Positions 1-64,000 of a DNA stretch of 64,000 nucleotides are shown here, one piece after another. Location: positions 124,001 to 188,000 of the forward strand of contig JASBUI010000006.1 in NCBI GenBank assembly GCA_030148005.1, read 5' to 3'. The notes beneath the pieces were generated by a model that was not told where the DNA came from, did no database searches, and was given only the letters and a program-made list of their open reading frames with translations. The DNA comes from Paracoccaceae bacterium (GTDB lineage: Bacteria; Pseudomonadota; Alphaproteobacteria; Rhodobacterales; Rhodobacteraceae). Each line of letters starts with the position of its first letter. Within the stretch, counting starts at the first letter, position 1. A program made the translations under genes and the position numbers.

Positions 1-42
1 GAAAGGCCGTCAGCGCCTGAACGATGGCGGCCAGTCGCAGGT

Positions 43-954
43 TTAATGTGCCGGGCGAATGAAAGTGCCGTTTCGCAGCTCACTCATCGCCTGCATCAAT
101 TCGGACTGCGTGTTCATCACGATCGGCCCGTGCCATGCGATCGGCTCTTGGATGGGCGCGCCCGAAATAAGCAGAAACCGTATCCCCTTGGGCCCGGCCT
201 GAACCGTGACCTCATCGCCCGTTCCAAAACGCACCAGCGTGCGGTCGCCCGAAAGATCGCGGATGTTAAGCTCTTGCCCCATCACTTCTTTTTCCAAAAG
301 AACGCCCGTTGGCTGGGCGGCGTCGCGAAAGGTTCCGCTTCCGTCAAAGATATAGGCAAAGGCGCGGCGGTAGGTGTCGACCTTGAAGGTCTTCCTGACA
401 CCGGCGGGGACAAAGATGTCCAGATACTGTGGATCGGCGGCGATGCCGTCGACGGGACCACTTTTGCCCCAGAACGAGCCGACGATCACTTTGACCTGCG
501 TGCCGTCGTCATCGATGATCTGGGGGATATCCTTGCCCTGAACGTCCTGATAGCGCGGCGCGGTCATCTTCAACGATGACGGCAGGTTCGCCCAAAGCTG
601 AAACCCGTGCATCTGGCCCCGGTCGTTCCCCTTGGGCATTTCCTGATGCATGATGCCGGAACCTGCGGTCATCCACTGAACGTCGCCGCCGCCCAATGTT
701 CCGGTGTTGCCAAGGCTGTCGCCATGTTCAACCGTGCCGTTCAGCACATAGGTAATCGTTTCGATGCCGCGATGTGGATGCCATGGAAAGCCGGCGGCGA
801 AATCGCGCGGGTTCTCATTTCGGAAATCATCGAACAGCAGGAACGGATCCAGCATGTCAGGTTCCTGAAAACCAAAGGCGCGGTGCAACTTCACACCTGC
901 GCCTTCCATGGTGGGCTGGGCCGGGGTCGTGTGGGTGACGGGGCGGATAGACAT
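43..954 (-). CDS. Pirin family protein
   Basis: ORF 43..1164 (-), with the probable start at internal Met 'MSIRPVTHTTPAQ' (954). Contains pirin-like 'DPFLLFDDFRNENPRDFAAGFPWHPHRGIETITYVLNGTVEHGDS' and 'GDVQWMTAGSGIMHQEMP'. Confidence 0.93.
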   Translation of the reverse strand: MSIRPVTHTTPAQPTMEGAGVKLHRAFGFQEPDMLDPFLLFDDFRNENPRDFAAGFPWHPHRGIETITYVLNGTVEHGDSLGNTGTLGGGDVQWMTAGSGIMHQEMPKGNDRGQMHGFQLWANLPSSLKMTAPRYQDVQGKDIPQIIDDDGTQVKVIVGSFWGKSGPVDGIAADPQYLDIFVPAGVRKTFKVDTYRRAFAYIFDGSGTFRDAAQPTGVLLEKEVMGQELNIRDLSGDRTLVRFGTGDEVTVQAGPKGIRFLLISGAPIQEPIAWHGPIVMNTQSELMQAMSELRNGTFIRPAH

Positions 955-1178
955 GAAAGCCTCCTTTGAATTGGCTTGCCCAAAGATAGGGCGCCCCCCG
1001 CAAATCGGCAATTGCCGCAAGGGCCGGGGCAAAGCGCAGGCCACGTGCAAATATGCGCAATGGCCCCGGGCGCGCGCCGGGGCGCTTAAGTCCGCAAGAG
1101 GCGCAAAGCCTGTCGCACATGGAACAGACCGGTCGCGGGTGATCTTTGAGGCTGGGCCAAACAAGAGAGGGACGGGAT

Positions 1179-2123
1179 ATGAAAACAGGGTTCATCGGAC
1201 TGGGGAACGTGGGCGGCAAGCTGTCGGGAAGCCTTTTGCGAAACGGCGCAAATGTGATGGTTCACGATCTGGATCCGGCGCTGGTTGATGCAATGGTTGC
1301 CAAGGGCGCGAGCGCGGGGGAAAGCCCGGCCCGGATCATGCGCGAATGCGATGTGGTGATTACCTGCCTGCCCAGCCCCGCCGCAAGCGATGCGGTTCTA
1401 AGCGAGATGCTGGACGAGGTGACAACCGGCAAAACCTGGCTTGAGATGTCGACGACGGATGAGGCAGAGGTCAAACGCCTTGGCGCCCTTGTTCAGGCGC
1501 GCGGCGGCAGCGCGGTCGACTGTCCCGTCTCGGGCGGCTGCCACCGCGCGGACACAGGCAACATCGCCATTTTTGCAGGCTGCGACCGCGAAACCTTTGA
1601 ACGGGTTCTGCCGCTTCTGACCATCATGGGCCGGCGCGTTCTGCATACCGGCGATCTGGGCTCTGCCTCTGTCCTGAAGGTTCTGACCAACTTTCTTGCG
1701 ACCGCCAACCTTTTGTCGGTGGCCGAGGCGCTGACCGTCGCAAAGGGGGCGGGCATGGATCTGGGCGTCGCCTATGAAGCGGTGCGAATCTCCAGCGGCA
1801 ACTCTTTCGTTCATGAAACTGAAAGTCAGGTCATCCTGAACGGATCGCGCGATATCAGCTTTACGATGGATCTTGTCCTCAAGGACATCGGCCTTTTCCA
1901 ACAGGTCGCGGACCGCGCCGGCGTGCCGCTGGAAATGAACCCGCTGATGATCGATATTTTCAAGGATGGTATCGCCCGCTACGGCGAACGAGAGCTGTCG
2001 CCAAACATCATTCGCCGGCTTGAGGATGCAACCGGTCTTGAGGTTACAGCGCCCGGATTCCCCGCCCTCATGGTTGATGATGAACCCGAAGAACAGGGCG
2101 CCGAGGTAATTGTGCGCCGCTAA
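1179..2123 (+). CDS. NAD(P)-dependent oxidoreductase, 3-hydroxyisobutyrate dehydrogenase family
   Basis: N-terminal 'KTGFIGLGNVGGKLSGSLLRNG' Rossmann motif, 'DCPVSGGCHRADTGNIAIFAG' and 'KVLTNFLATANLLSVAEAL' typical of the family. Confidence 0.9.
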   Translation: MKTGFIGLGNVGGKLSGSLLRNGANVMVHDLDPALVDAMVAKGASAGESPARIMRECDVVITCLPSPAASDAVLSEMLDEVTTGKTWLEMSTTDEAEVKRLGALVQARGGSAVDCPVSGGCHRADTGNIAIFAGCDRETFERVLPLLTIMGRRVLHTGDLGSASVLKVLTNFLATANLLSVAEALTVAKGAGMDLGVAYEAVRISSGNSFVHETESQVILNGSRDISFTMDLVLKDIGLFQQVADRAGVPLEMNPLMIDIFKDGIARYGERELSPNIIRRLEDATGLEVTAPGFPALMVDDEPEEQGAEVIVRR

Positions 2124-2183
2124 CCCCTCGTCTTTTGGCGGCGCGCCTTGTATGGCATGCAAAAGCCAACCAAGAGGACTGAA

Positions 2184-2663
2184 ATGGATGAGGTTTTGGC
2201 GGCGGTCGATCCGTCGGTGATCAGGCGCTACTTTGGTGTTGGGGTGCTGGCAATCCTCGGCGCGGTGCTGGTCTATATCGCCTTTGCGCGCCCGCCCGAA
2301 GCCTTTGTCTGGCGGGTTTTTCTGATCGGACTTGGCGCGGTGATCCTTTGGGGCGCCGAAACGATGCGCAAGGCGACAGGGGTCTCATTGATCCTGACGC
2401 GTGAGACGCTGTCGACATCCGATGGGCGCGTTTTGGCCCGGGTTGAGGATATTGCCAGCGTCGACCGAAGCTTTTTTGCCTTCAAGCCCTCGAACGGGTT
2501 TCTGGTGACGCTCAAGAGCCGTCAGGAACGCGCATGGGTGCCCGGACTATGGTGGCGTTTTGGAAAGCGCGTCGGCGTGGGCGGCGTAACCTCTGCCCGC
2601 CAGACGCGGTTCATGGCCGAGATACTGACGGCGCTGGTGCTGGAACTGAACCCGCGCCGCTAG
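2184..2663 (+). CDS. Hypothetical membrane protein
   Basis: ORF with start at 'MDEVLAAVDPSVIRRYFGVG' and two hydrophobic stretches; no family recognised. Confidence 0.6.
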   Translation: MDEVLAAVDPSVIRRYFGVGVLAILGAVLVYIAFARPPEAFVWRVFLIGLGAVILWGAETMRKATGVSLILTRETLSTSDGRVLARVEDIASVDRSFFAFKPSNGFLVTLKSRQERAWVPGLWWRFGKRVGVGGVTSARQTRFMAEILTALVLELNPRR

Positions 2664-3211
2664 CTTTGCCAGAGAACCTGAGGCACGAACCTTGGGCGCA
2701 CAACCACGACGTTTCCATAGATGTCGGCCGGAATGCCAATGGACAGGACCGGTTCATACACCATGAAGGTTTCGATGACGATCAACTGATCGCCAACGGC
2801 CATGACCGGAATCACAGGCTCTAGATCCGCGGCCTTGGTTGCAACGTCCAGCCCATCGGTGGAGTGCGACCATTCAAGGTTAAGAAAAGTAGTTGTGCCG
2901 TCCGCTTTCAGCTTTTTGGAAACCACTGAAACGCGGATCTTTGCGTTCTGGTTGGTGACGGTCAAATAGGTGAACAGGCGATCAACGCCGTTCAGATAGG
3001 TCTGTGTGATCGGAACCGTCTCGCGCGACAAAAGATCGGCGATCGTATAGGTCGCTTTCAGGTTATTGTTCTGCATCTTGAAGGCGTCCCAATAGACGAA
3101 CATCGCAGAAAACACCCAGACGAGCATCGGAAAGGCCAAGGCGGCCTCGACGGACATGGATCCTTTGACATCTTCAACAAAGAACCGGATCGAATTGCGT
3201 ATCGATTTCAT
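2660..3211 (-). CDS. TadE-like pilus assembly protein
   Basis: 'EDVKGSMSVEAALAFPMLVWVFSAMFVYWDAFK' TadE-type N-terminal pseudopilin segment; contiguous with two further Tad-like genes. Confidence 0.78.
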   Translation of the reverse strand: MKSIRNSIRFFVEDVKGSMSVEAALAFPMLVWVFSAMFVYWDAFKMQNNNLKATYTIADLLSRETVPITQTYLNGVDRLFTYLTVTNQNAKIRVSVVSKKLKADGTTTFLNLEWSHSTDGLDVATKAADLEPVIPVMAVGDQLIVIETFMVYEPVLSIGIPADIYGNVVVVRPRFVPQVLWQS

Positions 3212-3214
3212 CGC

Positions 3215-3775
3215 TCAGGTCCTCGGTTCGTTGACAAAGGCAGACATTGACACAAGCGCATAGCCGCCATCTTTTTGAAGCGGTATGATCGAGCCCAGTC
3301 CCGTTCCCGGAAAGATCGGATCGACGATGGCGCATACCCGCACCACCATAAGTTCGTTCGACGCGCCCGGCTTATAGTTGGTCTCGGTCACCGGATCGAT
3401 GTTGCTGCCCCGGTCGCGACACTTGATGTTGCCATCCATGTCCAGCGTCCAGTTCTTGGTGTCGACGGCCACAAGCTCGATCTGCACCGCCTTGTTGCAA
3501 TCCTTGATCAGGCCCGCGTAGTTGCAGATCTCTGACTTAAGCTGGGCAAAGGTCGGCGGCGATCCGGTGTTAAGCCGAAGCGACCGCACCGCCATGTCTG
3601 TTCCGCGCTCAAGCATTGCGTGGCGCAGCATCATGATGCCGCTTTCCACCGATGACAGGAACATCACCATGAAGATCGGGAAAAGGATCACGAACTCGAT
3701 CGTGGCCGATCCGTTCTCGGCCTTGCCGAAACGCTTGCCCTTGCGGGCGAACATGCTGCGAATACGGCCCATCAC
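3215..3775 (-). CDS. TadE/TadF-like pilus assembly protein
   Basis: 'AENGSATIEFVILFPIFMVMFLSSVESGIMMLRHAMLERG' TadE signature; overlaps the upstream TadG-like gene by 4 nt. Confidence 0.82.
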   Translation of the reverse strand: MMGRIRSMFARKGKRFGKAENGSATIEFVILFPIFMVMFLSSVESGIMMLRHAMLERGTDMAVRSLRLNTGSPPTFAQLKSEICNYAGLIKDCNKAVQIELVAVDTKNWTLDMDGNIKCRDRGSNIDPVTETNYKPGASNELMVVRVCAIVDPIFPGTGLGSIIPLQKDGGYALVSMSAFVNEPRT

Positions 3776-5385
3776 TGCACCAACTTCAACTGGTTGATCT
3801 TGGCGGCGATAGCGTTGAATGCCTCGGAAATCTCGACGCCCTTGACGTCAAAGAAATGCGCCGATGAGCTTGCACAATCCAAAAGGGTTGCATCGCCCTG
3901 ACCGTAGGTTTCCATCCCGATTGTGAAGACAAGGATACCCTTGGACTTAGCCGCCCCGCAAATCGCGGAAGAGCGCGCATTCTTGGTAGAGCCCGGAACA
4001 TATCCAAAGACCTGGTTCGCCCAATATGAGGATGAACCACCATCGGCGCGGGCCTTGAGGTAATAGGCCCAGTAGTTGACCGACATCAGGCTGAAGACGT
4101 CAGGATAGGTCAGTTGCACAGCATCCGATCCACCATCGGGGTAGGTGTAATACTTCTGGCTGCTCATGTGGTAATAGTCGTTGTAGGCCGCGCTGTACTG
4201 CGAATAGCGGTCGTCATAGGTGCCGCCGCCGTTGGCATCCAGGAACGTGTTTGAAAGCCCGCTTTTGTAGTTGTCTTTCAGGTAATACTGGCTTGTGTTC
4301 TGACCATCCGACATCACGACCAGAACTTTCAGGATGTTCTTGACGTCATAGTTCATCGGACGACCGGCAAAATCCGCGTGAACCTGGTTCTTTGCGATCT
4401 TGTCGGTAACGATGCTTTGGCTTGAGGGGTCAAGCAGGGCAGTCCCCCACTTGGTGCCAACGTCAATCGACGTGTTACCGCCCGCAACCAGCGCATCGAT
4501 AGCCGCCTTCAGGACGACCGGATCGTCCGACCATGGCAAAATCTCACGCGCGGCGTCGGGGTTGCAGACATAGTAGATGCTGTTGACCGGACGGGTGTAG
4601 GTCCATGGCGCGAAATGGCCGGTGCGTTGCAGGGCCTGCGTCGTGCTAAGCGCCGAGCTGTCGAAATCGGATGACTGGAAATCAACGCAGTTCGAATAGC
4701 TATGCTCATTCGAGACGTTGTAGTAATCCAGCAACCCTGCGCCGGCGTTGACCTGTGTCGCGAACGGAATGATCGAAATCGACACGTTCTTTTCAGCGGC
4801 CCCCACGGGGATGACGGCGTCAACGAAATCCTTGGCCGCCTTTTTAAGCAGGTTCAGCCGGTTGTTCGAGTTCATTGATCCTGACACGTCAAGAACCAGC
4901 GAAATTTCGACATCCATGATGCCTTCCATAGCGGCGCTTTGGGCGGGGGCGTCAATTGAGTTGACGCCAAGCATGTTCATGAACAGCGTATCGACCGTCC
5001 CGGTCAGGCTTGCGTCCACGCGGCGGTAGTTAAAGCCCTGATCCACGGTAACCGTGACGGGGTATTGCGACAGACCCGCCTTGGCGAAATAGTCGTCGAC
5101 AACCTGCTGCGCGGGCAGCGTCTGTTCTAGGTCCGCTGCGGCCAGAACCGCGCGGTCAACGGTGTACTGCAACTTGGCGCGCGTTGTTTCATGACGTATC
5201 GTGTCGACGGCAAAGCCGCCCACGATCATGATGATCACGAACAGAAACAGCGAAAAGATGACCAGACTGCCGCGTTCGTCTTTCTTGAAAAACACGGCAC
5301 GCCGCCGGATGCCTTCAATATAGGCAGGGAACTTGACTTTGGGGCGTGCTCTTCCACTTGCCTGGATCGGACCAAGATCGAACAT
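3772..5385 (-). CDS. TadG-like pilus assembly protein with VWA domain
   Basis: 'DERGSLVIFSLFLFVIIMIVGGFAVDTIRHETTRAKLQYTVDRAVLAAA' TadG N-terminus and MIDAS-like 'LVLDVSGSMN' VWA motif. Start taken at MFDLGPIQ; the ORF track extends to 5535. Confidence 0.82.
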   Translation of the reverse strand: MFDLGPIQASGRARPKVKFPAYIEGIRRRAVFFKKDERGSLVIFSLFLFVIIMIVGGFAVDTIRHETTRAKLQYTVDRAVLAAADLEQTLPAQQVVDDYFAKAGLSQYPVTVTVDQGFNYRRVDASLTGTVDTLFMNMLGVNSIDAPAQSAAMEGIMDVEISLVLDVSGSMNSNNRLNLLKKAAKDFVDAVIPVGAAEKNVSISIIPFATQVNAGAGLLDYYNVSNEHSYSNCVDFQSSDFDSSALSTTQALQRTGHFAPWTYTRPVNSIYYVCNPDAAREILPWSDDPVVLKAAIDALVAGGNTSIDVGTKWGTALLDPSSQSIVTDKIAKNQVHADFAGRPMNYDVKNILKVLVVMSDGQNTSQYYLKDNYKSGLSNTFLDANGGGTYDDRYSQYSAAYNDYYHMSSQKYYTYPDGGSDAVQLTYPDVFSLMSVNYWAYYLKARADGGSSSYWANQVFGYVPGSTKNARSSAICGAAKSKGILVFTIGMETYGQGDATLLDCASSSAHFFDVKGVEISEAFNAIAAKINQLKLVQ

Positions 5386-5706
5386 CAGAATACCTTTCAA
5401 CAGACCGGATTCTCCGGCCAAGACGCACTTTGCTCTCGGCATTTGTCGATGAAGCTTGTGGCGGAAATTGGGCGATTGACGGTCAGAAATAGTATGTTTC
5501 ACAGGCATTTGTAGGTTTCTTGGAACCAATGCCAAACGCGTCGGGGTATTGTTTCGGGGTTGCGTTCAATCCGGTTTGAATGTTGGCATTCCGCAGGGCG
5601 GCCGAGATTGCCGGTGGTGGTGTTGTGTTAACCATGACAGCGTAAGGCTAGGCCCAATTTTAAGGCGCAGGCGATTCCCTGCCTGCAATCCAAAAGGATG
5701 CGTATT

Positions 5707-7137
5707 ATGAAAGATCAGCAAGAACCCAGTTTTCGCCATTCCGTCGATCTGATGTTCAATCGTGCGGTGGGCCTGATGGACTTGCCGCCGGGGCTGGAAG
5801 AAAAGATACGCGTCTGCAACGCAACCTATACCGTCCGTTTCGGGGTTCGCCTTCGGGGCCAGATCCAGACCTTTACAGGCTATCGTTCGGTGCATTCCGA
5901 ACATATGGAACCGGTCAAGGGCGGAATTCGCTATTCGCTTGGCGTCAATCAGGATGAGGTAGAGGCTCTTGCCGCGCTGATGACCTATAAATGCGCTTTG
6001 GTTGAGACGCCTTTTGGTGGCTCAAAGGGCGGGCTTTGTATTGATCCGCGCCAGTATGACGAACATGAGCTTGAACTGATAACCCGCCGCTTTGCCTATG
6101 AACTGGCCAAGCGCGACCTGATCCATCCAAGCCAGAACGTGCCCGCCCCCGATATGGGCACGGGCGAGCGTGAAATGGCGTGGATTGCCGACCAATACGC
6201 GCGCATGAACACCACCGACATCAACTCGCGCGCATGTGTGACAGGCAAGCCGCTGAACGCAGGCGGCATCGCCGGACGGGTAGAGGCCACGGGCCGCGGC
6301 GTGCAATATGCGCTGCGCGAATTTTTCCGTTACAAGGAAGACGTCGCCAAGTCGGGCCTTTCGGGCAAACTGGAAGGTAAGCGCGTCATCATCCAGGGCC
6401 TTGGCAACGTTGGATACCACGCCGCCAAGTTCCTTCAGGAAGAAGATGGCGCAATCATCACCGGCATCATCGAACGCGACGGCGCGCTTTTCAAACCAGA
6501 GGGCCTGAACGTCGAAAACGTGCATGAGTGGTTGATCAAACACGGCGGCGTCAAGGGTTACCCCAATGCTCAGGTCACCACGAACGGTGCGGCCATCATG
6601 GAAGAGGAATGCGACATCCTGATCCCCGCGGCGATGGAAGGCGTCATCAACCTGAGCAACGCCGAACGCATCAAGGCGCCGCTGATCATCGAGGCGGCAA
6701 ATGGCCCGATCACGGCCGGGGCGGATGAGATCCTGCGCAACAAGGGAACGGTTGTGATCCCCGATATGTTCGCCAACGCAGGCGGTGTGACCGTTTCCTA
6801 TTTCGAATGGGTCAAGAACCTAAGCCACATCCGCTTTGGCCGCATGCAGCGCCGGGCCGAGGAATCGCGCCACCAGATTCTGGTGGATGAACTGGAACGC
6901 CTGTCGGCGGATACAGGCGTTGGCTGGCAACTGTCACCGAACTTCAAGGAAAAATACCTGCGCGGCGCGGGCGAGTTGGAACTCGTGCGCTCAGGGCTCG
7001 ATGACACGATGCGCGCGGCCTATCAGGCCATGCGAGAGGTCTGGCATTCGCGTGATGATGTCGATGATCTTCGTGTCTCGGCCTATCTGGTGTCGATCGG
7101 GCGCGTTGCGGCAAGTTACCGGGCAAAGGGGCTATAG
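5707..7137 (+). CDS. Glu/Leu/Phe/Val dehydrogenase (glutamate dehydrogenase)
   Basis: 'HMEPVKGGIRYSLGVNQDEVEALAALMTYKCALVETPFGGSKGGLCIDP' and 'ANGPITAGADEILRNKGTVVIPDMFANAGGVTVSYFEWVKN' GDH motifs. Confidence 0.93.
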   Translation: MKDQQEPSFRHSVDLMFNRAVGLMDLPPGLEEKIRVCNATYTVRFGVRLRGQIQTFTGYRSVHSEHMEPVKGGIRYSLGVNQDEVEALAALMTYKCALVETPFGGSKGGLCIDPRQYDEHELELITRRFAYELAKRDLIHPSQNVPAPDMGTGEREMAWIADQYARMNTTDINSRACVTGKPLNAGGIAGRVEATGRGVQYALREFFRYKEDVAKSGLSGKLEGKRVIIQGLGNVGYHAAKFLQEEDGAIITGIIERDGALFKPEGLNVENVHEWLIKHGGVKGYPNAQVTTNGAAIMEEECDILIPAAMEGVINLSNAERIKAPLIIEAANGPITAGADEILRNKGTVVIPDMFANAGGVTVSYFEWVKNLSHIRFGRMQRRAEESRHQILVDELERLSADTGVGWQLSPNFKEKYLRGAGELELVRSGLDDTMRAAYQAMREVWHSRDDVDDLRVSAYLVSIGRVAASYRAKGL

Positions 7138-7263
7138 CCCCCGCGCCCGGCAGCGTAGTCGCGCCCGGGACAGCTTATGTCGAAAAGGGGCGCTGACGTT
7201 GTGCGACTTGGCTGCTAGGGTCCCCTAAACGGATCGGCAAAGCAGGCAAGCGGGGGGACATAA

Positions 7264-8517
7264 ATGCGTTATTCGGCATGGCAGGTTCTGCGTCAGGGCC
7301 TGACCGGCAACCGAGGCTGGGCGCCTGTCTGGCGCAACCCCGACCCGAAACCGGAATATGACATCATCATCATCGGCGGTGGCGGTCATGGGCTGTCGAC
7401 CGCTTACTACCTTGCCCGAAAGCATGGTCTGAAAAACATCGCTGTGCTTGAAAAGGGCTATATAGGCGGCGGCAACGTCGGGCGAAACACCACGATCGTC
7501 CGGGCCAATTACTTTCTTGAAGGCAACTCACAGTTCTACTCGCACTCTTTGAAACTCTGGGAGGGGCTTGAGAGGGAACTGAACTTTAACGTCATGCATT
7601 CCCAGCGTGGTCTGATCAATCTTTTCCATTCAGATGGGCAGCGCGATGCCTTCGCCCGCCGCGGCAATGCGATGATAAATCAGGGCGATGATGCCATCTT
7701 GCTGGACCGCGAGGGCGTAAGGCGGCATCTGCCCTATCTTGATTTTGAACAGATCCGCTTTCCCGTCTACGGCGGCCTTTACCACCCGCGCGGCGGGACC
7801 GCCCGCCATGATGCCGTGGCATGGGGCTACGCGCGCGGCGCCGATAGCCGCGGCGTCGATCTGATCCAGAACTGCGAGGTCACTGGCATCGATGTAAAGG
7901 GCGGCGTCGTTCAGGGCGTCCAGACAACGCGCGGGGCCATCCGCGCCCGAAAGGTTGGCATCGTGGTCGCCGGACGGTCGGGTCAGGTTGCGGCCATGGC
8001 GGGGATGCGCCTTCCGGTCGAAAGCCATGTCCTGCAGGCCTTTGTAACCGAAGGCCTGAAGCCTTGCATTGATCACGTCGTCAGCTTTGGGATGGGGCAT
8101 TTCTATATAAGCCAGTCCGACAAGGGCGGTCTGGTCTTTGGCGGCGATCTGGATTTCTACGCCTCATATGCGCAGCGCGGCAACCTGCCGATGAAGGAAC
8201 ATGTGATGGAGGCCGCCATGACGCTGATGCCCATGATCGGCAAGGCCAAGGTGCTGCGCAGTTGGGGCGGGATCATGGACATGACCCCCGACGGCAGCCC
8301 GATCATCGACAAGACCCATATCGAAGGGCTCTATCTTGATTGCGGCTGGTGCTACGGCGGGTTCAAGGCCGTGCCCGCCTCTGGTGACTGTTTTGCCCAT
8401 CTTATCGCGACAGATCGCCCACATGAGGCTGCAAGCGCCTTTCGTCTGGACCGGTTCCGAACTGGCGCCGGTTTGATGGACGAAGAAGGCACCGGCGCGC
8501 AGCATAACCTGCATTAG
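7264..8517 (+). CDS. soxB: Sarcosine oxidase subunit beta
   Basis: 'MRYSAWQVLRQGLTGNRGWAPVWRNPDPKPEYDIIIIGGGGHGLSTAYYLARKHG', a typical SoxB N-terminus with a FAD-binding GxGxxG. Confidence 0.96.
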   Translation: MRYSAWQVLRQGLTGNRGWAPVWRNPDPKPEYDIIIIGGGGHGLSTAYYLARKHGLKNIAVLEKGYIGGGNVGRNTTIVRANYFLEGNSQFYSHSLKLWEGLERELNFNVMHSQRGLINLFHSDGQRDAFARRGNAMINQGDDAILLDREGVRRHLPYLDFEQIRFPVYGGLYHPRGGTARHDAVAWGYARGADSRGVDLIQNCEVTGIDVKGGVVQGVQTTRGAIRARKVGIVVAGRSGQVAAMAGMRLPVESHVLQAFVTEGLKPCIDHVVSFGMGHFYISQSDKGGLVFGGDLDFYASYAQRGNLPMKEHVMEAAMTLMPMIGKAKVLRSWGGIMDMTPDGSPIIDKTHIEGLYLDCGWCYGGFKAVPASGDCFAHLIATDRPHEAASAFRLDRFRTGAGLMDEEGTGAQHNLH

Positions 8518-8597
8518 CGAGGCTGGGGCGTGCCGTGACAGAGTATTTTTGCAAAGAAGAAACCAAAACCCGCGCTGCAGAAATGGAGAGATGATCA

Positions 8598-8861
8598 ATG
8601 CAGATACCCTGTCCGATCTGCGGGCCACGTGACCGGCGAGAATTTTACTATATGGGGGATGCGGTGGCCCTGCGGCGGCCGGGTCCAGATGCCGGCGATG
8701 AGGCATGGGACGCTTACGTACATCTGCGTGACAACCCTGCGGGGCGCACGCGTGATCTTTGGTATCACGAGGCGGGATGTTCGGCTTGGGTCGTAGTGGA
8801 GCGCGACACCGTCACCCATGCGGTTCATGGAAGCCAGCTTGCGGCGGAGGCGGGGTCTTGA
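8598..8861 (+). CDS. soxD: Sarcosine oxidase subunit delta
   Basis: 'MQIPCPICGPRDRREFYYMGDAVALRRP...LWYHEAGCSAWVVVERDTVTHAV', SoxD-like with a CPICG zinc motif. Confidence 0.95.
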   Translation: MQIPCPICGPRDRREFYYMGDAVALRRPGPDAGDEAWDAYVHLRDNPAGRTRDLWYHEAGCSAWVVVERDTVTHAVHGSQLAAEAGS

Positions 8862-11788
8862 GACTGGACGGCAAGGGCCTGATTGACCGCCAGAAGCCGC
8901 TGAGTTTCGGCTTTGACGGGCGCCCGATTGCAGGGTTTGAAGGCGACACGGTGGCCTCGGCCCTTTTGGCCAATGGTGTTCGGCTGGTGGGCCGGTCCTT
9001 TAAGTACCACCGACCGCGCGGCATTCTGAGCGCAGGCTCGGAAGAGCCGAACGCCCTGTTGCAGGTGGGGCGCGGCGCCGCCTCTGTTCCCAATGTCAGG
9101 GCAACGGTGCAAGAGATTTACGAGGGGCTTGAGGTTGCCAGCCAGAACCGCTGGCCTTCGCTGAAGTTCGATCTGCTGGGCGTCAACGATCTGGCTGCGC
9201 CGTTTTTGTCGGCGGGTTTTTACTACAAGACCTTCATGTGGCCCCGCGCTTTTTGGGAGCGTGTTTATGAGCCGATCATCCGCCGCGCGGCGGGTTTGGG
9301 CGCGCTTTCAGGCGCTCACAACGAAGACCTTTACGAAAAGGCCTTTGCCCATTGCGATCTTCTGGTGATCGGCGCGGGGCCTTGTGGGTTGATGGCGGCG
9401 CTAGTGGCGGCGCGCGCAGGCGCTGACGTGATACTGGCCGACGAAGATAGCATGTTTGGCGGGCGCCTTCTGGCCGAAGAAGGCGAAGTTGGCGGCATGC
9501 CCGGCGCCGAATGGGCAAAAGGCGCGGTGCGGGAACTGGCCGCGATGGACAACGTGCGCCTGATGCCGCGCACAACGGTCACCGGCGCCTATGATCAGGG
9601 CACTTATGGGGCCTTGGAACGGGTGGCGCTTCACAAGGCCCCGGGTGGCGCGGCCCCGCGAGAGTGTTTCTGGCGCATCGTTGCGCGCCGGGCGATCCTT
9701 GCGGCCGGTGCAATAGAGCGCCCGATCGCCTTTGCCGGAAACGACAGGCCGGGCGTCATGATGGCAGGGGCCGTGCGGGCCTATCTTCATCGCTGGGGCG
9801 TTGCCCCGGGCCGAAAGGTCGCCCTCTTTTGCAACAACGACGACGCGCATAGGACCGCCCAAGATCTAAGCCGGGCCGGTGTCGACGTGGCGGCCGTGAT
9901 CGATGCGCGCGGCGAGGCAGAGGCTGGCGGCGACTATCCGGTCTATACCGGCGCCCATGTGATCGGAACGCGGGGCCGGACAGGGCTGCGTGAAATCACG
10001 CTTCGGCACAGCGGCGGCACCGCGCGTATCAAGGCCGATTGCCTTGCGATGTCGGGGGGCTGGAACCCTTCGGTTCACCTGACGTGCCACACGGGCGCGC
10101 GGCCGGTCTGGAACGAAAAGATCGCGGCGTTCGTTCCGGCCGAAGCTGCGGTTGAAGGGCTGATCCCCGCAGGCGCGGCGGCGGGCGAGTTTTCAACCGC
10201 CGGCTGCCTTGCCGATGGCAAACGTGCGGCGCGCCAGGCGTTGGCCGCGCTGGGGCTAAAGCCAGGCCGGACAAGGCTGCCAGAGGCAGAGGACAGCGCC
10301 GGCGGGGTAGAGCCTTTGTGGCATGTCCCCGGACCGGGGCGCGCGTTTCTTGATTTTCAGAACGATGTTTCGGTCAAGGATGTCGCGCTGGCGGCGCGCG
10401 AAAATTATGCCTCAGTCGAGCATATGAAGCGCTACACCACGCAAGGCATGGCAACCGATCAGGGCAAGACATCGAACATCGGGGCGCTTGCCATTCTGGC
10501 CGACGCCACGGGGCGCTCGATCCCGCAGACCGGCACGACAACCTTTCGTCCGCCGTTTTCGCCAGTATCCATCGCCGCGATGGGCGCGGGCGCGCAAGGC
10601 AAGGGGTTCGCGCCAGAGCGGTTCACGACTTCGCACGCGGCCAGCGTGGGTGCAGGCGCGCCGGTGATCGAGGCGGGGCTGTGGTATCGACCTTCCTACT
10701 TTCCGCAGGAAGGCGAGGTGAACTGGCGCCAGTCCTGTGATCGCGAAGTGATGATGGTGCGTCAGGCCGTGGGCATCTGCGATGTATCCACCTTGGGCAA
10801 GATCGACATTCAGGGCCCGGACGCTGCGGCTTTTCTGGACTTTGTCTATACCAACACATTTTCGACCCTCAAGGTTGGGCGCGTGCGGTACGGGATCATG
10901 CTTCGCGAGGATGGCCATGTCATGGACGATGGCACGACCGCGCGTCTGGGCGATGAGCACTATGTCATGACGACAACCACCGCTGCGGCGGGACAAGTCA
11001 TGCGCCACCTTGAGTTTGTGCACCAGTGTCTGGCACCGCAGATGAACGTCCGCTTCGTGTCGGTGACCGAACAATGGGCGCAGTTTGCGGTTGCGGGCCC
11101 TCTTGCCCGAAAGCTTTTGAGCGAGGTTCTTGATAGCCCCATCGACAACGAAAGCTGGCCCTTCATGGCCTGTGGGCCGGTTCAAGTGGGCGGCTGCGCA
11201 GGTCGGCTTTTCAGGATCTCGTTTTCGGGTGAGCATGCCTATGAGATCGCGGTGCCCAGCCGCTTTGGCCCGGCGCTGTTTGATCTGCTTGTGGCACGTG
11301 CGCGCGCGCTGGGCGGCGGGCCTTACGGCATGGAAGCGCTGAACGTTCTGCGCATCGAAAAGGGCTTCATCACCCACGCCGAAATACATGGCCGCGTCAC
11401 GGCTTTCGACATCGGAATGCAAGGCATGATTTCGCCCGCCAAGGACTGTATCGGCAAGGTCATGGCCACGCGTCCGGGCCTTCTTGGCGAAGGGCGCGAA
11501 CAATTGGTTGGGCTGCGCCCGACTGGCGCGGTCAAGCAACTGACGGCGGGCGCGCATATCTTTGAGCCGGAAGCAGAGGCGATCCGCGCCAATGCTCAGG
11601 GCTATACCACATCCGTAGGTTTTTCCCCGACTTTCCAAAGCTTTCTGGCGCTGGGCTTTCTTCGCAACGGCCGCGCGCGGCATGGCCAGACGGTCCGTAT
11701 CGTCGATCACCTGAGGCAGGTGGAAACGCTGGCCGAGGTTTGCGATCCTGTATTTCTTGATCCCAAAGGAGAGCGTGTCCGTGGCTGA
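8858..11788 (+). CDS. soxA: Sarcosine oxidase subunit alpha
   Basis: ORF 8759..11788; the family start 'LRLDGKGLIDRQKPLSFGFDG' corresponds to a TTG at 8858 overlapping the soxD stop. C-terminal aminomethyltransferase-like domain ('GICDVSTLGKIDIQGPDAAAFLDFVYTN'). Confidence 0.94.
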   Translation: MRLDGKGLIDRQKPLSFGFDGRPIAGFEGDTVASALLANGVRLVGRSFKYHRPRGILSAGSEEPNALLQVGRGAASVPNVRATVQEIYEGLEVASQNRWPSLKFDLLGVNDLAAPFLSAGFYYKTFMWPRAFWERVYEPIIRRAAGLGALSGAHNEDLYEKAFAHCDLLVIGAGPCGLMAALVAARAGADVILADEDSMFGGRLLAEEGEVGGMPGAEWAKGAVRELAAMDNVRLMPRTTVTGAYDQGTYGALERVALHKAPGGAAPRECFWRIVARRAILAAGAIERPIAFAGNDRPGVMMAGAVRAYLHRWGVAPGRKVALFCNNDDAHRTAQDLSRAGVDVAAVIDARGEAEAGGDYPVYTGAHVIGTRGRTGLREITLRHSGGTARIKADCLAMSGGWNPSVHLTCHTGARPVWNEKIAAFVPAEAAVEGLIPAGAAAGEFSTAGCLADGKRAARQALAALGLKPGRTRLPEAEDSAGGVEPLWHVPGPGRAFLDFQNDVSVKDVALAARENYASVEHMKRYTTQGMATDQGKTSNIGALAILADATGRSIPQTGTTTFRPPFSPVSIAAMGAGAQGKGFAPERFTTSHAASVGAGAPVIEAGLWYRPSYFPQEGEVNWRQSCDREVMMVRQAVGICDVSTLGKIDIQGPDAAAFLDFVYTNTFSTLKVGRVRYGIMLREDGHVMDDGTTARLGDEHYVMTTTTAAAGQVMRHLEFVHQCLAPQMNVRFVSVTEQWAQFAVAGPLARKLLSEVLDSPIDNESWPFMACGPVQVGGCAGRLFRISFSGEHAYEIAVPSRFGPALFDLLVARARALGGGPYGMEALNVLRIEKGFITHAEIHGRVTAFDIGMQGMISPAKDCIGKVMATRPGLLGEGREQLVGLRPTGAVKQLTAGAHIFEPEAEAIRANAQGYTTSVGFSPTFQSFLALGFLRNGRARHGQTVRIVDHLRQVETLAEVCDPVFLDPKGERVRG

Positions 11789-12356
11789 TCTGATCGAAAC
11801 TTCCGCCTCGGCGGGGCTTTTGCCGGTAACGATCGGCAATGTAACCCTGCAAGATGTTGCACCGGGCGCGATCGCATCGGTTGCGCCGCTGAGCGGGGCC
11901 GAAAAATCAACCTCGGCGGCGCTGAAAAAGCACTGCGGTGCGGCCTTTCCCGCCGCAGGGCGCGTGGCCGGGGGTGCGGGCGGTCTGCGCGCGATCTGGT
12001 CGGGCAGGGGGCAGGCGCTGGTCATGGCGGAGGCCCCCGGCGATCTGGCCGGTGAACTGGCGATCTTGCTGAAAGGCAAGGCCGCCGTGACCGATCAAAG
12101 CGACGCATGGACAACTCTTGCCCTTCAAGGCCGCGATGTTCGCCGGGTTCTGGCCCGCCTGACGCCCCTTGATTTGCGCCCCGCCACCTTTGGCCGGGGT
12201 CAGACCGCCCGATCCACTTTGGTGCATATGATGGCCGTCATAACCTGCACCGCCGCGGACCGGTTTGAGATCATGGTCATGCGCTCAATGACACAAAGCG
12301 CGGTGCATGACATAACCCGCGCCATGCAAGGATTGGCCGCCAGAGCGGCGCTTTAG
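11781..12356 (+). CDS. soxG: Sarcosine oxidase subunit gamma
   Basis: GTG start at 11781 overlapping the soxA stop; 'VADLIETSASAGLLPVTIGNVTLQDVAPGAIASVAPLSG', SoxG-like, last gene of the soxBDAG order. Confidence 0.9.
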   Translation: MADLIETSASAGLLPVTIGNVTLQDVAPGAIASVAPLSGAEKSTSAALKKHCGAAFPAAGRVAGGAGGLRAIWSGRGQALVMAEAPGDLAGELAILLKGKAAVTDQSDAWTTLALQGRDVRRVLARLTPLDLRPATFGRGQTARSTLVHMMAVITCTAADRFEIMVMRSMTQSAVHDITRAMQGLAARAAL

Positions 12357-12452
12357 CGCGGCCCGACAAAGCGCTGGTCGGGGGCGGCAAACCCACCGGC
12401 GCGCCCCGCACGGTGGCTGGACTTTCGCCCGCCAGAGCCGCATATTATCGCG

Positions 12453-14423
12453 ATGAGCCTGCCCCCCGGATTCCTGGACGAGTTGCGTACCCGAACCTCC
12501 CTTTCGGCGGTTGTCGGGCGCAAGGTCATGTGGGATGCGCGCAAGTCCAATCAGCGCAAGGGCGACATGTGGGCGCCATGCCCCTTCCATCAGGAAAAAT
12601 CTGCAAGCTTTCACGTCGATGACCGCAAAGGGTTCTACTATTGCTTTGGCTGCCACGCCAAAGGTGACGCGATATCCTTCGTGCGCGAGACCGAGAACAT
12701 GGACTTTATGGAAGCGGTCGAACTTTTGGCGACAGAGGCCGGAATGCAGATGCCCGCGCGCGACCCACAAGCGCGCCAGCGGGCCGAAAAGCGCGACGGT
12801 CTGGCCGAGGTCATGGAGCAGGCGGTCAAATATTATCGCCTTCAGCTACAGACCGCATCTGCAGCGCAAGCGCGCGAATATCTAGCGGGCCGCGGCTTTG
12901 ACGATGCATCGCTTGCCCGGTGGGAAATCGGCTTTGCCCCCGATGCGCGCCAAGGCGTTCTGCAACATCTGAAGGGAAAGGGTGTTGAGCAAAAACAGGT
13001 CATTGATGCCGGTCTGGCCGCATCGGGCGACGATGGGCGCGCGCCCTTTGACCGTTTCCGTGGCCGCATCATATTTCCGATCCGCGACGCGCGCGGGCGC
13101 TGCATTGCGCTGGGCGGCCGGTCGATGGACCCCGCCGCGCGTGCCAAATACCTCAATTCGCCCGAAACCTCGCTGTTCGACAAGGGCCGCAGCCTGTTCA
13201 ACCACGGCCCCGCCCGAGAGGCCGCAGGCAAGGGCGAGCAACTGATCGTCGCCGAAGGCTACATGGATGTCATCGCGCTAAGCGAGGCAGGCTTTGGCGC
13301 CACCGTGGCCCCCTTGGGCACCGCCATTACCGAAGATCAGATCCGGATGCTCTGGCGCATCCACCCCGAACCGATCATCGCGCTTGATGGCGATACCGCA
13401 GGTCTGCGCGCGGCGATGCGGGTCATCGACACGGCCCTCCCACTACTGGAAGCCGGGCAGTCGCTGAGGTTCTGCATGATGCCAGAGGGGTTTGATCCCG
13501 ATGATCTTATCCGGGCCCAAGGGGCAGGGGCCATGCGTGCGCTGATCGAGACGGCGCAGCCGATGGTGAACCTGCTTTGGCAGCGTGAGACGGAAGGCAA
13601 GGTCTTTGACAGCCCCGAAAGGCGCGCGGCGCTGGACAAGTCCTTGCGCAGCGCGATCCGCGAAATCCGCGATCCGTCAATTCGCGCGCACTATGGCGAG
13701 GCGTTGAAAGAGCTGCGCCTTGATCTTTTCAACAGCTCGCGGCGCAGCGCCGCCGGGCCATCGCGCGATGGCCGCAGCGCTGGGCGGGGTTCGCGCACGC
13801 CGGGGCGCTGGCAGCCGCCTAGCACGGCGCGCGCAACCACCAAAACCTCGGCCCTAGTATCGCGCGGCGGCGGCGTCGAAGACTACTTGCGCGAGGCGGT
13901 GATCCTGGCGACATGCATCGCGACCCCCCAGGTGATTGAAGAGTTTGAAAGCGCGCTTGAAAACCTCGACATGGCCACGCCAGAGTTCCGCGACCTTAAG
14001 AATGCGGTCCTTGCAGGCGCGCATGATCCGGCCTTGCGGGAAAATATTTCTGCCGCCCTTGGGGCCGAATGCCTTGAAAACCTCTTTGCGCAACGCCACG
14101 TGGCAATCGCAGCAGCAGTGCGCAGCGCCGGCAATCTGGACATCGCCCGAACCTGCCTTGCCGAAGAACTTGCCAAACTGGAGGCACGGCGCGGCGCCGC
14201 CCGCGAAATCGAAGAGGCCGCATCGGATATCACGGATCTGGTGGATGAAGGGCTGACCTGGCGACTTGGCCAGGCCGCACAGGCCCTGCATCGCGCCGAA
14301 CGCAGCGAGAATGAAGACAAGACGGTTTATGACACCGCGCCCAACGGCGCCAAATTGAACCGCGAAGAGCAAAGCGCCCTCAATAGCCTTCTGGAACAAA
14401 TAGGCTACACCAAGCCACAGTGA
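12453..14423 (+). CDS. dnaG: DNA primase
   Basis: 'MSLPPGFLDELRTRTSLSAVVGRKVMWD...CPFHQEKSASFHVDDRKGFYYCFGCHAKGD' zinc-binding domain; TOPRIM 'VAEGYMDVIALSEAGF...LDGDTAG'. Confidence 0.98.
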   Translation: MSLPPGFLDELRTRTSLSAVVGRKVMWDARKSNQRKGDMWAPCPFHQEKSASFHVDDRKGFYYCFGCHAKGDAISFVRETENMDFMEAVELLATEAGMQMPARDPQARQRAEKRDGLAEVMEQAVKYYRLQLQTASAAQAREYLAGRGFDDASLARWEIGFAPDARQGVLQHLKGKGVEQKQVIDAGLAASGDDGRAPFDRFRGRIIFPIRDARGRCIALGGRSMDPAARAKYLNSPETSLFDKGRSLFNHGPAREAAGKGEQLIVAEGYMDVIALSEAGFGATVAPLGTAITEDQIRMLWRIHPEPIIALDGDTAGLRAAMRVIDTALPLLEAGQSLRFCMMPEGFDPDDLIRAQGAGAMRALIETAQPMVNLLWQRETEGKVFDSPERRAALDKSLRSAIREIRDPSIRAHYGEALKELRLDLFNSSRRSAAGPSRDGRSAGRGSRTPGRWQPPSTARATTKTSALVSRGGGVEDYLREAVILATCIATPQVIEEFESALENLDMATPEFRDLKNAVLAGAHDPALRENISAALGAECLENLFAQRHVAIAAAVRSAGNLDIARTCLAEELAKLEARRGAAREIEEAASDITDLVDEGLTWRLGQAAQALHRAERSENEDKTVYDTAPNGAKLNREEQSALNSLLEQIGYTKPQ

Positions 14424-14565
14424 TGAATGATCTGGCGGTTTGGTGAGGAAGAGGTAAAGAAATCAGGGTAAACGTATTTCCGAATCAGTGATTCGGGTTC
14501 ATGATTCGAAAATCCGAATCACTTTGCCGCGCGAAGTGAAGCAACGAACGCCAGGAGACTGACCT

Positions 14566-16551
<1,986 letters not shown>

Positions 16552-16576
16552 AGGCGAACGCGCCGCCAGAGGTAAG

Positions 16577-16604
16577 AAAAGAGCGCCACTTGGGCGCTCT
16601 TTTT
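16577..16604 (+). terminator. Rho-independent terminator of rpoD
   Basis: Stem GAGCGCC-ACTT-GGGCGCTC followed by TTTTT, 26 bp after the rpoD stop. Confidence 0.9.
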
Positions 16605-16607
16605 CGT

Positions 16608-16997
16608 TTAAGATACAGAAGCTTGCCGACCGCGAATAAGGTAGAGCATCAACAAAATGGCAAACAGCGCCGCGTTGAACATCGGGAAGGCCACCACGCC
16701 CACCGCCACAACGCCGGCGGTCAGGTAGTAAAGCCCAACCGCGAAATCGATGGCCTGGATCAGAACCATGTTTGTAATCCAAAAGCGCGAGGGGCTATCG
16801 CTTTGCGCCAACATGGCCATTCCAACGCCATAAGCCACAAAACGCGCGCCCAGCATTCCGATCATATATGCGTTGTCCGCCGCTGGCACCGTTAGCCCCA
16901 TCCAGCCATAGAACTGAAGCGGCGCGAAAAGCGTCAGCGCGCCCAGCACAAACTGCGACATGGCGATGACCCACAAAAGTATTCTTAGTCCCGGCAT
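16608..16997 (-). CDS. Hypothetical small membrane protein
   Basis: Start at 'MPGLRILLWVIAMSQFVLGALTLFAP'; about four predicted TM segments; divergent from an HxlR regulator. Confidence 0.7.
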   Translation of the reverse strand: MPGLRILLWVIAMSQFVLGALTLFAPLQFYGWMGLTVPAADNAYMIGMLGARFVAYGVGMAMLAQSDSPSRFWITNMVLIQAIDFAVGLYYLTAGVVAVGVVAFPMFNAALFAILLMLYLIRGRQASVS

Positions 16998-17046
16998 TGA
17001 ATTTCCTTTCCGATAAATTTTGCCTTTCGGGGATATGCGAAAGGAA

Positions 17047-17079
17047 GTATAAAAAAGGAAGTAGTAACCTTTTTTATAC
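17047..17079. promoter_or_regulatory. Perfect 12-bp inverted repeat, putative HxlR operator
   Basis: GTATAAAAAAGG-AAGTAGTAA-CCTTTTTTATAC in the divergent promoter between 16997(-) and 17101(+). Confidence 0.7.
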
Positions 17080-17100
17080 CTAAAGAAAGTTGCCCAAGCC

Positions 17101-17460
17101 GTGAAAAACCACGCAGCTGAATTCTTTGATTGCGGACCCGACTGCCCCGTCGCCCGCGCCCATGAGGTCCTTGGCGGCAAATGGACGACGCTTGTTTTTC
17201 GGGATCTTCTGTCCGGCACCAAGCGCTATTCAGAACTGCGCAGATCCCTTACCGGGATCAGCCCGCGCATGCTTGCCGCGCGCCTTGCGATGCTGGAAGA
17301 GAACGGGTTGATATCCAAGCGGATTTACCCGACCGTGCCGCCCAAGACAGAGTATTCCCTGACTGCGCTGGGGCATTCCATGGGGCCGGTTATATCGGCC
17401 ATGGCGGTCTTTGGCGCAACGCTGATGGAAGACCAGATGCGCAAGCAAAAGAAGGCGTAA
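17101..17460 (+). CDS. HxlR family winged-helix transcriptional regulator
   Basis: GTG start; 'CGPDCPVARAHEVLGGKWTTLVFRDLLSGTKRYSELRRSLTGISPRMLAARLAMLEENGLI' is HxlR-like. Confidence 0.93.
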   Translation: MKNHAAEFFDCGPDCPVARAHEVLGGKWTTLVFRDLLSGTKRYSELRRSLTGISPRMLAARLAMLEENGLISKRIYPTVPPKTEYSLTALGHSMGPVISAMAVFGATLMEDQMRKQKKA

Positions 17461-17465
17461 GGCCC

Positions 17466-17885
17466 TTGCAGAACGAATTCACGATCCAAACGCGCGGGCC
17501 AGGGCTCTATGAATTTACAGGCGAGGTTCGCAGCTGGCTGTCGCGCGCGGATGTCGCCTCTGGCCTGCTGACGCTATTTGTGCGCCACACCTCATGCTCG
17601 ATCCTCATTCAGGAAAACGCCGATCCCGAAGTGCAAACGGACCTGGCAGAGTTCTTTGCCCGTCTTGTTCCGCCTTCAACCGATCCGTCGATGTCTTATC
17701 TGACCCATACCTATGAAGGGCCAGACGATATGCCGGCCCATATCAAGGCCGCGCTGTTGCCCGTGAGTTTACAAATCCCGATCTTATCTGGCCAATTGAG
17801 GCTTGGAACGTGGCAGGGAATTTACCTTTTCGAACATCGCAGCGCCGGTCACCTTCGCAAGGTTGCGGCCCACATCAGTCCTTGA
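17466..17885 (+). CDS. YjbQ family protein (secondary thiamine-phosphate synthase type)
   Basis: 'GDVASGLLTLFVRHTSCSILIQENADPEVQTDL', 'LPVSLQIPILSGQLRLGTWQGIYLFEHR'. Probable TTG start at 17466. Confidence 0.9.
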   Translation: MQNEFTIQTRGPGLYEFTGEVRSWLSRADVASGLLTLFVRHTSCSILIQENADPEVQTDLAEFFARLVPPSTDPSMSYLTHTYEGPDDMPAHIKAALLPVSLQIPILSGQLRLGTWQGIYLFEHRSAGHLRKVAAHISP

Positions 17886-19244
17886 TCACAAGGCCACCGC
17901 ACCGTTCGCGACATCCCAAAGCAGCTTCATGTTCAGCGAAATCACGATGAAGGCAATGATCCAGCAGGCCGTGGTCAGCCACTTTGGCGCAGCAAGGCCG
18001 TTCATCTTTTCATTGTTGGAAGTGAACATCACTAGGGGAATGATCGCGAAGGGAAGCTGAAAACTCAGCACAACCTGACTAAGGACCAATAGCCGGGCAG
18101 TACCGCTTTCGCCGTAAAGCACCGTGACAAAGGCGGCCGGAATAATGGCGATGCCGCGCGTGATCAGACGCCGCGCCCAAGGCTTCATCTTGAACTGAAT
18201 AAAGCCTTCCATCACGATCTGGCCCGAAAGCGTGGCCGTCACGGTAGAGTTGAGGCCAGACGCCAAGAGGGCCACGGCGAAAAGGGCGGCGGCAATCGGC
18301 GCGCCCAAGGCAGGCCCAAGCAGGCGGTGCGCGTCCTGAATTTCAGCCACATCGAACTTACCCGCCGTGTGAAAGGCGGCAGCCGCCAGCACCAGAATAG
18401 AGGCGTTGATAAAGAGCGCGAACATCAGCGCAACGGTGGAATCTATCGTGCCGAGCCGGATCGCTTCCAGCTTTTCAGCGTCGGTTTTTCCGATGCGGCG
18501 CGTCTGGATAACGGCCGAATGCAGGTAAAGGTTATGCGGCATCACGGTCGCGCCGATGATCCCCAGAGCGAGGTAAAGCATGGCAGGGGACTGCACGATG
18601 CGCCCGTCAGGGATAAAGCCGCGCATGACATCACCGATGACCGGAGCGGCATAGAACATCTGAATTGCAAAGCTGACCGCGATGACCAGCGTCAGGCCGA
18701 TGACAACGGCCTCCATCCACCTAAAGCCGCGCCCCTGCAGCCAAAGGATCAGGAACACATCCATAGCCGTCAGAACGACGCCGATTTCCAGCGGTATCCC
18801 GAACAGCAGGTTCAGGCCGATCGCGGTGCCGATAACCTCTGCCAGATCGGTTGCGATGATAGCCCCTTCGGCAAGAACCCACATGATATTGCCGACGACG
18901 GGATGAAACGCATCCCTACAGGCCTGCGCAAGGTCCCGGCCGCTGGCAATCCCCAGACGCAGGCTAAGCGCCTGCAGAAGGATCGCCATGACGTTCGACA
19001 TAAGCGCGACGGACAAAAGCGTGTACCCAAAGGCGGATCCACCTGCCAGCGACGTGGCCCAGTTACCCGGATCCATATAGCCGACCGCAACCAGATACCC
19101 CGGACCGAAAAAGGCCAGAAAGCGCCGAACATGCGTGGCGCCACCAACTTTTACGCTGCCGTGGGACTCGGGCAGAGAGTTAAGCTCTCCCTTGCTCCGC
19201 CAGCCGTTCGTGGATGCCTCATGGGTTCGTTTAAGCAATTTCAT
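17886..19244 (-). CDS. mntH: Nramp family divalent metal (Mn2+) transporter
   Basis: '[33 protein letters not shown]' (DPGN), '[20 protein letters not shown]' (MPH motif). Confidence 0.96.
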
Positions 19245-19479
19245 TTGCCTCTAGTTGCGAATGGTTCTTAGTTTCATTAAGTCCGCCCCAAGGGATCGTC
19301 AAGGCCACAAACGCCCGCCGGTTGCACCGAAGGCGACGAATATTCCCAAAGCGCTGCGGATGGGCCGGAAAGTTCAGTTGGAATCAGCATATAGCGGCGC
19401 GAAATCACCTCTACCCAAAGCTTAGCCGCCCCCCTATAGTGACTGTGGAAATCCAGGATCTTGGACCAATGGAGGGGCC

Positions 19480-19947
19480 ATGCGCTGTCCGTTTTGCGGA
19501 AACATAGACACTCAGGTGAAGGATTCACGCCCGGCTGAGGACCACGTAGCGATCCGGCGCAGGCGGTTCTGTCCTGCTTGCGGTGGCCGCTTTACGACCT
19601 ATGAACGTGTGCAACTGCGCGATCTGGTCGTCATAAAGTCAAACGGACGCCGCGAGGATTTTGACCGCGCGAAACTGGAACGCTCGATCCGTATCGCTTT
19701 GCAGAAACGCCCCGTCGAACCTGAACGGATGGACCAGATGACATCCGGCATCGTGCGGCGGCTTGAAAGCCTTGGCGAGACGGACATCCAGTCCAAGACG
19801 ATCGGTGAGATCGTGATGGAAGCTCTGGCGCGGATCGATACCGTCGCCTACGTGCGCTTTGCCAGCGTCTACAAGAACTTCCAGGCCGCGGATGACTTCG
19901 ACAAGTTCGTAAGTGAGCTGCGCCCACCGACCCAACCGGAAGAGTGA
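19480..19947 (+). CDS. nrdR: Transcriptional repressor NrdR
   Basis: '[49 protein letters not shown]' NrdR zinc ribbon plus ATP-cone. Confidence 0.98.
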
Positions 19948-21053
19948 GCGCCGCCGATACCCGCTTTATGACGCTTGCGCTGTCCTTGGGACGGCGCGGG
20001 CTTGGCCGCACTTGGCCCAATCCGGCGGTCGGGGCGGTGATTGTGAAAGACGGGCGCATTGTCGGTCGCGGCTGGACCCAGCCGGGCGGACGCCCGCATG
20101 CCGAGGTTGTGGCGCTTGCTCAGGCGGGCAAGGCCGCGAAAGGCGCCACGCTTTACGTCACGCTTGAACCCTGTTCGCACGAAGGTAAATCGCCCCCCTG
20201 CGCCGATGCGATCGTTGCCGCCGGCATCGCGCGCGTTGTCTCTGCGATCGAAGATCCCGATCCACGCGTGTCAGGGCAGGGGCACGAAAGGCTTCGCCGT
20301 GCCGGCGTTTCGTTGACGATTGGGACCTGCGCCGATCAGGCCCGCGCCGATCACGCAGGGTTTCTGCTACGCCAAAAAGACGGACGCCCGTTTGTGACGC
20401 TCAAACTGGCAAGCTCTTTTGACGGCCGGATTGCCACCGGCGCCGGGGAAAGCCAGTGGATCACTGGCCCCGAGGCGCGGCGTATGGTTCACGCCCTGCG
20501 GGCCAGCCACGACGCCGTTCTGGTTGGCGGGGGAACCGCGCGCGCCGATGATCCGCTGCTGACGGTGCGGGGGCTTGGCATTCAGCATCAACCGGTGCGC
20601 ATCGTGGCCTCACGCCGCCTTAAACTGCCCGAAGAGGGGGCGATGGCGGCCAGTGCAGGCAAGCACCCGCTTTGGATAATGCATGGCACCAAGGCCGCTG
20701 CGGGCAAAAGGGCCTTGTGGGAGGCCAAGGGCGCGCGTTGCCTTGCCGTGCCTGTCGCCGATGCCGGCTATATCGATGCCGCCGCCATGCTGAAGGTCTT
20801 GGCAGGCGAGGGCATTACGCGCGTCTTTTGCGAAGGCGGCGGCGCGCTTGCGGCCTCTCTTTTGCAGGACGGTCTGGTGGATGAACTTGTCGGCTTTACC
20901 GCCGGGCTGGCGCTTGGGGCCGAGGGGCGCCCGTCTTTGGGGCCTATGGGGCTGGCGCGACTGGATGAGGCGCCGCGCTTTGACCTGATCGAGACGCGCG
21001 CGATCGGGGCGGACGTCATGCACCGCTGGCAAAGGCGCAAAGCGCAGCTCTAG
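19944..21053 (+). CDS. ribD: Bifunctional diaminohydroxyphosphoribosylaminopyrimidine deaminase / 5-amino-6-(5-phosphoribosylamino)uracil reductase
   Basis: '[37 protein letters not shown]', '[22 protein letters not shown]'. Confidence 0.97.
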
Positions 21054-23116
21054 CGCCAGAGATGGGCGAAGCTGGCAAAAACCCCCTGAAGCTTCGACAA
21101 GGCGCGATTGGCGCGCCCGGGGCGTAGAACCTCACCCGCCGCCAGACGTTCGGCGGCTGTTTCCGGCGGGGAGGGGCGGCCTGACACCGGATCAAAGTAG
21201 CGCGGGTATCCGATAAGCGTGGCATGGGCCAACTCGGCCAGCGTTGGGCGCGCGCGGCGCCGCTGAGGCGTCTCGCAAAGGTCCTTGGTCAGCCCCCATC
21301 CGGCATAAAACGGCGCGCCAAGGCATTTCACCTTCTTGCCGCGCAGCAGCGCTTCGAACCCGATAAGAGAGGTCATCGTCCAAACCTCATCCACCGCGTC
21401 GATTGCGCTATGCGCCGCGCCCCGGGTGATGACGTGATTGGCGTATTCCATAGCCGTCTCAACAGAAATGGCGCCGGGACGCAGGCCAGCTTCGACATCG
21501 GGGTGGGGTTTGTAGAAAATGAAGGCATCTGGATTGGCCGCGCGCGTGCGCTTCAAAAGCGCAAGGTTGCTGGCCACGTCGCAGCACCCTTTCAGGATAG
21601 AGGCGTCATCCTCAACCTGACCCGGCACCAGTATCCGCCGCCCCGGCGCCTGACTTGGCAGCGCGTCATCCGGCCCCAGATTGTACTTGGTCAGCCGCGC
21701 CTTGGTCAGCTTGCGGATCAACCGCTCGGCCCGGCGCTTTTCCCCCTCGGGCAAATCGGGCGAGGCGCTGATCAGTGTTTCAAGGCGGCTGGGGCGCGTG
21801 GGGTCATAGTAGATGCCCAAGTCATCCAGTACGAGCGACATTGGCGGGACAAGTTCGGCCCCAAGCCCGCGAGAGCGCAGAAAACCATCCTCGACCCGCA
21901 AAAGCGGCACATCGGCGGCCTTTGCCTTATCGCCAAGCCCCTCCGGCTCTTTCCCCGCCCAGACCAAAAGCGATCGCCCCTTGGCGCGGGCGCGCTCCAG
22001 CGCGCGCTCAGGATCGTTTTCAAAAATCAATCGCTTGGCCGAGCCAAAGTACTTTTGCAGGACCGGGCGCTTCCAGAGGCGCATGCCGATGGCAACATGC
22101 CCGGCGCTGTCCTGCCGGTGCGCGCGCAGCGTGGCGGCCAAAGCTTCGATCGCGTCCTCAAGCGTGCAAAGCCGGTCCCGGCAATGATCGTACCACTTGG
22201 GGTAAAGGATCATCGCCGCCAGAAAAAGCTGGGCCCGGGTCAGTCGGCGCATGCGCCGGGGAACGGGCCGCTCGTCTACTGTCAGGCCCCAGCCTGCATA
22301 GAATGGCTGACCAAAAACGCGCGGTTTGTGCCCGGCAAAAATAGCCTCGAACCCCATTTGCGAGGACACCGTGTAGACCGCGCGCGCGCCCTCCAAAAGC
22401 CGCCAGGGCGAAACCGGGCGATCATAAAGCGACACCCGCCCCGAGATATCGTTGTCGCCGAAATAGCCCGGCCGGTGGCCTGCCTGCGTTTCGGGATGTG
22501 TCTTTATCAGAACCTTCGCGCCGGGATGCTCTTCCTGCGCGAAAACCAGCATCTCACGGAAAAGCGCCTTTGTGCCGCCGCTGGCCAGAACGGCGGCGTC
22601 GTCGCGGGTCTGGTCGATGACCAGAACATAGCCCGGTTCAGGGCCCTCAAGTTCGGGGTCAAAGTCGTTGTACTTGGTCAGATGAAGCGCCCTGATCCGG
22701 TCGGACGCGGCCTTGGCCCGTGCCAGAAGGGCGGCGTCATCCAAGGGATGATTGTCAAGAAGCTGTTCTAGATCAGAAGGTTGCGATGGGTCAAAGTGCG
22801 GGCCTGAGCGGTCAAGGACAAGGCCGATGGGCGCATCGCCCGCGCGGCCCGTGCGCCGTGATCTTATGAACGCATCTTCCACGTAAAGGACCGGCGCGCC
22901 CCGCTTGCGCGCCGCCGCCTTGCCGCGCCCGGCGGTGGGGCTGTTGCCCCAGACGCCGACCCAGTCGTCCGGCGAAGGCAGGCCAAGGCGAGTGTCCCAG
23001 CCATCCAGCGAAAGGATGCGCCGCAATCTGCGCTGTGTCAGGAAGCCGCCGTTGAAAACGAAAAGACGCCGGCGAGGGGACCCGCCGGCATCCTTGTCAA
23101 TTCGGCCATCGGCCAT
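21050..23116 (-). CDS. Capsular polysaccharide biosynthesis protein, KpsC-like (two Capsule_synth-type domains)
   Basis: Internally repeated domain: 'VEDAFIRSRRTG...LVLDRSGPHFDPSQPSDLE' and 'VEDGFLRSRGLGAELVPPMSLVLDDLGIYYDPTRPSRLE'; both repeats carry 'GxPFYAGWGLT'. Confidence 0.92.
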   Translation of the reverse strand: MADGRIDKDAGGSPRRRLFVFNGGFLTQRRLRRILSLDGWDTRLGLPSPDDWVGVWGNSPTAGRGKAAARKRGAPVLYVEDAFIRSRRTGRAGDAPIGLVLDRSGPHFDPSQPSDLEQLLDNHPLDDAALLARAKAASDRIRALHLTKYNDFDPELEGPEPGYVLVIDQTRDDAAVLASGGTKALFREMLVFAQEEHPGAKVLIKTHPETQAGHRPGYFGDNDISGRVSLYDRPVSPWRLLEGARAVYTVSSQMGFEAIFAGHKPRVFGQPFYAGWGLTVDERPVPRRMRRLTRAQLFLAAMILYPKWYDHCRDRLCTLEDAIEALAATLRAHRQDSAGHVAIGMRLWKRPVLQKYFGSAKRLIFENDPERALERARAKGRSLLVWAGKEPEGLGDKAKAADVPLLRVEDGFLRSRGLGAELVPPMSLVLDDLGIYYDPTRPSRLETLISASPDLPEGEKRRAERLIRKLTKARLTKYNLGPDDALPSQAPGRRILVPGQVEDDASILKGCCDVASNLALLKRTRAANPDAFIFYKPHPDVEAGLRPGAISVETAMEYANHVITRGAAHSAIDAVDEVWTMTSLIGFEALLRGKKVKCLGAPFYAGWGLTKDLCETPQRRRARPTLAELAHATLIGYPRYFDPVSGRPSPPETAAERLAAGEVLRPGRANRALSKLQGVFASFAHLWR

Positions 23117-23123
23117 GATCCGG

Positions 23124-24257
23124 CTAGAGCCCGGAGATGGTCTTTAGGCTGTTTGCCGTTTGTGCCGGACCGGCAATGGCAGACAGGACCTTGTTGAACT
23201 GTGTATAGGGCGCTTCGGTGACGTAAACGGTGTCGCCGTCGCGAATTGCAAAGTCACGCGCCATGAACATCCCGTTCGGCTTTGTCAGGTCCAGAACATA
23301 GACCATGCGCTGAGCGCCTTGCAGGTCGGTGCGCCCCAGAACCTGATTGGCGATCTCGGCCGGTTCGTTGCGCAGAACGAAAACGCCGGTGGGATCGGCA
23401 AGGTTGGAGTTCAGACCGCCGACCGTTGCGATAGCTTCGATTGCCGAAAGTGTCTGGGTGCGAAAGTTGACGCGGTTCTGCGCGCCGGTTGCACCAAGCG
23501 CGGTAAAGGCGCGTGTGTCTTCCTCGACAAGGATGCGGTCGCCGCCGCGCAGGGCGATATCAAGCGATGGGTTCTCGTAAAGGTCCTGAAACTAGATCTT
23601 TCCGCGATGCTTGCCGCGGATGACCGTGATCTGCGCAACTTCAGGCGGTACTGCGATGCCACCGGCCTTGGCCAGCATTGACGAAAGGGTCCGTGTCGGC
23701 CGTTCGATCGGATAGACGCCCTGACCGCCGACCGTTCCTGTGATCGAAACGGTGGAACCATCGCCGGCAAGGCGACGCACGACGACCTGTGGATCGGGCG
23801 TTTGCGCCTCAAGCTTGGAGGTGATGATGCGGCGCAGCGCCTCGGGCGTGTTCCCGGCGGCGCGGATGCGACCTGCGTAGGGGACAAAGATGAACCCCGC
23901 GCCGTCAACCTGAACCTCGTCCAGAACCGTGGCGTTCTGGCCCGTTCCGGCCAAAAGCCCCTGATCCACGTTCTCCCAGACCGTCAGGCCAAGGGTGTCG
24001 CCCGGACGGATCGTATCCGACCCGATGACATGGGCGTTCTTGAATTCCTGCGAAAAGCCGAGTGCGGGCGTAACCGCCGTTGCCCGCGTGACGCGGTCAT
24101 TTACCGTTACGACAAAGGCATCGCCGTTTCTTTGGACCGACCCTTCAAAGATTTCCTTTTTCGTCGGACCTACACGCGGCAATCCGCACGACGACAAAAC
24201 AGCCGCCATGACCAAAAGGGCTGCGCCCTTGGCCCAGCGTGACTTGTTGATTTTCAC
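23124..24257 (-). pseudogene. Polysaccharide export protein (Wza/KpsD-like, SLBB) interrupted by an in-frame TAG at 23592-23594
   Basis: ORF 23592..24257 (lipoprotein-like N-terminus, 'GDTLGLTVWENVDQGLLAGTGQNATVLDEVQVDGAGFIFVPYAGRIRAAG') ends in TAG. The same frame continues without stops as 'FQDLYENPSLDIALRGGDRILVEEDTRAFTALGATGAQNRVNFRTQTLSAIEA...' to 23124. Confidence 0.85.
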
Positions 24258-24352
24258 TGCCTCGACTCCTCGACTTCGAAACTGCCTCAGTTCTTTTTTT
24301 TATAACCCTACAGAATCCCGCCAAAAAAAGATAGCGTCGTTCCAAAGGGGCC

Positions 24353-25633
24353 TTACGTCACGACGCGCAGTTGTTGCCTTGGGGACGCATTCCCCAGTTT
24401 CAGCGCATCATATGGGTCTTCCGGCGCCAGCATCATGTCCACGATCTGGCGAAGTAGCTGCCTGCGTCCGCGTGATGAGTAAAAACCGCCGGCAATCTGG
24501 GAAGTTTCCAGAAGGTATCGGCGATAATCCTTGTACGCGCGGCTGTCCGGCCTTGTTGGCCGGGTGAAAAATTCGGGCAGGGGTTGCGTGGAAACGAACT
24601 CAGGCTTTGCATAGACTGCGTCACCAAACACCTTTAGGGGCAACCCCCGCCACAACACTTGCTGCGCGGCGGTCGAGTTAACCGTCACAGCGCTTCTTGC
24701 ATGGTCCAGAAGCTCGGCAAGTTTGCCGCCCCGGACGTAATGTACCCTGTCGCTGACACCCAGCTTGTCCGAGATGCGGCGAATTTCCTTCAGTATCTCG
24801 ACGCGCCCGTCTTCCAGTGGGTGGGCTTTGAAAACCAGATGATGATGCTGCGGCGCGCCTGCGGCAAACCCTTCCAGAACCAGCTCGAGAAACTCGGCGA
24901 TATCCTTGAAGGGGCTGTGCATCTTGAAGCTGCTGTCATGGGCCAGTTGCAACAGGACCAGATGATAGGGAAAGCCGCCGTGCTTGATCCGAAGCGTCGC
25001 AAGGATACGGGTCAGCGCGGTAAGGGGAAGCAGCGACAACCGTCTGACATACAAACGAAATTCTTGCGTGACCGTGATATCACGGTGCGGCTTGAAGTTG
25101 CGGAAGCGGCCATTTCGGAACATCACGAACCAGTGGTACAGCGCGCCATAGAACATGTGCTGGCGCATGTCGCCCCAATGGCCGGGCGTCTCTGGCATAT
25201 CCAGTTGCGACTGGCGCAGCGCCTCTTGCATCTGCGGGATGCTCATATCCATCAGGCGCGAGTTGCCGTTTGATCCACCACGCTCATACGTGACCCAATA
25301 GGGGCGCATGTAACCTTCTTCAAAAACGTGAACCGCAATTCCGCGCGCCTTGGCGATCGCAACGGCCTGCGCATGTATCGCGCGCGTGTCGCCGTAAAGT
25401 ACAATGTCGGTGATGGCCTTGTCCGCCACGATGCGTTCAAAGACCGAAGGCCAGGCGTCCGGGGTGTCAGTGAAGGGAATAAAGGTGTCGCGATTGCGCC
25501 AGAAGAAACGATCGCCCGCATTAAAGCCCACCCGCCACACGTTCGCACCCGCACGCTCCAGCATCTTTGACAGATGCCGGAAGAAGGGCCCGTGAGGCCC
25601 CTGCAGGAAAAGAAAGTTACGCGTGTCGTTCAT
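24353..25633 (-). CDS. Capsular polysaccharide synthesis/export protein, KpsS-like
   Basis: 'NFLFLQGPHGPFFRHLSKMLERAGANVWRVGFNAGDRFFW', 'VFEEGYMRPYWVTYERGGSNGNSRL', 'HPLEDGR...VNSTAAQQVLWRGLPLKVFGDAVY'. Confidence 0.92.
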   Translation of the reverse strand: MNDTRNFLFLQGPHGPFFRHLSKMLERAGANVWRVGFNAGDRFFWRNRDTFIPFTDTPDAWPSVFERIVADKAITDIVLYGDTRAIHAQAVAIAKARGIAVHVFEEGYMRPYWVTYERGGSNGNSRLMDMSIPQMQEALRQSQLDMPETPGHWGDMRQHMFYGALYHWFVMFRNGRFRNFKPHRDITVTQEFRLYVRRLSLLPLTALTRILATLRIKHGGFPYHLVLLQLAHDSSFKMHSPFKDIAEFLELVLEGFAAGAPQHHHLVFKAHPLEDGRVEILKEIRRISDKLGVSDRVHYVRGGKLAELLDHARSAVTVNSTAAQQVLWRGLPLKVFGDAVYAKPEFVSTQPLPEFFTRPTRPDSRAYKDYRRYLLETSQIAGGFYSSRGRRQLLRQIVDMMLAPEDPYDALKLGNASPRQQLRVVT

Positions 25634-25848
25634 GTCCTAAAACCTGACGGTCTATCCTTTCGAAGCGGTTTCGCTTTTGCAATTTTGGCCCCGGATGCGC
25701 CGGATTGCCGCAAATGCCCTTGTTTGCCAACCAAGATCGCGGATCAATCCGGCTAAAATGCGGCGTTTTTGAGGCGCAGGGCGCATTGATGCTGCCTTGA
25801 AACGCGCTCTGCGCCAAGTTAGTTGGGAAGCCAGAGGGAGAAATTCTC

Positions 25849-26439
25849 ATGTTCACAGGTATCGTTACCGACATCGGCGAAATTCGCGAGTTGGAGCAGC
25901 GCGGCGATCTGCGGGCACGCATTGCGACAAACTATGCCACCGCCAGCATCGACATCGGCGCATCTATCGCTTGTGACGGCGTTTGCCTGACGGTGATATC
26001 GCTTGGCCCCAATTGGTTCGATGTCGAAGTTTCTGCCGAAAGCGTCAGCAAGACAAACATCTCTGGTTGGAGCGTTGGAAAGCGCCTGAACCTTGAACGT
26101 GCGCTGAAGGTCGGGGACGAATTGGGCGGGCATATCGTGTCGGGTCATGTCGACGGCGTGGCGCGGGTTGTCGCCATCACGCAAGAGGGTGACAGCACCC
26201 GCGTAAGTCTGTTGGCGCCCGATGATCTGGCCCGTTACATCGCGCCCAAAGGCTCTGTCGCGCTGAACGGCACATCGCTGACCGTGAACGAGGTTGAAGG
26301 CGCAACTTTCGGCATCAACTTTATCCCGCACACAAAGGCCGTGACGACCTGGGGCGATGTGAAAGAAGGGGATGCCGTTAACTTAGAGATCGACACATTG
26401 GCACGCTATGTTGCGCGCCTTGGGGAATATGCGGCATGA
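25849..26439 (+). CDS. ribE: Riboflavin synthase (alpha subunit)
   Basis: 'MFTGIVTDIGEI', 'VACDGVCLTV'-type repeats ('IACDGVCLTVISLG', 'VALNGTSLTVNEVEG'), 'GHIVSGHVDGVA'. Confidence 0.97.
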   Translation: MFTGIVTDIGEIRELEQRGDLRARIATNYATASIDIGASIACDGVCLTVISLGPNWFDVEVSAESVSKTNISGWSVGKRLNLERALKVGDELGGHIVSGHVDGVARVVAITQEGDSTRVSLLAPDDLARYIAPKGSVALNGTSLTVNEVEGATFGINFIPHTKAVTTWGDVKEGDAVNLEIDTLARYVARLGEYAA

Positions 26440-27038
26440 CCGCCGCGGGCCTTGGACATAACAAGGGCCCAACGATGGAAGCAGGGCAGGGCTGGCGCCG
26501 CCACTGCTGGACAAAAGCACGCCGCGATCTCTTGCCGCGCATGCCGCTAGAGGTGGTGCGCATCCGGGTCCGGCGCGCGCGCGAACTTGGACTGGCCTTT
26601 GCCACCTACAACACGATCCGAACGACAAGCGGCCGCGATATCGTGGCCTTCTTGTTCTCTACAACCGCGCTGCGGCTGCACAAGCTGGCCGATAGCCTGC
26701 CAAAAGATCGCAAGACCAAGCTGAAGCTTTTGCAAAACTGCGGCGGCCTTTATGCCGCCCAGCCACCCTTTGATGCCGCCAGCCTGACCAAGCGGTTGCA
26801 AGGCTACGGCGTAACTGTCGACGGCGCCCTCGCCGCGCCGGGCCTGCACGACAGCTGGTCAGAGACCCGCGACAGGCTGAAGGCGGCGCTGGCTGCGGGC
26901 AAGATGCCCTCGGACGCGGTGGTGATCGTTGGCGAAACGGCGCTTGAGCGTGAGTGGTGCGCCGCTGGCGCAATGGCCGCTTTTGTCCCTGCGCAAGACT
27001 ACTTTGCACCTCTGGATCAACAGACCCCGCCGCTTTGA
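26436..27038 (+). CDS. Conserved hypothetical protein embedded in the riboflavin operon
   Basis: ATGA overlap with the ribE stop; no family recognised. 'LGHNKGPTMEAGQGWRRHCWTKARRDLLPRMPLEVVRIRVRRARELGL'. Confidence 0.8.
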   Translation: MTAAGLGHNKGPTMEAGQGWRRHCWTKARRDLLPRMPLEVVRIRVRRARELGLAFATYNTIRTTSGRDIVAFLFSTTALRLHKLADSLPKDRKTKLKLLQNCGGLYAAQPPFDAASLTKRLQGYGVTVDGALAAPGLHDSWSETRDRLKAALAAGKMPSDAVVIVGETALEREWCAAGAMAAFVPAQDYFAPLDQQTPPL

Positions 27039-27174
27039 ACTCTGGCCCGAATGCAAGTAAAACCAGCTGAAATGGGGATTTCTGGCCGCCAGCCTTGAAA
27101 CTGGTGTCTGGTCATTGGCCCGTCAGTCGACTATCTGCCGGGCAAACCCGCTCTGAGATCAGGAAAACGGTTCC

Positions 27175-28272
27175 ATGCAAGACGACTATGCCGACGCAAT
27201 CAGTTCGATCGAAGAGATCATCGAAGATGCCCGCAATGGCCGGATGTTCATCTTGGTTGATCATGAGGATCGCGAAAACGAAGGTGATCTGGTGATCCCG
27301 GCGCAGATGGCGACACCCGATGCGATCAACTTCATGGCCATGCATGGGCGCGGTTTGATCTGTCTGACGCTGCCGGGCGAAAAGATCGACGCGCTGGGCC
27401 TGCCGCTGATGGCATCTTACAACTCATCGCGCCATGAAACGGCCTTTACCGTTTCCATCGAAGCGCGCGAAGGCGTCACGACCGGCATCTCTGCACAGGA
27501 CCGCGCCCACACGGTGGCCGTGGCCATCGACGGCGCGGCAACGGCTGCCGATATTGCAACGCCGGGCCATGTCTTTCCGCTGCGCGCGCGCGATGGCGGT
27601 GTTCTGGTTCGCGCAGGCCACACAGAGGCCGCCGTTGATGTCAGCCGCCTTGCCGGCCTCAACCCCTCTGGCGTCATCTGCGAGATCATGAACGAAGACG
27701 GCACGATGGCGCGTCTTCCCGATCTTGTGGCCTTCGCGCAAAAGCACGCCCTTAAGATCGGCACGATCAGCGATCTGATCGCCTATCGCCGCCGCAACGA
27801 CAACCTTGTGCGCGTTCAAAGCGAGACCACGATCACCTCGGAATTTGGCGGCGAGTGGAAGATGCGCATCTACACTGACGAAACGCAGGGGGCCGAACAT
27901 ATCGCGCTGATCAAGGGTGATATTTCCACGCCCGAGCCGGTGATCGTGCGGATGCACGCGATGGACCCGCTTCTTGATATTGTGGGAACCGGCGGGCCGG
28001 GCCGCGCGCGCGAGTTCGGGGATGCTATGCGCCTGATCGCAGCCGAAGGGCGCGGCGCGCTTGTCCTGCTCCGCGATCTTACGATGAAGCTATCGCCAGA
28101 GGACGGCCATTCGCCGCAAACCCTTCGCCAGTATGGCCTTGGCGCTCAGATCCTGTCTTCGCTGGGGCTGTCGCGGCTGATCCTTCTGACAAACTCGCCC
28201 ACACCCAAGGTCGTCGGCCTTGAAGGGTATGGCCTGTCAATCGCGGGCACCCGCCCAATTCCGCAGGAGTAA
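27175..28272 (+). CDS. ribB: 3,4-dihydroxy-2-butanone-4-phosphate synthase fused to a degenerate GTP cyclohydrolase II-like domain (RibBX-like)
   Basis: N-terminal DHBPS 'ILVDHEDRENEGDLVIPAQMATPDAINFMAMHGRGLICLTL'. The C-terminal GCHII-like region lacks the Zn-binding Cys residues ('VIVRMHAMDPLLDIVGTGGPGRAREFG'). Confidence 0.93.
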   Translation: MQDDYADAISSIEEIIEDARNGRMFILVDHEDRENEGDLVIPAQMATPDAINFMAMHGRGLICLTLPGEKIDALGLPLMASYNSSRHETAFTVSIEAREGVTTGISAQDRAHTVAVAIDGAATAADIATPGHVFPLRARDGGVLVRAGHTEAAVDVSRLAGLNPSGVICEIMNEDGTMARLPDLVAFAQKHALKIGTISDLIAYRRRNDNLVRVQSETTITSEFGGEWKMRIYTDETQGAEHIALIKGDISTPEPVIVRMHAMDPLLDIVGTGGPGRAREFGDAMRLIAAEGRGALVLLRDLTMKLSPEDGHSPQTLRQYGLGAQILSSLGLSRLILLTNSPTPKVVGLEGYGLSIAGTRPIPQE

Positions 28273-28277
28273 GCATC

Positions 28278-28823
28278 ATGGCTCAGGCCGAAGATCACTA
28301 CATTTTGCCGCTGCCCGAATTCGACCGACCGGTCAAACTGTTGGTCGTGGTATCGCCTTATTACAAGCCGATTGCGGACAACCTGTTGAAGGGCTGTATC
28401 GCCGTTCTGGATCAGGTCGGGGCCACACATGAGATCGCCGAAGTTCCCGGAGCCTTGGAAATCCCGTCCGCCATTCGCATCGCCGAGCGTCTGGCAAACT
28501 ACGACGGCTATGTTGCGCTGGGCTGTGTCATTCGCGGTGAGACGACGCATTACGAAACGGTCTGCAACGACAGCAGCCGCGCGTTGCAGCTTCTGGGCCT
28601 CGACAGCGCTTGCATCGGAAACGGCATCCTGACGGTCGAGAACCGGCCTCAGGCAGAAGTGCGCGCAGACCCCGATGGTCAGAACAAGGGCGGCGGCGCG
28701 GCGGCTGCGGCGCTGCATCTGATTGCACTGTCGCGCCGTTGGGGCGACAAGGGCCGCGATATTGGCTTTAAACCGGGCGAGATTCTTTTGGCCGGCGATA
28801 CGGACGGAACAAAACTGACATGA
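28278..28823 (+). CDS. ribH: 6,7-dimethyl-8-ribityllumazine synthase
   Basis: 'VPGALEIPSAIRIAERLANYDGYVALGCVIRGETTHYETVCNDSSRALQLL'. Confidence 0.97.
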   Translation: MAQAEDHYILPLPEFDRPVKLLVVVSPYYKPIADNLLKGCIAVLDQVGATHEIAEVPGALEIPSAIRIAERLANYDGYVALGCVIRGETTHYETVCNDSSRALQLLGLDSACIGNGILTVENRPQAEVRADPDGQNKGGGAAAAALHLIALSRRWGDKGRDIGFKPGEILLAGDTDGTKLT

Positions 28824-29275
28824 GCGATAAACGCCAGATGAAATCTGCCGCGCGGCTTTACGCGGTTCAGGCGCTTTTCCAGATGGAAACGTCCGGGCAA
28901 ACCGTCGAAGCGGTTCAGGCAGAGTTCGAGAACCACAGGTTTGGGGCCGTCTATGAAGGCGAAGAGATGGCCGAGGGCGATCTAAAGCTTTTTCGCCGCC
29001 TTGTTGACGATGCGGTCAACCATCAGGCCGAAATCGACCAGATCACCGACCGCGCGCTTGTCGCCAAATGGCCAATCAGCCGAATTGACCCGACCGTCCG
29101 CGCCCTGTTTCGCGCAGCCGGCGCCGAGCTTTCCAAAAGCACGACGCCGCCCAAGGTTGTGATCAACGAGTTTGTGGACATCGCCAAGGCCTTTGATCCC
29201 GGCGGGCGAGAGCCCAAGTTCGTGAACGCGGTTCTTGACCACATGGCACGCGAAATCCGGCCCGAGGCGTTCTAG
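28820..29275 (+). CDS. nusB: Transcription antitermination factor NusB
   Basis: 'RLYAVQALFQMETSG', 'RIDPTVRALFRAAGAEL', 'PPKVVINEFVDIAKAFDPGGREPKFVNAVLD'. Confidence 0.95.
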   Translation: MSDKRQMKSAARLYAVQALFQMETSGQTVEAVQAEFENHRFGAVYEGEEMAEGDLKLFRRLVDDAVNHQAEIDQITDRALVAKWPISRIDPTVRALFRAAGAELSKSTTPPKVVINEFVDIAKAFDPGGREPKFVNAVLDHMAREIRPEAF

Positions 29276-29293
29276 GCGGGCGCCTTTTGGGAC

Positions 29294-29962
29294 CTATGCC
29301 GCGCGCTTGGCCATCAAGGCGCCAATGTGCGACGGCCGCCTTTCCAGAAAACGCCACAAAAGCTGGGGATAGTCGGGCAGGACCGCGCCTTGAACCGATG
29401 GCCGCTCTGCCAGTTCCCGGCGCCAATGGGCGACTTTGGGAAGATCGGTCAGGATGCCATGGCCTGTTATGCGATCGAACGCATCAAAGTAGCGAAACAC
29501 CGGGCCAAAGGCCGCATCAACAAGGCTAAAGCGGCGCCCTAAAAAATAGGGGCCCTTGGCAAGCTCGCCCTCAAGGCGCTGAAATTTCTTGCGCAGCGCC
29601 AGAACCTTGGCATCAAACCCCTCCGCATCCTTTGCGTTGTATAGCCCCGCGATGTCATCAAGGACTGCCGAACCAAACTCGATCCAGGAACGATGTCTTG
29701 CCCGCTCCAGCGGATCACTTGGATGCATCGGGTGTGCTTGGGTTTCTTCAAGGTACTCAAGGATCACGGCCGATTCAAAGATCGGTGTGTCCCCGACCGT
29801 CAGAACCGGCATCTTGCCGAGTGGGGAGAGGGTCAGAAACCAGTCAGGCTTGGCCGAAAGATCGACATAAGTGCGGTCGAACGGAACGTTCTTTTCGGTA
29901 AGCGCGATGACGACGCGCTGAACATAAGGACAAAGATTGTGGCTTATCAGGTGAAGTTTCAC
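29294..29962 (-). CDS. Glutathione S-transferase family protein
   Basis: 'LISHNLCPYVQRVVIALTEKNVPFDRTYVDLSAKPDWFLTLSPLGKMPVLTVGDTPIFESAVILEYLEE'. Confidence 0.95.
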   Translation of the reverse strand: MKLHLISHNLCPYVQRVVIALTEKNVPFDRTYVDLSAKPDWFLTLSPLGKMPVLTVGDTPIFESAVILEYLEETQAHPMHPSDPLERARHRSWIEFGSAVLDDIAGLYNAKDAEGFDAKVLALRKKFQRLEGELAKGPYFLGRRFSLVDAAFGPVFRYFDAFDRITGHGILTDLPKVAHWRRELAERPSVQGAVLPDYPQLLWRFLERRPSHIGALMAKRAA

Positions 29963-29981
29963 TGTTGCCTCCTAGGTATAC

Positions 29982-30043
29982 ATGCAGTCGCATCTATAAC
30001 GATTCCACCTGCCTACCGAAAGGGAAACTTGATGCAATCGCAT
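29982..30043. promoter_or_regulatory. Paired palindromic operator-like sites (ATGC-ARTC-GCAT) in the GST/MarR divergent promoter
   Basis: ATGCAGTCGCAT at 29982-29993 and ATGCAATCGCAT at 30032-30043, starting exactly 50 bp apart. Confidence 0.7.
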
Positions 30044-30063
30044 CTTTGTGATTTAGCTTGGGT

Positions 30064-30501
30064 ATGAAAATCACGGATGAAACCACACGGGTCTGGACGA
30101 CGCTGGTCTCTACCTCGCGCGAGCTTGTCGAACAGGCCGAAGCGGACCTCAAAGGCGCGGGCCTTCCGCCGCTAAGCTGGTATGACGCGCTTCTTGAGAT
30201 TGAAGATGCGGGCGAAGATGGCATTCGCCCCTTTATCCTGCGCGAAAGGCTTTTGCTGCCGCAGTACGGAACCTCGCGTCTTTTGGACCGGATCGCGCGC
30301 GCAGGCCTGATCGAGCGCCGCATCTGCGATGAAGACGGCCGTGGACAGGTGATATTCATCACCCCCGAAGGGCGGGGCACGCGTCAAAAGATGTGGCCGA
30401 TCTATGCCAAGATGCTCGAAGGGCAGATACAGGACAAACTGACGGCCAAAGAGGCGACAACGCTGGCCGACCTTCTGGACAAGATCCGCCCGGCGGTTTG
30501 A
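30064..30501 (+). CDS. MarR family transcriptional regulator
   Basis: 'LRERLLLPQYGTSRLLDRIARAGLIERRICDEDGRGQVIFITPEGR', a MarR winged helix. Confidence 0.93.
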   Translation: MKITDETTRVWTTLVSTSRELVEQAEADLKGAGLPPLSWYDALLEIEDAGEDGIRPFILRERLLLPQYGTSRLLDRIARAGLIERRICDEDGRGQVIFITPEGRGTRQKMWPIYAKMLEGQIQDKLTAKEATTLADLLDKIRPAV

Positions 30502-30535
30502 ACCGCTGGAAATTCCAGCACTTGCAAGGGGTTGA

Positions 30536-30702
30536 GTGGCGGGCCCACCGCAACCGTCGAGGTGGATGATTCCCGAGGACCTGTATGTACAGGTGGGCGC
30601 CAGGTAATTGGACCAGGATCCGATCAGAGCCAGCTCCCTCGGAATTGCTTAAGGCCACTGGAATGCGACCTCGGCACGAGAAGGGCAGAACCCGCCGCCC
30701 AC
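30536..30702 (+). ncRNA. ssrS: Candidate 6S RNA (SsrS-like)
   Basis: Rod-like fold found by eye. Closing stem GTGGCGGG (from 30536) with CCCGCCGCCCAC (to 30702); stem CGTCGAGGT 30555-30563 with ACCTCGGCACG 30668-30678; inner stem CCGAGG 30573-30578 with CCTCGG 30637-30642. These flank an asymmetric central bubble (9 nt / 25 nt), with apical hairpin ACCTGTATGTACAGGT 30579-30594. The 3' bubble strand 'GGAATTGCTTAAGGCC...' resembles E. coli 6S 'GAGAAGCCUUAAAACUGCG'. Confidence 0.65.
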
Positions 30703-30817
30703 ATAGGTAGGCGCGCCAGCGCGCCGTAGCAAGAGGTTTCGGCGCAGTGAATTTGCGCCCCGCCGCCGCCCCGAAACCCGGCGGCTGAGCGGCCAAGACA
30801 AAGGTGACTTGATTTTT

Positions 30818-30832
30818 GTTCACCTATTGTTC
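30818..30832 (+). promoter_or_regulatory. Alphaproteobacterial LexA (SOS) box upstream of mmcB
   Basis: GTTC-ACCTATT-GTTC, an exact GTTC-N7-GTTC, 11 bp upstream of the mmcB ATG. Confidence 0.8.
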
Positions 30833-30843
30833 ATGTTTTCCCG

Positions 30844-31308
30844 ATGGCAGAGATTGAGAACCTTGCAGACAAGAAACCGGGCCAACTTTTGGCGCGCGGC
30901 GTTTGCCGCCATCTGCGCAGCCACGATTTTGTCTCGGTCGAGGAACTGACGCCGGTGCCCGGCCTGCGCGTCGATGTGATGGCCCTTGGCCCCAAAAGCG
31001 AAATCTGGATCATCGAATGCAAATCCAGCCGCGTCGATTTCCAGACGGACAGGAAGTGGCATGGCTATCTTGAATGGTGCGACCGCTATTTCTGGGCAGT
31101 GGATGGCGAGTTTCCGACTGAACTGTTGCCCGATGACACAGGCCTTATCATCGCCGATGCCTATGACGCGGAAATCATCCGGATCGGGCCGGAATCAAAG
31201 CTGGCACCAGCGCGGCGCAAGGTAATGGTTCAGAAATTCGCCCGCCACGCCGCATTTCGCGCCCAGCTTTTGCGTGATCCGGGGTTTCAGCAACCTTGGG
31301 AGCTTTAG
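30844..31308 (+). CDS. mmcB: MmcB family DNA repair protein (putative endonuclease)
   Basis: 'PGQLLARGVCRHLRSHDFVSVEELTPVPGLRVDVMALGPKSEIWIIECKSSRVDFQTDRKWHGYLEWCDRYFWAVD', with PD-(D/E)xK-like 'DVMAL...IIECKSS'. Confidence 0.9.
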   Translation: MAEIENLADKKPGQLLARGVCRHLRSHDFVSVEELTPVPGLRVDVMALGPKSEIWIIECKSSRVDFQTDRKWHGYLEWCDRYFWAVDGEFPTELLPDDTGLIIADAYDAEIIRIGPESKLAPARRKVMVQKFARHAAFRAQLLRDPGFQQPWEL

Positions 31309-31340
31309 CTGCAAACCTGCGCCAAGCGGCAGGGCAGGGA

Positions 31341-31374
31341 GCCTCCGGCGGGGATATTTAGCCCACAAAGAAGA
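31341..31374 (+). repeat. Recurrent intergenic element, copy 1
   Basis: GCCTCCGGCGGGGATATTTAGCCCACAAAGAAGA; see the finding on the repeated motif. Confidence 0.75.
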
Positions 31375-31377
31375 GTG

Positions 31378-31575
31378 TCAGGTTTTGCCCTTGCCGCCGG
31401 CTTCGGCGCGGGCTGCTGCGGCGAGAATTTCTTCGGCAATATCGCGCGCCTCATCCGGGTCGAAATCCATCGGCAGATCGACGCCTTCGGCTTCGATGTA
31501 GATGCGGACCATTCCCATGCTGGTCGGGCCAATCTGAAGGTTGGCGGTGATATTGCTTTCGTTGTCGATGCCCAT
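31378..31575 (-). CDS. DUF6324-like small hypothetical protein
   Basis: 'MGIDNESNITANLQIGPTSMGMVRIYIEAEGVDLPMDFDPDEARDIAEEILAAA'; start chosen at the internal Met. Confidence 0.75.
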   Translation of the reverse strand: MGIDNESNITANLQIGPTSMGMVRIYIEAEGVDLPMDFDPDEARDIAEEILAAAARAEAGGKGKT

Positions 31576-31598
31576 TTGCCATTCTCCCTGCAATAGGG

Positions 31599-32123
31599 AT
31601 GTCAGGTAGCCTTTGGAGGGATGCAGTGCAAGATCAAGCCGCAAGCGCGGTGCAATTGCGGAACCTGCAGATCGGTGATGCCGGCTGGCTGATCGCCAAA
31701 CACGGTGAGCTTTATGCCCGCGAGGCCGGCTTTGACGCCAGTTTCGAGGGGCTTGTGGCCCGGATCATGGGCGCGTTTATCCAAGACCACGATCCGGCGC
31801 GCGAACGCGGCTGGATCGCCGAGCGCGACGGCGCGCGGCTTGGATGTGTCTTTTGCGTGGATGGCGGGGGCGGGATGGCCAAGCTTCGGCTGTTTTTATT
31901 GCTGCCCGAGGCGCGCGGGCTTGGCCTTGGCCATAAGTTGCTGGAGGCGGTTCTGGAATTTGCCAAGGCGTCGGGGTACCGGGGATTGCGCCTTTGGACC
32001 CATGAAAGCCACCGCGCGGCCTGCGCCTTGTATGAAAAGCACGGGCTGAAGGTAGCTCGCTCTGCCAAGGTGCGATCCTTTGGCTGCGATCTGGTCGAGC
32101 AAACCTGGGAAATCACCTTCTAA
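31599..32123 (+). CDS. GNAT family N-acetyltransferase
   Basis: 'LRLFLLLPEARGLGLGHKLLEAVLEFAKASGYRGLRLWTHESHRAACALYEKHGLKVA' acetyl-CoA binding motif. The exact start is uncertain. Confidence 0.88.
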   Translation: MSGSLWRDAVQDQAASAVQLRNLQIGDAGWLIAKHGELYAREAGFDASFEGLVARIMGAFIQDHDPARERGWIAERDGARLGCVFCVDGGGGMAKLRLFLLLPEARGLGLGHKLLEAVLEFAKASGYRGLRLWTHESHRAACALYEKHGLKVARSAKVRSFGCDLVEQTWEITF

Positions 32124-32168
32124 GAGGTCTTGCATTCACGCGATACGGGCGTTATTGCGCCGGTCAGT

Positions 32169-32245
32169 GCCGCCTTAGCTCAGTTGGTTAGAGCGCTGGA
32201 TTGTGGATCCAGAGGTCCCCCGTTCAAGCCGGGGAGGCGGTACCA
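32169..32245 (+). tRNA. tRNA-His (anticodon GTG, 32203-32205)
   Basis: Cloverleaf: GCCGCCT...AGGCGGT acceptor, TAGCTCAGTTGGTTAGAGC D-arm, CTGGA-TTGTGGA-TCCAG anticodon arm, GGGTTCAA-type T-arm (CCCCGTTCAAGCCGGGG), encoded CCA. Confidence 0.96.
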
Positions 32246-32305
32246 TCACCCATCAGGAAAAATGCAGCCGCCGCCGCCCGAAGTGGCCTTTGGCATGCGC
32301 GCCCC

Positions 32306-32611
32306 TTATGGGGCCGTCTTGACGGATATCGATTGAAGCAGCGCGCCCGAGGCACGATCGAAGATCAGGATCATGTCATCAGCGGTGACCACGCCGTACC
32401 AGTCGATCCCTTGCGTGAAGGCAATGGCCTTTGCGCCCGCGGGCAGGGTGATCTCATCGGGCAGGGGCACCGATGCACCAAAGCCCATGCGGATGACAAA
32501 GAGCGCAACGATCGTTAGAAGCCCCAGAATCATCGTTGCGGTCAGGACCGTGACCAGACGTCTCAGGAATCTAAGGTTTGCCGGCTCTACGGCCTCGGGA
32601 GTTTCATTCAT
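32306..32611 (-). CDS. DUF6476-like hypothetical single-TM protein
   Basis: 'LRFLRRLVTVLTATMILGLLTIVALFVIRM...DWYGVVTADDMILIFDRASGALLQSI'. Confidence 0.75.
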   Translation of the reverse strand: MNETPEAVEPANLRFLRRLVTVLTATMILGLLTIVALFVIRMGFGASVPLPDEITLPAGAKAIAFTQGIDWYGVVTADDMILIFDRASGALLQSISVKTAP

Positions 32612-33644
32612 GACTGCGCCTTCACGTGTTCTGCGGATTGTTATCGCTGCCGATCCGCCGCCACGTCTTGATAAAGCTCTTGCCCGGGATGTGCCAGAGG
32701 CCGAGGCGCTGTCACGCTCTCGGCTGTCGAAACTGATCGCCTCTGGTGCCGTTTCGCGCGCTGGCGTCGTTCTGGACGATCAGAAACAGCGCATCAGCGA
32801 GGGCGATGAGATCGACATCGCTTTGGAAGAGGCAGCGCCAAGCCATATTCAGGCTGAGGATATCCCGCTGGATGTGGTGTTTGAGGATGACGACCTGATC
32901 GTGATCAACAAACCGGTCGGAATGGTCGTGCATCCCGCGCCCGGATCGCCGTCGGGCACTTTGGTCAATGCGCTGCTGGCCCATGCAGGCGACAGCCTGA
33001 GCGGTGTCGGGGGCGAGCGGCGCCCCGGTGTTGTGCACCGGATCGACAAGGACACATCCGGGCTTTTGGTCGTGGCCAAATCGGACCGGGCGCATCACGG
33101 CCTTGCCGAGCAGTTTGAGCGTCACACGGTCGAGCGGCGCTATCTGGCCCTGTGCCACGGCGCCCCGGACGCGGCCGATCCGCGCCTGCGCGGTGTGCGC
33201 GGTGTCAGTTTTGAACCCGGCAACGTCATGAAGATCACAACCCAGCTTGCGCGCCACAAGAACGACCGCCAGCGCCAGGCGGTTCTGTTCTCTGGCGGGC
33301 GGCATGCGGTAACGCGTGCGCGCAGGTTACAGACCTTTGGAACGCCGCCCACCGCCGCGCTTTTCGAGTGTTGGCTGGAAACAGGGCGCACCCATCAGAT
33401 CCGGGTACATCTTGCCCATGCCGGGCACGGCCTTATCGGCGATCAGACCTATGGCGGGCGGCGCAAACTGTCGGCCAAGGCGCTTGCGCCCTCTGCCATT
33501 GCTGCGGTTTCTGCCTTTCCGCGACAGGCCCTGCACGCGGCGACACTGGGGTTTGTGCACCCTGTGAGCGGTGAGAAAATTCGCTTTGAAGCACCCCTGC
33601 CGCCAGATATGGCCGATCTGGTTGCCGCCCTGCAGGTGAGCTGA
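32610..33644 (+). CDS. RluA family pseudouridine synthase (RluD-like)
   Basis: S4 domain plus 'GVVHRIDKDTSGLLVVAKSDRAHHGLAEQFERHTVERRYLAL' (HRxDxxTSG). Confidence 0.95.
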   Translation: MTAPSRVLRIVIAADPPPRLDKALARDVPEAEALSRSRLSKLIASGAVSRAGVVLDDQKQRISEGDEIDIALEEAAPSHIQAEDIPLDVVFEDDDLIVINKPVGMVVHPAPGSPSGTLVNALLAHAGDSLSGVGGERRPGVVHRIDKDTSGLLVVAKSDRAHHGLAEQFERHTVERRYLALCHGAPDAADPRLRGVRGVSFEPGNVMKITTQLARHKNDRQRQAVLFSGGRHAVTRARRLQTFGTPPTAALFECWLETGRTHQIRVHLAHAGHGLIGDQTYGGRRKLSAKALAPSAIAAVSAFPRQALHAATLGFVHPVSGEKIRFEAPLPPDMADLVAALQVS

Positions 33645-33743
33645 CTGACACAATTGGAACTTCTGCGTGAAACGGGGCGTTGAGCTATGGAAAAATGCAC
33701 AGCCTCTGTTCATGCTGGGTTAAGAAACAGGCGCTATGTGGCA

Positions 33744-33772
33744 CTTGAAGACGCAAATAACGCTACCTATAT
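33744..33772 (+). promoter_or_regulatory. Putative heat-shock (RpoH-type) promoter upstream of rpoH
   Basis: CTTGAAG-N15-CCTATAT, 49 bp upstream of the rpoH ATG. Confidence 0.55.
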
Positions 33773-33820
33773 CCTCAATGTTAATACCCGTAACTTCGGG
33801 AAACTACCAAGGGGGCAGCT

Positions 33821-34717
33821 ATGAGTAACTATAAAAACCTTCCCGTTCCGACCCCAGAAGGCGGCTTGAACCGCTATCTGCAGGAAATTCGCAAGTTCCC
33901 AATGCTGGAGCCGGAAGAAGAGTACATGCTTGCCAAGCGCTGGGCCGAGAATGAGGACAGCGGTGCGGCGCATAAACTTGTGACCTCGCACCTTCGCCTG
34001 GCCGCCAAGATCGCCATGGGCTATCGGGGCTATGGTCTGCCGCAAGCAGAGGTCATCTCAGAAGCCAACGTCGGCCTGATGCAGGCGGTCAAAAAGTTTG
34101 ACCCCGAAAAAGGCTTCAGACTTGCAACCTATGCCATGTGGTGGATCCGCGCCTCGATCCAGGAATATGTCCTGCGCTCGTGGAGCCTTGTGAAACTTGG
34201 AACAACTTCGGCCCAGAAGAAGCTGTTCTTCAACCTGCGCAAGGCCAAGGCCCGCATCGGCGCGCTGGAAGACGGCGATCTGCACCCCGACAACGTGGCG
34301 CGCATCGCCCATGACCTAAGCGTGACCGAAGAAGAAGTGGTGTCAATGAACCGGCGCATGTCGGGCGGGGATGCTTCCCTGAACGCTACGGTCAGCGCCG
34401 AGGGCGAAGGCACGATGCAGTGGCAGGACTGGCTTGAGGATGAGAACGCCGATCAGGCTGGCGACTATGAGGCTCGCGATGAGCTTGAGGTGCGCCGCGA
34501 ACTTCTGACAGAGGCGATGGATGTGCTGAATGAGCGTGAGCGCGACATCCTCATGAAGCGCCGTCTTCAGGATGAGCCGCTGACACTGGAAGAGCTGTCC
34601 GGCGAATATGACGTCAGCCGCGAACGTATTCGCCAGATCGAGGTTCGCGCCTTTGAAAAGTTGCAAAAGCGCATGCGCGATCTTGCCAGCGAAAAGGGCA
34701 TACTAGAGCACGCATGA
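33821..34717 (+). CDS. rpoH: RNA polymerase heat-shock sigma factor RpoH (sigma-32)
   Basis: 'LPVPTPEGGLNRYLQEIRKFPMLEPEEEYMLAKRWAE', 'RLATYAMWWIRASIQEYVLRSWSLVKLGTTSAQKKLFFNLRK' RpoH box. Confidence 0.97.
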   Translation: MSNYKNLPVPTPEGGLNRYLQEIRKFPMLEPEEEYMLAKRWAENEDSGAAHKLVTSHLRLAAKIAMGYRGYGLPQAEVISEANVGLMQAVKKFDPEKGFRLATYAMWWIRASIQEYVLRSWSLVKLGTTSAQKKLFFNLRKAKARIGALEDGDLHPDNVARIAHDLSVTEEEVVSMNRRMSGGDASLNATVSAEGEGTMQWQDWLEDENADQAGDYEARDELEVRRELLTEAMDVLNERERDILMKRRLQDEPLTLEELSGEYDVSRERIRQIEVRAFEKLQKRMRDLASEKGILEHA

Positions 34718-34774
34718 CGACTTGAACCGGCCGTCAAAATCAATAGCCTCCCTCTGACCGAGGGAGGTTACTTC

Positions 34775-35743
34775 ATGTCAGAACCAGTCAGATGGGGCAT
34801 CTTGGGCGCGGCCAATTTTGCCCGCCGGCACATGGCCCCCGCCATTCATGCCGCAGAAGGGGCAGAATTTACCGCCCTTGCGACCGGATCACCCGAAAAG
34901 GCCGCTTATTTTCAATCCTTTGCGCCGGGGTTGAAGGTTCACGGCACCTATGACGCACTTTTGGCCGACCCTTCGGTTGAGGCCGTCTATATCCCCCTTC
35001 CCAACCATCTTCATGTCGAATGGGCCAAAAAGGCGCTGCAGGCGGGCAAGCATGTCCTTTGCGAAAAGCCGATGGCGATGAAGGCCGAAGAGTTCGACGA
35101 CCTGATCGCGCTGCGTGATGAAACCGGGCTGCTTGCGGCAGAGGCCTATATGATCGTCCACCACCCGCAATGGCAGCGCGCCCGCGAACTGGTGCAGGGC
35201 GGCGCCATCGGCAAGCTGATCCATGTTGAAGGCGTGTTCACCTACAACAACGCCGAGGATAAGGCGAACATTCGCAACGACCCGGCAAAGGGCGGCGGCG
35301 GCATCCCCGACATTGGCGTCTACACCTATGGGGCGACGCGGTTTGTGACGGGTCAGGAACCACAGGAAATCACCCATGCCGACATTACCTGGGACAACGG
35401 CGTTGATGTCATTGCAAGGGTTTCGGCGCGGTTCTCGTCCTTCAGCGCCCATTGGCTGAACTCGATGCGCATGCACCCCATTCAGGACATGACCTTTCAC
35501 GGTGACACCGGGCTCTTGCGCCTGACGGCCCCGTTCAACCCGCAGGTTTTCGGCGAAGCCCGGATCGAGCTGATGAGCGATGGAAAAAGTGTGGTGGAAC
35601 GTTTTCCGGCGGCCAATCACTACAAGCTTCAGGTCGAAGCTTTCGGCCGTTCGGTGCGCGGCGGCGCGCCTTACCCTTGCCCACTAGAGTTCTCGCGCGG
35701 CACGCAAGCGATGATCGACATGGTTTTTGAGGCGGCCGGTTGA
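34775..35743 (+). CDS. Gfo/Idh/MocA family oxidoreductase
   Basis: 'VRWGILGAANFARRHMAPAIHAAEGAEFTALATGSPEKA', 'VEAVYIPLPNHLHVEWAKKALQAGKHVLCEKPMAM'. Confidence 0.95.
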   Translation: MSEPVRWGILGAANFARRHMAPAIHAAEGAEFTALATGSPEKAAYFQSFAPGLKVHGTYDALLADPSVEAVYIPLPNHLHVEWAKKALQAGKHVLCEKPMAMKAEEFDDLIALRDETGLLAAEAYMIVHHPQWQRARELVQGGAIGKLIHVEGVFTYNNAEDKANIRNDPAKGGGGIPDIGVYTYGATRFVTGQEPQEITHADITWDNGVDVIARVSARFSSFSAHWLNSMRMHPIQDMTFHGDTGLLRLTAPFNPQVFGEARIELMSDGKSVVERFPAANHYKLQVEAFGRSVRGGAPYPCPLEFSRGTQAMIDMVFEAAG

Positions 35744-36678
35744 CCGAATTCACCTTCCATCTACCGCCCTCGGCCCTTGCAGGCAACGGCGCGGGGATGA
35801 AACCGTTTTACAAGACGCTTACGTGCGGTCTGGCCGATGCTGGCCACAGCGTCGATCTTGTTGAGCATGATCGCGAAACTGCCCTTGATCTGACCGAGGC
35901 CGGTGATCGCTTTCACATCTTCGACCACGGCCAGATCCGTCACCCGCGCGCACTGAACGCCGGGATCGCCTATGTCTATCCGTTCTGGAACCTTGACCCT
36001 TGGGGGATCCGGGCCTTTTCGTCCATTGCCGCCAAAAAGTTTGACCCGGCCCTTGTTCCGCGCAAGCCTGCGGTTGAGTTTTTCGGGCGCCTTCAGCACC
36101 GGCTGGTCAAGAAACGCGCCTCTAGGTACCCTCAGCCGCCAGAGCACGCCCGCGATCTGCCCAAGGACGCGATCGCCATCTTCCTGCAAAGCGAGTTTCA
36201 CCGCGATGTCGGAGAGACCTGTTACCTTGAGCGCGCAGAGATGGTTCAAGCGGTGCTTGAGGCCGCAGGCGATCAGCCCGTCGTCATCAAACCGCATCCG
36301 CGTGATCTGGAACCTCAGACCTACGGGTGGCTGGAAACGCTGCTTGTGGAATGGCCCAACCTGACGGTCACCGATGCCAACATCCATGACGTGCTGGCCA
36401 GCGCGGCAAAGGTCGTCACGATCAACTCTGCCGTCGGGATCGAGGCGCAACTGCACCGCGTTCCGGTCATTCTTTGCGGGCACGCCGATTTCCTGCATGT
36501 CTGCCACACCGCCAAGGACACCAAATCACTGACCGAACTAGTTGGTGCCGATATGGGGCCACAGCCGGTCGAGGCATTTCTTTACTGGTATTTCAAAGAA
36601 AACTGCCTTGCCGCAGGTGATCCCGATCTTTTGCAGGCTTTTCTGGACCGGGTGGCGCAAACCGGCTTTGCGCGGTAA
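35740..36678 (+). CDS. Hypothetical protein, distant capsule-synthesis/glycosyltransferase-like (KpsC/KpsS-like C-terminal motif)
   Basis: 'AIFLQSEFHRD...VVIKPHPRDLEPQTYG...LTVTDANIHDVLASAAKVVTINSAVGIEAQLHRVPVILCGHADF'; starts within the upstream gene's stop (ATGA-type overlap). Confidence 0.65.
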   Translation: MTEFTFHLPPSALAGNGAGMKPFYKTLTCGLADAGHSVDLVEHDRETALDLTEAGDRFHIFDHGQIRHPRALNAGIAYVYPFWNLDPWGIRAFSSIAAKKFDPALVPRKPAVEFFGRLQHRLVKKRASRYPQPPEHARDLPKDAIAIFLQSEFHRDVGETCYLERAEMVQAVLEAAGDQPVVIKPHPRDLEPQTYGWLETLLVEWPNLTVTDANIHDVLASAAKVVTINSAVGIEAQLHRVPVILCGHADFLHVCHTAKDTKSLTELVGADMGPQPVEAFLYWYFKENCLAAGDPDLLQAFLDRVAQTGFAR

Positions 36679-36718
36679 CATTGCCCAAAGCAACAAGACA
36701 CGCAGCGGGCAGGACGAA

Positions 36719-37699
36719 ATGGCAGGCGAGGTGATCTTTCACATCCCCGAGCATATGCGGCGAAACTTTTCGCGCCGAACCAAGAAACATTTCTACAAGC
36801 GCCTTTGGGACGATCTGAACAAATGCGGCGTTACCGTTCAGATCCGCAACTACGAAGAACGCCACTACCGCCGGATTGATCCCGCGGACGGCGACCTGCA
36901 CTTTGTCAACAACGGCAACCTTGTTCAGCCAAATGTCCTGAACACCGCCATCGCCTATCTAGACCGATTTTGGCAGGTCGATGCGAAGGGTGTGCTTTGT
37001 GACAGCTCCATCGCCGAGATGGAGTTTGACCCCAAGCGGATCAGCGGGCCAGCCTCTTGGAAGTTCTTTCAAACCCTGCGCGAAGACTACGCCCAAGCGC
37101 GCAACTCGCGGTATCAACAGCCGCGCGATGTGCAACAAATTCAGCCCGGCGTCATCGCGGTCTTTCTTCAGGGCGATAGCCACCTGACCGACCGCGCCCG
37201 CCGCTGGTCCACGCCGGACATGATCCGGTCCGTCGCCCAAGGGGCAGGCGACCGCCCGATTGTCGTCAAACCCCACCCGCTGAAAGTGGCGCCCGAAGAC
37301 TTACTGGCCGTGCATGACCTTGCCGCTTCTGGCGTTGATATCACCCTCACAGAGGCGAATGTGCACGATATTCTGGCGCAGGCATCGGCGACGGTTTCCA
37401 TCGGCTCTGCCTGCTCGTTCGAGGGCTTTCTGCATAAGAAACCCGCAATCCTTTACGGGCGCAGTGACTTTCATCACTTCGCCGAAACGGTGTCGAATCT
37501 GGACGGCTTCGCCGAGGCTTTTGAGCGCGCCCAGACGCGCAAGCGCGGTTATTCGCGCTATGTCTACTGGTTTCTCAAAGAGCACTGCATCTGGACGCAA
37601 AGCCGCTTTTTCTTTGGCAAGGTAAAGCAGCGCATGATCGCCCAAGGGTTTGATCCCGAAAGGCTTATCCCCGCCAAGGCAGGCTCGACCGCGCGCTGA
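36719..37699 (+). CDS. Paralog of the preceding gene; capsule-synthesis/glycosyltransferase-like
   Basis: 'AVFLQGDSHLTDR...IVVKPHPLKVAPEDLL...ITLTEANVHDILAQASATVSIGSACSFEGFLHKKPAILYGRSDFHHF'; start at MAGEVIFHIPEHMRRNF. Confidence 0.65.
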   Translation: MAGEVIFHIPEHMRRNFSRRTKKHFYKRLWDDLNKCGVTVQIRNYEERHYRRIDPADGDLHFVNNGNLVQPNVLNTAIAYLDRFWQVDAKGVLCDSSIAEMEFDPKRISGPASWKFFQTLREDYAQARNSRYQQPRDVQQIQPGVIAVFLQGDSHLTDRARRWSTPDMIRSVAQGAGDRPIVVKPHPLKVAPEDLLAVHDLAASGVDITLTEANVHDILAQASATVSIGSACSFEGFLHKKPAILYGRSDFHHFAETVSNLDGFAEAFERAQTRKRGYSRYVYWFLKEHCIWTQSRFFFGKVKQRMIAQGFDPERLIPAKAGSTAR

Positions 37700-37704
37700 G
37701 GCGC

Positions 37705-39537
37705 CTATTCCTCCATCGCTTCCAACTCGTCGATCATGCCAGAGATCATCGACAGGCCCTTGTCCCAGAACTTGGGGTCCGAAGCATCAAGGCCAAAGGG
37801 TGCCAAAAGCTCTTTGTGGTGCTTTGAGCCACCGGCCTTGAGCATCTCGAAATACTTGGCCTGAAAGTCACCGCCGCTTTCCTCGTAAACCGCGTAAAGC
37901 GCGTTCACGAGGCCATCGCCAAAGGCGTAGGCGTAGACATAAAAGGGCGAATGCACGAAATGCGGGATATAGGCCCAGAAGGTTTCATAGCCTTCGGCAA
38001 AGTCAAAGACCGGCCCCAGACTTTCGGCCTGAACCGACATCCAAAGCGCGTTTATGTCATCCGGCGTCAATTCGCCATTTGATCGCGCCTCATGCAGTTT
38101 GCACTCAAAATCATAGAACGCGATCTGGCGAACGACCGTGTTGATCATATCCTCGACCTTACCGGCCAGAAGGACCTTGCGCTCGGCCTTGCTTTGCGCC
38201 CCTGAAAGCAGCTTGCGGAACGTCAGCATCTCGCCAAAGACACTTGCGGTTTCAGCAAGCGTAAGGGGCGTCGATGACAAAAGCTCTCCTTGCCCCGCGG
38301 CCAGCACCTGATGCACGCCGTGGCCCAGCTCATGCGCCAGCGTCATGACATCGCGTGGTTTGCCCAAGTAGTTCAGCATCACGTAAGGATGCACATCCGT
38401 AACGGTCGGATGGGCAAAGGCCCCCGGCGCCTTGCCCGGCTTTACGCCCGCATCGATCCAGCCCTTCTTGAAAAAGGGCTCGGCAATCTCGGCCATGCGC
38501 GGTGAGAACTCGGCATAGGCTTCCATCACGGTTTTCTCGGCCGTTTCCCAATCGACGATCTTGGTGTCTTCGATAGGCAGGGGTGCATTGCGATCCCAGA
38601 CCTCCATCCGGTCAAGCCCAAGCCATTTCGCCTTAAGCGCGTAGTAGCGATGCGAAAGCTTGGGGTAGGCGGCCACGACTGCATTGCGCAGCGCCTCGAC
38701 GACCTCAGGCTCTACATGGTTGGACAAATGCCGCCCCGTCTGCGGCGTCGGCATGCCGCGCCAGCGGTCCTCGATCTCTTTCTCTTTGGCCAAAGTGTTG
38801 TGAACACGAGAGAATATCTTGATGTTCTCACCAAAGACGCGAGCCAACTCACGCGTCGCCGCCTCGCGCCGCGCGCGGTCCTGCTCGGCCAGAAGGTTAA
38901 GAGTGCCCTCGATGTTCAGCTCTTCGCCATCAACGTCAAAGGTCAGCCCGGCGATTGTTTCATCAAAAAGTCGGTTCCAGGCCGCTGCGCCTACTGTCGA
39001 CTGATCGTGCAGGAACTTCTCCAACTCGTCGGACAGCTGATAGGGTTTCATCGCGCGCAGCCGCTCGAATATCGGCTTGAACCGCGCAAGTTCTGCGTTC
39101 TCGGCCAGCAGCTTTGCCAGATGGTCATCATCCAGCCGGTTAAGTTCCAGCGTGTAAAAGACCAGAGGGGTTGTGTAGCTGGTGATCTTGTCCTGGGCGT
39201 CGGCCATGAACTTGGCCCGGTCTGCATCTACCGTGTTCTGGTAATAGCGAAGCCCCGCAAAGGACATGATCCGCCCGGCAACAACATCGATCCGCTCATA
39301 CCGCAGGACACAGTCCAGCATGCCTTGGGCGTCGAGCGAGGCAAGCTTGCCTTCGAAATCGGCTGCAAAATCGGCGCAGGCCTTTTCCAGCCAGTCGACA
39401 TCACGTTTGAACTCGGGCGCGTCCTGCGACGTATAAAGATCGCGCAGGTCCCATTCGGGAAGATTGCCGAGGTCCTTGCCCCCGCTTTGGTGTGCATCGA
39501 AGGTCAAGCGGGGAGTGAATGTCATTGGCGGCCTCAT
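37705..39537 (-). CDS. pepF: M3 family oligoendopeptidase F
   Basis: 'VMTLAHELGHGVHQVLAAGQGELLSSTPLTLAETASVFGEML' HExxH zinc motif and PepF context. Confidence 0.95.
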   Translation of the reverse strand: MRPPMTFTPRLTFDAHQSGGKDLGNLPEWDLRDLYTSQDAPEFKRDVDWLEKACADFAADFEGKLASLDAQGMLDCVLRYERIDVVAGRIMSFAGLRYYQNTVDADRAKFMADAQDKITSYTTPLVFYTLELNRLDDDHLAKLLAENAELARFKPIFERLRAMKPYQLSDELEKFLHDQSTVGAAAWNRLFDETIAGLTFDVDGEELNIEGTLNLLAEQDRARREAATRELARVFGENIKIFSRVHNTLAKEKEIEDRWRGMPTPQTGRHLSNHVEPEVVEALRNAVVAAYPKLSHRYYALKAKWLGLDRMEVWDRNAPLPIEDTKIVDWETAEKTVMEAYAEFSPRMAEIAEPFFKKGWIDAGVKPGKAPGAFAHPTVTDVHPYVMLNYLGKPRDVMTLAHELGHGVHQVLAAGQGELLSSTPLTLAETASVFGEMLTFRKLLSGAQSKAERKVLLAGKVEDMINTVVRQIAFYDFECKLHEARSNGELTPDDINALWMSVQAESLGPVFDFAEGYETFWAYIPHFVHSPFYVYAYAFGDGLVNALYAVYEESGGDFQAKYFEMLKAGGSKHHKELLAPFGLDASDPKFWDKGLSMISGMIDELEAMEE

Positions 39538-39592
39538 GTTTCAACTATCGCTTAACCTATGAAGGGATGCGCCGGGTTGAAAGGGCCCGCCC

Positions 39593-39625
39593 GCCTTCGG
39601 CGAGGATATTTTTGCCACAAAGAAG
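39593..39625 (+). repeat. Recurrent intergenic element, copy 2
   Basis: GCCTTCGGCGAGGATATTTTTGCCACAAAGAAG. Confidence 0.75.
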
Positions 39626-39706
39626 CAGATGGCGGCGCCCCATGTAGACGTTGCAATTCCTCTCTGGCCCCTTAGCCTGACATGGAACGCAAGAAAGGGT
39701 CGCGCG

Positions 39707-40477
39707 ATGAGCTTTCGACAATCAATGCTGTCAGGCAAGATGCTGGCGGGCACTTTCGTCAAGACGCCTTCGATCGAGGTGATCGAGCTTTTGGCGCTTG
39801 CAGGTCTCGATTTCATTTGTCTGGACGCCGAGCACGCGCCGTTTGACCGCGGCCGGATGGACGGATGCCTTGCCATGGCGCGGGCGCTGAAGCTGCCGGC
39901 GCTGGTGCGCGTTGGCGCTGGAACGCCGCAGGACATTCTTCAGGCGCTGGACAGCGGCGCGGTCGGCGTCGTGGTGCCGCATGTCGATAGCGTTGAAAAG
40001 GCCGAGGATGTATCGCGCAGCGGCCGTTTCGGCCTTGGCGGTCGCGGCTATGCCGGATCGACCCGCTGGGCCGGGTTCACGACCCGCAGCATGGAAGAAT
40101 TGCTGCGCGCATCGAAAGAAGAGACGGTAATCATTGCCCAGATCGAAGAGCCTGCCGGTGTGCAGGTTGCAGGTAAGATCGCGGCGCTGCCCGGAATTGA
40201 CGGGTTGTTTCTGGGGCCGGCGGATCTGTCGGTGGGCTATGGCCGATCGGACCTCTCTTCAGAGGATCTGACCTTGGCGCTGGAGGTTGTTGGCAAGGCT
40301 GCCCGCGCGGCGGGAAAGGCCTATGTGACCTTTGTTCCCGATGCCGCAAAGGCCGCCGAATGGGCGAAATACGGAGTGAACATGTTCTTTGTCGCCTCCG
40401 AGCAGTCGTGGATCATGCAGGGCGCGGCGCGCGAGGTCAGCGGCATTCGCGCCTTGGGTGCGCGCCAAGACCCCTAG
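39707..40477 (+). CDS. HpcH/HpaI aldolase/citrate lyase family protein
   Basis: 'LAGTFVKTPSIEVIELLALAGLDFICLDAEHAPFDRGRMD', 'GIDGLFLGPADLSVGYG'. Confidence 0.94.
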   Translation: MSFRQSMLSGKMLAGTFVKTPSIEVIELLALAGLDFICLDAEHAPFDRGRMDGCLAMARALKLPALVRVGAGTPQDILQALDSGAVGVVVPHVDSVEKAEDVSRSGRFGLGGRGYAGSTRWAGFTTRSMEELLRASKEETVIIAQIEEPAGVQVAGKIAALPGIDGLFLGPADLSVGYGRSDLSSEDLTLALEVVGKAARAAGKAYVTFVPDAAKAAEWAKYGVNMFFVASEQSWIMQGAAREVSGIRALGARQDP

Positions 40478-41406
40478 CGGTTTGCGTCAAAAAGCGCACA
40501 GACCTTGTCAAAGAACGCATCGCGCGTCTTCTCGTTCTCCATCATGATCTCATGCTCTGCCCCGTCAAACAGCTCTAGCGCGCCGTCTTTCCATCTTTGC
40601 ATCCGCTCGTGGATGGCCGAGGGATCGACGATGCGTTCCTGGCTGCCAAGCCCTGTGATCGTTGCTATCGCCGGGCTGGGTGTGCGGGCCAGATGCCGCG
40701 CCTCATTCAAGGCTTCGTTCAGCCACTGAAGGCTTGGCCCCCCAAGCGCAAGTTCGGGGTGCGCCGTGATCTGGGCATTCATGTAACCGAACATCTCGGG
40801 GTCGGTTGTCAGGGTGTTGTCCTCGTAAGGTGAGGCCGCGACATAGGTTTCGGCCTGCGTGCCCGGCGATCTTGTGTGTCCAAGCCCAAGTTTGCGACCG
40901 ACCGCTGCCAGAGCCCAGACAAACGGGCGCAAAGCAGGGGAAAAGAGGATGCCCCACATCGGCGCCGAAAAGGCCGCCGCCTTGACATCAAGCCCTTCGT
41001 TCAGGGCGCGAAGCCCGATGGCGCCGCCCATCGAGTGCGCCAAAAGGAAATAGGGGCGCGGCAGGTCAATTTCGGCTGCGGCCTTCAACGCGGCCTGCAC
41101 GTCCAGTTGATAGTCCTTGAAGGATCTGACATGGCCCGTGGAGGGATCGTCGAGCAAACGGTCGGCAAGACCCTGTCCGCGCCAATCGATTGCCAGCGTT
41201 GCATAGCCGCGCTTGCGCAGATCCTCGGCAGCGCGGCCATATTTCTCAATGTATTCAGTGCGCCCGGGAAACAGAAGGACCGTGCCCTTGGTTCCTTCGG
41301 GCCAAACGCCGATACGCAGCCGAACACCATCAGAGGCCGTCAGCCAGCGGGCATACCCCCCCGGCGGGCCATCGGCCACTTCGCTGTATAAGGGCGCTGC
41401 AAGCAT
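40474..41406 (-). CDS. Alpha/beta hydrolase (lysophospholipase-like)
   Basis: 'VLLFPGRTEYIEKYGRAAEDLRKRGYATLAIDWRGQGLADR', 'FLLAHSMGGAIGLRAL' nucleophile elbow. Confidence 0.93.
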   Translation of the reverse strand: MLAAPLYSEVADGPPGGYARWLTASDGVRLRIGVWPEGTKGTVLLFPGRTEYIEKYGRAAEDLRKRGYATLAIDWRGQGLADRLLDDPSTGHVRSFKDYQLDVQAALKAAAEIDLPRPYFLLAHSMGGAIGLRALNEGLDVKAAAFSAPMWGILFSPALRPFVWALAAVGRKLGLGHTRSPGTQAETYVAASPYEDNTLTTDPEMFGYMNAQITAHPELALGGPSLQWLNEALNEARHLARTPSPAIATITGLGSQERIVDPSAIHERMQRWKDGALELFDGAEHEIMMENEKTRDAFFDKVCALFDANR

Positions 41407-41409
41407 GGA

Positions 41410-41694
41410 TCAGGCCATTGCCTGCGCAAGGGCCATCGCCTGACCCATGTCGCCGTCGATTGTCAGCTTGCCGGTCATGAAGGCCGATGTCGGATCCATG
41501 TCGCCGTTCATGATCGCCTCAAAGACATCCGCGTCGGCGGTCAGCGTGACGGCGGTTTCTTCGTCACCGGCGCGCGCGCCGCCTTCATCGACGACAATTG
41601 CGCCCTGTCCGGGGATCACGAACTTTGCGCTTCCGGCAAAACCGGAGATGCGGTTATTAAGGGCCGATACGGCCTGGTCCATCTGTTCGCTCAT
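41410..41694 (-). CDS. SCP2 sterol-binding domain protein
   Basis: 'GSAKFVIPGQGAIVVDEGG...AVTLTADADVFEAIMNGDMDPTSAFMTGKLTIDGDMGQAMALAQ'. Confidence 0.92.
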   Translation of the reverse strand: MSEQMDQAVSALNNRISGFAGSAKFVIPGQGAIVVDEGGARAGDEETAVTLTADADVFEAIMNGDMDPTSAFMTGKLTIDGDMGQAMALAQAMA

Positions 41695-41765
41695 GTCACT
41701 GATCCTTCAAATGTGAATTGCGGGGTGTCGCTTTTCCCCGCGGTTGCGCTAAACTCTGTACCGAT

Positions 41766-42326
41766 ATGGATGTAATGAAGCGATTTCTCAAATATACCGT
41801 TACGGCAATTGTGGTAGGAGTGTCATTATCTCTTCCTGCATTCGCCGATGAGGCGGAACTGAACCGGCTGTTTGAACAGCTGAAATCGGCTGATGCCGAA
41901 AGCATCGGCATGATCGAACAGGAAATCGTCGCCCAGTGGTCACGATCGGGGTCACCGGCAGCCGATCTTTTGCTACAGCGCGGGCGCGAGGCGCTTGTTG
42001 CAGGGGATCTGGAGACGGCGATCGCTCATCTGACGGCCCTTACCGACTATGCGCCTGACTTCGCCGAAGGCTGGAACGCGCGCGCCACCGCCTATTTTCA
42101 GGCCGGAAAGCTTGGCCCCTCGGTTGCCGACATCGGCAGGGTGCTGGAGTTGAACCCACGCCATTTCGGAGCGATGAGCGGCCTTGCCCTTATCCTCGAA
42201 GAACTGGGAAACCCCGAAAAGGCGCTTGAGGTGTATCGCAAGATCGAAGTGCTGGCCCCTGAGCGGCCCAGCGTCAAAGACGCCATTGAGCGACTTGGCA
42301 AGGAAACAGGCGGACAGGATATCTGA
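41766..42326 (+). CDS. Tetratricopeptide repeat protein with signal peptide
   Basis: 'MDVMKRFLKYTVTAIVVGVSLSLPAFADEAELNRLFEQL' signal sequence followed by TPR-like repeats. Confidence 0.85.
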   Translation: MDVMKRFLKYTVTAIVVGVSLSLPAFADEAELNRLFEQLKSADAESIGMIEQEIVAQWSRSGSPAADLLLQRGREALVAGDLETAIAHLTALTDYAPDFAEGWNARATAYFQAGKLGPSVADIGRVLELNPRHFGAMSGLALILEELGNPEKALEVYRKIEVLAPERPSVKDAIERLGKETGGQDI

Positions 42327-42455
42327 TCGAACCGGCATCAGGATCGCGGCGCCATTGGGAACCTGTAAAGTCCGGCCAGTTTCGGGACGCTCCGGGGTTG
42401 TCGATGCCCGGGCGATCTGTCTTAGTTCGGCCAGGCGCAGGTGCAGGCAGAATTC

Positions 42456-45293
42456 ATGAGTGATTTGACGGGCGGCCGGATTGCGGCGGTCTTGGGACCG
42501 ACGAATACGGGCAAGACCCACTATGCAATTGAGCGTATGCTGGCGCATCGCACCGGGGTCATCGGCCTGCCGCTTCGGCTTTTGGCGCGTGAGGTTTACG
42601 ACCGCATCGTGGCCCTGCGCGGCCCCTCTGTTGTTGCGCTGGTAACGGGCGAGGAACGTATCGTGCCGCCGCGCACCGCATACTGGGTGTGTACGGTCGA
42701 GGCAATGCCGCTGGAGATCGGCGCGGACTTCGTCGCAATCGACGAAATTCAGCTTTGCGCAGACCCCGAGCGTGGCCATGTCTTCACCGACAGGCTTATG
42801 CATGCCCGCGGCCTTCACGAAACGCTGTTTCTGGGCGCGGACACGATGCGGCGCGCGATTGCGGCGATTGAGCCGCGCGCGCAGTTTGTTCAGCGCGAAC
42901 GCTTCTCTCAGCTTGCCTATACTGGCGCCAAAAAGATCAGCCGCATGGCGCCGCGATCGGCCATCGTGGGGTTTTCTGTTGAAAACGTCTATGCAATTGC
43001 CGAGCTGCTCCGCCGCCAAAAGGGCGGGGCGGCGGTTGTCATGGGCGCGCTAAGCCCGCGCACGCGCAACGCACAGGTCGATCTCTACCAGAACGGCGAT
43101 GTCGATTATCTTGTGGCCACCGATGCCATCGGCATGGGACTGAACCTTGACGTCAAGCATGTCGCTTTTTCAGCGACGGCCAAGTTTGATGGCCGCAGGA
43201 TGCGGGCGCTCATGCCCAATGAACTGGCGCAGATTGCAGGGCGCGCCGGGCGCTACCAGACCCCCGGCACCTTTGGCGTCACCGGAGAGGCGCGGCCGCT
43301 GCCCGATGAAGTTGTCACAGCCATATGCGAACACCGCTTTACCCCGCTGACCAAGCTGATGTGGCGTAACAACGCGCTTGAGTTTGGAAGCATCGACCGG
43401 CTGATCCAGTCTCTTGAGGCGCCTGCAAACGATGAATGGCTGACCCGGGCGCGCGAGGCGGACGATCTGACCGCGCTAAAGGCGCTGGGCGCCAGCGATG
43501 AGGTGGCCGCGCGCGCCACGCGCCCTGCCGATGTCAGGCTGCTTTGGGATGTCTGCCGCATACCCGATTTTCGCGGTATCTCACATGGTGAGCACGCCGG
43601 GCTTTTAGAGGCGATCTTCAACCATCTGCACGAAAAGGGCCAAATTCCGCAGGATTGGATGGCCCGGCAGGTCAATCGGCTTGACCGCTCGGACGGTGAC
43701 ATTGATACATTGTCCAAGCGGCTTGCCTATATCCGAACCTGGACCTATGTCGCCCAGCGAAACGGCTGGCTTGACGACGAAACCCATTGGCGTGGCGAGA
43801 CGCGCGCTGTAGAAGACCGTTTGTCGGATGCGCTTCATTCCGCTCTGACGCAAAGATTTGTCGACCGGCGGACCAGTGTTCTGCTTCGGCGGTTGAAACA
43901 AAAGGAGAGCCTGGTGGCTGAGGTGAACGACAAGGGTGAAGTTACCGTCGAAGGACATATCGTCGGTCGGCTAGAGGGGTTCCGCTTCCGCCAGGATGCA
44001 TCGGCAAGCCCTGATGAGGCAAAGACGCTAAAGGCGGCGGCCATCCAGTCGCTTGCGCCAGAGTTTCATTTGCGCGCCGACCGCTTCTACAACGCGCCCG
44101 ACACGGAGATGGATTTCACCGAACAGGGCGGCCTGATGTGGGGCTCGCACGCTGTCGGCAAGCTTGTTGCAGGCCCAGAGCCGCTTAAGCCCACCGCAGA
44201 AGCTTTCGTCGATGATGAGGCCGGCGCGGAAGTCGCCGCCAAGGTGCAGCGGCGCCTTCAGCATTTCATCGACCGCAAGATCGCAACCCTGTTTGAACCT
44301 TTGATCGCCCTGCAGCGTGATGAAACCCTGACCGGTTTGTCGCGCGGTTTTGCCTTTCAGATGGTCGAAGGGCTTGGCGTGGTGCCGCGCGATCAGGTGG
44401 CCAATGACGTCAAGGGACTTGATCAGGAAGCGCGCGGTGCATTGCGCAAGCATGGCCTGCGCTTTGGCCAGTTCACGATTTTCATGCCGCTGGTCCTTAA
44501 ACCCGCGCCCACCCGGCTTAGGCTGGTTCTTTGGTCGCTGGCCAAAGGCTTTCAGGAGTTTCCCGAAAGCCCGCCTCCGGGTCTTGTGACGATCCCGGCC
44601 TCAAAGGATGTCCCGGACGGGTACTATACCATGTCCGGCTATCGCGCAGCAGGCGAACGGGCCATCCGGATTGACATGCTTGAACGCCTGGCCGATCTCT
44701 TGCGCGCTGAAAACAGCCGCGCCGGGTTTGAGGCGAACCCCGACATGCTTTCGATCACCGGCATGACGCTGGAACAATTCGCAGGCCTGATGCAGGGCCT
44801 TGGCTATAAGGCTGAACGCGGCGAGCGGCCCAAGGTCAAAGCGCAGCCCGCCCAGACCGCTGGCGCCGATGCACCCGCCGACGCCAGCGCAGATGCGCCC
44901 GCCCCAGACGCCGAAGCCCCAAGCGCCGAAGCCGCCGCCCCAGAGGTGCCGGAAGCGGCCGAAGCCGTCGAAACGGCCGAAGGCAGCGCCCCGGAAGCCG
45001 CGCCAGAGGCAGCGGCCAAAGAGGAAGAGGCAAAGCCCGAGGCAGAGGTGTTCTATACCTTCACGTGGGCCCCGGCGCGCCGCGAGGGGCGCGCAGATGC
45101 CAAACCGCGCACCGGATCCAAGCCGCCGCGCGGCAAAGGTGCAAAGGGACGCCCGGGCGGCAAGCCCGGCCAGAAAAAGCCTGGTGGCCAGAGCGCCCCC
45201 AAAAGCTTTGCCGCACGTCCGCCGAAAAAGGACCGCATCGATCCTGACAACCCGTTTGCCGCGGCGTTGATGGGGCTTAAGGACAAAACCTGA
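42456..45293 (+). CDS. Suv3-like mitochondrial-type DEAD/DEAH RNA helicase with low-complexity C-terminus
   Basis: 'GPTNTGKTHYAIERMLAHRTGVIGLPLRLLAREVYDR', 'DEIQLCADPERGHVFTDRLM', 'ATDAIGMGLNLDVKHVAFSATAKFDG...QIAGRAGRY'. Confidence 0.92.
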   Translation: MSDLTGGRIAAVLGPTNTGKTHYAIERMLAHRTGVIGLPLRLLAREVYDRIVALRGPSVVALVTGEERIVPPRTAYWVCTVEAMPLEIGADFVAIDEIQLCADPERGHVFTDRLMHARGLHETLFLGADTMRRAIAAIEPRAQFVQRERFSQLAYTGAKKISRMAPRSAIVGFSVENVYAIAELLRRQKGGAAVVMGALSPRTRNAQVDLYQNGDVDYLVATDAIGMGLNLDVKHVAFSATAKFDGRRMRALMPNELAQIAGRAGRYQTPGTFGVTGEARPLPDEVVTAICEHRFTPLTKLMWRNNALEFGSIDRLIQSLEAPANDEWLTRAREADDLTALKALGASDEVAARATRPADVRLLWDVCRIPDFRGISHGEHAGLLEAIFNHLHEKGQIPQDWMARQVNRLDRSDGDIDTLSKRLAYIRTWTYVAQRNGWLDDETHWRGETRAVEDRLSDALHSALTQRFVDRRTSVLLRRLKQKESLVAEVNDKGEVTVEGHIVGRLEGFRFRQDASASPDEAKTLKAAAIQSLAPEFHLRADRFYNAPDTEMDFTEQGGLMWGSHAVGKLVAGPEPLKPTAEAFVDDEAGAEVAAKVQRRLQHFIDRKIATLFEPLIALQRDETLTGLSRGFAFQMVEGLGVVPRDQVANDVKGLDQEARGALRKHGLRFGQFTIFMPLVLKPAPTRLRLVLWSLAKGFQEFPESPPPGLVTIPASKDVPDGYYTMSGYRAAGERAIRIDMLERLADLLRAENSRAGFEANPDMLSITGMTLEQFAGLMQGLGYKAERGERPKVKAQPAQTAGADAPADASADAPAPDAEAPSAEAAAPEVPEAAEAVETAEGSAPEAAPEAAAKEEEAKPEAEVFYTFTWAPARREGRADAKPRTGSKPPRGKGAKGRPGGKPGQKKPGGQSAPKSFAARPPKKDRIDPDNPFAAALMGLKDKT

Positions 45294-45294
45294 A

Positions 45295-45702
45295 TTGAGC
45301 GCAGGCCTGCCAAGCGAAACAGATGCCGAGCCTACCTCGCAGGGCTCGATCCGGGTCGACAAATGGCTTTGGTGGGCCCGCTTCTTCAAAACGCGCAGCC
45401 AGGCCGCCAAGGTCGTGACGGCCGGAAAGCTGCGGGTAAACGGCACGCGCATTTCCAAACCGGCAACCGCCGTCGGGCCGGGCGATACGCTGACCTTTCC
45501 GCAAGCGCGGGAAATTCGCGTCGTGCGGCTGATTGCCATCGGAACCCGGCGCGGACCCGCACCCGAAGCTCAGGCGCTTTACAGCGACCTGACGCCGCCG
45601 CAGAAGGATGTTCCCCCGAACCCGCGCTTTGAGGGAAAAGGACGCCCGGGCAAGAAAGATCGCCGCAATGCCGATCTTTCCCGCCGCGATATGCTTGAAT
45701 GA
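45295..45702 (+). CDS. S4 domain RNA-binding protein (Hsp15-like)
   Basis: 'IRVDKWLWWARFFKTRSQAAKVVTAGKLRVNGTRISKPATAVGPGDTLTF'. Start (TTG 45295) inferred. Confidence 0.9.
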   Translation: MSAGLPSETDAEPTSQGSIRVDKWLWWARFFKTRSQAAKVVTAGKLRVNGTRISKPATAVGPGDTLTFPQAREIRVVRLIAIGTRRGPAPEAQALYSDLTPPQKDVPPNPRFEGKGRPGKKDRRNADLSRRDMLE

Positions 45703-45753
45703 TCCCTCTCGCTGGACTAGGGGGAGGATCGAACCAGAATTGTGGATACCGCC

Positions 45754-46092
45754 ATGACCTATATTGTCACGGACAATTGCATCGCCTGTAAATACACCGA
45801 CTGCGTCGAGGTTTGCCCGGTCGATTGTTTCTACGAGGGTGAGAACATGCTGGTCATCCATCCTGACGAATGCATCGACTGCGGCGTGTGCGAGCCTGAG
45901 TGCCCCGCCGACGCCATCCGCCCCGATACTGAGCCGGACATGGAAAAATGGGTGGAGTTTAATCGCAAGTATTCCGAAGCCTGGCCCGTAATCATCACCA
46001 AGAAAGATCCGCTGCCAGAGGCCGATGATCGCGATGGTGAAGAGGACAAGCTGAAGAAATACTTCAGCGAGACCCCCGGCGAGGGCGGTTAA
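45754..46092 (+). CDS. fdxA: Ferredoxin FdxA (7Fe type)
   Basis: '[55 protein letters not shown]'. Confidence 0.97.
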
Positions 46093-46408
46093 GGGCGATT
46101 CGTTTCCCCCGCTTGCAGGGCAGGACCCCCGGCCAAAGCCCGTCAGTTGACCCCGCGTAAGGTCCTGAATTTCAGGCTCAATCCATCGAATTTTCGCTGG
46201 GATGCTTTAATTGGGCCGTTTTTTCTGCTATGGTGGCAACTGATGATGATGACAGAAACCTGACACCTGCTGCAGTGCGCGCCGCCTGTGGCGACTATTA
46301 ATCAGCGCCAATTTCACCATTCACGGGGTATGTGCTTTGCCCCGCGGGTGATTTTGTCGCCTGACGTTCTGGCCCGGCACCTGGGGCTCTACGAGGATAA
46401 AAGCAACG

Positions 46409-46921
46409 ATGAGCAAATCAAAGAAGAACGAATTTCGCCCGAACGACTATGTTGTCTACCCGGCACATGGCGTCGGACAGATTGTATCGATCGAAGAGCA
46501 GGAAGTGGCGGGGATGTCGCTGGAGCTGTTCGTGATCTCGTTCGAAAAGGACAAGATGACACTGCGCGTTCCCACCAACAAGGCAACCGATGTCGGGATG
46601 CGCTCTTTGTCCTCGCCCGATGTCGTCTCCAAGGCGATGGACACGCTAAAGGGCAAGGCGCGCGTCAAGCGTGCGATGTGGTCCCGCCGTGCGCAGGAAT
46701 ATGAGCAAAAGATCAATTCAGGCGATCTTATCTCGATCGCCGAGGTCGTACGCGACCTGCACCGCACCGATGACCAGCGCGAGCAAAGCTATTCCGAGCG
46801 TCAGCTTTACGAAGCCGCGCTAGAGCGTTTGACCCGCGAAGTTGCGGCCGTTGGCGGCACCGATGAGGTGAACGCGCAAAAGCAGGTGGATGATGTGCTT
46901 GTAAGCCGCGTCGCCGCCTAA
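46409..46921 (+). CDS. CarD/CdnL family transcription regulator
   Basis: 'FRPNDYVVYPAHGVGQIVSIEEQEVAGMSLELFVISFEKDKMTLRVPTNKATDVGMR'. Confidence 0.96.
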   Translation: MSKSKKNEFRPNDYVVYPAHGVGQIVSIEEQEVAGMSLELFVISFEKDKMTLRVPTNKATDVGMRSLSSPDVVSKAMDTLKGKARVKRAMWSRRAQEYEQKINSGDLISIAEVVRDLHRTDDQREQSYSERQLYEAALERLTREVAAVGGTDEVNAQKQVDDVLVSRVAA

Positions 46922-46947
46922 GGGCGAAAGTTCTTGTCAGTTTTGAA

Positions 46948-46980
46948 AGGGTCGCCCGAATGTGGGCGGCCCTTTTTCTT
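46948..46980 (+). terminator. Rho-independent terminator of the carD gene
   Basis: AGGGTCGCCC-GAATGT-GGGCGGCCCT-TTTT-CTT. Confidence 0.88.
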
Positions 46981-47012
46981 TGCCCGCATCCTTGGCCGGG
47001 CCGCTGCGCCCT

Positions 47013-47777
47013 CTATCCCAGCGCGGCGCTGAGGCTAAGCAGGACCGCAATCTCGCCCAGCTGCTGCGCCGCGCCCAGCGTGTCGCCCGTGTGCCCGCCG
47101 ATTTTGGCCGCAGCAACGCTCGCCGCCGCCCAGAAGGCAAGGCCCGCCACCAAAAGCGCGGGCAACCCTGCGCCGCCTGCAAACACAAGTGCAAAGCCGG
47201 TGCCAATCCCCACCGCCAGCAAGGCGGTAGGCGCCGATGGGCGGCCGGTGTCAGCGGCAAGGCCCGTGCTGCGCGCAGGTTCAACCATTGCCATGATCGG
47301 CGGCATTCCCGACCGCGAAAGCGCCCCGGCAAGGATCAGGGGCGCAAAGACGTGGCCAGCGGAAAACAGAACGCCAAGGGCCGAAACCCGCAGGATCAGC
47401 GACAGCCCAAGGGCCAGAACGCCGTAGCTGCCGATACGGCTGTCTTTCATGATCTCAAGGCGGCGTTCCTTGTCCCATCCGCCCCAAAGCCCATCGGCGC
47501 TGTCGGCCAGACCGTCTTCGTGCATGGCGCCTGTCAGGATAACCATCGTCGCAACGGCAAGCGCTGCCGCAAGGTAGGGGGCAAGGCCCAGCCAAAGCGC
47601 GATACCCCCGGCACATGCCGCCAGAAACCCCACGATCGCCCCGGCCACCGGATAGGCCCAAGCCGCTTTCGCCCCGCGCCCCTGTCCCGCCATCTGCGGC
47701 ACCGGCAGCCGTGTCAAAAGCTGCAGCGCATCCGCCACATCGCTTGCCTTGATTAATTCGTCATTGCCGTTCGACAC
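47013..47777 (-). CDS. cobS: Adenosylcobinamide-GDP ribazoletransferase
   Basis: 'LTRLPVPQM...[13 protein letters not shown]', '[38 protein letters not shown]'. Confidence 0.96.
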
Positions 47778-47855
47778 ATGCTTGGCCTTTCGCGGGCAGT
47801 CCGTTACGCACGTCCTGAGCTAGCCGGGTATAGACCAGAATTCAACGAGGACAAA

Positions 47856-48875
47856 ATGCACGACGCGCCCTTTTCGACACTGACCGAGTTTCGCGACATT
47901 CTGGCCGCCATGCCAACTGCGGATGAGGGCGCCCTTGCCAAGGCAACCGAACGCAACGGACAGCTGACCAAACCGCCCGGCGCGCTTGGCGATCTTGAGG
48001 ATATGGCGATCTGGTATGCCGCCTGGCGCGGTGATCCGCGCCCCCGCATCGAGCGGCCGCAAGTTCTGATCTTTGCGGGCAATCACGGCGTTGCCGCAAG
48101 GGGCGTTTCGGCCTTCCCCGCCGAGGTGACCGCGCAGATGGTTCTGAACTTTCAGGCCGGCGGCGCGGCCATCAACCAATTGGCAAAAGCCGCGGGCGCC
48201 CAGCTTGGCGTTCACGCGCTGGATCTTGATAAGCCGACGGCGGATTTCACCCAAGGCCCCGCAATGTCAGAGGCCGAGGTGACCGGGGCGCTGGCAACCG
48301 GATGGGCGGCCGTTGATCCAAAGGCCGATTTGCTTGTCGTGGGCGAGATGGGCATCGGCAACACCACTTCGGCCGCCGCAATTGCCTTGGCGCTTTATGG
48401 CGGCGCGCCCTCCGATTGGGCCGGCCGGGGCACCGGTGTTGACGATGCGGGCCTTGCGCTGAAATGCGATGTGCTTCGGCAGGGGCTTGCCGCCAATGCG
48501 GGCGCGGCAACAGATGGGCTTGAGGCGCTGCGCTGTCTTGGCGGGCGCGAGCTTGCGGCGATGGCCGGTGCGATCGCTGCCGCCCGCGCTGCGCGCATTC
48601 CGGTTATCCTTGACGGGTTCATCTGCACCGCCGCCGCCGCGAGCTTGGAAAGCGCTGTTCCCGGCGCCTTGGATCACACCATTGCCGGTCACCGCTCTGC
48701 CGAAGGCGCACATGGCCAGCTTTTGGACCGCTTGGGCAAGGCGCCGCTTTTGTCGCTGAACATGCGCCTTGGTGAAGGATCGGGCGGAACCTTGGCAATC
48801 AACGTCCTGAAAGGCGCAGTGGCCTGCCTGTCGGGAATGGCGACATTCGCCGAGGCAGGCGTCAGCGGCGCCTAG
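47856..48875 (+). CDS. cobT: Nicotinate-nucleotide--dimethylbenzimidazole phosphoribosyltransferase
   Basis: '[20 protein letters not shown]', '[25 protein letters not shown]'-like, '[20 protein letters not shown]', '[13 protein letters not shown]'-type. Confidence 0.96.
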
Positions 48876-50824
48876 CGATCCTGCGTGGGCGCAGGATCAG
48901 GCTGGTCTTTGCCATCACCATCGCCGGCGCCCAAAGCCTCGCTTACTTCGTCCGGCGTGCCGCCGTTCTCATCAAGCGTTGCAACCAGTGCAGTTTCAAA
49001 GTCGCGGTTCAGTGCGCGGGCGTGGTTCATATAGGCCGCGTTGCGATGCACAGGTATTGTCGGATCCCAAAGTTCGGCCAATTCGCGCATCGCCTTGCGG
49101 TCCATCGTGTAGAACGAATGCTCCAGCTCGCCGGCCTGAAAGTCGCTAAGGCCCATGTTCTCAAGTACGTATCTGCCGGCACGTAGCGAGCTGTCGAAAA
49201 GCTCGCGCACGATGTCATTTGCGCCCGCGCGATAAAGTTCGAACACATGCACCCGGTCGTGCGCGCGCGCCACGATGTGGATATCCGGCCGCTCGCGCCG
49301 CGCATATTGAACCAGCTTGGTCACAGTTGCCCGATCATCCATCGCAACCACCAGAACCCGCGCCGTGGCAAAGCCCGCAGCATAAAGCATGTCCGGCCGC
49401 GTCGGATCGCCCAGAAACGCCTTGAAACCAAACTGACGCATCAGTTGAATGGTCTTCAGGTCATGGTCAAGCACCGTGGTCTTGAAGCCGCCAAGCTGCA
49501 CAAGGCGGTTGACGATCTGGCCGAACCGGCCTGTTCCGGCGATGATAATGGGTTCTTGCTCGGCAAACTGATCATGCGGCGTCTCGGCGGTCGCCTCGGC
49601 CACGCGGCGGGACAGAAACTCATAAAGGATGAAGAAGAGCGGGGTCAAAAGCATCGAAAGAGCAATGACCAAAAGCAGCGTTTCCGCCATCGGCTCTGGA
49701 AGGACATTCTGCTGAAGCGAAAAGCTTATCAGGACAAAGCCAAATTCACCCGCCTGCGCCAGCCCAAGCGCAAACAGCCAATAGTCGCGGCCCTTGAGCT
49801 TGAAAAGAAAACCAAGGCCCGCCAGCACCACGAATTTGATCGCCATAATCCCAAGCGCCAGACCCACGATTGTGCCGGGTTTGTGCAGGAAAGCATTGAA
49901 ATCAATGCCCGCACCGACCGTGATAAAGAAGAGCCCCAAAAGCAGACCCTTGAAGGGCGCAATATCGCTTTCAAGCTCGTGCCGAAACTCAGAGTTGGCC
50001 AGAACCACACCGGCAAGGAAGGTTCCCAGAGCCGGGGACAGACCAACGAGGTTCATAAGCGCCGCGATCCCGACGACGATCATCAAGGCAAAGGCCGTCG
50101 TCAGCTCCCGAAGCCGCGATGTGTGCACATAATAAAAGGCCGGGCGCATAAGGAAAATGCCCGCCAGAATGATGAACCCGACCGCCGCCAAGGTGACAAG
50201 CGTAACGCCCCAACCGGGTAGGCCCGAAACCAGCGACATCGCCTCTTTCGCCTCGGGAAGGTTGACCTGAAGCGATCCGTCGGGCGCGATGGTTGGCAGC
50301 GCCGGCAATGCCAGAAGCGGAAAAAGCGCCAGCATCGGGATGACCGATATGTCCTGCGTCAGCAGAACAGAGAACGACGCCTTGCCGCCCGGTGTCTGCA
50401 TCAGGCGCTTTTCCGTCAGCGTCTGCAGAACGATAGCCGTTGATGAGAGCGAAAAGATCAGACCGATGGCCAGCGAAATCGAGAACGGCTGACCCAAATA
50501 TTGCGCCGCTGCGGTGATCAGCGCACCGGTTGCCACGATCTGTAGCCCGCCAAGCCCGATAAGTCGGTTGCGCATATCCCACAAGGCGCGCGGCTCTAGC
50601 TCAAGTCCGATGAGAAACAGCATCATCACGACGCCAAATTCGGCAAAATGGCGAAGATCGATGGTTTCCGATCCCGCGATACCCAGAACAGGGCCGATCA
50701 CGATGCCTGCAATAAGATAACCCAGCACGGAACCCAGCCCAAAGCGCATCGCCAGGGGTACCGCCAACATCGCGGCGAACAGGTAAATCGTGGCCTGAAG
50801 CAGAAAAGTTTCCATATCGGCCAA
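48872..50824 (-). CDS. Monovalent cation:proton antiporter-2 (CPA2, KefB/KefC-like) with TrkA-N domain
   Basis: '[18 protein letters not shown]', '[14 protein letters not shown]', and a C-terminal Rossmann '[31 protein letters not shown]'. Confidence 0.95.
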
Positions 50825-50913
50825 TTACTCCAATCTTTTGTCCAAGCGTGAAGGCCCGCGCCGCAGATGACAAGTGCGATACATTGTTGCGGACCGATTT
50901 TTGGGCCTCTGCG

Positions 50914-51372
50914 TCACAAAGCCAGCGGGGCACCCGACTTTAGTTCGGCCATCACGATCTTGCTTTGCACACGCGCCACCGCCTCATGCGGCAAAAGCAC
51001 CTGCTGTATCAGCCGGTTCAGCGCGCTGAGGTCGCTGCAATAGACCTGCAGCATGTAGTCGGCCTCTCCTGTCAGGGTCCAGACGCTGATGATCTCACGC
51101 TGATGGGTTGCCATCGTTGCAAAACTTCTGGCCGCTTGCGGCGCGTGCGATGCCATCTGGACCTGAACAAAGGCCTGAACCGTCAGCCCCGCCATCTGCG
51201 CATCGATCCGCGCGCCATATCCGCGGATGATGCCCTGCGCCTCAAGCCTTTGCCGCCGCCGCCCGGCCTGTGACGCCGATAGGTTCAAAAGCGCGCCAAG
51301 CTCTTGTGCCGTCAGCATCGCGTTTTCCTGAAGGGCGGCCAAAAGCCTGATGTCGATCGGGTCCAAAATCAT
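50914..51372 (-). CDS. Lrp/AsnC family transcriptional regulator
   Basis: 'MILDPIDIRLLAALQENAMLTAQELGALLNLSASQAGRRRQRLEAQGIIRGYGARID' plus RAM domain. Confidence 0.95.
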   Translation of the reverse strand: MILDPIDIRLLAALQENAMLTAQELGALLNLSASQAGRRRQRLEAQGIIRGYGARIDAQMAGLTVQAFVQVQMASHAPQAARSFATMATHQREIISVWTLTGEADYMLQVYCSDLSALNRLIQQVLLPHEAVARVQSKIVMAELKSGAPLAL

Positions 51373-51400
51373 GCGGGTTTCGCGCCTTATGATGCCAATT

Positions 51401-51419
51401 TGCGCGTATATTCCGCGCA
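51401..51419. promoter_or_regulatory. Inverted repeat, putative Lrp/AsnC operator between lrp-like gene and hppD
   Basis: TGCGCG-TATATTC-CGCGCA, with a further half-site TGCGCG at 51444-51449. Confidence 0.55.
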
Positions 51420-51504
51420 TTCAATTCGCACCATGCCACAGAATGCGCGAAATGAACATCTTCTCTGAACTACATTAAGGCTAACACTGAACAGGAGATT
51501 CCGC

Positions 51505-52602
51505 ATGGGCCCCTTCCCGCATGATGCCCCCAAGGCCACCATCACCCCAGACAACCCAGCCGGTACCGACGGGTTCGAGTTTGTCGAGTTTTCGCACCCC
51601 GAACCACAGGTTCTGCGCGACCTCTTTTCGTCCATGGGCTATGTCCAGACCGCGCGCCACAAGTCAAAAGCGGTCGAGATTTGGCAGCAGGGCGACATCA
51701 CTTATGTGATCAACGATGAACCAACCGGCCATGCGCATGACTTTGCCGCCCGGCGCGGCCCCAGCGCGCCTTCCATGGCATGGCGCGTCGTCGACGCACG
51801 CCGCGCCCTGAAACACGCCCTGTCGAAAGGGGCGACAGAATACACCGGCCCTGGAAAAACCATGGACGTGCCTGCAATCGTCGGCATCGGCGGATCGCTG
51901 ATCTATTTCATCGACAACTATTATGAGACCAGCCCCTATAACGCCGAGTTCAATTGGGTGTCGGATGCACATCCCGAAGGTGTGGGCTTTTACTACCTCG
52001 ATCACCTGACCCATAACGTCCACAAGGGAAACATGGACCTCTGGTTCGACTTCTACTCAAGGATCTTCAACTTCCGCCAGATTCGTTTCTTCGACATCGA
52101 AGGCAAGTATACCGGGCTTTTCAGCCGGGCGCTGACCTCTCCCTGCGGGCGCATCCGGATCCCGATCAACGAGGACCGGGGCGAAAAGGGGCAGATCGTC
52201 GAGTACCTTAAACGCTACAACGGCGAGGGCATTCAGCACATCGCTGTTGGCGCGCGCGATCTATACGCCGCAACCGATGAGATCGCCAAACGGGGCATCA
52301 AGTTCATGCCCAAGCCGCCAGAAACCTACTATGACCTAAGCTATGATCGTGTCGCCGGGCATTCAGAGCCCAAGGACAAGATGATGAAACATGGCATCCT
52401 AATCGATGGCGAAGGCGTCGTTGATGGCGGCGAGACACGCATCCTGCTGCAGATATTCTCAAAAACGGTGATCGGGCCGATCTTTTTCGAGTTCATTCAG
52501 CGCAAGGGCGACGATGGCTTTGGCGAGGGGAACTTCAAGGCGCTCTTTGAATCCATCGAACAGGATCAGATCGAACGCGGGGTGCTGGATGCGGCAGAGT
52601 AA
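51505..52602 (+). CDS. hppD: 4-hydroxyphenylpyruvate dioxygenase
   Basis: 'GTDGFEFVEFSHPE', 'IPINEDRGEKGQIVEYLKRYNGEGIQHIAVGARDLYAATDEI', 'LLQIFSKTVIGPIFFEFIQRKGDDGFGEGNFKALFESIEQDQIERG'. Confidence 0.97.
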   Translation: MGPFPHDAPKATITPDNPAGTDGFEFVEFSHPEPQVLRDLFSSMGYVQTARHKSKAVEIWQQGDITYVINDEPTGHAHDFAARRGPSAPSMAWRVVDARRALKHALSKGATEYTGPGKTMDVPAIVGIGGSLIYFIDNYYETSPYNAEFNWVSDAHPEGVGFYYLDHLTHNVHKGNMDLWFDFYSRIFNFRQIRFFDIEGKYTGLFSRALTSPCGRIRIPINEDRGEKGQIVEYLKRYNGEGIQHIAVGARDLYAATDEIAKRGIKFMPKPPETYYDLSYDRVAGHSEPKDKMMKHGILIDGEGVVDGGETRILLQIFSKTVIGPIFFEFIQRKGDDGFGEGNFKALFESIEQDQIERGVLDAAE

Positions 52603-52620
52603 CCCTGCCGCCGCCGGCGC

Positions 52621-55017
52621 TTAGCCCGAAGGCATCTTCAGCGTTATATTCTTGCCCCGCTTGATATAGCGCAGCTCGTCCTCTCCGATGGCGGAAACCT
52701 TTCCGCCATCCACGCGGTCACCGACCGATACCTTGATGTACCGACCGTTTGAAAGCCGCACCAAGGCGCGGCGGTCGCTTGCTGTTCCGTAAACCCCGAT
52801 CAGGTTGACCTGACGCAGGTGGATAGCGTTTGGCACGGTGGCGCGGCGCGCAACAGAGGCATGTGTGGGAATATTCGGCGCAGTTTGCGGCGCGACAGAA
52901 GCCACCGCCGCCTCGGCTTCGGGTTCAAGCTCTTCCTTGGTCGGGGCGCTTGGTTCGGGCACGCGGGCGCGCGCAACCGAAACCAGAACGGCCATGTTGG
53001 AGGGGCGCGGCGAGGGCGCGCGCGAGACGCTGACGGCAAGCTTTGACGGCGCTTGGGTTTTCAAAGCGGCCGCTGCTGCGATCTGTTCGGACTGTGGCCG
53101 CGGCGAGGGACGAAGCGAAGCCATTTCCTCGCGCGTCTTGCCGCCGAACTGTTGCCGCTCAACGCGCTCGGCAAGGTTTTCAGGTCTTGGGCGCGGAACA
53201 ATGCGGGGCAGGGCGGCGACAGCAACCTCCACCTCTGGCGCTTCGGTGCGCGGTCGCACCGGCGGAACCGACTTGGGCTTGCCCGCATAGATCAAAATGC
53301 CGTCCGGCGAAAAACTGCCCTGCGCCGAAGGGATCGTGCGGCCATTGTCGTCAAGCTCGACAACCGTGCCAAGCGCAACCGGCGGCAGCATCTCGCCCGG
53401 GCTTTGGTCGCGGGCGCCGACAATCTCGGGAAGAGCGATCGCATCAAGCGATGCAAGAACCGGCTCAATCGACGCGATGTAAAGGTTATCGAGGTTCTCT
53501 TCCTGCGGCTCAGGCGCCGGGTCGGGTGGCAAGACCCAAACACCTGTTCGCGCATAGATCGCCCCGGCCTCGTCAGCGTCCGGCAAGGCAAACGCCGGGT
53601 CGGGAACCTGCGGGGCCGGCTCTGCATCGACCGTAGCTTCAAGGCTGGGAAGCTCGATCGGCGCGATCTGCGGGCCCGGTTCAATCGCCTCTTGCGGGTC
53701 GGCCATTGCCAGCTCTATCGCGGCCTCATCGGCTGCGGCTTCGGGGTTGTCAGCAACGACTGGATCCTGACGGAAGAAAAGCTCGGTAATGCCGCCCGAG
53801 ACAAAGCTGGACGACCAAAGCGCCACCGCCGCCAGAAAGGCCAAAAGGATCGCCGTCAGGATAAGCCCAAGGTAACGGGGTTTGCCGCGCTGCGATGCCT
53901 TCTTGCGCGCGCCAAAGACGGTCAGCGCCTCGGCCTCATCCGCAGGTGGGGAAAGCCGCCCTTCGGCAGAGGAATAAACCTTGGCCGCTTTCGGTGCGGC
54001 TTTGGCCGGGGGCTCGTCCGCGGTCTTCTTTGCGATGGGCGCCGCAGCGCCATTGGTGCCCTTGGCAGCGCTGCCAAGACGCGCGGCCAAAGGCGCAACC
54101 GGCGGCGTTACCGGCCCGGCGTCGCCATTTTCAAGGACAAGCGTATCCTTCTTGTCCAGCGGCGGCGGCGGCACCGGAACACTGCGTTTGCCCGGCTCTG
54201 AACCCTGCGTCGCGCCACTGGCCACAGCTTCCTTTGGCGTCGCCTTTTCGGCCGCTTCCGGCTTGGCCGTGGGCGCCCCGACCGGAACAAAGGAAATCCG
54301 CGCGGGCGCCGAAACCGTTATCTCGGGCGCATTTGGCGATGCTGCCGAGCCATCGGTGTCTTCGCGGCGCGTTTGAAAGGTTGAGGTGAAAGTGGGGCGC
54401 TTGGCGTCTTCTTGGGATGTCTCCGCCGCGCTTTCGTCGCTTTCGCCCGCATCCGGCTTGGCGGGCTTTGCGTTTCCAAGGACGACGATCCTTTGGGTGT
54501 CACGATCCACCACTTCGGCGCCATTGAGAACCGTGTCAGCCGCCTTGGCGAGGCCAAAGAAAGGCTCCCCGCGGAAACTGTCGCCCTCGGGCGTTGCAAC
54601 AAAGCTGACCGGGTTGAACTTGTGACTGACCGCGAAACTCTCTGCTTCGGCCAGAGTTTCAAGCGCAACGGCCGCCACGGCGCAGATATCGCCCGAGGCG
54701 TCCCAATCAAAGGCCAGCTCATCAATCGCATAAGGCGTCAGCCCATCGAGCGAGCCGCGAATTTGCTCATAGCGCTCTGCATCCGAAGGCCCCGGGGCGG
54801 TGACGCTGGTATAAAGGATCTGCGAGTTGGGGATCACCAGTTTGCAGGCAAGCCTGCCCGCATCCAGCGAGTTCGCCGTCTTGCGCATGACGCGCAGTTT
54901 TTCGTCAATTTCGGGGTCATCCAGAGACACCGAATCCACGCGCTGCCAACCACCGGGAACCCGGTGCAGCAAGCTGATCCCGTCATGGGAAAAGTTTAGG
55001 GCGAAACTGGGCTTCAT
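52621..55017 (-). CDS. Uncharacterised single-TM protein: PilM/GspL-like N-terminus (tentative), Pro/Ala-rich linkers, PilP/GspC-like C-terminal domain
   Basis: N-terminal 'MKPSFALNFSHDGISLLHRVPGGW...GSLDGLTPYAIDELAFDWDASGD'; TM 'YLGLILTAILLAFLAAVALWSSSFV'; C-terminal 'VNLIGVYGTASDRRALVRLSNGRYIKVSVGDRVDGGKVSAIGEDELRYIKRGKNITLKMP'. Confidence 0.7.
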   Translation of the reverse strand: MKPSFALNFSHDGISLLHRVPGGWQRVDSVSLDDPEIDEKLRVMRKTANSLDAGRLACKLVIPNSQILYTSVTAPGPSDAERYEQIRGSLDGLTPYAIDELAFDWDASGDICAVAAVALETLAEAESFAVSHKFNPVSFVATPEGDSFRGEPFFGLAKAADTVLNGAEVVDRDTQRIVVLGNAKPAKPDAGESDESAAETSQEDAKRPTFTSTFQTRREDTDGSAASPNAPEITVSAPARISFVPVGAPTAKPEAAEKATPKEAVASGATQGSEPGKRSVPVPPPPLDKKDTLVLENGDAGPVTPPVAPLAARLGSAAKGTNGAAAPIAKKTADEPPAKAAPKAAKVYSSAEGRLSPPADEAEALTVFGARKKASQRGKPRYLGLILTAILLAFLAAVALWSSSFVSGGITELFFRQDPVVADNPEAAADEAAIELAMADPQEAIEPGPQIAPIELPSLEATVDAEPAPQVPDPAFALPDADEAGAIYARTGVWVLPPDPAPEPQEENLDNLYIASIEPVLASLDAIALPEIVGARDQSPGEMLPPVALGTVVELDDNGRTIPSAQGSFSPDGILIYAGKPKSVPPVRPRTEAPEVEVAVAALPRIVPRPRPENLAERVERQQFGGKTREEMASLRPSPRPQSEQIAAAAALKTQAPSKLAVSVSRAPSPRPSNMAVLVSVARARVPEPSAPTKEELEPEAEAAVASVAPQTAPNIPTHASVARRATVPNAIHLRQVNLIGVYGTASDRRALVRLSNGRYIKVSVGDRVDGGKVSAIGEDELRYIKRGKNITLKMPSG

Positions 55018-55190
55018 TCCTCAACGGCACTTTTGTTCTGTAGGCATCGCGTGGCGGTTCGCGACACGCCAACTCTAATGCAGGACGGGCGTTGTGGAAA
55101 GAGTTCGCTCAAGTTCCGGGCGCACAACCAAGGATTTGCTTCTGCGGTGCGTCTTATGTCTGATCAAGGCGTAAATCATTGGAGGGTTCC

Positions 55191-55883
55191 ATGCGCATTC
55201 TTTTAGTTTTCCTTTTCCTGTTCCCTGCCACCCTTTGGGCCGAAGCCGCCCCACCAACCATAACGGCAACCGGTGAGGGCCGGGTTGCAGTCGCGCCTGA
55301 CATGGCAACGATCTCGGTCGGTGTCACAACACAGCAAAAGACCGCCGCCGCCACGCTGGCCGAAAACAACAAGGCGACAGCCGCGGTTCTTGAGCGGCTG
55401 AAGGCCGACGGCGTCGCACCCCGTGATCTGCAGACAAGCGGCCTGTCCCTGTCTCCCTTGTGGGACCGCCAGATCAGCCAAAGCAGCCAGAACAACCCAC
55501 CAAAAATCTCTGGCTATGTCGCTTCCAACACGATCGTTGTGCGCCTGCGTGATCTGGCAAAACTGGGCGAAATCCTTGATTCTACAGTGGGTCAGGGCGC
55601 AAATCAGTTCAACGGGCTAAGCTTTGGCCTGCAAGATCCCAAGCCGTCAGAGGATGCCGCGCGCCGCGCTGCCGTTGCTGACGCGATGGCGCGCGCGCAT
55701 CTTTATGCCAGCGCCGCCGGCGTCAGATTGGGGCGGATCTTGTCGATCAGCGAGCCGTCCTCGCGCGCCGTCCCCGAGATGGCAATGGCGCGAATGGCGG
55801 CCTCTGATGGTGTGCCCATCGCCGAAGGAGAGCTGTCCATTTCGGCGCAGGTCACGATTGTTTTTGCAATCGCGGCCCACTGA
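55191..55883 (+). CDS. SIMPL domain (DUF541) periplasmic protein
   Basis: Signal peptide plus 'ITATGEGRVAVAPDMATISVGVTTQQKTAAATLAENNKATAAVLERLKADGVAPRDLQTSGLSLSPLW'. Confidence 0.93.
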   Translation: MRILLVFLFLFPATLWAEAAPPTITATGEGRVAVAPDMATISVGVTTQQKTAAATLAENNKATAAVLERLKADGVAPRDLQTSGLSLSPLWDRQISQSSQNNPPKISGYVASNTIVVRLRDLAKLGEILDSTVGQGANQFNGLSFGLQDPKPSEDAARRAAVADAMARAHLYASAAGVRLGRILSISEPSSRAVPEMAMARMAASDGVPIAEGELSISAQVTIVFAIAAH

Positions 55884-55928
55884 TTTTTGGCCGACCGGGA
55901 CAAGTTGTCAGCGGTCGGCCATTGACCG

Positions 55929-57221
55929 TCAGTGCGCGGCTTTGGCCAAAGCCTGATCCAGATCGGCGATCAGATCGTCGGCATCTTCGATACCGATGGA
56001 CAGACGCACCGTGTTCGGCGCAGCGCCCGCGGCGGCCTGCTGTTCGGCGGTAAGTTGCCGATGCGTGGTCGAAGCGGGGTGGATGATCAGCGAACGCGTG
56101 TCCCCAAGGTTGGCGACGTGGCTGAAAATTTCCAGACTGTCGACCAGCTTGATGCAGGCGTCATACCCGCCCTTGACCGCGAATGTGAAAAGCGCCCCGG
56201 CGCCGCGCGGACAGATCGTTTTGACCCGGTCGAAGTAGGGCGAGGATTTCAGGCCCGCGTAGGTCACAAAATCGACCCTTGGATCGGCCTCAAGCCAGCC
56301 CGCGATCTTCTCGGCGTTCTGAACATGCCGCTCCATCCGCAGCGAAAGCGTTTCGATACCCATCAGCGTATAATGCGCCGCCTGCGGGTTCATCGTCATG
56401 CCCAGATCGCGAAGTCCAATGGCGATGCTGTGGAAGGTATAGGCCAGCGGGCCAAAGGTCTCATGGAACTTCAAACCGTGATAGGCAGGCTCTGGCGCCG
56501 AAAGGGACGGAAATTTGTCGGACGCGGACCAGTCGAACTTGCCGCTATCGACAACAACGCCGCCTGTGACCGTGCCGTTTCCTGTCAGGTACTTTGTCGT
56601 GGAATGTACCACCAGCGTCGCGCCATGCTCGATCGGGCGGCAAAGGTAGGGCGTGGCCGAGGTGTTATCGACGATCAGCGGAACGCCAGCGTCGTCCGCG
56701 ATCCCGCTGATTGTGTCCAGGTCGGTGACATAGCCGCCGGGGTTGGCAATAGATTCGCAGAACACCGCGCGCGTGTCGTCGTCGATGGCCGCTTTGACCG
56801 CGTCCGTGTCGTCAAAATCGACGAACCTTGCGGCCCAGCCAAAGCGCTTGATCGTCTGGCTGAACTGGGTGACCGTCCCGCCGTAAAGACGTGTCGATAC
56901 GACAACGTTGCGCCCCGGGGCCATCAGCGGGAAAAGCGCCATGATCTGCGCGGCATGTCCAGATGAACAAGCCGCCGCACCCACGCCGCCTTCAAGCGTT
57001 GCAACACGCTCTTGCAGGACTGCGATCGTGGGGTTGGTCAGGCGCGAATAGATATAGCCGACCTCTTGTAGGTTGAACAAAGCCGCAGCGTGATCGGCAT
57101 CGCGAAACACATAAGCTGTTGTCTGGTAGATCGGTGTCTGGCGGGCACCGGTCGCAGGGTCGGGCCTTGCTCCAGCGTGAATTTGAAGCGTGTCAAATCC
57201 ATAGGTCGGGGTATCGGACAT
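55929..57221 (-). CDS. metY: O-acetylhomoserine aminocarboxypropyltransferase/cysteine synthase family (MetY-like)
   Basis: 'YGFDTLQIHAGARPDPATGARQTPIYQTTAYVFRD', 'YSRLTNPTIAVLQERVATLEGGVGAAACSSGHAA', PLP Lys region 'VHSTTKYLTGNGTVTGG'. Confidence 0.94.
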   Translation of the reverse strand: MSDTPTYGFDTLQIHAGARPDPATGARQTPIYQTTAYVFRDADHAAALFNLQEVGYIYSRLTNPTIAVLQERVATLEGGVGAAACSSGHAAQIMALFPLMAPGRNVVVSTRLYGGTVTQFSQTIKRFGWAARFVDFDDTDAVKAAIDDDTRAVFCESIANPGGYVTDLDTISGIADDAGVPLIVDNTSATPYLCRPIEHGATLVVHSTTKYLTGNGTVTGGVVVDSGKFDWSASDKFPSLSAPEPAYHGLKFHETFGPLAYTFHSIAIGLRDLGMTMNPQAAHYTLMGIETLSLRMERHVQNAEKIAGWLEADPRVDFVTYAGLKSSPYFDRVKTICPRGAGALFTFAVKGGYDACIKLVDSLEIFSHVANLGDTRSLIIHPASTTHRQLTAEQQAAAGAAPNTVRLSIGIEDADDLIADLDQALAKAAH

Positions 57222-57353
57222 CCGTTGTTCCTTTAAAATTGGGCACCGTTTCGTGCCCGCGTCTCTATTAGTGCGACATTCAGACTACGGTATTCGGTTT
57301 CGCTTGAGAACTGTCGCCGCGCTATTTTTCGGCGCTGCGGGTTTCAGGCCGGA

Positions 57354-58358
57354 TCAGCGCAGCCACAGATTTTCGCGCTTGATCCGGTTTCTGATCGCCT
57401 GTTCGCGTCTGGGCAGGTTGCTCTGATCAAAAAGCGCGCGCACTTTTGCGCCCTTGTTTTGATAGACCATTTTCTTGATCGGCTCGTATTCCTTGAGAAC
57501 TTTCTTGATCTTGTTGGGCGTGGCAACATCCGACAGCGCCGCGATGACCGCATCGCTTTCGCGCGCGAACAGGAGCGGGAAAAGGCGATAGTGGCAGGTG
57601 ACCGACCCATCCAAAAGCCCATCCGGAACAGTGCCCCGCCCGCCGCCAAGGGCGTGGATCACAAGCGGAAGCGCGACCTGATCCAGCCACGGCTGCATGG
57701 TCTGGCAAATAAGCTCTTCTGGTGGATCGTCGCGAATGGCGCAGGCATATTCGAGGAACAGATCGCCAAACTTGCGCGGGCAATCGCCAAAGAACCAGCC
57801 AGCGTTGAAGTAGAGATACCGCTGCCAGTATTCGTCAGGTTGGGACAGATCCAGCGAGCTTTCGAAATCCAGCCCGAACTTGTCATAAAGTGACTTCCAG
57901 ATCTGGCTGTAGCCGGGGCCGTAAAGCTCTATCTGCGGCCATGTGCCTTCGCGCCGCATCGACGCGCTGGGGCGCGAGAAGTCAAAGGGGATATCCGTCA
58001 GATCCGCCGTCACAAGCGTATCGCTGTCAAAGAAGACGAAAGGCTCGCCTTCCGGCAGGACCGATAGCCCCTCGATCTTGTTGCCATATGGATAGCTCTG
58101 CCCGAACTGGCGGCTTTCAAAGCCGATCACCTCGGCGTCCATCTGGGCCAAAAGCTCATAAACACTTTCCGCGCCGATACGCGGATCACCGGGCCAAAGC
58201 GGGCCGGGCTGGGGTTCTGCAACAATCAGGCGCCCTTTGAAGCCGGGCGAAAACCGACGCAGCGAGGCTGCAAAAAGCGCGGCCTCATAGCCGATACGCC
58301 CCGATTGCCCCACGATCATGATGTTAAAATTCTGGCGCCCGTCAGATTTTGTCGCCAT
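57354..58358 (-). CDS. Hypothetical protein, possible nucleotide-diphospho-sugar transferase-like
   Basis: DxD-like 'PFVFFDSDTLVTADLTDIPFDFS' and 'YLYFNAGWFFGDCP'; start taken at MATKSDGRQNF. Confidence 0.6.
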   Translation of the reverse strand: MATKSDGRQNFNIMIVGQSGRIGYEAALFAASLRRFSPGFKGRLIVAEPQPGPLWPGDPRIGAESVYELLAQMDAEVIGFESRQFGQSYPYGNKIEGLSVLPEGEPFVFFDSDTLVTADLTDIPFDFSRPSASMRREGTWPQIELYGPGYSQIWKSLYDKFGLDFESSLDLSQPDEYWQRYLYFNAGWFFGDCPRKFGDLFLEYACAIRDDPPEELICQTMQPWLDQVALPLVIHALGGGRGTVPDGLLDGSVTCHYRLFPLLFARESDAVIAALSDVATPNKIKKVLKEYEPIKKMVYQNKGAKVRALFDQSNLPRREQAIRNRIKRENLWLR

Positions 58359-58528
58359 GTCACCTTGCCTGTTAACCGCTTTACCACTCTGCCATGTTGC
58401 GACCGGCAGTTGTCGCAAACAGTAATAGCCGGATTGCCGGGGCGCGCAAACTTTGAATTGTCTTGAAAGTGGCGCAAAAGCGAAGTGCCCGCAGCGCCGG
58501 TTGGACGCTGCGGGCGCAAAATTGCAGG

Positions 58529-59935
58529 TTAGCCTAGCAACAACCCCGGAAGGTAGAGGACGATCGCAGGGAAGGCCACGAGGCCCGCAATGGTCGCCGC
58601 ATCCGCGACAAAGAAGGGCGCCGTGCCGCGAAAGACATCCTGAACCGAAATATCGGGGCGCACGCCGGCGACCACGAAACAGTTAAGCCCGATGGGCGGC
58701 GTGATCAGACAAAGCTCTGCCATCTTGACCACGATAATGCCGAACCAGATCGCGCATTCCACCGAGGTCATTCCAAAGGCGCTATCCGCCGCCGAAACAC
58801 CCTCGCCGCCGTTCAGGGCGATGATGGCCGGAAACACGATCGGAAGCGTCAAAAGCAGCATGCCGATTGCGTCCATGAACATGCCCAGAACCGCATAGGC
58901 CAGAAGGATGAAGATCAGCGTGATCATCGGCGACTGATCGAGCCCGGAAATCCAGTCCGAAAACGCGCCCGGAAGATCGGCAAATCCAAGAAAGCGCACA
59001 TAGATCAGAACGCCCCAGATGATCGTGAAGATCATCGCGCTAAGCTTTGCGGTCTCAAGAAGCGCCGATTTCAACTCGGGCCAGCGCATTCCCCTGTAGA
59101 CGGCGATAGAGAAGACAAGGAAGGCCCCAAGGGCGCCGCCCTCGGTCGGGGTGCCCCAGGCGTCGCCGCCAAAGGGGTTGTAGATGAAGAAGATGATGAT
59201 GATCACGACCAGAAGGATCGGCAAGGCGCCGGGAAGCGACTGAAACCGCTCAGCCCAGGTAAAGCCGGTGACGGGGGGGCCAAGCTTCTTCCAAAAGACC
59301 GCCATGCCGATGACAAGGGCGGCATAGATCAGGGCAGAGAAGGCGCCCGGAATGAAGCCTGCAAGCAAAAGCGCGCCAACGTCCTGTTCCACGATGATGG
59401 CGTAGATCACCAGAATTGCCGATGGCGGGATCAGCGAGGCGAGCGTTCCAGCCGCTGCAACCACGCCGGCCGCGAACCGGCGGTCGTACCCGACTTCAAG
59501 CATCTCGGGGATGGCGATACGCGCAAAGACGGCCGAGGTCGCAACCGAGGCGCCAGAAACAGCCGCAAAACCGGCCGTGGCAAAGATCGTCGAGACCCCA
59601 AGGCCGCCCGGCAACCAGCCGACCCAGCGTTTGGCGGCCGTGAAAAGGGCCTTGGTCAGGCCAGCGTAGTAGGCCAGATACCCGATCAGGATGAAGGTCG
59701 GGATCAGCGAAAGCGCTTGCGAGGTGACCTTTGAATGCGGCACTTGGCCCGCGGTCTTGGTCGCCACGGTCAGCGCCCAGCCAAAGTCGGCCGGATCGTA
59801 GCCCTTCTTGGCCCAGAAAATCCACACCAGCCCGACAACACCAGCTATGGCCGCAGCAAAGGCCACGCGGGTGCCGATCAACACCATGATGAACATAATG
59901 CCTGTGACGGCCAGTCCGATATCAATTGGTTCCAT
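58529..59935 (-). CDS. dctM: TRAP transporter large permease (DctM)
   Basis: 'HSKVTSQALSLIPTFILIGYLAYYAGL', 'FATAGFAAVSGASVATSAVFARIAIPEMLEVGYDRRFAAGVVAAAGTLASLIPPSAILVIYAI', 'LITPPIGLNCFVVAGV'. Confidence 0.95.
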   Translation of the reverse strand: MEPIDIGLAVTGIMFIMVLIGTRVAFAAAIAGVVGLVWIFWAKKGYDPADFGWALTVATKTAGQVPHSKVTSQALSLIPTFILIGYLAYYAGLTKALFTAAKRWVGWLPGGLGVSTIFATAGFAAVSGASVATSAVFARIAIPEMLEVGYDRRFAAGVVAAAGTLASLIPPSAILVIYAIIVEQDVGALLLAGFIPGAFSALIYAALVIGMAVFWKKLGPPVTGFTWAERFQSLPGALPILLVVIIIIFFIYNPFGGDAWGTPTEGGALGAFLVFSIAVYRGMRWPELKSALLETAKLSAMIFTIIWGVLIYVRFLGFADLPGAFSDWISGLDQSPMITLIFILLAYAVLGMFMDAIGMLLLTLPIVFPAIIALNGGEGVSAADSAFGMTSVECAIWFGIIVVKMAELCLITPPIGLNCFVVAGVRPDISVQDVFRGTAPFFVADAATIAGLVAFPAIVLYLPGLLLG

Positions 59936-59979
59936 TTTGCGTGTCTTTCAGGCGATAGGGCGAAGGCGGGCGTGCGCCG

Positions 59980-60013
59980 GCCTCCGGCGGGGATATTTTT
60001 TCCACAAAAAAGG
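59980..60013 (+). repeat. Recurrent intergenic element, copy 3 (inside the dctQ-dctM spacer, opposite orientation to the operon)
   Basis: GCCTCCGGCGGGGATATTTTTTCCACAAAAAAGG (pattern near-identical to copies 1 and 2). Confidence 0.7.
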
Positions 60014-60039
60014 AGCGGGAAGCGAAATTCGTGCCGTGC

Positions 60040-60681
60040 TCATCGTGCGTCGTCCTCAAAGCCCGAGACCGTTTCGGCCTCATGTGCGGCTTGGGTTGCA
60101 GCGTCTTCGATAAGCGGTACGGCGACGGGTGTGGCGTCATTTCGGGCAAAGGCACGGCCATAGCCCCAAAGCTGAAGCACAAAGCGCAGGCTGAGGACCG
60201 AAAAGGCCAGCGGGACCAAAAGCTTTCCGGGCCAGAGCGGCAGCGCGATATCCATAGAGCTGTCGCGCGACCAAAGCGGCGCGCCAAAGTCGAAGCTGCG
60301 CTGAAAGTGCGCCCAGCTGCCCCAGACGAGCAGCAGCATCAAAACGAGCATGAAGAACACCGAGACAAACTCGGCCGCCCAAAGCGCCCGGCCGCGCAGG
60401 CGTCCCACAAGGATGTCCATCCGGATGTGCCCGCCATCGCGCTGGGTATAGGCGATGCCCATGAAAGCAATCAGCGGCATGGCCTGTTCAATCCAGTCCA
60501 CATAGCCGGGCAGGGGAGAGTTGAAAGCGTTGCGCCCGCCAACCGAAAACACGGCAAGACACATAAGCGCAAAGACACCGATCCCGGACAGAAGCGCGAA
60601 GAAGCGTTCGACCCGGTAGAGGGACTGATCGAGGATACTAAGAGTTGAGCCGTCTGTCAGGACGGACGAATGACCCGCCAT
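60040..60681 (-). CDS. dctQ: TRAP transporter small permease (DctQ)
   Basis: 'GRNAFNSPLPGYVDWIEQAMPLIAFMGIAYTQRDGGHIRMDILVGRL' DctQ signature; lies between dctP and dctM. Confidence 0.92.
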   Translation of the reverse strand: MAGHSSVLTDGSTLSILDQSLYRVERFFALLSGIGVFALMCLAVFSVGGRNAFNSPLPGYVDWIEQAMPLIAFMGIAYTQRDGGHIRMDILVGRLRGRALWAAEFVSVFFMLVLMLLLVWGSWAHFQRSFDFGAPLWSRDSSMDIALPLWPGKLLVPLAFSVLSLRFVLQLWGYGRAFARNDATPVAVPLIEDAATQAAHEAETVSGFEDDAR

Positions 60682-60748
60682 GGGCGTTCTCCTGCTCGAA
60701 GGATTGCGGCCGCCGCCTTTGCGGGGCGGCGGCCGTGGGATGGGCCAA

Positions 60749-61756
60749 TTAGTTGGCGATCATTCCTGTCACCAGATCATAAAGTTCCTGCGCGGGCAGG
60801 CCTTTGGCCGAGTTGTCGGCAATCCACTGAGCCGCAACGGGGCCAGCAGCCGCCTTGCGGAACTCGGCAAGCTCTGCCTCGGTATAGGTGATCTGTTCAG
60901 TGCCTTTTTCAGCAAGCTTCTTTTCCCAGGCGTCCATGGTCTTGGAGTTGTAGTTGGACACGTAGTGGGCAAGCGCCTCGTCAACCGACCCCATAAGCGC
61001 ATCGCGCTCGGCATCTGTCAGCGAGTTCAGCGCGTCTGTGTTCACAACGACCGGGCAGTTGACCGTGCCGGGGTTCAGGTTCGTCGTCCACCAGTTGGCA
61101 GGTTCAATCGTGCCAAACGACAGATGCGCATGCGGAGCAAAGGCGACCGATTTCACAACGCCGCTATCGAGTGCCTGACGGGCCTCTGAGGATGTAACCG
61201 AAGTCGGCACGGCGCCCAGAAGCGACAGCGCATTGCCAACGCCGCCAACGGCGCGGACGGTCAGACCGTCAAAGTCGGCCAATGTGCGCGGGGCTGTACC
61301 AACGCCGGCGATGTTGTACTGCGGCAGCGGCGAAGGCATCAAAAGCGTGGCGTTCCAGCGCGCCAGATCGGCAACCGTGGCCGGGTGCTGATAGACCGCC
61401 TGCGAAAGCTTGATCTCTTGCTCAAGGCTTGAAACGCCAAGGAACGGAAGCTCCATCACGGTGATCGAGGGGTTCTTGTCGCGGTGATAACCAGCGCAGA
61501 ACTGCGCCATTTCGAAAGCGCCGATCGAGATACCATCAAGGTTCTCGCGGTTCTTGGAAAGGCCACCGTAGCTGATGTTCAAAGTGAACTCGCCGTTGGT
61601 CTTTTCCGAAACCAGTTCGGCCAGCTTTTCGACATGCTCGGTAAAGGCGCGGCGCTTGCCCCAAAGCGAAACGTTCCACTCAGTTGCAAGGGCTTCACCG
61701 GCAAAACTGAAGGTTACCGCCGCAACCGCGGCAGCATTGAGTATGGATTTCGTCAT
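60749..61756 (-). CDS. dctP: TRAP transporter substrate-binding protein (DctP)
   Basis: Signal peptide and 'FTEHVEKLAELVSEKTNGEFTLNISYGGLSKNRENLDGISIGAFEMAQFCAGYHRDKNPSITVMELPFL'. Confidence 0.94.
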   Translation of the reverse strand: MTKSILNAAAVAAVTFSFAGEALATEWNVSLWGKRRAFTEHVEKLAELVSEKTNGEFTLNISYGGLSKNRENLDGISIGAFEMAQFCAGYHRDKNPSITVMELPFLGVSSLEQEIKLSQAVYQHPATVADLARWNATLLMPSPLPQYNIAGVGTAPRTLADFDGLTVRAVGGVGNALSLLGAVPTSVTSSEARQALDSGVVKSVAFAPHAHLSFGTIEPANWWTTNLNPGTVNCPVVVNTDALNSLTDAERDALMGSVDEALAHYVSNYNSKTMDAWEKKLAEKGTEQITYTEAELAEFRKAAAGPVAAQWIADNSAKGLPAQELYDLVTGMIAN

Positions 61757-61866
61757 AATTTCCTCCCTGACGTGCAGGCCTATAGGTCGGTCTGCTTCCG
61801 GGCGCAGGATAGTATTACAACGCGCGCAACCCCAAGGAATAAATCCGCAAGGCCAAGGTGCGGGGT

Positions 61867-61886
61867 CCCTGCGGAAATCCGCAGGG
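61867..61886. promoter_or_regulatory. Perfect inverted repeat, putative DctD-type enhancer site upstream of dctP
   Basis: CCCTGCGGA-AA-TCCGCAGGG between dctP(-) and the response-regulator gene; a second AAATCCGCA lies at 61841-61849. Confidence 0.55.
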
Positions 61887-61907
61887 CGCCAAAAAGGGAA
61901 GGTTTCT

Positions 61908-63236
61908 TTAAAGAAGCTGGTCTTTTGACAGGCCCAGCTTGACGATCTTTTCGTTCAGGGTGCGCCGGCCGATGCCCAGTGCCTCGGCAACATTGTCCAT
62001 CTGCCCGCCGTGCACCTTCAGCGCTTTTGCGATCATCAGCCTTTCAAAGCTTGCCACCGCCTCGCGCAGGGTGCCGGGCATGTCCGCGACAGCTTCGGTC
62101 CCGTGTATCGCATCGTGAACCGACCCACGCCCCGCCCGCGCCTGAAGCAGCCTGCGTTCGGCCACATGGCGCAGCTCGCGCACGTTGCCGGGCCAGCCAT
62201 GCGCCAAAAGGGCGGCATTGTCCTGCGTCGACATCGCTGGCGGCGGTGTCTCGTAAAGCTCTCCGTAATGGGCGACGAAATGGGCAAAAAGGACGGGGAT
62301 ATCCTCTTTGCGCTCAGATAGGGGCGGCATGTTCAGAACAAAGGTGTTCAGCCGGAAAAGGAAGTCCTGACGAAAGCCGCCTTGCTCTACGGCGGCATCA
62401 AGGTCTTCGTTAGAGGCCGAAAGGAAGCGCACATCGGCCATCAGGGCGCGATCCTCGCGATTTGGCTCTCCCTCGCGCATCTCAAGGATCCGCAGAAGGC
62501 GCGCCTGAACTTCGGGCGGGCAGGTTCCGACCTCATCAAGGAAAAGCGTGCCGCCATGGGCGCGTGTCAGCACGCCTTCGGGGCCGAACATCGCCTCTTC
62601 AAACCCGTCCTGGGCCAGCGTGGCGCAGTTGACCGCAACAAAGGGGCCTTGGGCGCGCGGGCTAAGGTCATGGATCGCATGGGCCACAAGTTCTTTTCCG
62701 GTGCCCGTGGGGCCCAGAAGAAGAACGGGCGCGGCGCTATCGGCAAGCGACAGGATTTCGTCGCGAAGATGGATGATTGCCGGGCTGTCACCCAGAAGAA
62801 CGCGGTCAAGACCTGCAAGCTGGGACAGCCGCTGGCGCAGGCGGTCGGCGTCCCGGGCAAGGCGCCACTGTTCGGCCGCATGCTGAAGCGCCGTTAACAG
62901 GCGCCGCGGATCAAAGGGCTTTTCCAGATAACTGTAGGCGCCGTTTTGCATCGCCGCGACGGCCGAGGGGATATCCCCATGTGCAGAGATCAGAACCACC
63001 GGCGGCCCGTTTTGTTTTTGCACTGCCTCCAACAGGTCCATCCCGCCCATCTTTGGCATGCGCACGTCGCTGAGTATGACATCGGGCGGCTCTTGCGAGA
63101 TGCGGGCCGTGGCCGCAAGCCCGTTGGAACAGCTTTCCACAAGCCAGCCCGCCCGATCCAGAAGATGTTCCAGCGATTGGCGCATCTCGCGGTCGTCATC
63201 AACGACCAGTGCGCGCAGTGCCATTGTGCGGTTCAT
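61908..63236 (-). CDS. dctD: Sigma-54-dependent response regulator (DctD-like)
   Basis: Receiver 'ALVVDDDREMRQSLEHLLDRAG', AAA+ 'LLLGPTGTGKELVAHAIHDLSPRAQGPFVAVNCATL', Fis-type HTH at the C-terminus. Confidence 0.94.
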   Translation of the reverse strand: MNRTMALRALVVDDDREMRQSLEHLLDRAGWLVESCSNGLAATARISQEPPDVILSDVRMPKMGGMDLLEAVQKQNGPPVVLISAHGDIPSAVAAMQNGAYSYLEKPFDPRRLLTALQHAAEQWRLARDADRLRQRLSQLAGLDRVLLGDSPAIIHLRDEILSLADSAAPVLLLGPTGTGKELVAHAIHDLSPRAQGPFVAVNCATLAQDGFEEAMFGPEGVLTRAHGGTLFLDEVGTCPPEVQARLLRILEMREGEPNREDRALMADVRFLSASNEDLDAAVEQGGFRQDFLFRLNTFVLNMPPLSERKEDIPVLFAHFVAHYGELYETPPPAMSTQDNAALLAHGWPGNVRELRHVAERRLLQARAGRGSVHDAIHGTEAVADMPGTLREAVASFERLMIAKALKVHGGQMDNVAEALGIGRRTLNEKIVKLGLSKDQLL

Positions 63237-63239
63237 GCC

Positions 63240-64000
63240 TTAGACGCCTCCTATCAGCGGAACGAGCATATCGAAACTTGCGCCGCCACCCTGGCGCGTT
63301 TCAGCCCGAAGCGATCCGCCGTGATCTTCAAGAATTGCCGCCGATATCGACAGGCCCAGCCCCATGCCTTCGCCCGAGGGTCTGGATGTGTGAAACGGCT
63401 CTCGCAACTCGTCAATACTCAGATTGCCAAGCCCCGGACCGCGATCCTTGACCGAAATGATCGCAAACCCATCGGCAGTGGTCATTGTCACGGCAAGCTC
63501 GCTTGCGCCGTTTTCCTGCATCGCCAGATGGGCGTTGCGCAGAAGGTTGACCAGAACCTGTTCCAGCCGCAACCGATCGCCGCGCACGGTCACGGGCGCG
63601 CCCGGCAATTCAAGGCTTGGCTGAATTCCCGCCGCATCCAGATCATGCCGTACCAGCCCAAGCGCGCCATCAATGACGCGTTCAAGGTCGACCTCATCGG
63701 CCTGCGTGCCGCCGTCGGTGGCAAAAAAGCGCAATTGGCGCGTGATATGCTCCATTCGCGCAACCAGCCCGCCAAGCCGGTTCAGAAGCGTCAGATCACT
63801 GGGCGCGGCGCCGATCTCTTCGGCCGTCAGATAGGTGCGCATGGCCGATATCGGTTGCCCAAGCTCATGCGTGACCGAAGCGGCAAGGCGCCCCAGCGCA
63901 GCAAGGCGGCTGGCGCGGTCCAGTTCTGACTGCGTGCGCGCCAAACGACGCTCGGCCGTGCGCCGGTCCTCGATCTCTTTCTCAAGCCGCCGGTTGATCG
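63240..64000 (-). CDS. dctB: Sensor histidine kinase (DctB-like), truncated by the window edge
   Basis: 'LAALGRLAASVTHELGQPISAMRTYL' H-box, 'DRGPGL...TSRPSGEGMGLGLSISAAILEDHGGSL' G-box. The frame remains open to the window end, beyond the track's M-start at 63944. Confidence 0.92.
   Translation of the reverse strand, partial: INRRLEKEIEDRRTAERRLARTQSELDRASRLAALGRLAASVTHELGQPISAMRTYLTAEEIGAAPSDLTLLNRLGGLVARMEHITRQLRFFATDGGTQADEVDLERVIDGALGLVRHDLDAAGIQPSLELPGAPVTVRGDRLRLEQVLVNLLRNAHLAMQENGASELAVTMTTADGFAIISVKDRGPGLGNLSIDELREPFHTSRPSGEGMGLGLSISAAILEDHGGSLRAETRQGGGASFDMLVPLIGGV

Follow-up and report, generated by a model that had tools for sequence, protein, structure and literature searches.

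The capsule locus in the window, the 64,000-nucleotide stretch of DNA analysed here (contig JASBUI010000006.1, positions 124,001 to 188,000), raises the question of whether two adjacent reading frames between kpsS-like and kpsC-like genes are separate genes or the two parts of a single polysaccharide export (OPX) gene. If they are one gene, the TAG codon that parts them could be a genuine inactivating mutation, a sequence error, or a codon that is still read. The initial annotation had described a capsule export gene split by a single in-frame amber codon. The features concerned are listed in the order of transcription.

24353..25633, minus strand: KpsS-like capsule gene, upstream of the OPX gene and in the same direction (PF05159, 6e-51; NF050054 below its cut-off)
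23592..24257, minus strand: predicted OPX gene, 5′ part, with the lipoprotein signal, the Poly_export domain and the opening portion of the first SLBB domain, closed by the internal TAG
23592..23594, minus strand: internal amber codon TAG, codon 222 of 377; TGG in the congener
23124..23591, minus strand: predicted OPX gene, 3′ part, in the same frame, with an SLBB domain, the C-terminal tail and the natural stop TAG
21050..23116, minus strand: KpsC-like capsule gene, whose start lies 7 bases beyond the OPX gene (PF05159, 2e-79)

The minus-strand frame begins with a GTG at 24257 and continues to 23124 as 221 aa, the TAG at 23594-23592, a further 155 aa and a second TAG, and it is open throughout except at the internal codon, as originally described. 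The 5′ part includes a lipoprotein signal, VLSSCG, recognized by eye, and Poly_export (PF02563; 57.9 bits, cut-off 28), the N-terminal domain characteristic of the OPX family. A partial SLBB_2 match before the stop scores 22.9 bits, below the cut-off of 27, and the SLBB_2 match after the stop scores 32.5 bits against the same cut-off, which provides the SLBB domain of the family and bears out the assignment of the 3′ part to an SLBB-domain protein. When the internal stop is ignored, residues 83-362 of the protein can be aligned with residues 67-338 of Wza from E. coli (PDB 2J58; E 9e-25). The codon-usage score of the 3′ part is +0.34 per codon and is positive in this frame alone of six. In shuffled window sequence, open frames of at least 155 codons were rare yet present (251/41666), and the case for a single gene therefore stands on homology and not on length. 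Since the two parts share a family, orthologs align over their full length through the stop and the coding score is positive, a single reading frame is supported beyond chance, and on sequence grounds 24257-23124 is one polysaccharide export (OPX/Wza-type) gene split by a single in-frame TAG. The two fragments serve as a warning against annotating such pieces as separate genes.

Like the OPX proteins Wza and VexA, the product predicted from the window has a lipoprotein signal, Poly_export and two SLBB regions, and the model for VexA, from the Vi capsule, matches the part after the stop. Unlike them, the gene is interrupted at codon 222, and the model scores fall below the NCBIfam cut-offs. Wza_C (PF18412), which marks the Wza-like OPX Class 1, has no match in the second part, though the Wza alignment reaches residue 362. 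GfcC (PF06251), which marks the KpsD-like Class 2, has no match in either part, and the protein is not assigned to that class.

The genetic context is that of a capsule locus. The flanking KpsS-like and KpsC-like genes are both open and both match PF05159, in agreement with the initial view that they are intact, and the order kpsS-opx-kpsC was found in 67/67 loci of about 10 kb tested. No second OPX gene was found in the assembly from which the window comes, which is 76% complete. Another contig of this assembly carries, in order, an ABC-transporter ATPase gene (KpsT-like), a KpsE-like gene (188 bits against TIGR01010, below the cut-off of 437.5) and a DAHP-synthetase-family gene (KdsA-like), the names KpsT and KdsA being taken from position, Pfam class and judgement. 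KpsC and KpsS are tied to ABC-transporter-dependent capsules with a Kdo linker. The gene set fits a capsule of this type, in which the channel gene is the interrupted part. The window also holds, roughly 10 kb away from this operon, two adjacent plus-strand genes, 35740-36678 and 36722-37699, with Capsule_synth (PF05159) matches of 36.5 and 23.5 bits (cut-off 20).

Among the copies compared, the stop is confined to this one genome, at a column that is otherwise almost invariant. The one congener compared has an uninterrupted OPX ortholog, 86% identical, with TGG at this column, and 132 further ortholog copies (28 from relatives, 80 named GTDB-genome records and 24 from a family search, sets that may overlap) have Trp in 131 cases, Phe in one and a stop in none. 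Every Trp codon checked was TGG. The family search found the gene in 347/397 genomes, and among the matches listed an internal stop was present only in the genome of the window. The proposed history, a change of TGG to TAG, thus agrees with the orthologs, none of which ends at the position of the internal stop with a separate second gene behind it. A nonsense pseudogene would show an in-frame stop in place of an orthologous sense codon, as seen here with TAG against TGG or Trp, and would also require that living cells carry the stop and lose the product. The sole copy with Phe (TTC) belongs to Tateyamaria omphalii (NZ_JAHVHT010000001.1) and indicates that Trp at this column is not strictly required. 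A different single in-frame stop was observed in the OPX gene of Loktanella sp. MAG bin.44 (JAIBDT010000013.1, positions 4404-4406), which falls on the lipobox cysteine (query residue 24) and leaves the remaining frame open. This could be another natural null allele or, again, an error.

Comparison with the congener (NG86) gave dN 0.11 and dS 1.0 for the part before the stop, and dN 0.06 and dS 0.96 for the part after it. When amino-acid differences were polarised with the 132 copies, 9/15 before the stop had arisen in the window lineage, whereas after the stop the congener accounted for all 10 and the window lineage for none. The absence of window-lineage changes after the stop implies that the stop is very recent, that it is an error, or that the product is still made. 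By a rough neutral calculation, the stop can have existed for at most about 3% of the period since the two lineages diverged. An old pseudogene was ruled out, since the sequence after the stop shows no decay.

Two rival explanations are far less likely. One holds that there are two genes, the first for a short OPX protein and the second for an SLBB protein with its own start, each part having a domain match of its own. This is barely credible, as the first in-frame ATG, GTG or TTG after the stop is the ATG at 23306, 95 codons on (the initial annotation had likewise seen no restart before this point), the cut falls inside the first SLBB domain, and relatives have one uninterrupted gene. A natural two-gene split was rejected on the lack of a restart codon and of any relative so arranged. 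The other holds that a suppressor tRNA or inefficient termination lets ribosomes pass the amber codon, which would yield some full-length channel and sustain low or variable capsule export. In its favour, the frame behind the stop is fully conserved and none of the 10 polarisable changes falls on the window lineage; a suppressor tRNA could also lie in the missing ∼24% of the genome. Against this, TAG terminates 19/57 predicted genes of the window, and the OPX gene itself ends in TAG. It is a usual gene end here and not a sense codon, and reassignment of TAG was ruled out. The suggested search for an amber suppressor came back empty: none of the 29 tRNAs found by a tRNA family search of the 76% complete assembly has a CTA anticodon, and a search combining the anticodon-loop pattern and the T-arm gave 4 matches, none of them a tRNA. 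An Rfam search returned tRNA-His only. No relative has a stop at that codon, and readthrough is very improbable. Among the options first offered, loss of function and sequence error are favoured, suppression found no support in the incomplete genome, and phase variation is without a visible basis, as a substitution has occurred and no repeat tract is formed by the bases around it, AAGATCTAGTTTC.

The remaining choice is between a real allele and an error, and most likely the stop is one or the other, an ordinary loss-of-function mutation or an assembly error, rather than a new mechanism. The assembly (2.54 Mb in 42 contigs, 76% complete) is the only one of the species examined and is probably a metagenome bin. 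The TAG could then stem from a mistake in base calling or in the consensus, or from a minority base that entered it, with an intact gene in the living population. Consistent with this are the nature of the assembly, the single substitution in an otherwise undecayed gene, and the different one-base stop in the OPX gene of the Loktanella draft, itself built from metagenome data. The lack of decay after the stop would equally be expected from an error, a point against the null-allele reading. Loss of the last capsule export step while earlier steps are intact can be harmful (PMC8259999), which would select against fixation of an OPX null allele. When 206 kb of the same contig were scanned for stops, and for stops only, that separate two coding stretches of one frame, 8 cases were flagged. 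In seven of these a start codon lies no more than 12 codons on, the pattern seen where two genes adjoin, and the OPX stop is the only one without a start in the 40 codons tested. The result speaks against generally poor sequence, the OPX stop being alone of its kind among those flagged. The scan counts against the error explanation to that extent but does not speak against a single error. The weights given to a null allele, an error and readthrough are judgements. An error is possible but rather unlikely, and the reading that is probably correct is a recent, ordinary nonsense null allele, TGG to TAG, in the OPX gene.

If the null allele is real, translation would be expected to stop once 221 residues have been made, leaving a lipoprotein that retains Poly_export and a fragment of one SLBB domain. 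The truncation would remove the second SLBB domain and the C-terminal tail, the counterpart of the membrane-reaching part of Wza, and in Wza truncation of the C-terminal helix alone abolishes function (PMC9603273). No complete channel would be assembled, and the capsule would be predicted not to reach the surface. As KpsC starts 7 bases after the natural OPX end, the 465 bases left untranslated before kpsC may also lower KpsC by polarity. The strain or subpopulation would then probably be capsule-negative.

Capsule loss occurs in nature under phage attack or where a capsule is unneeded, and natural inactivation of capsule loci is common. In Klebsiella pneumoniae, genes are missing or pseudogenized in 9% of capsule loci, and nonsense point mutations account for 111 recorded events (PMC8259999). 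If real, the window allele would resemble them as a natural inactivation of a capsule gene, nonsense changes included, but the capsule type and organism are different, and many genomes were available there and one draft assembly here. The related bacterium Rhodobacter capsulatus 37b4 naturally has no capsule, and with it lacks the receptor that the gene transfer agent needs for binding (PMC10218006). Strain 37b4 is a case of natural capsule loss but is without the biosynthesis gene cluster, whereas the window differs by one changed codon in one export gene. If real, the stop would be a natural capsule-null allele in the sole OPX copy found in this genome; beyond that it is an ordinary lesion of a known kind. 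Such an allele could help to examine whether losing the capsule protects Rhodobacteraceae against phages, and whether it blocks uptake from gene transfer agents.
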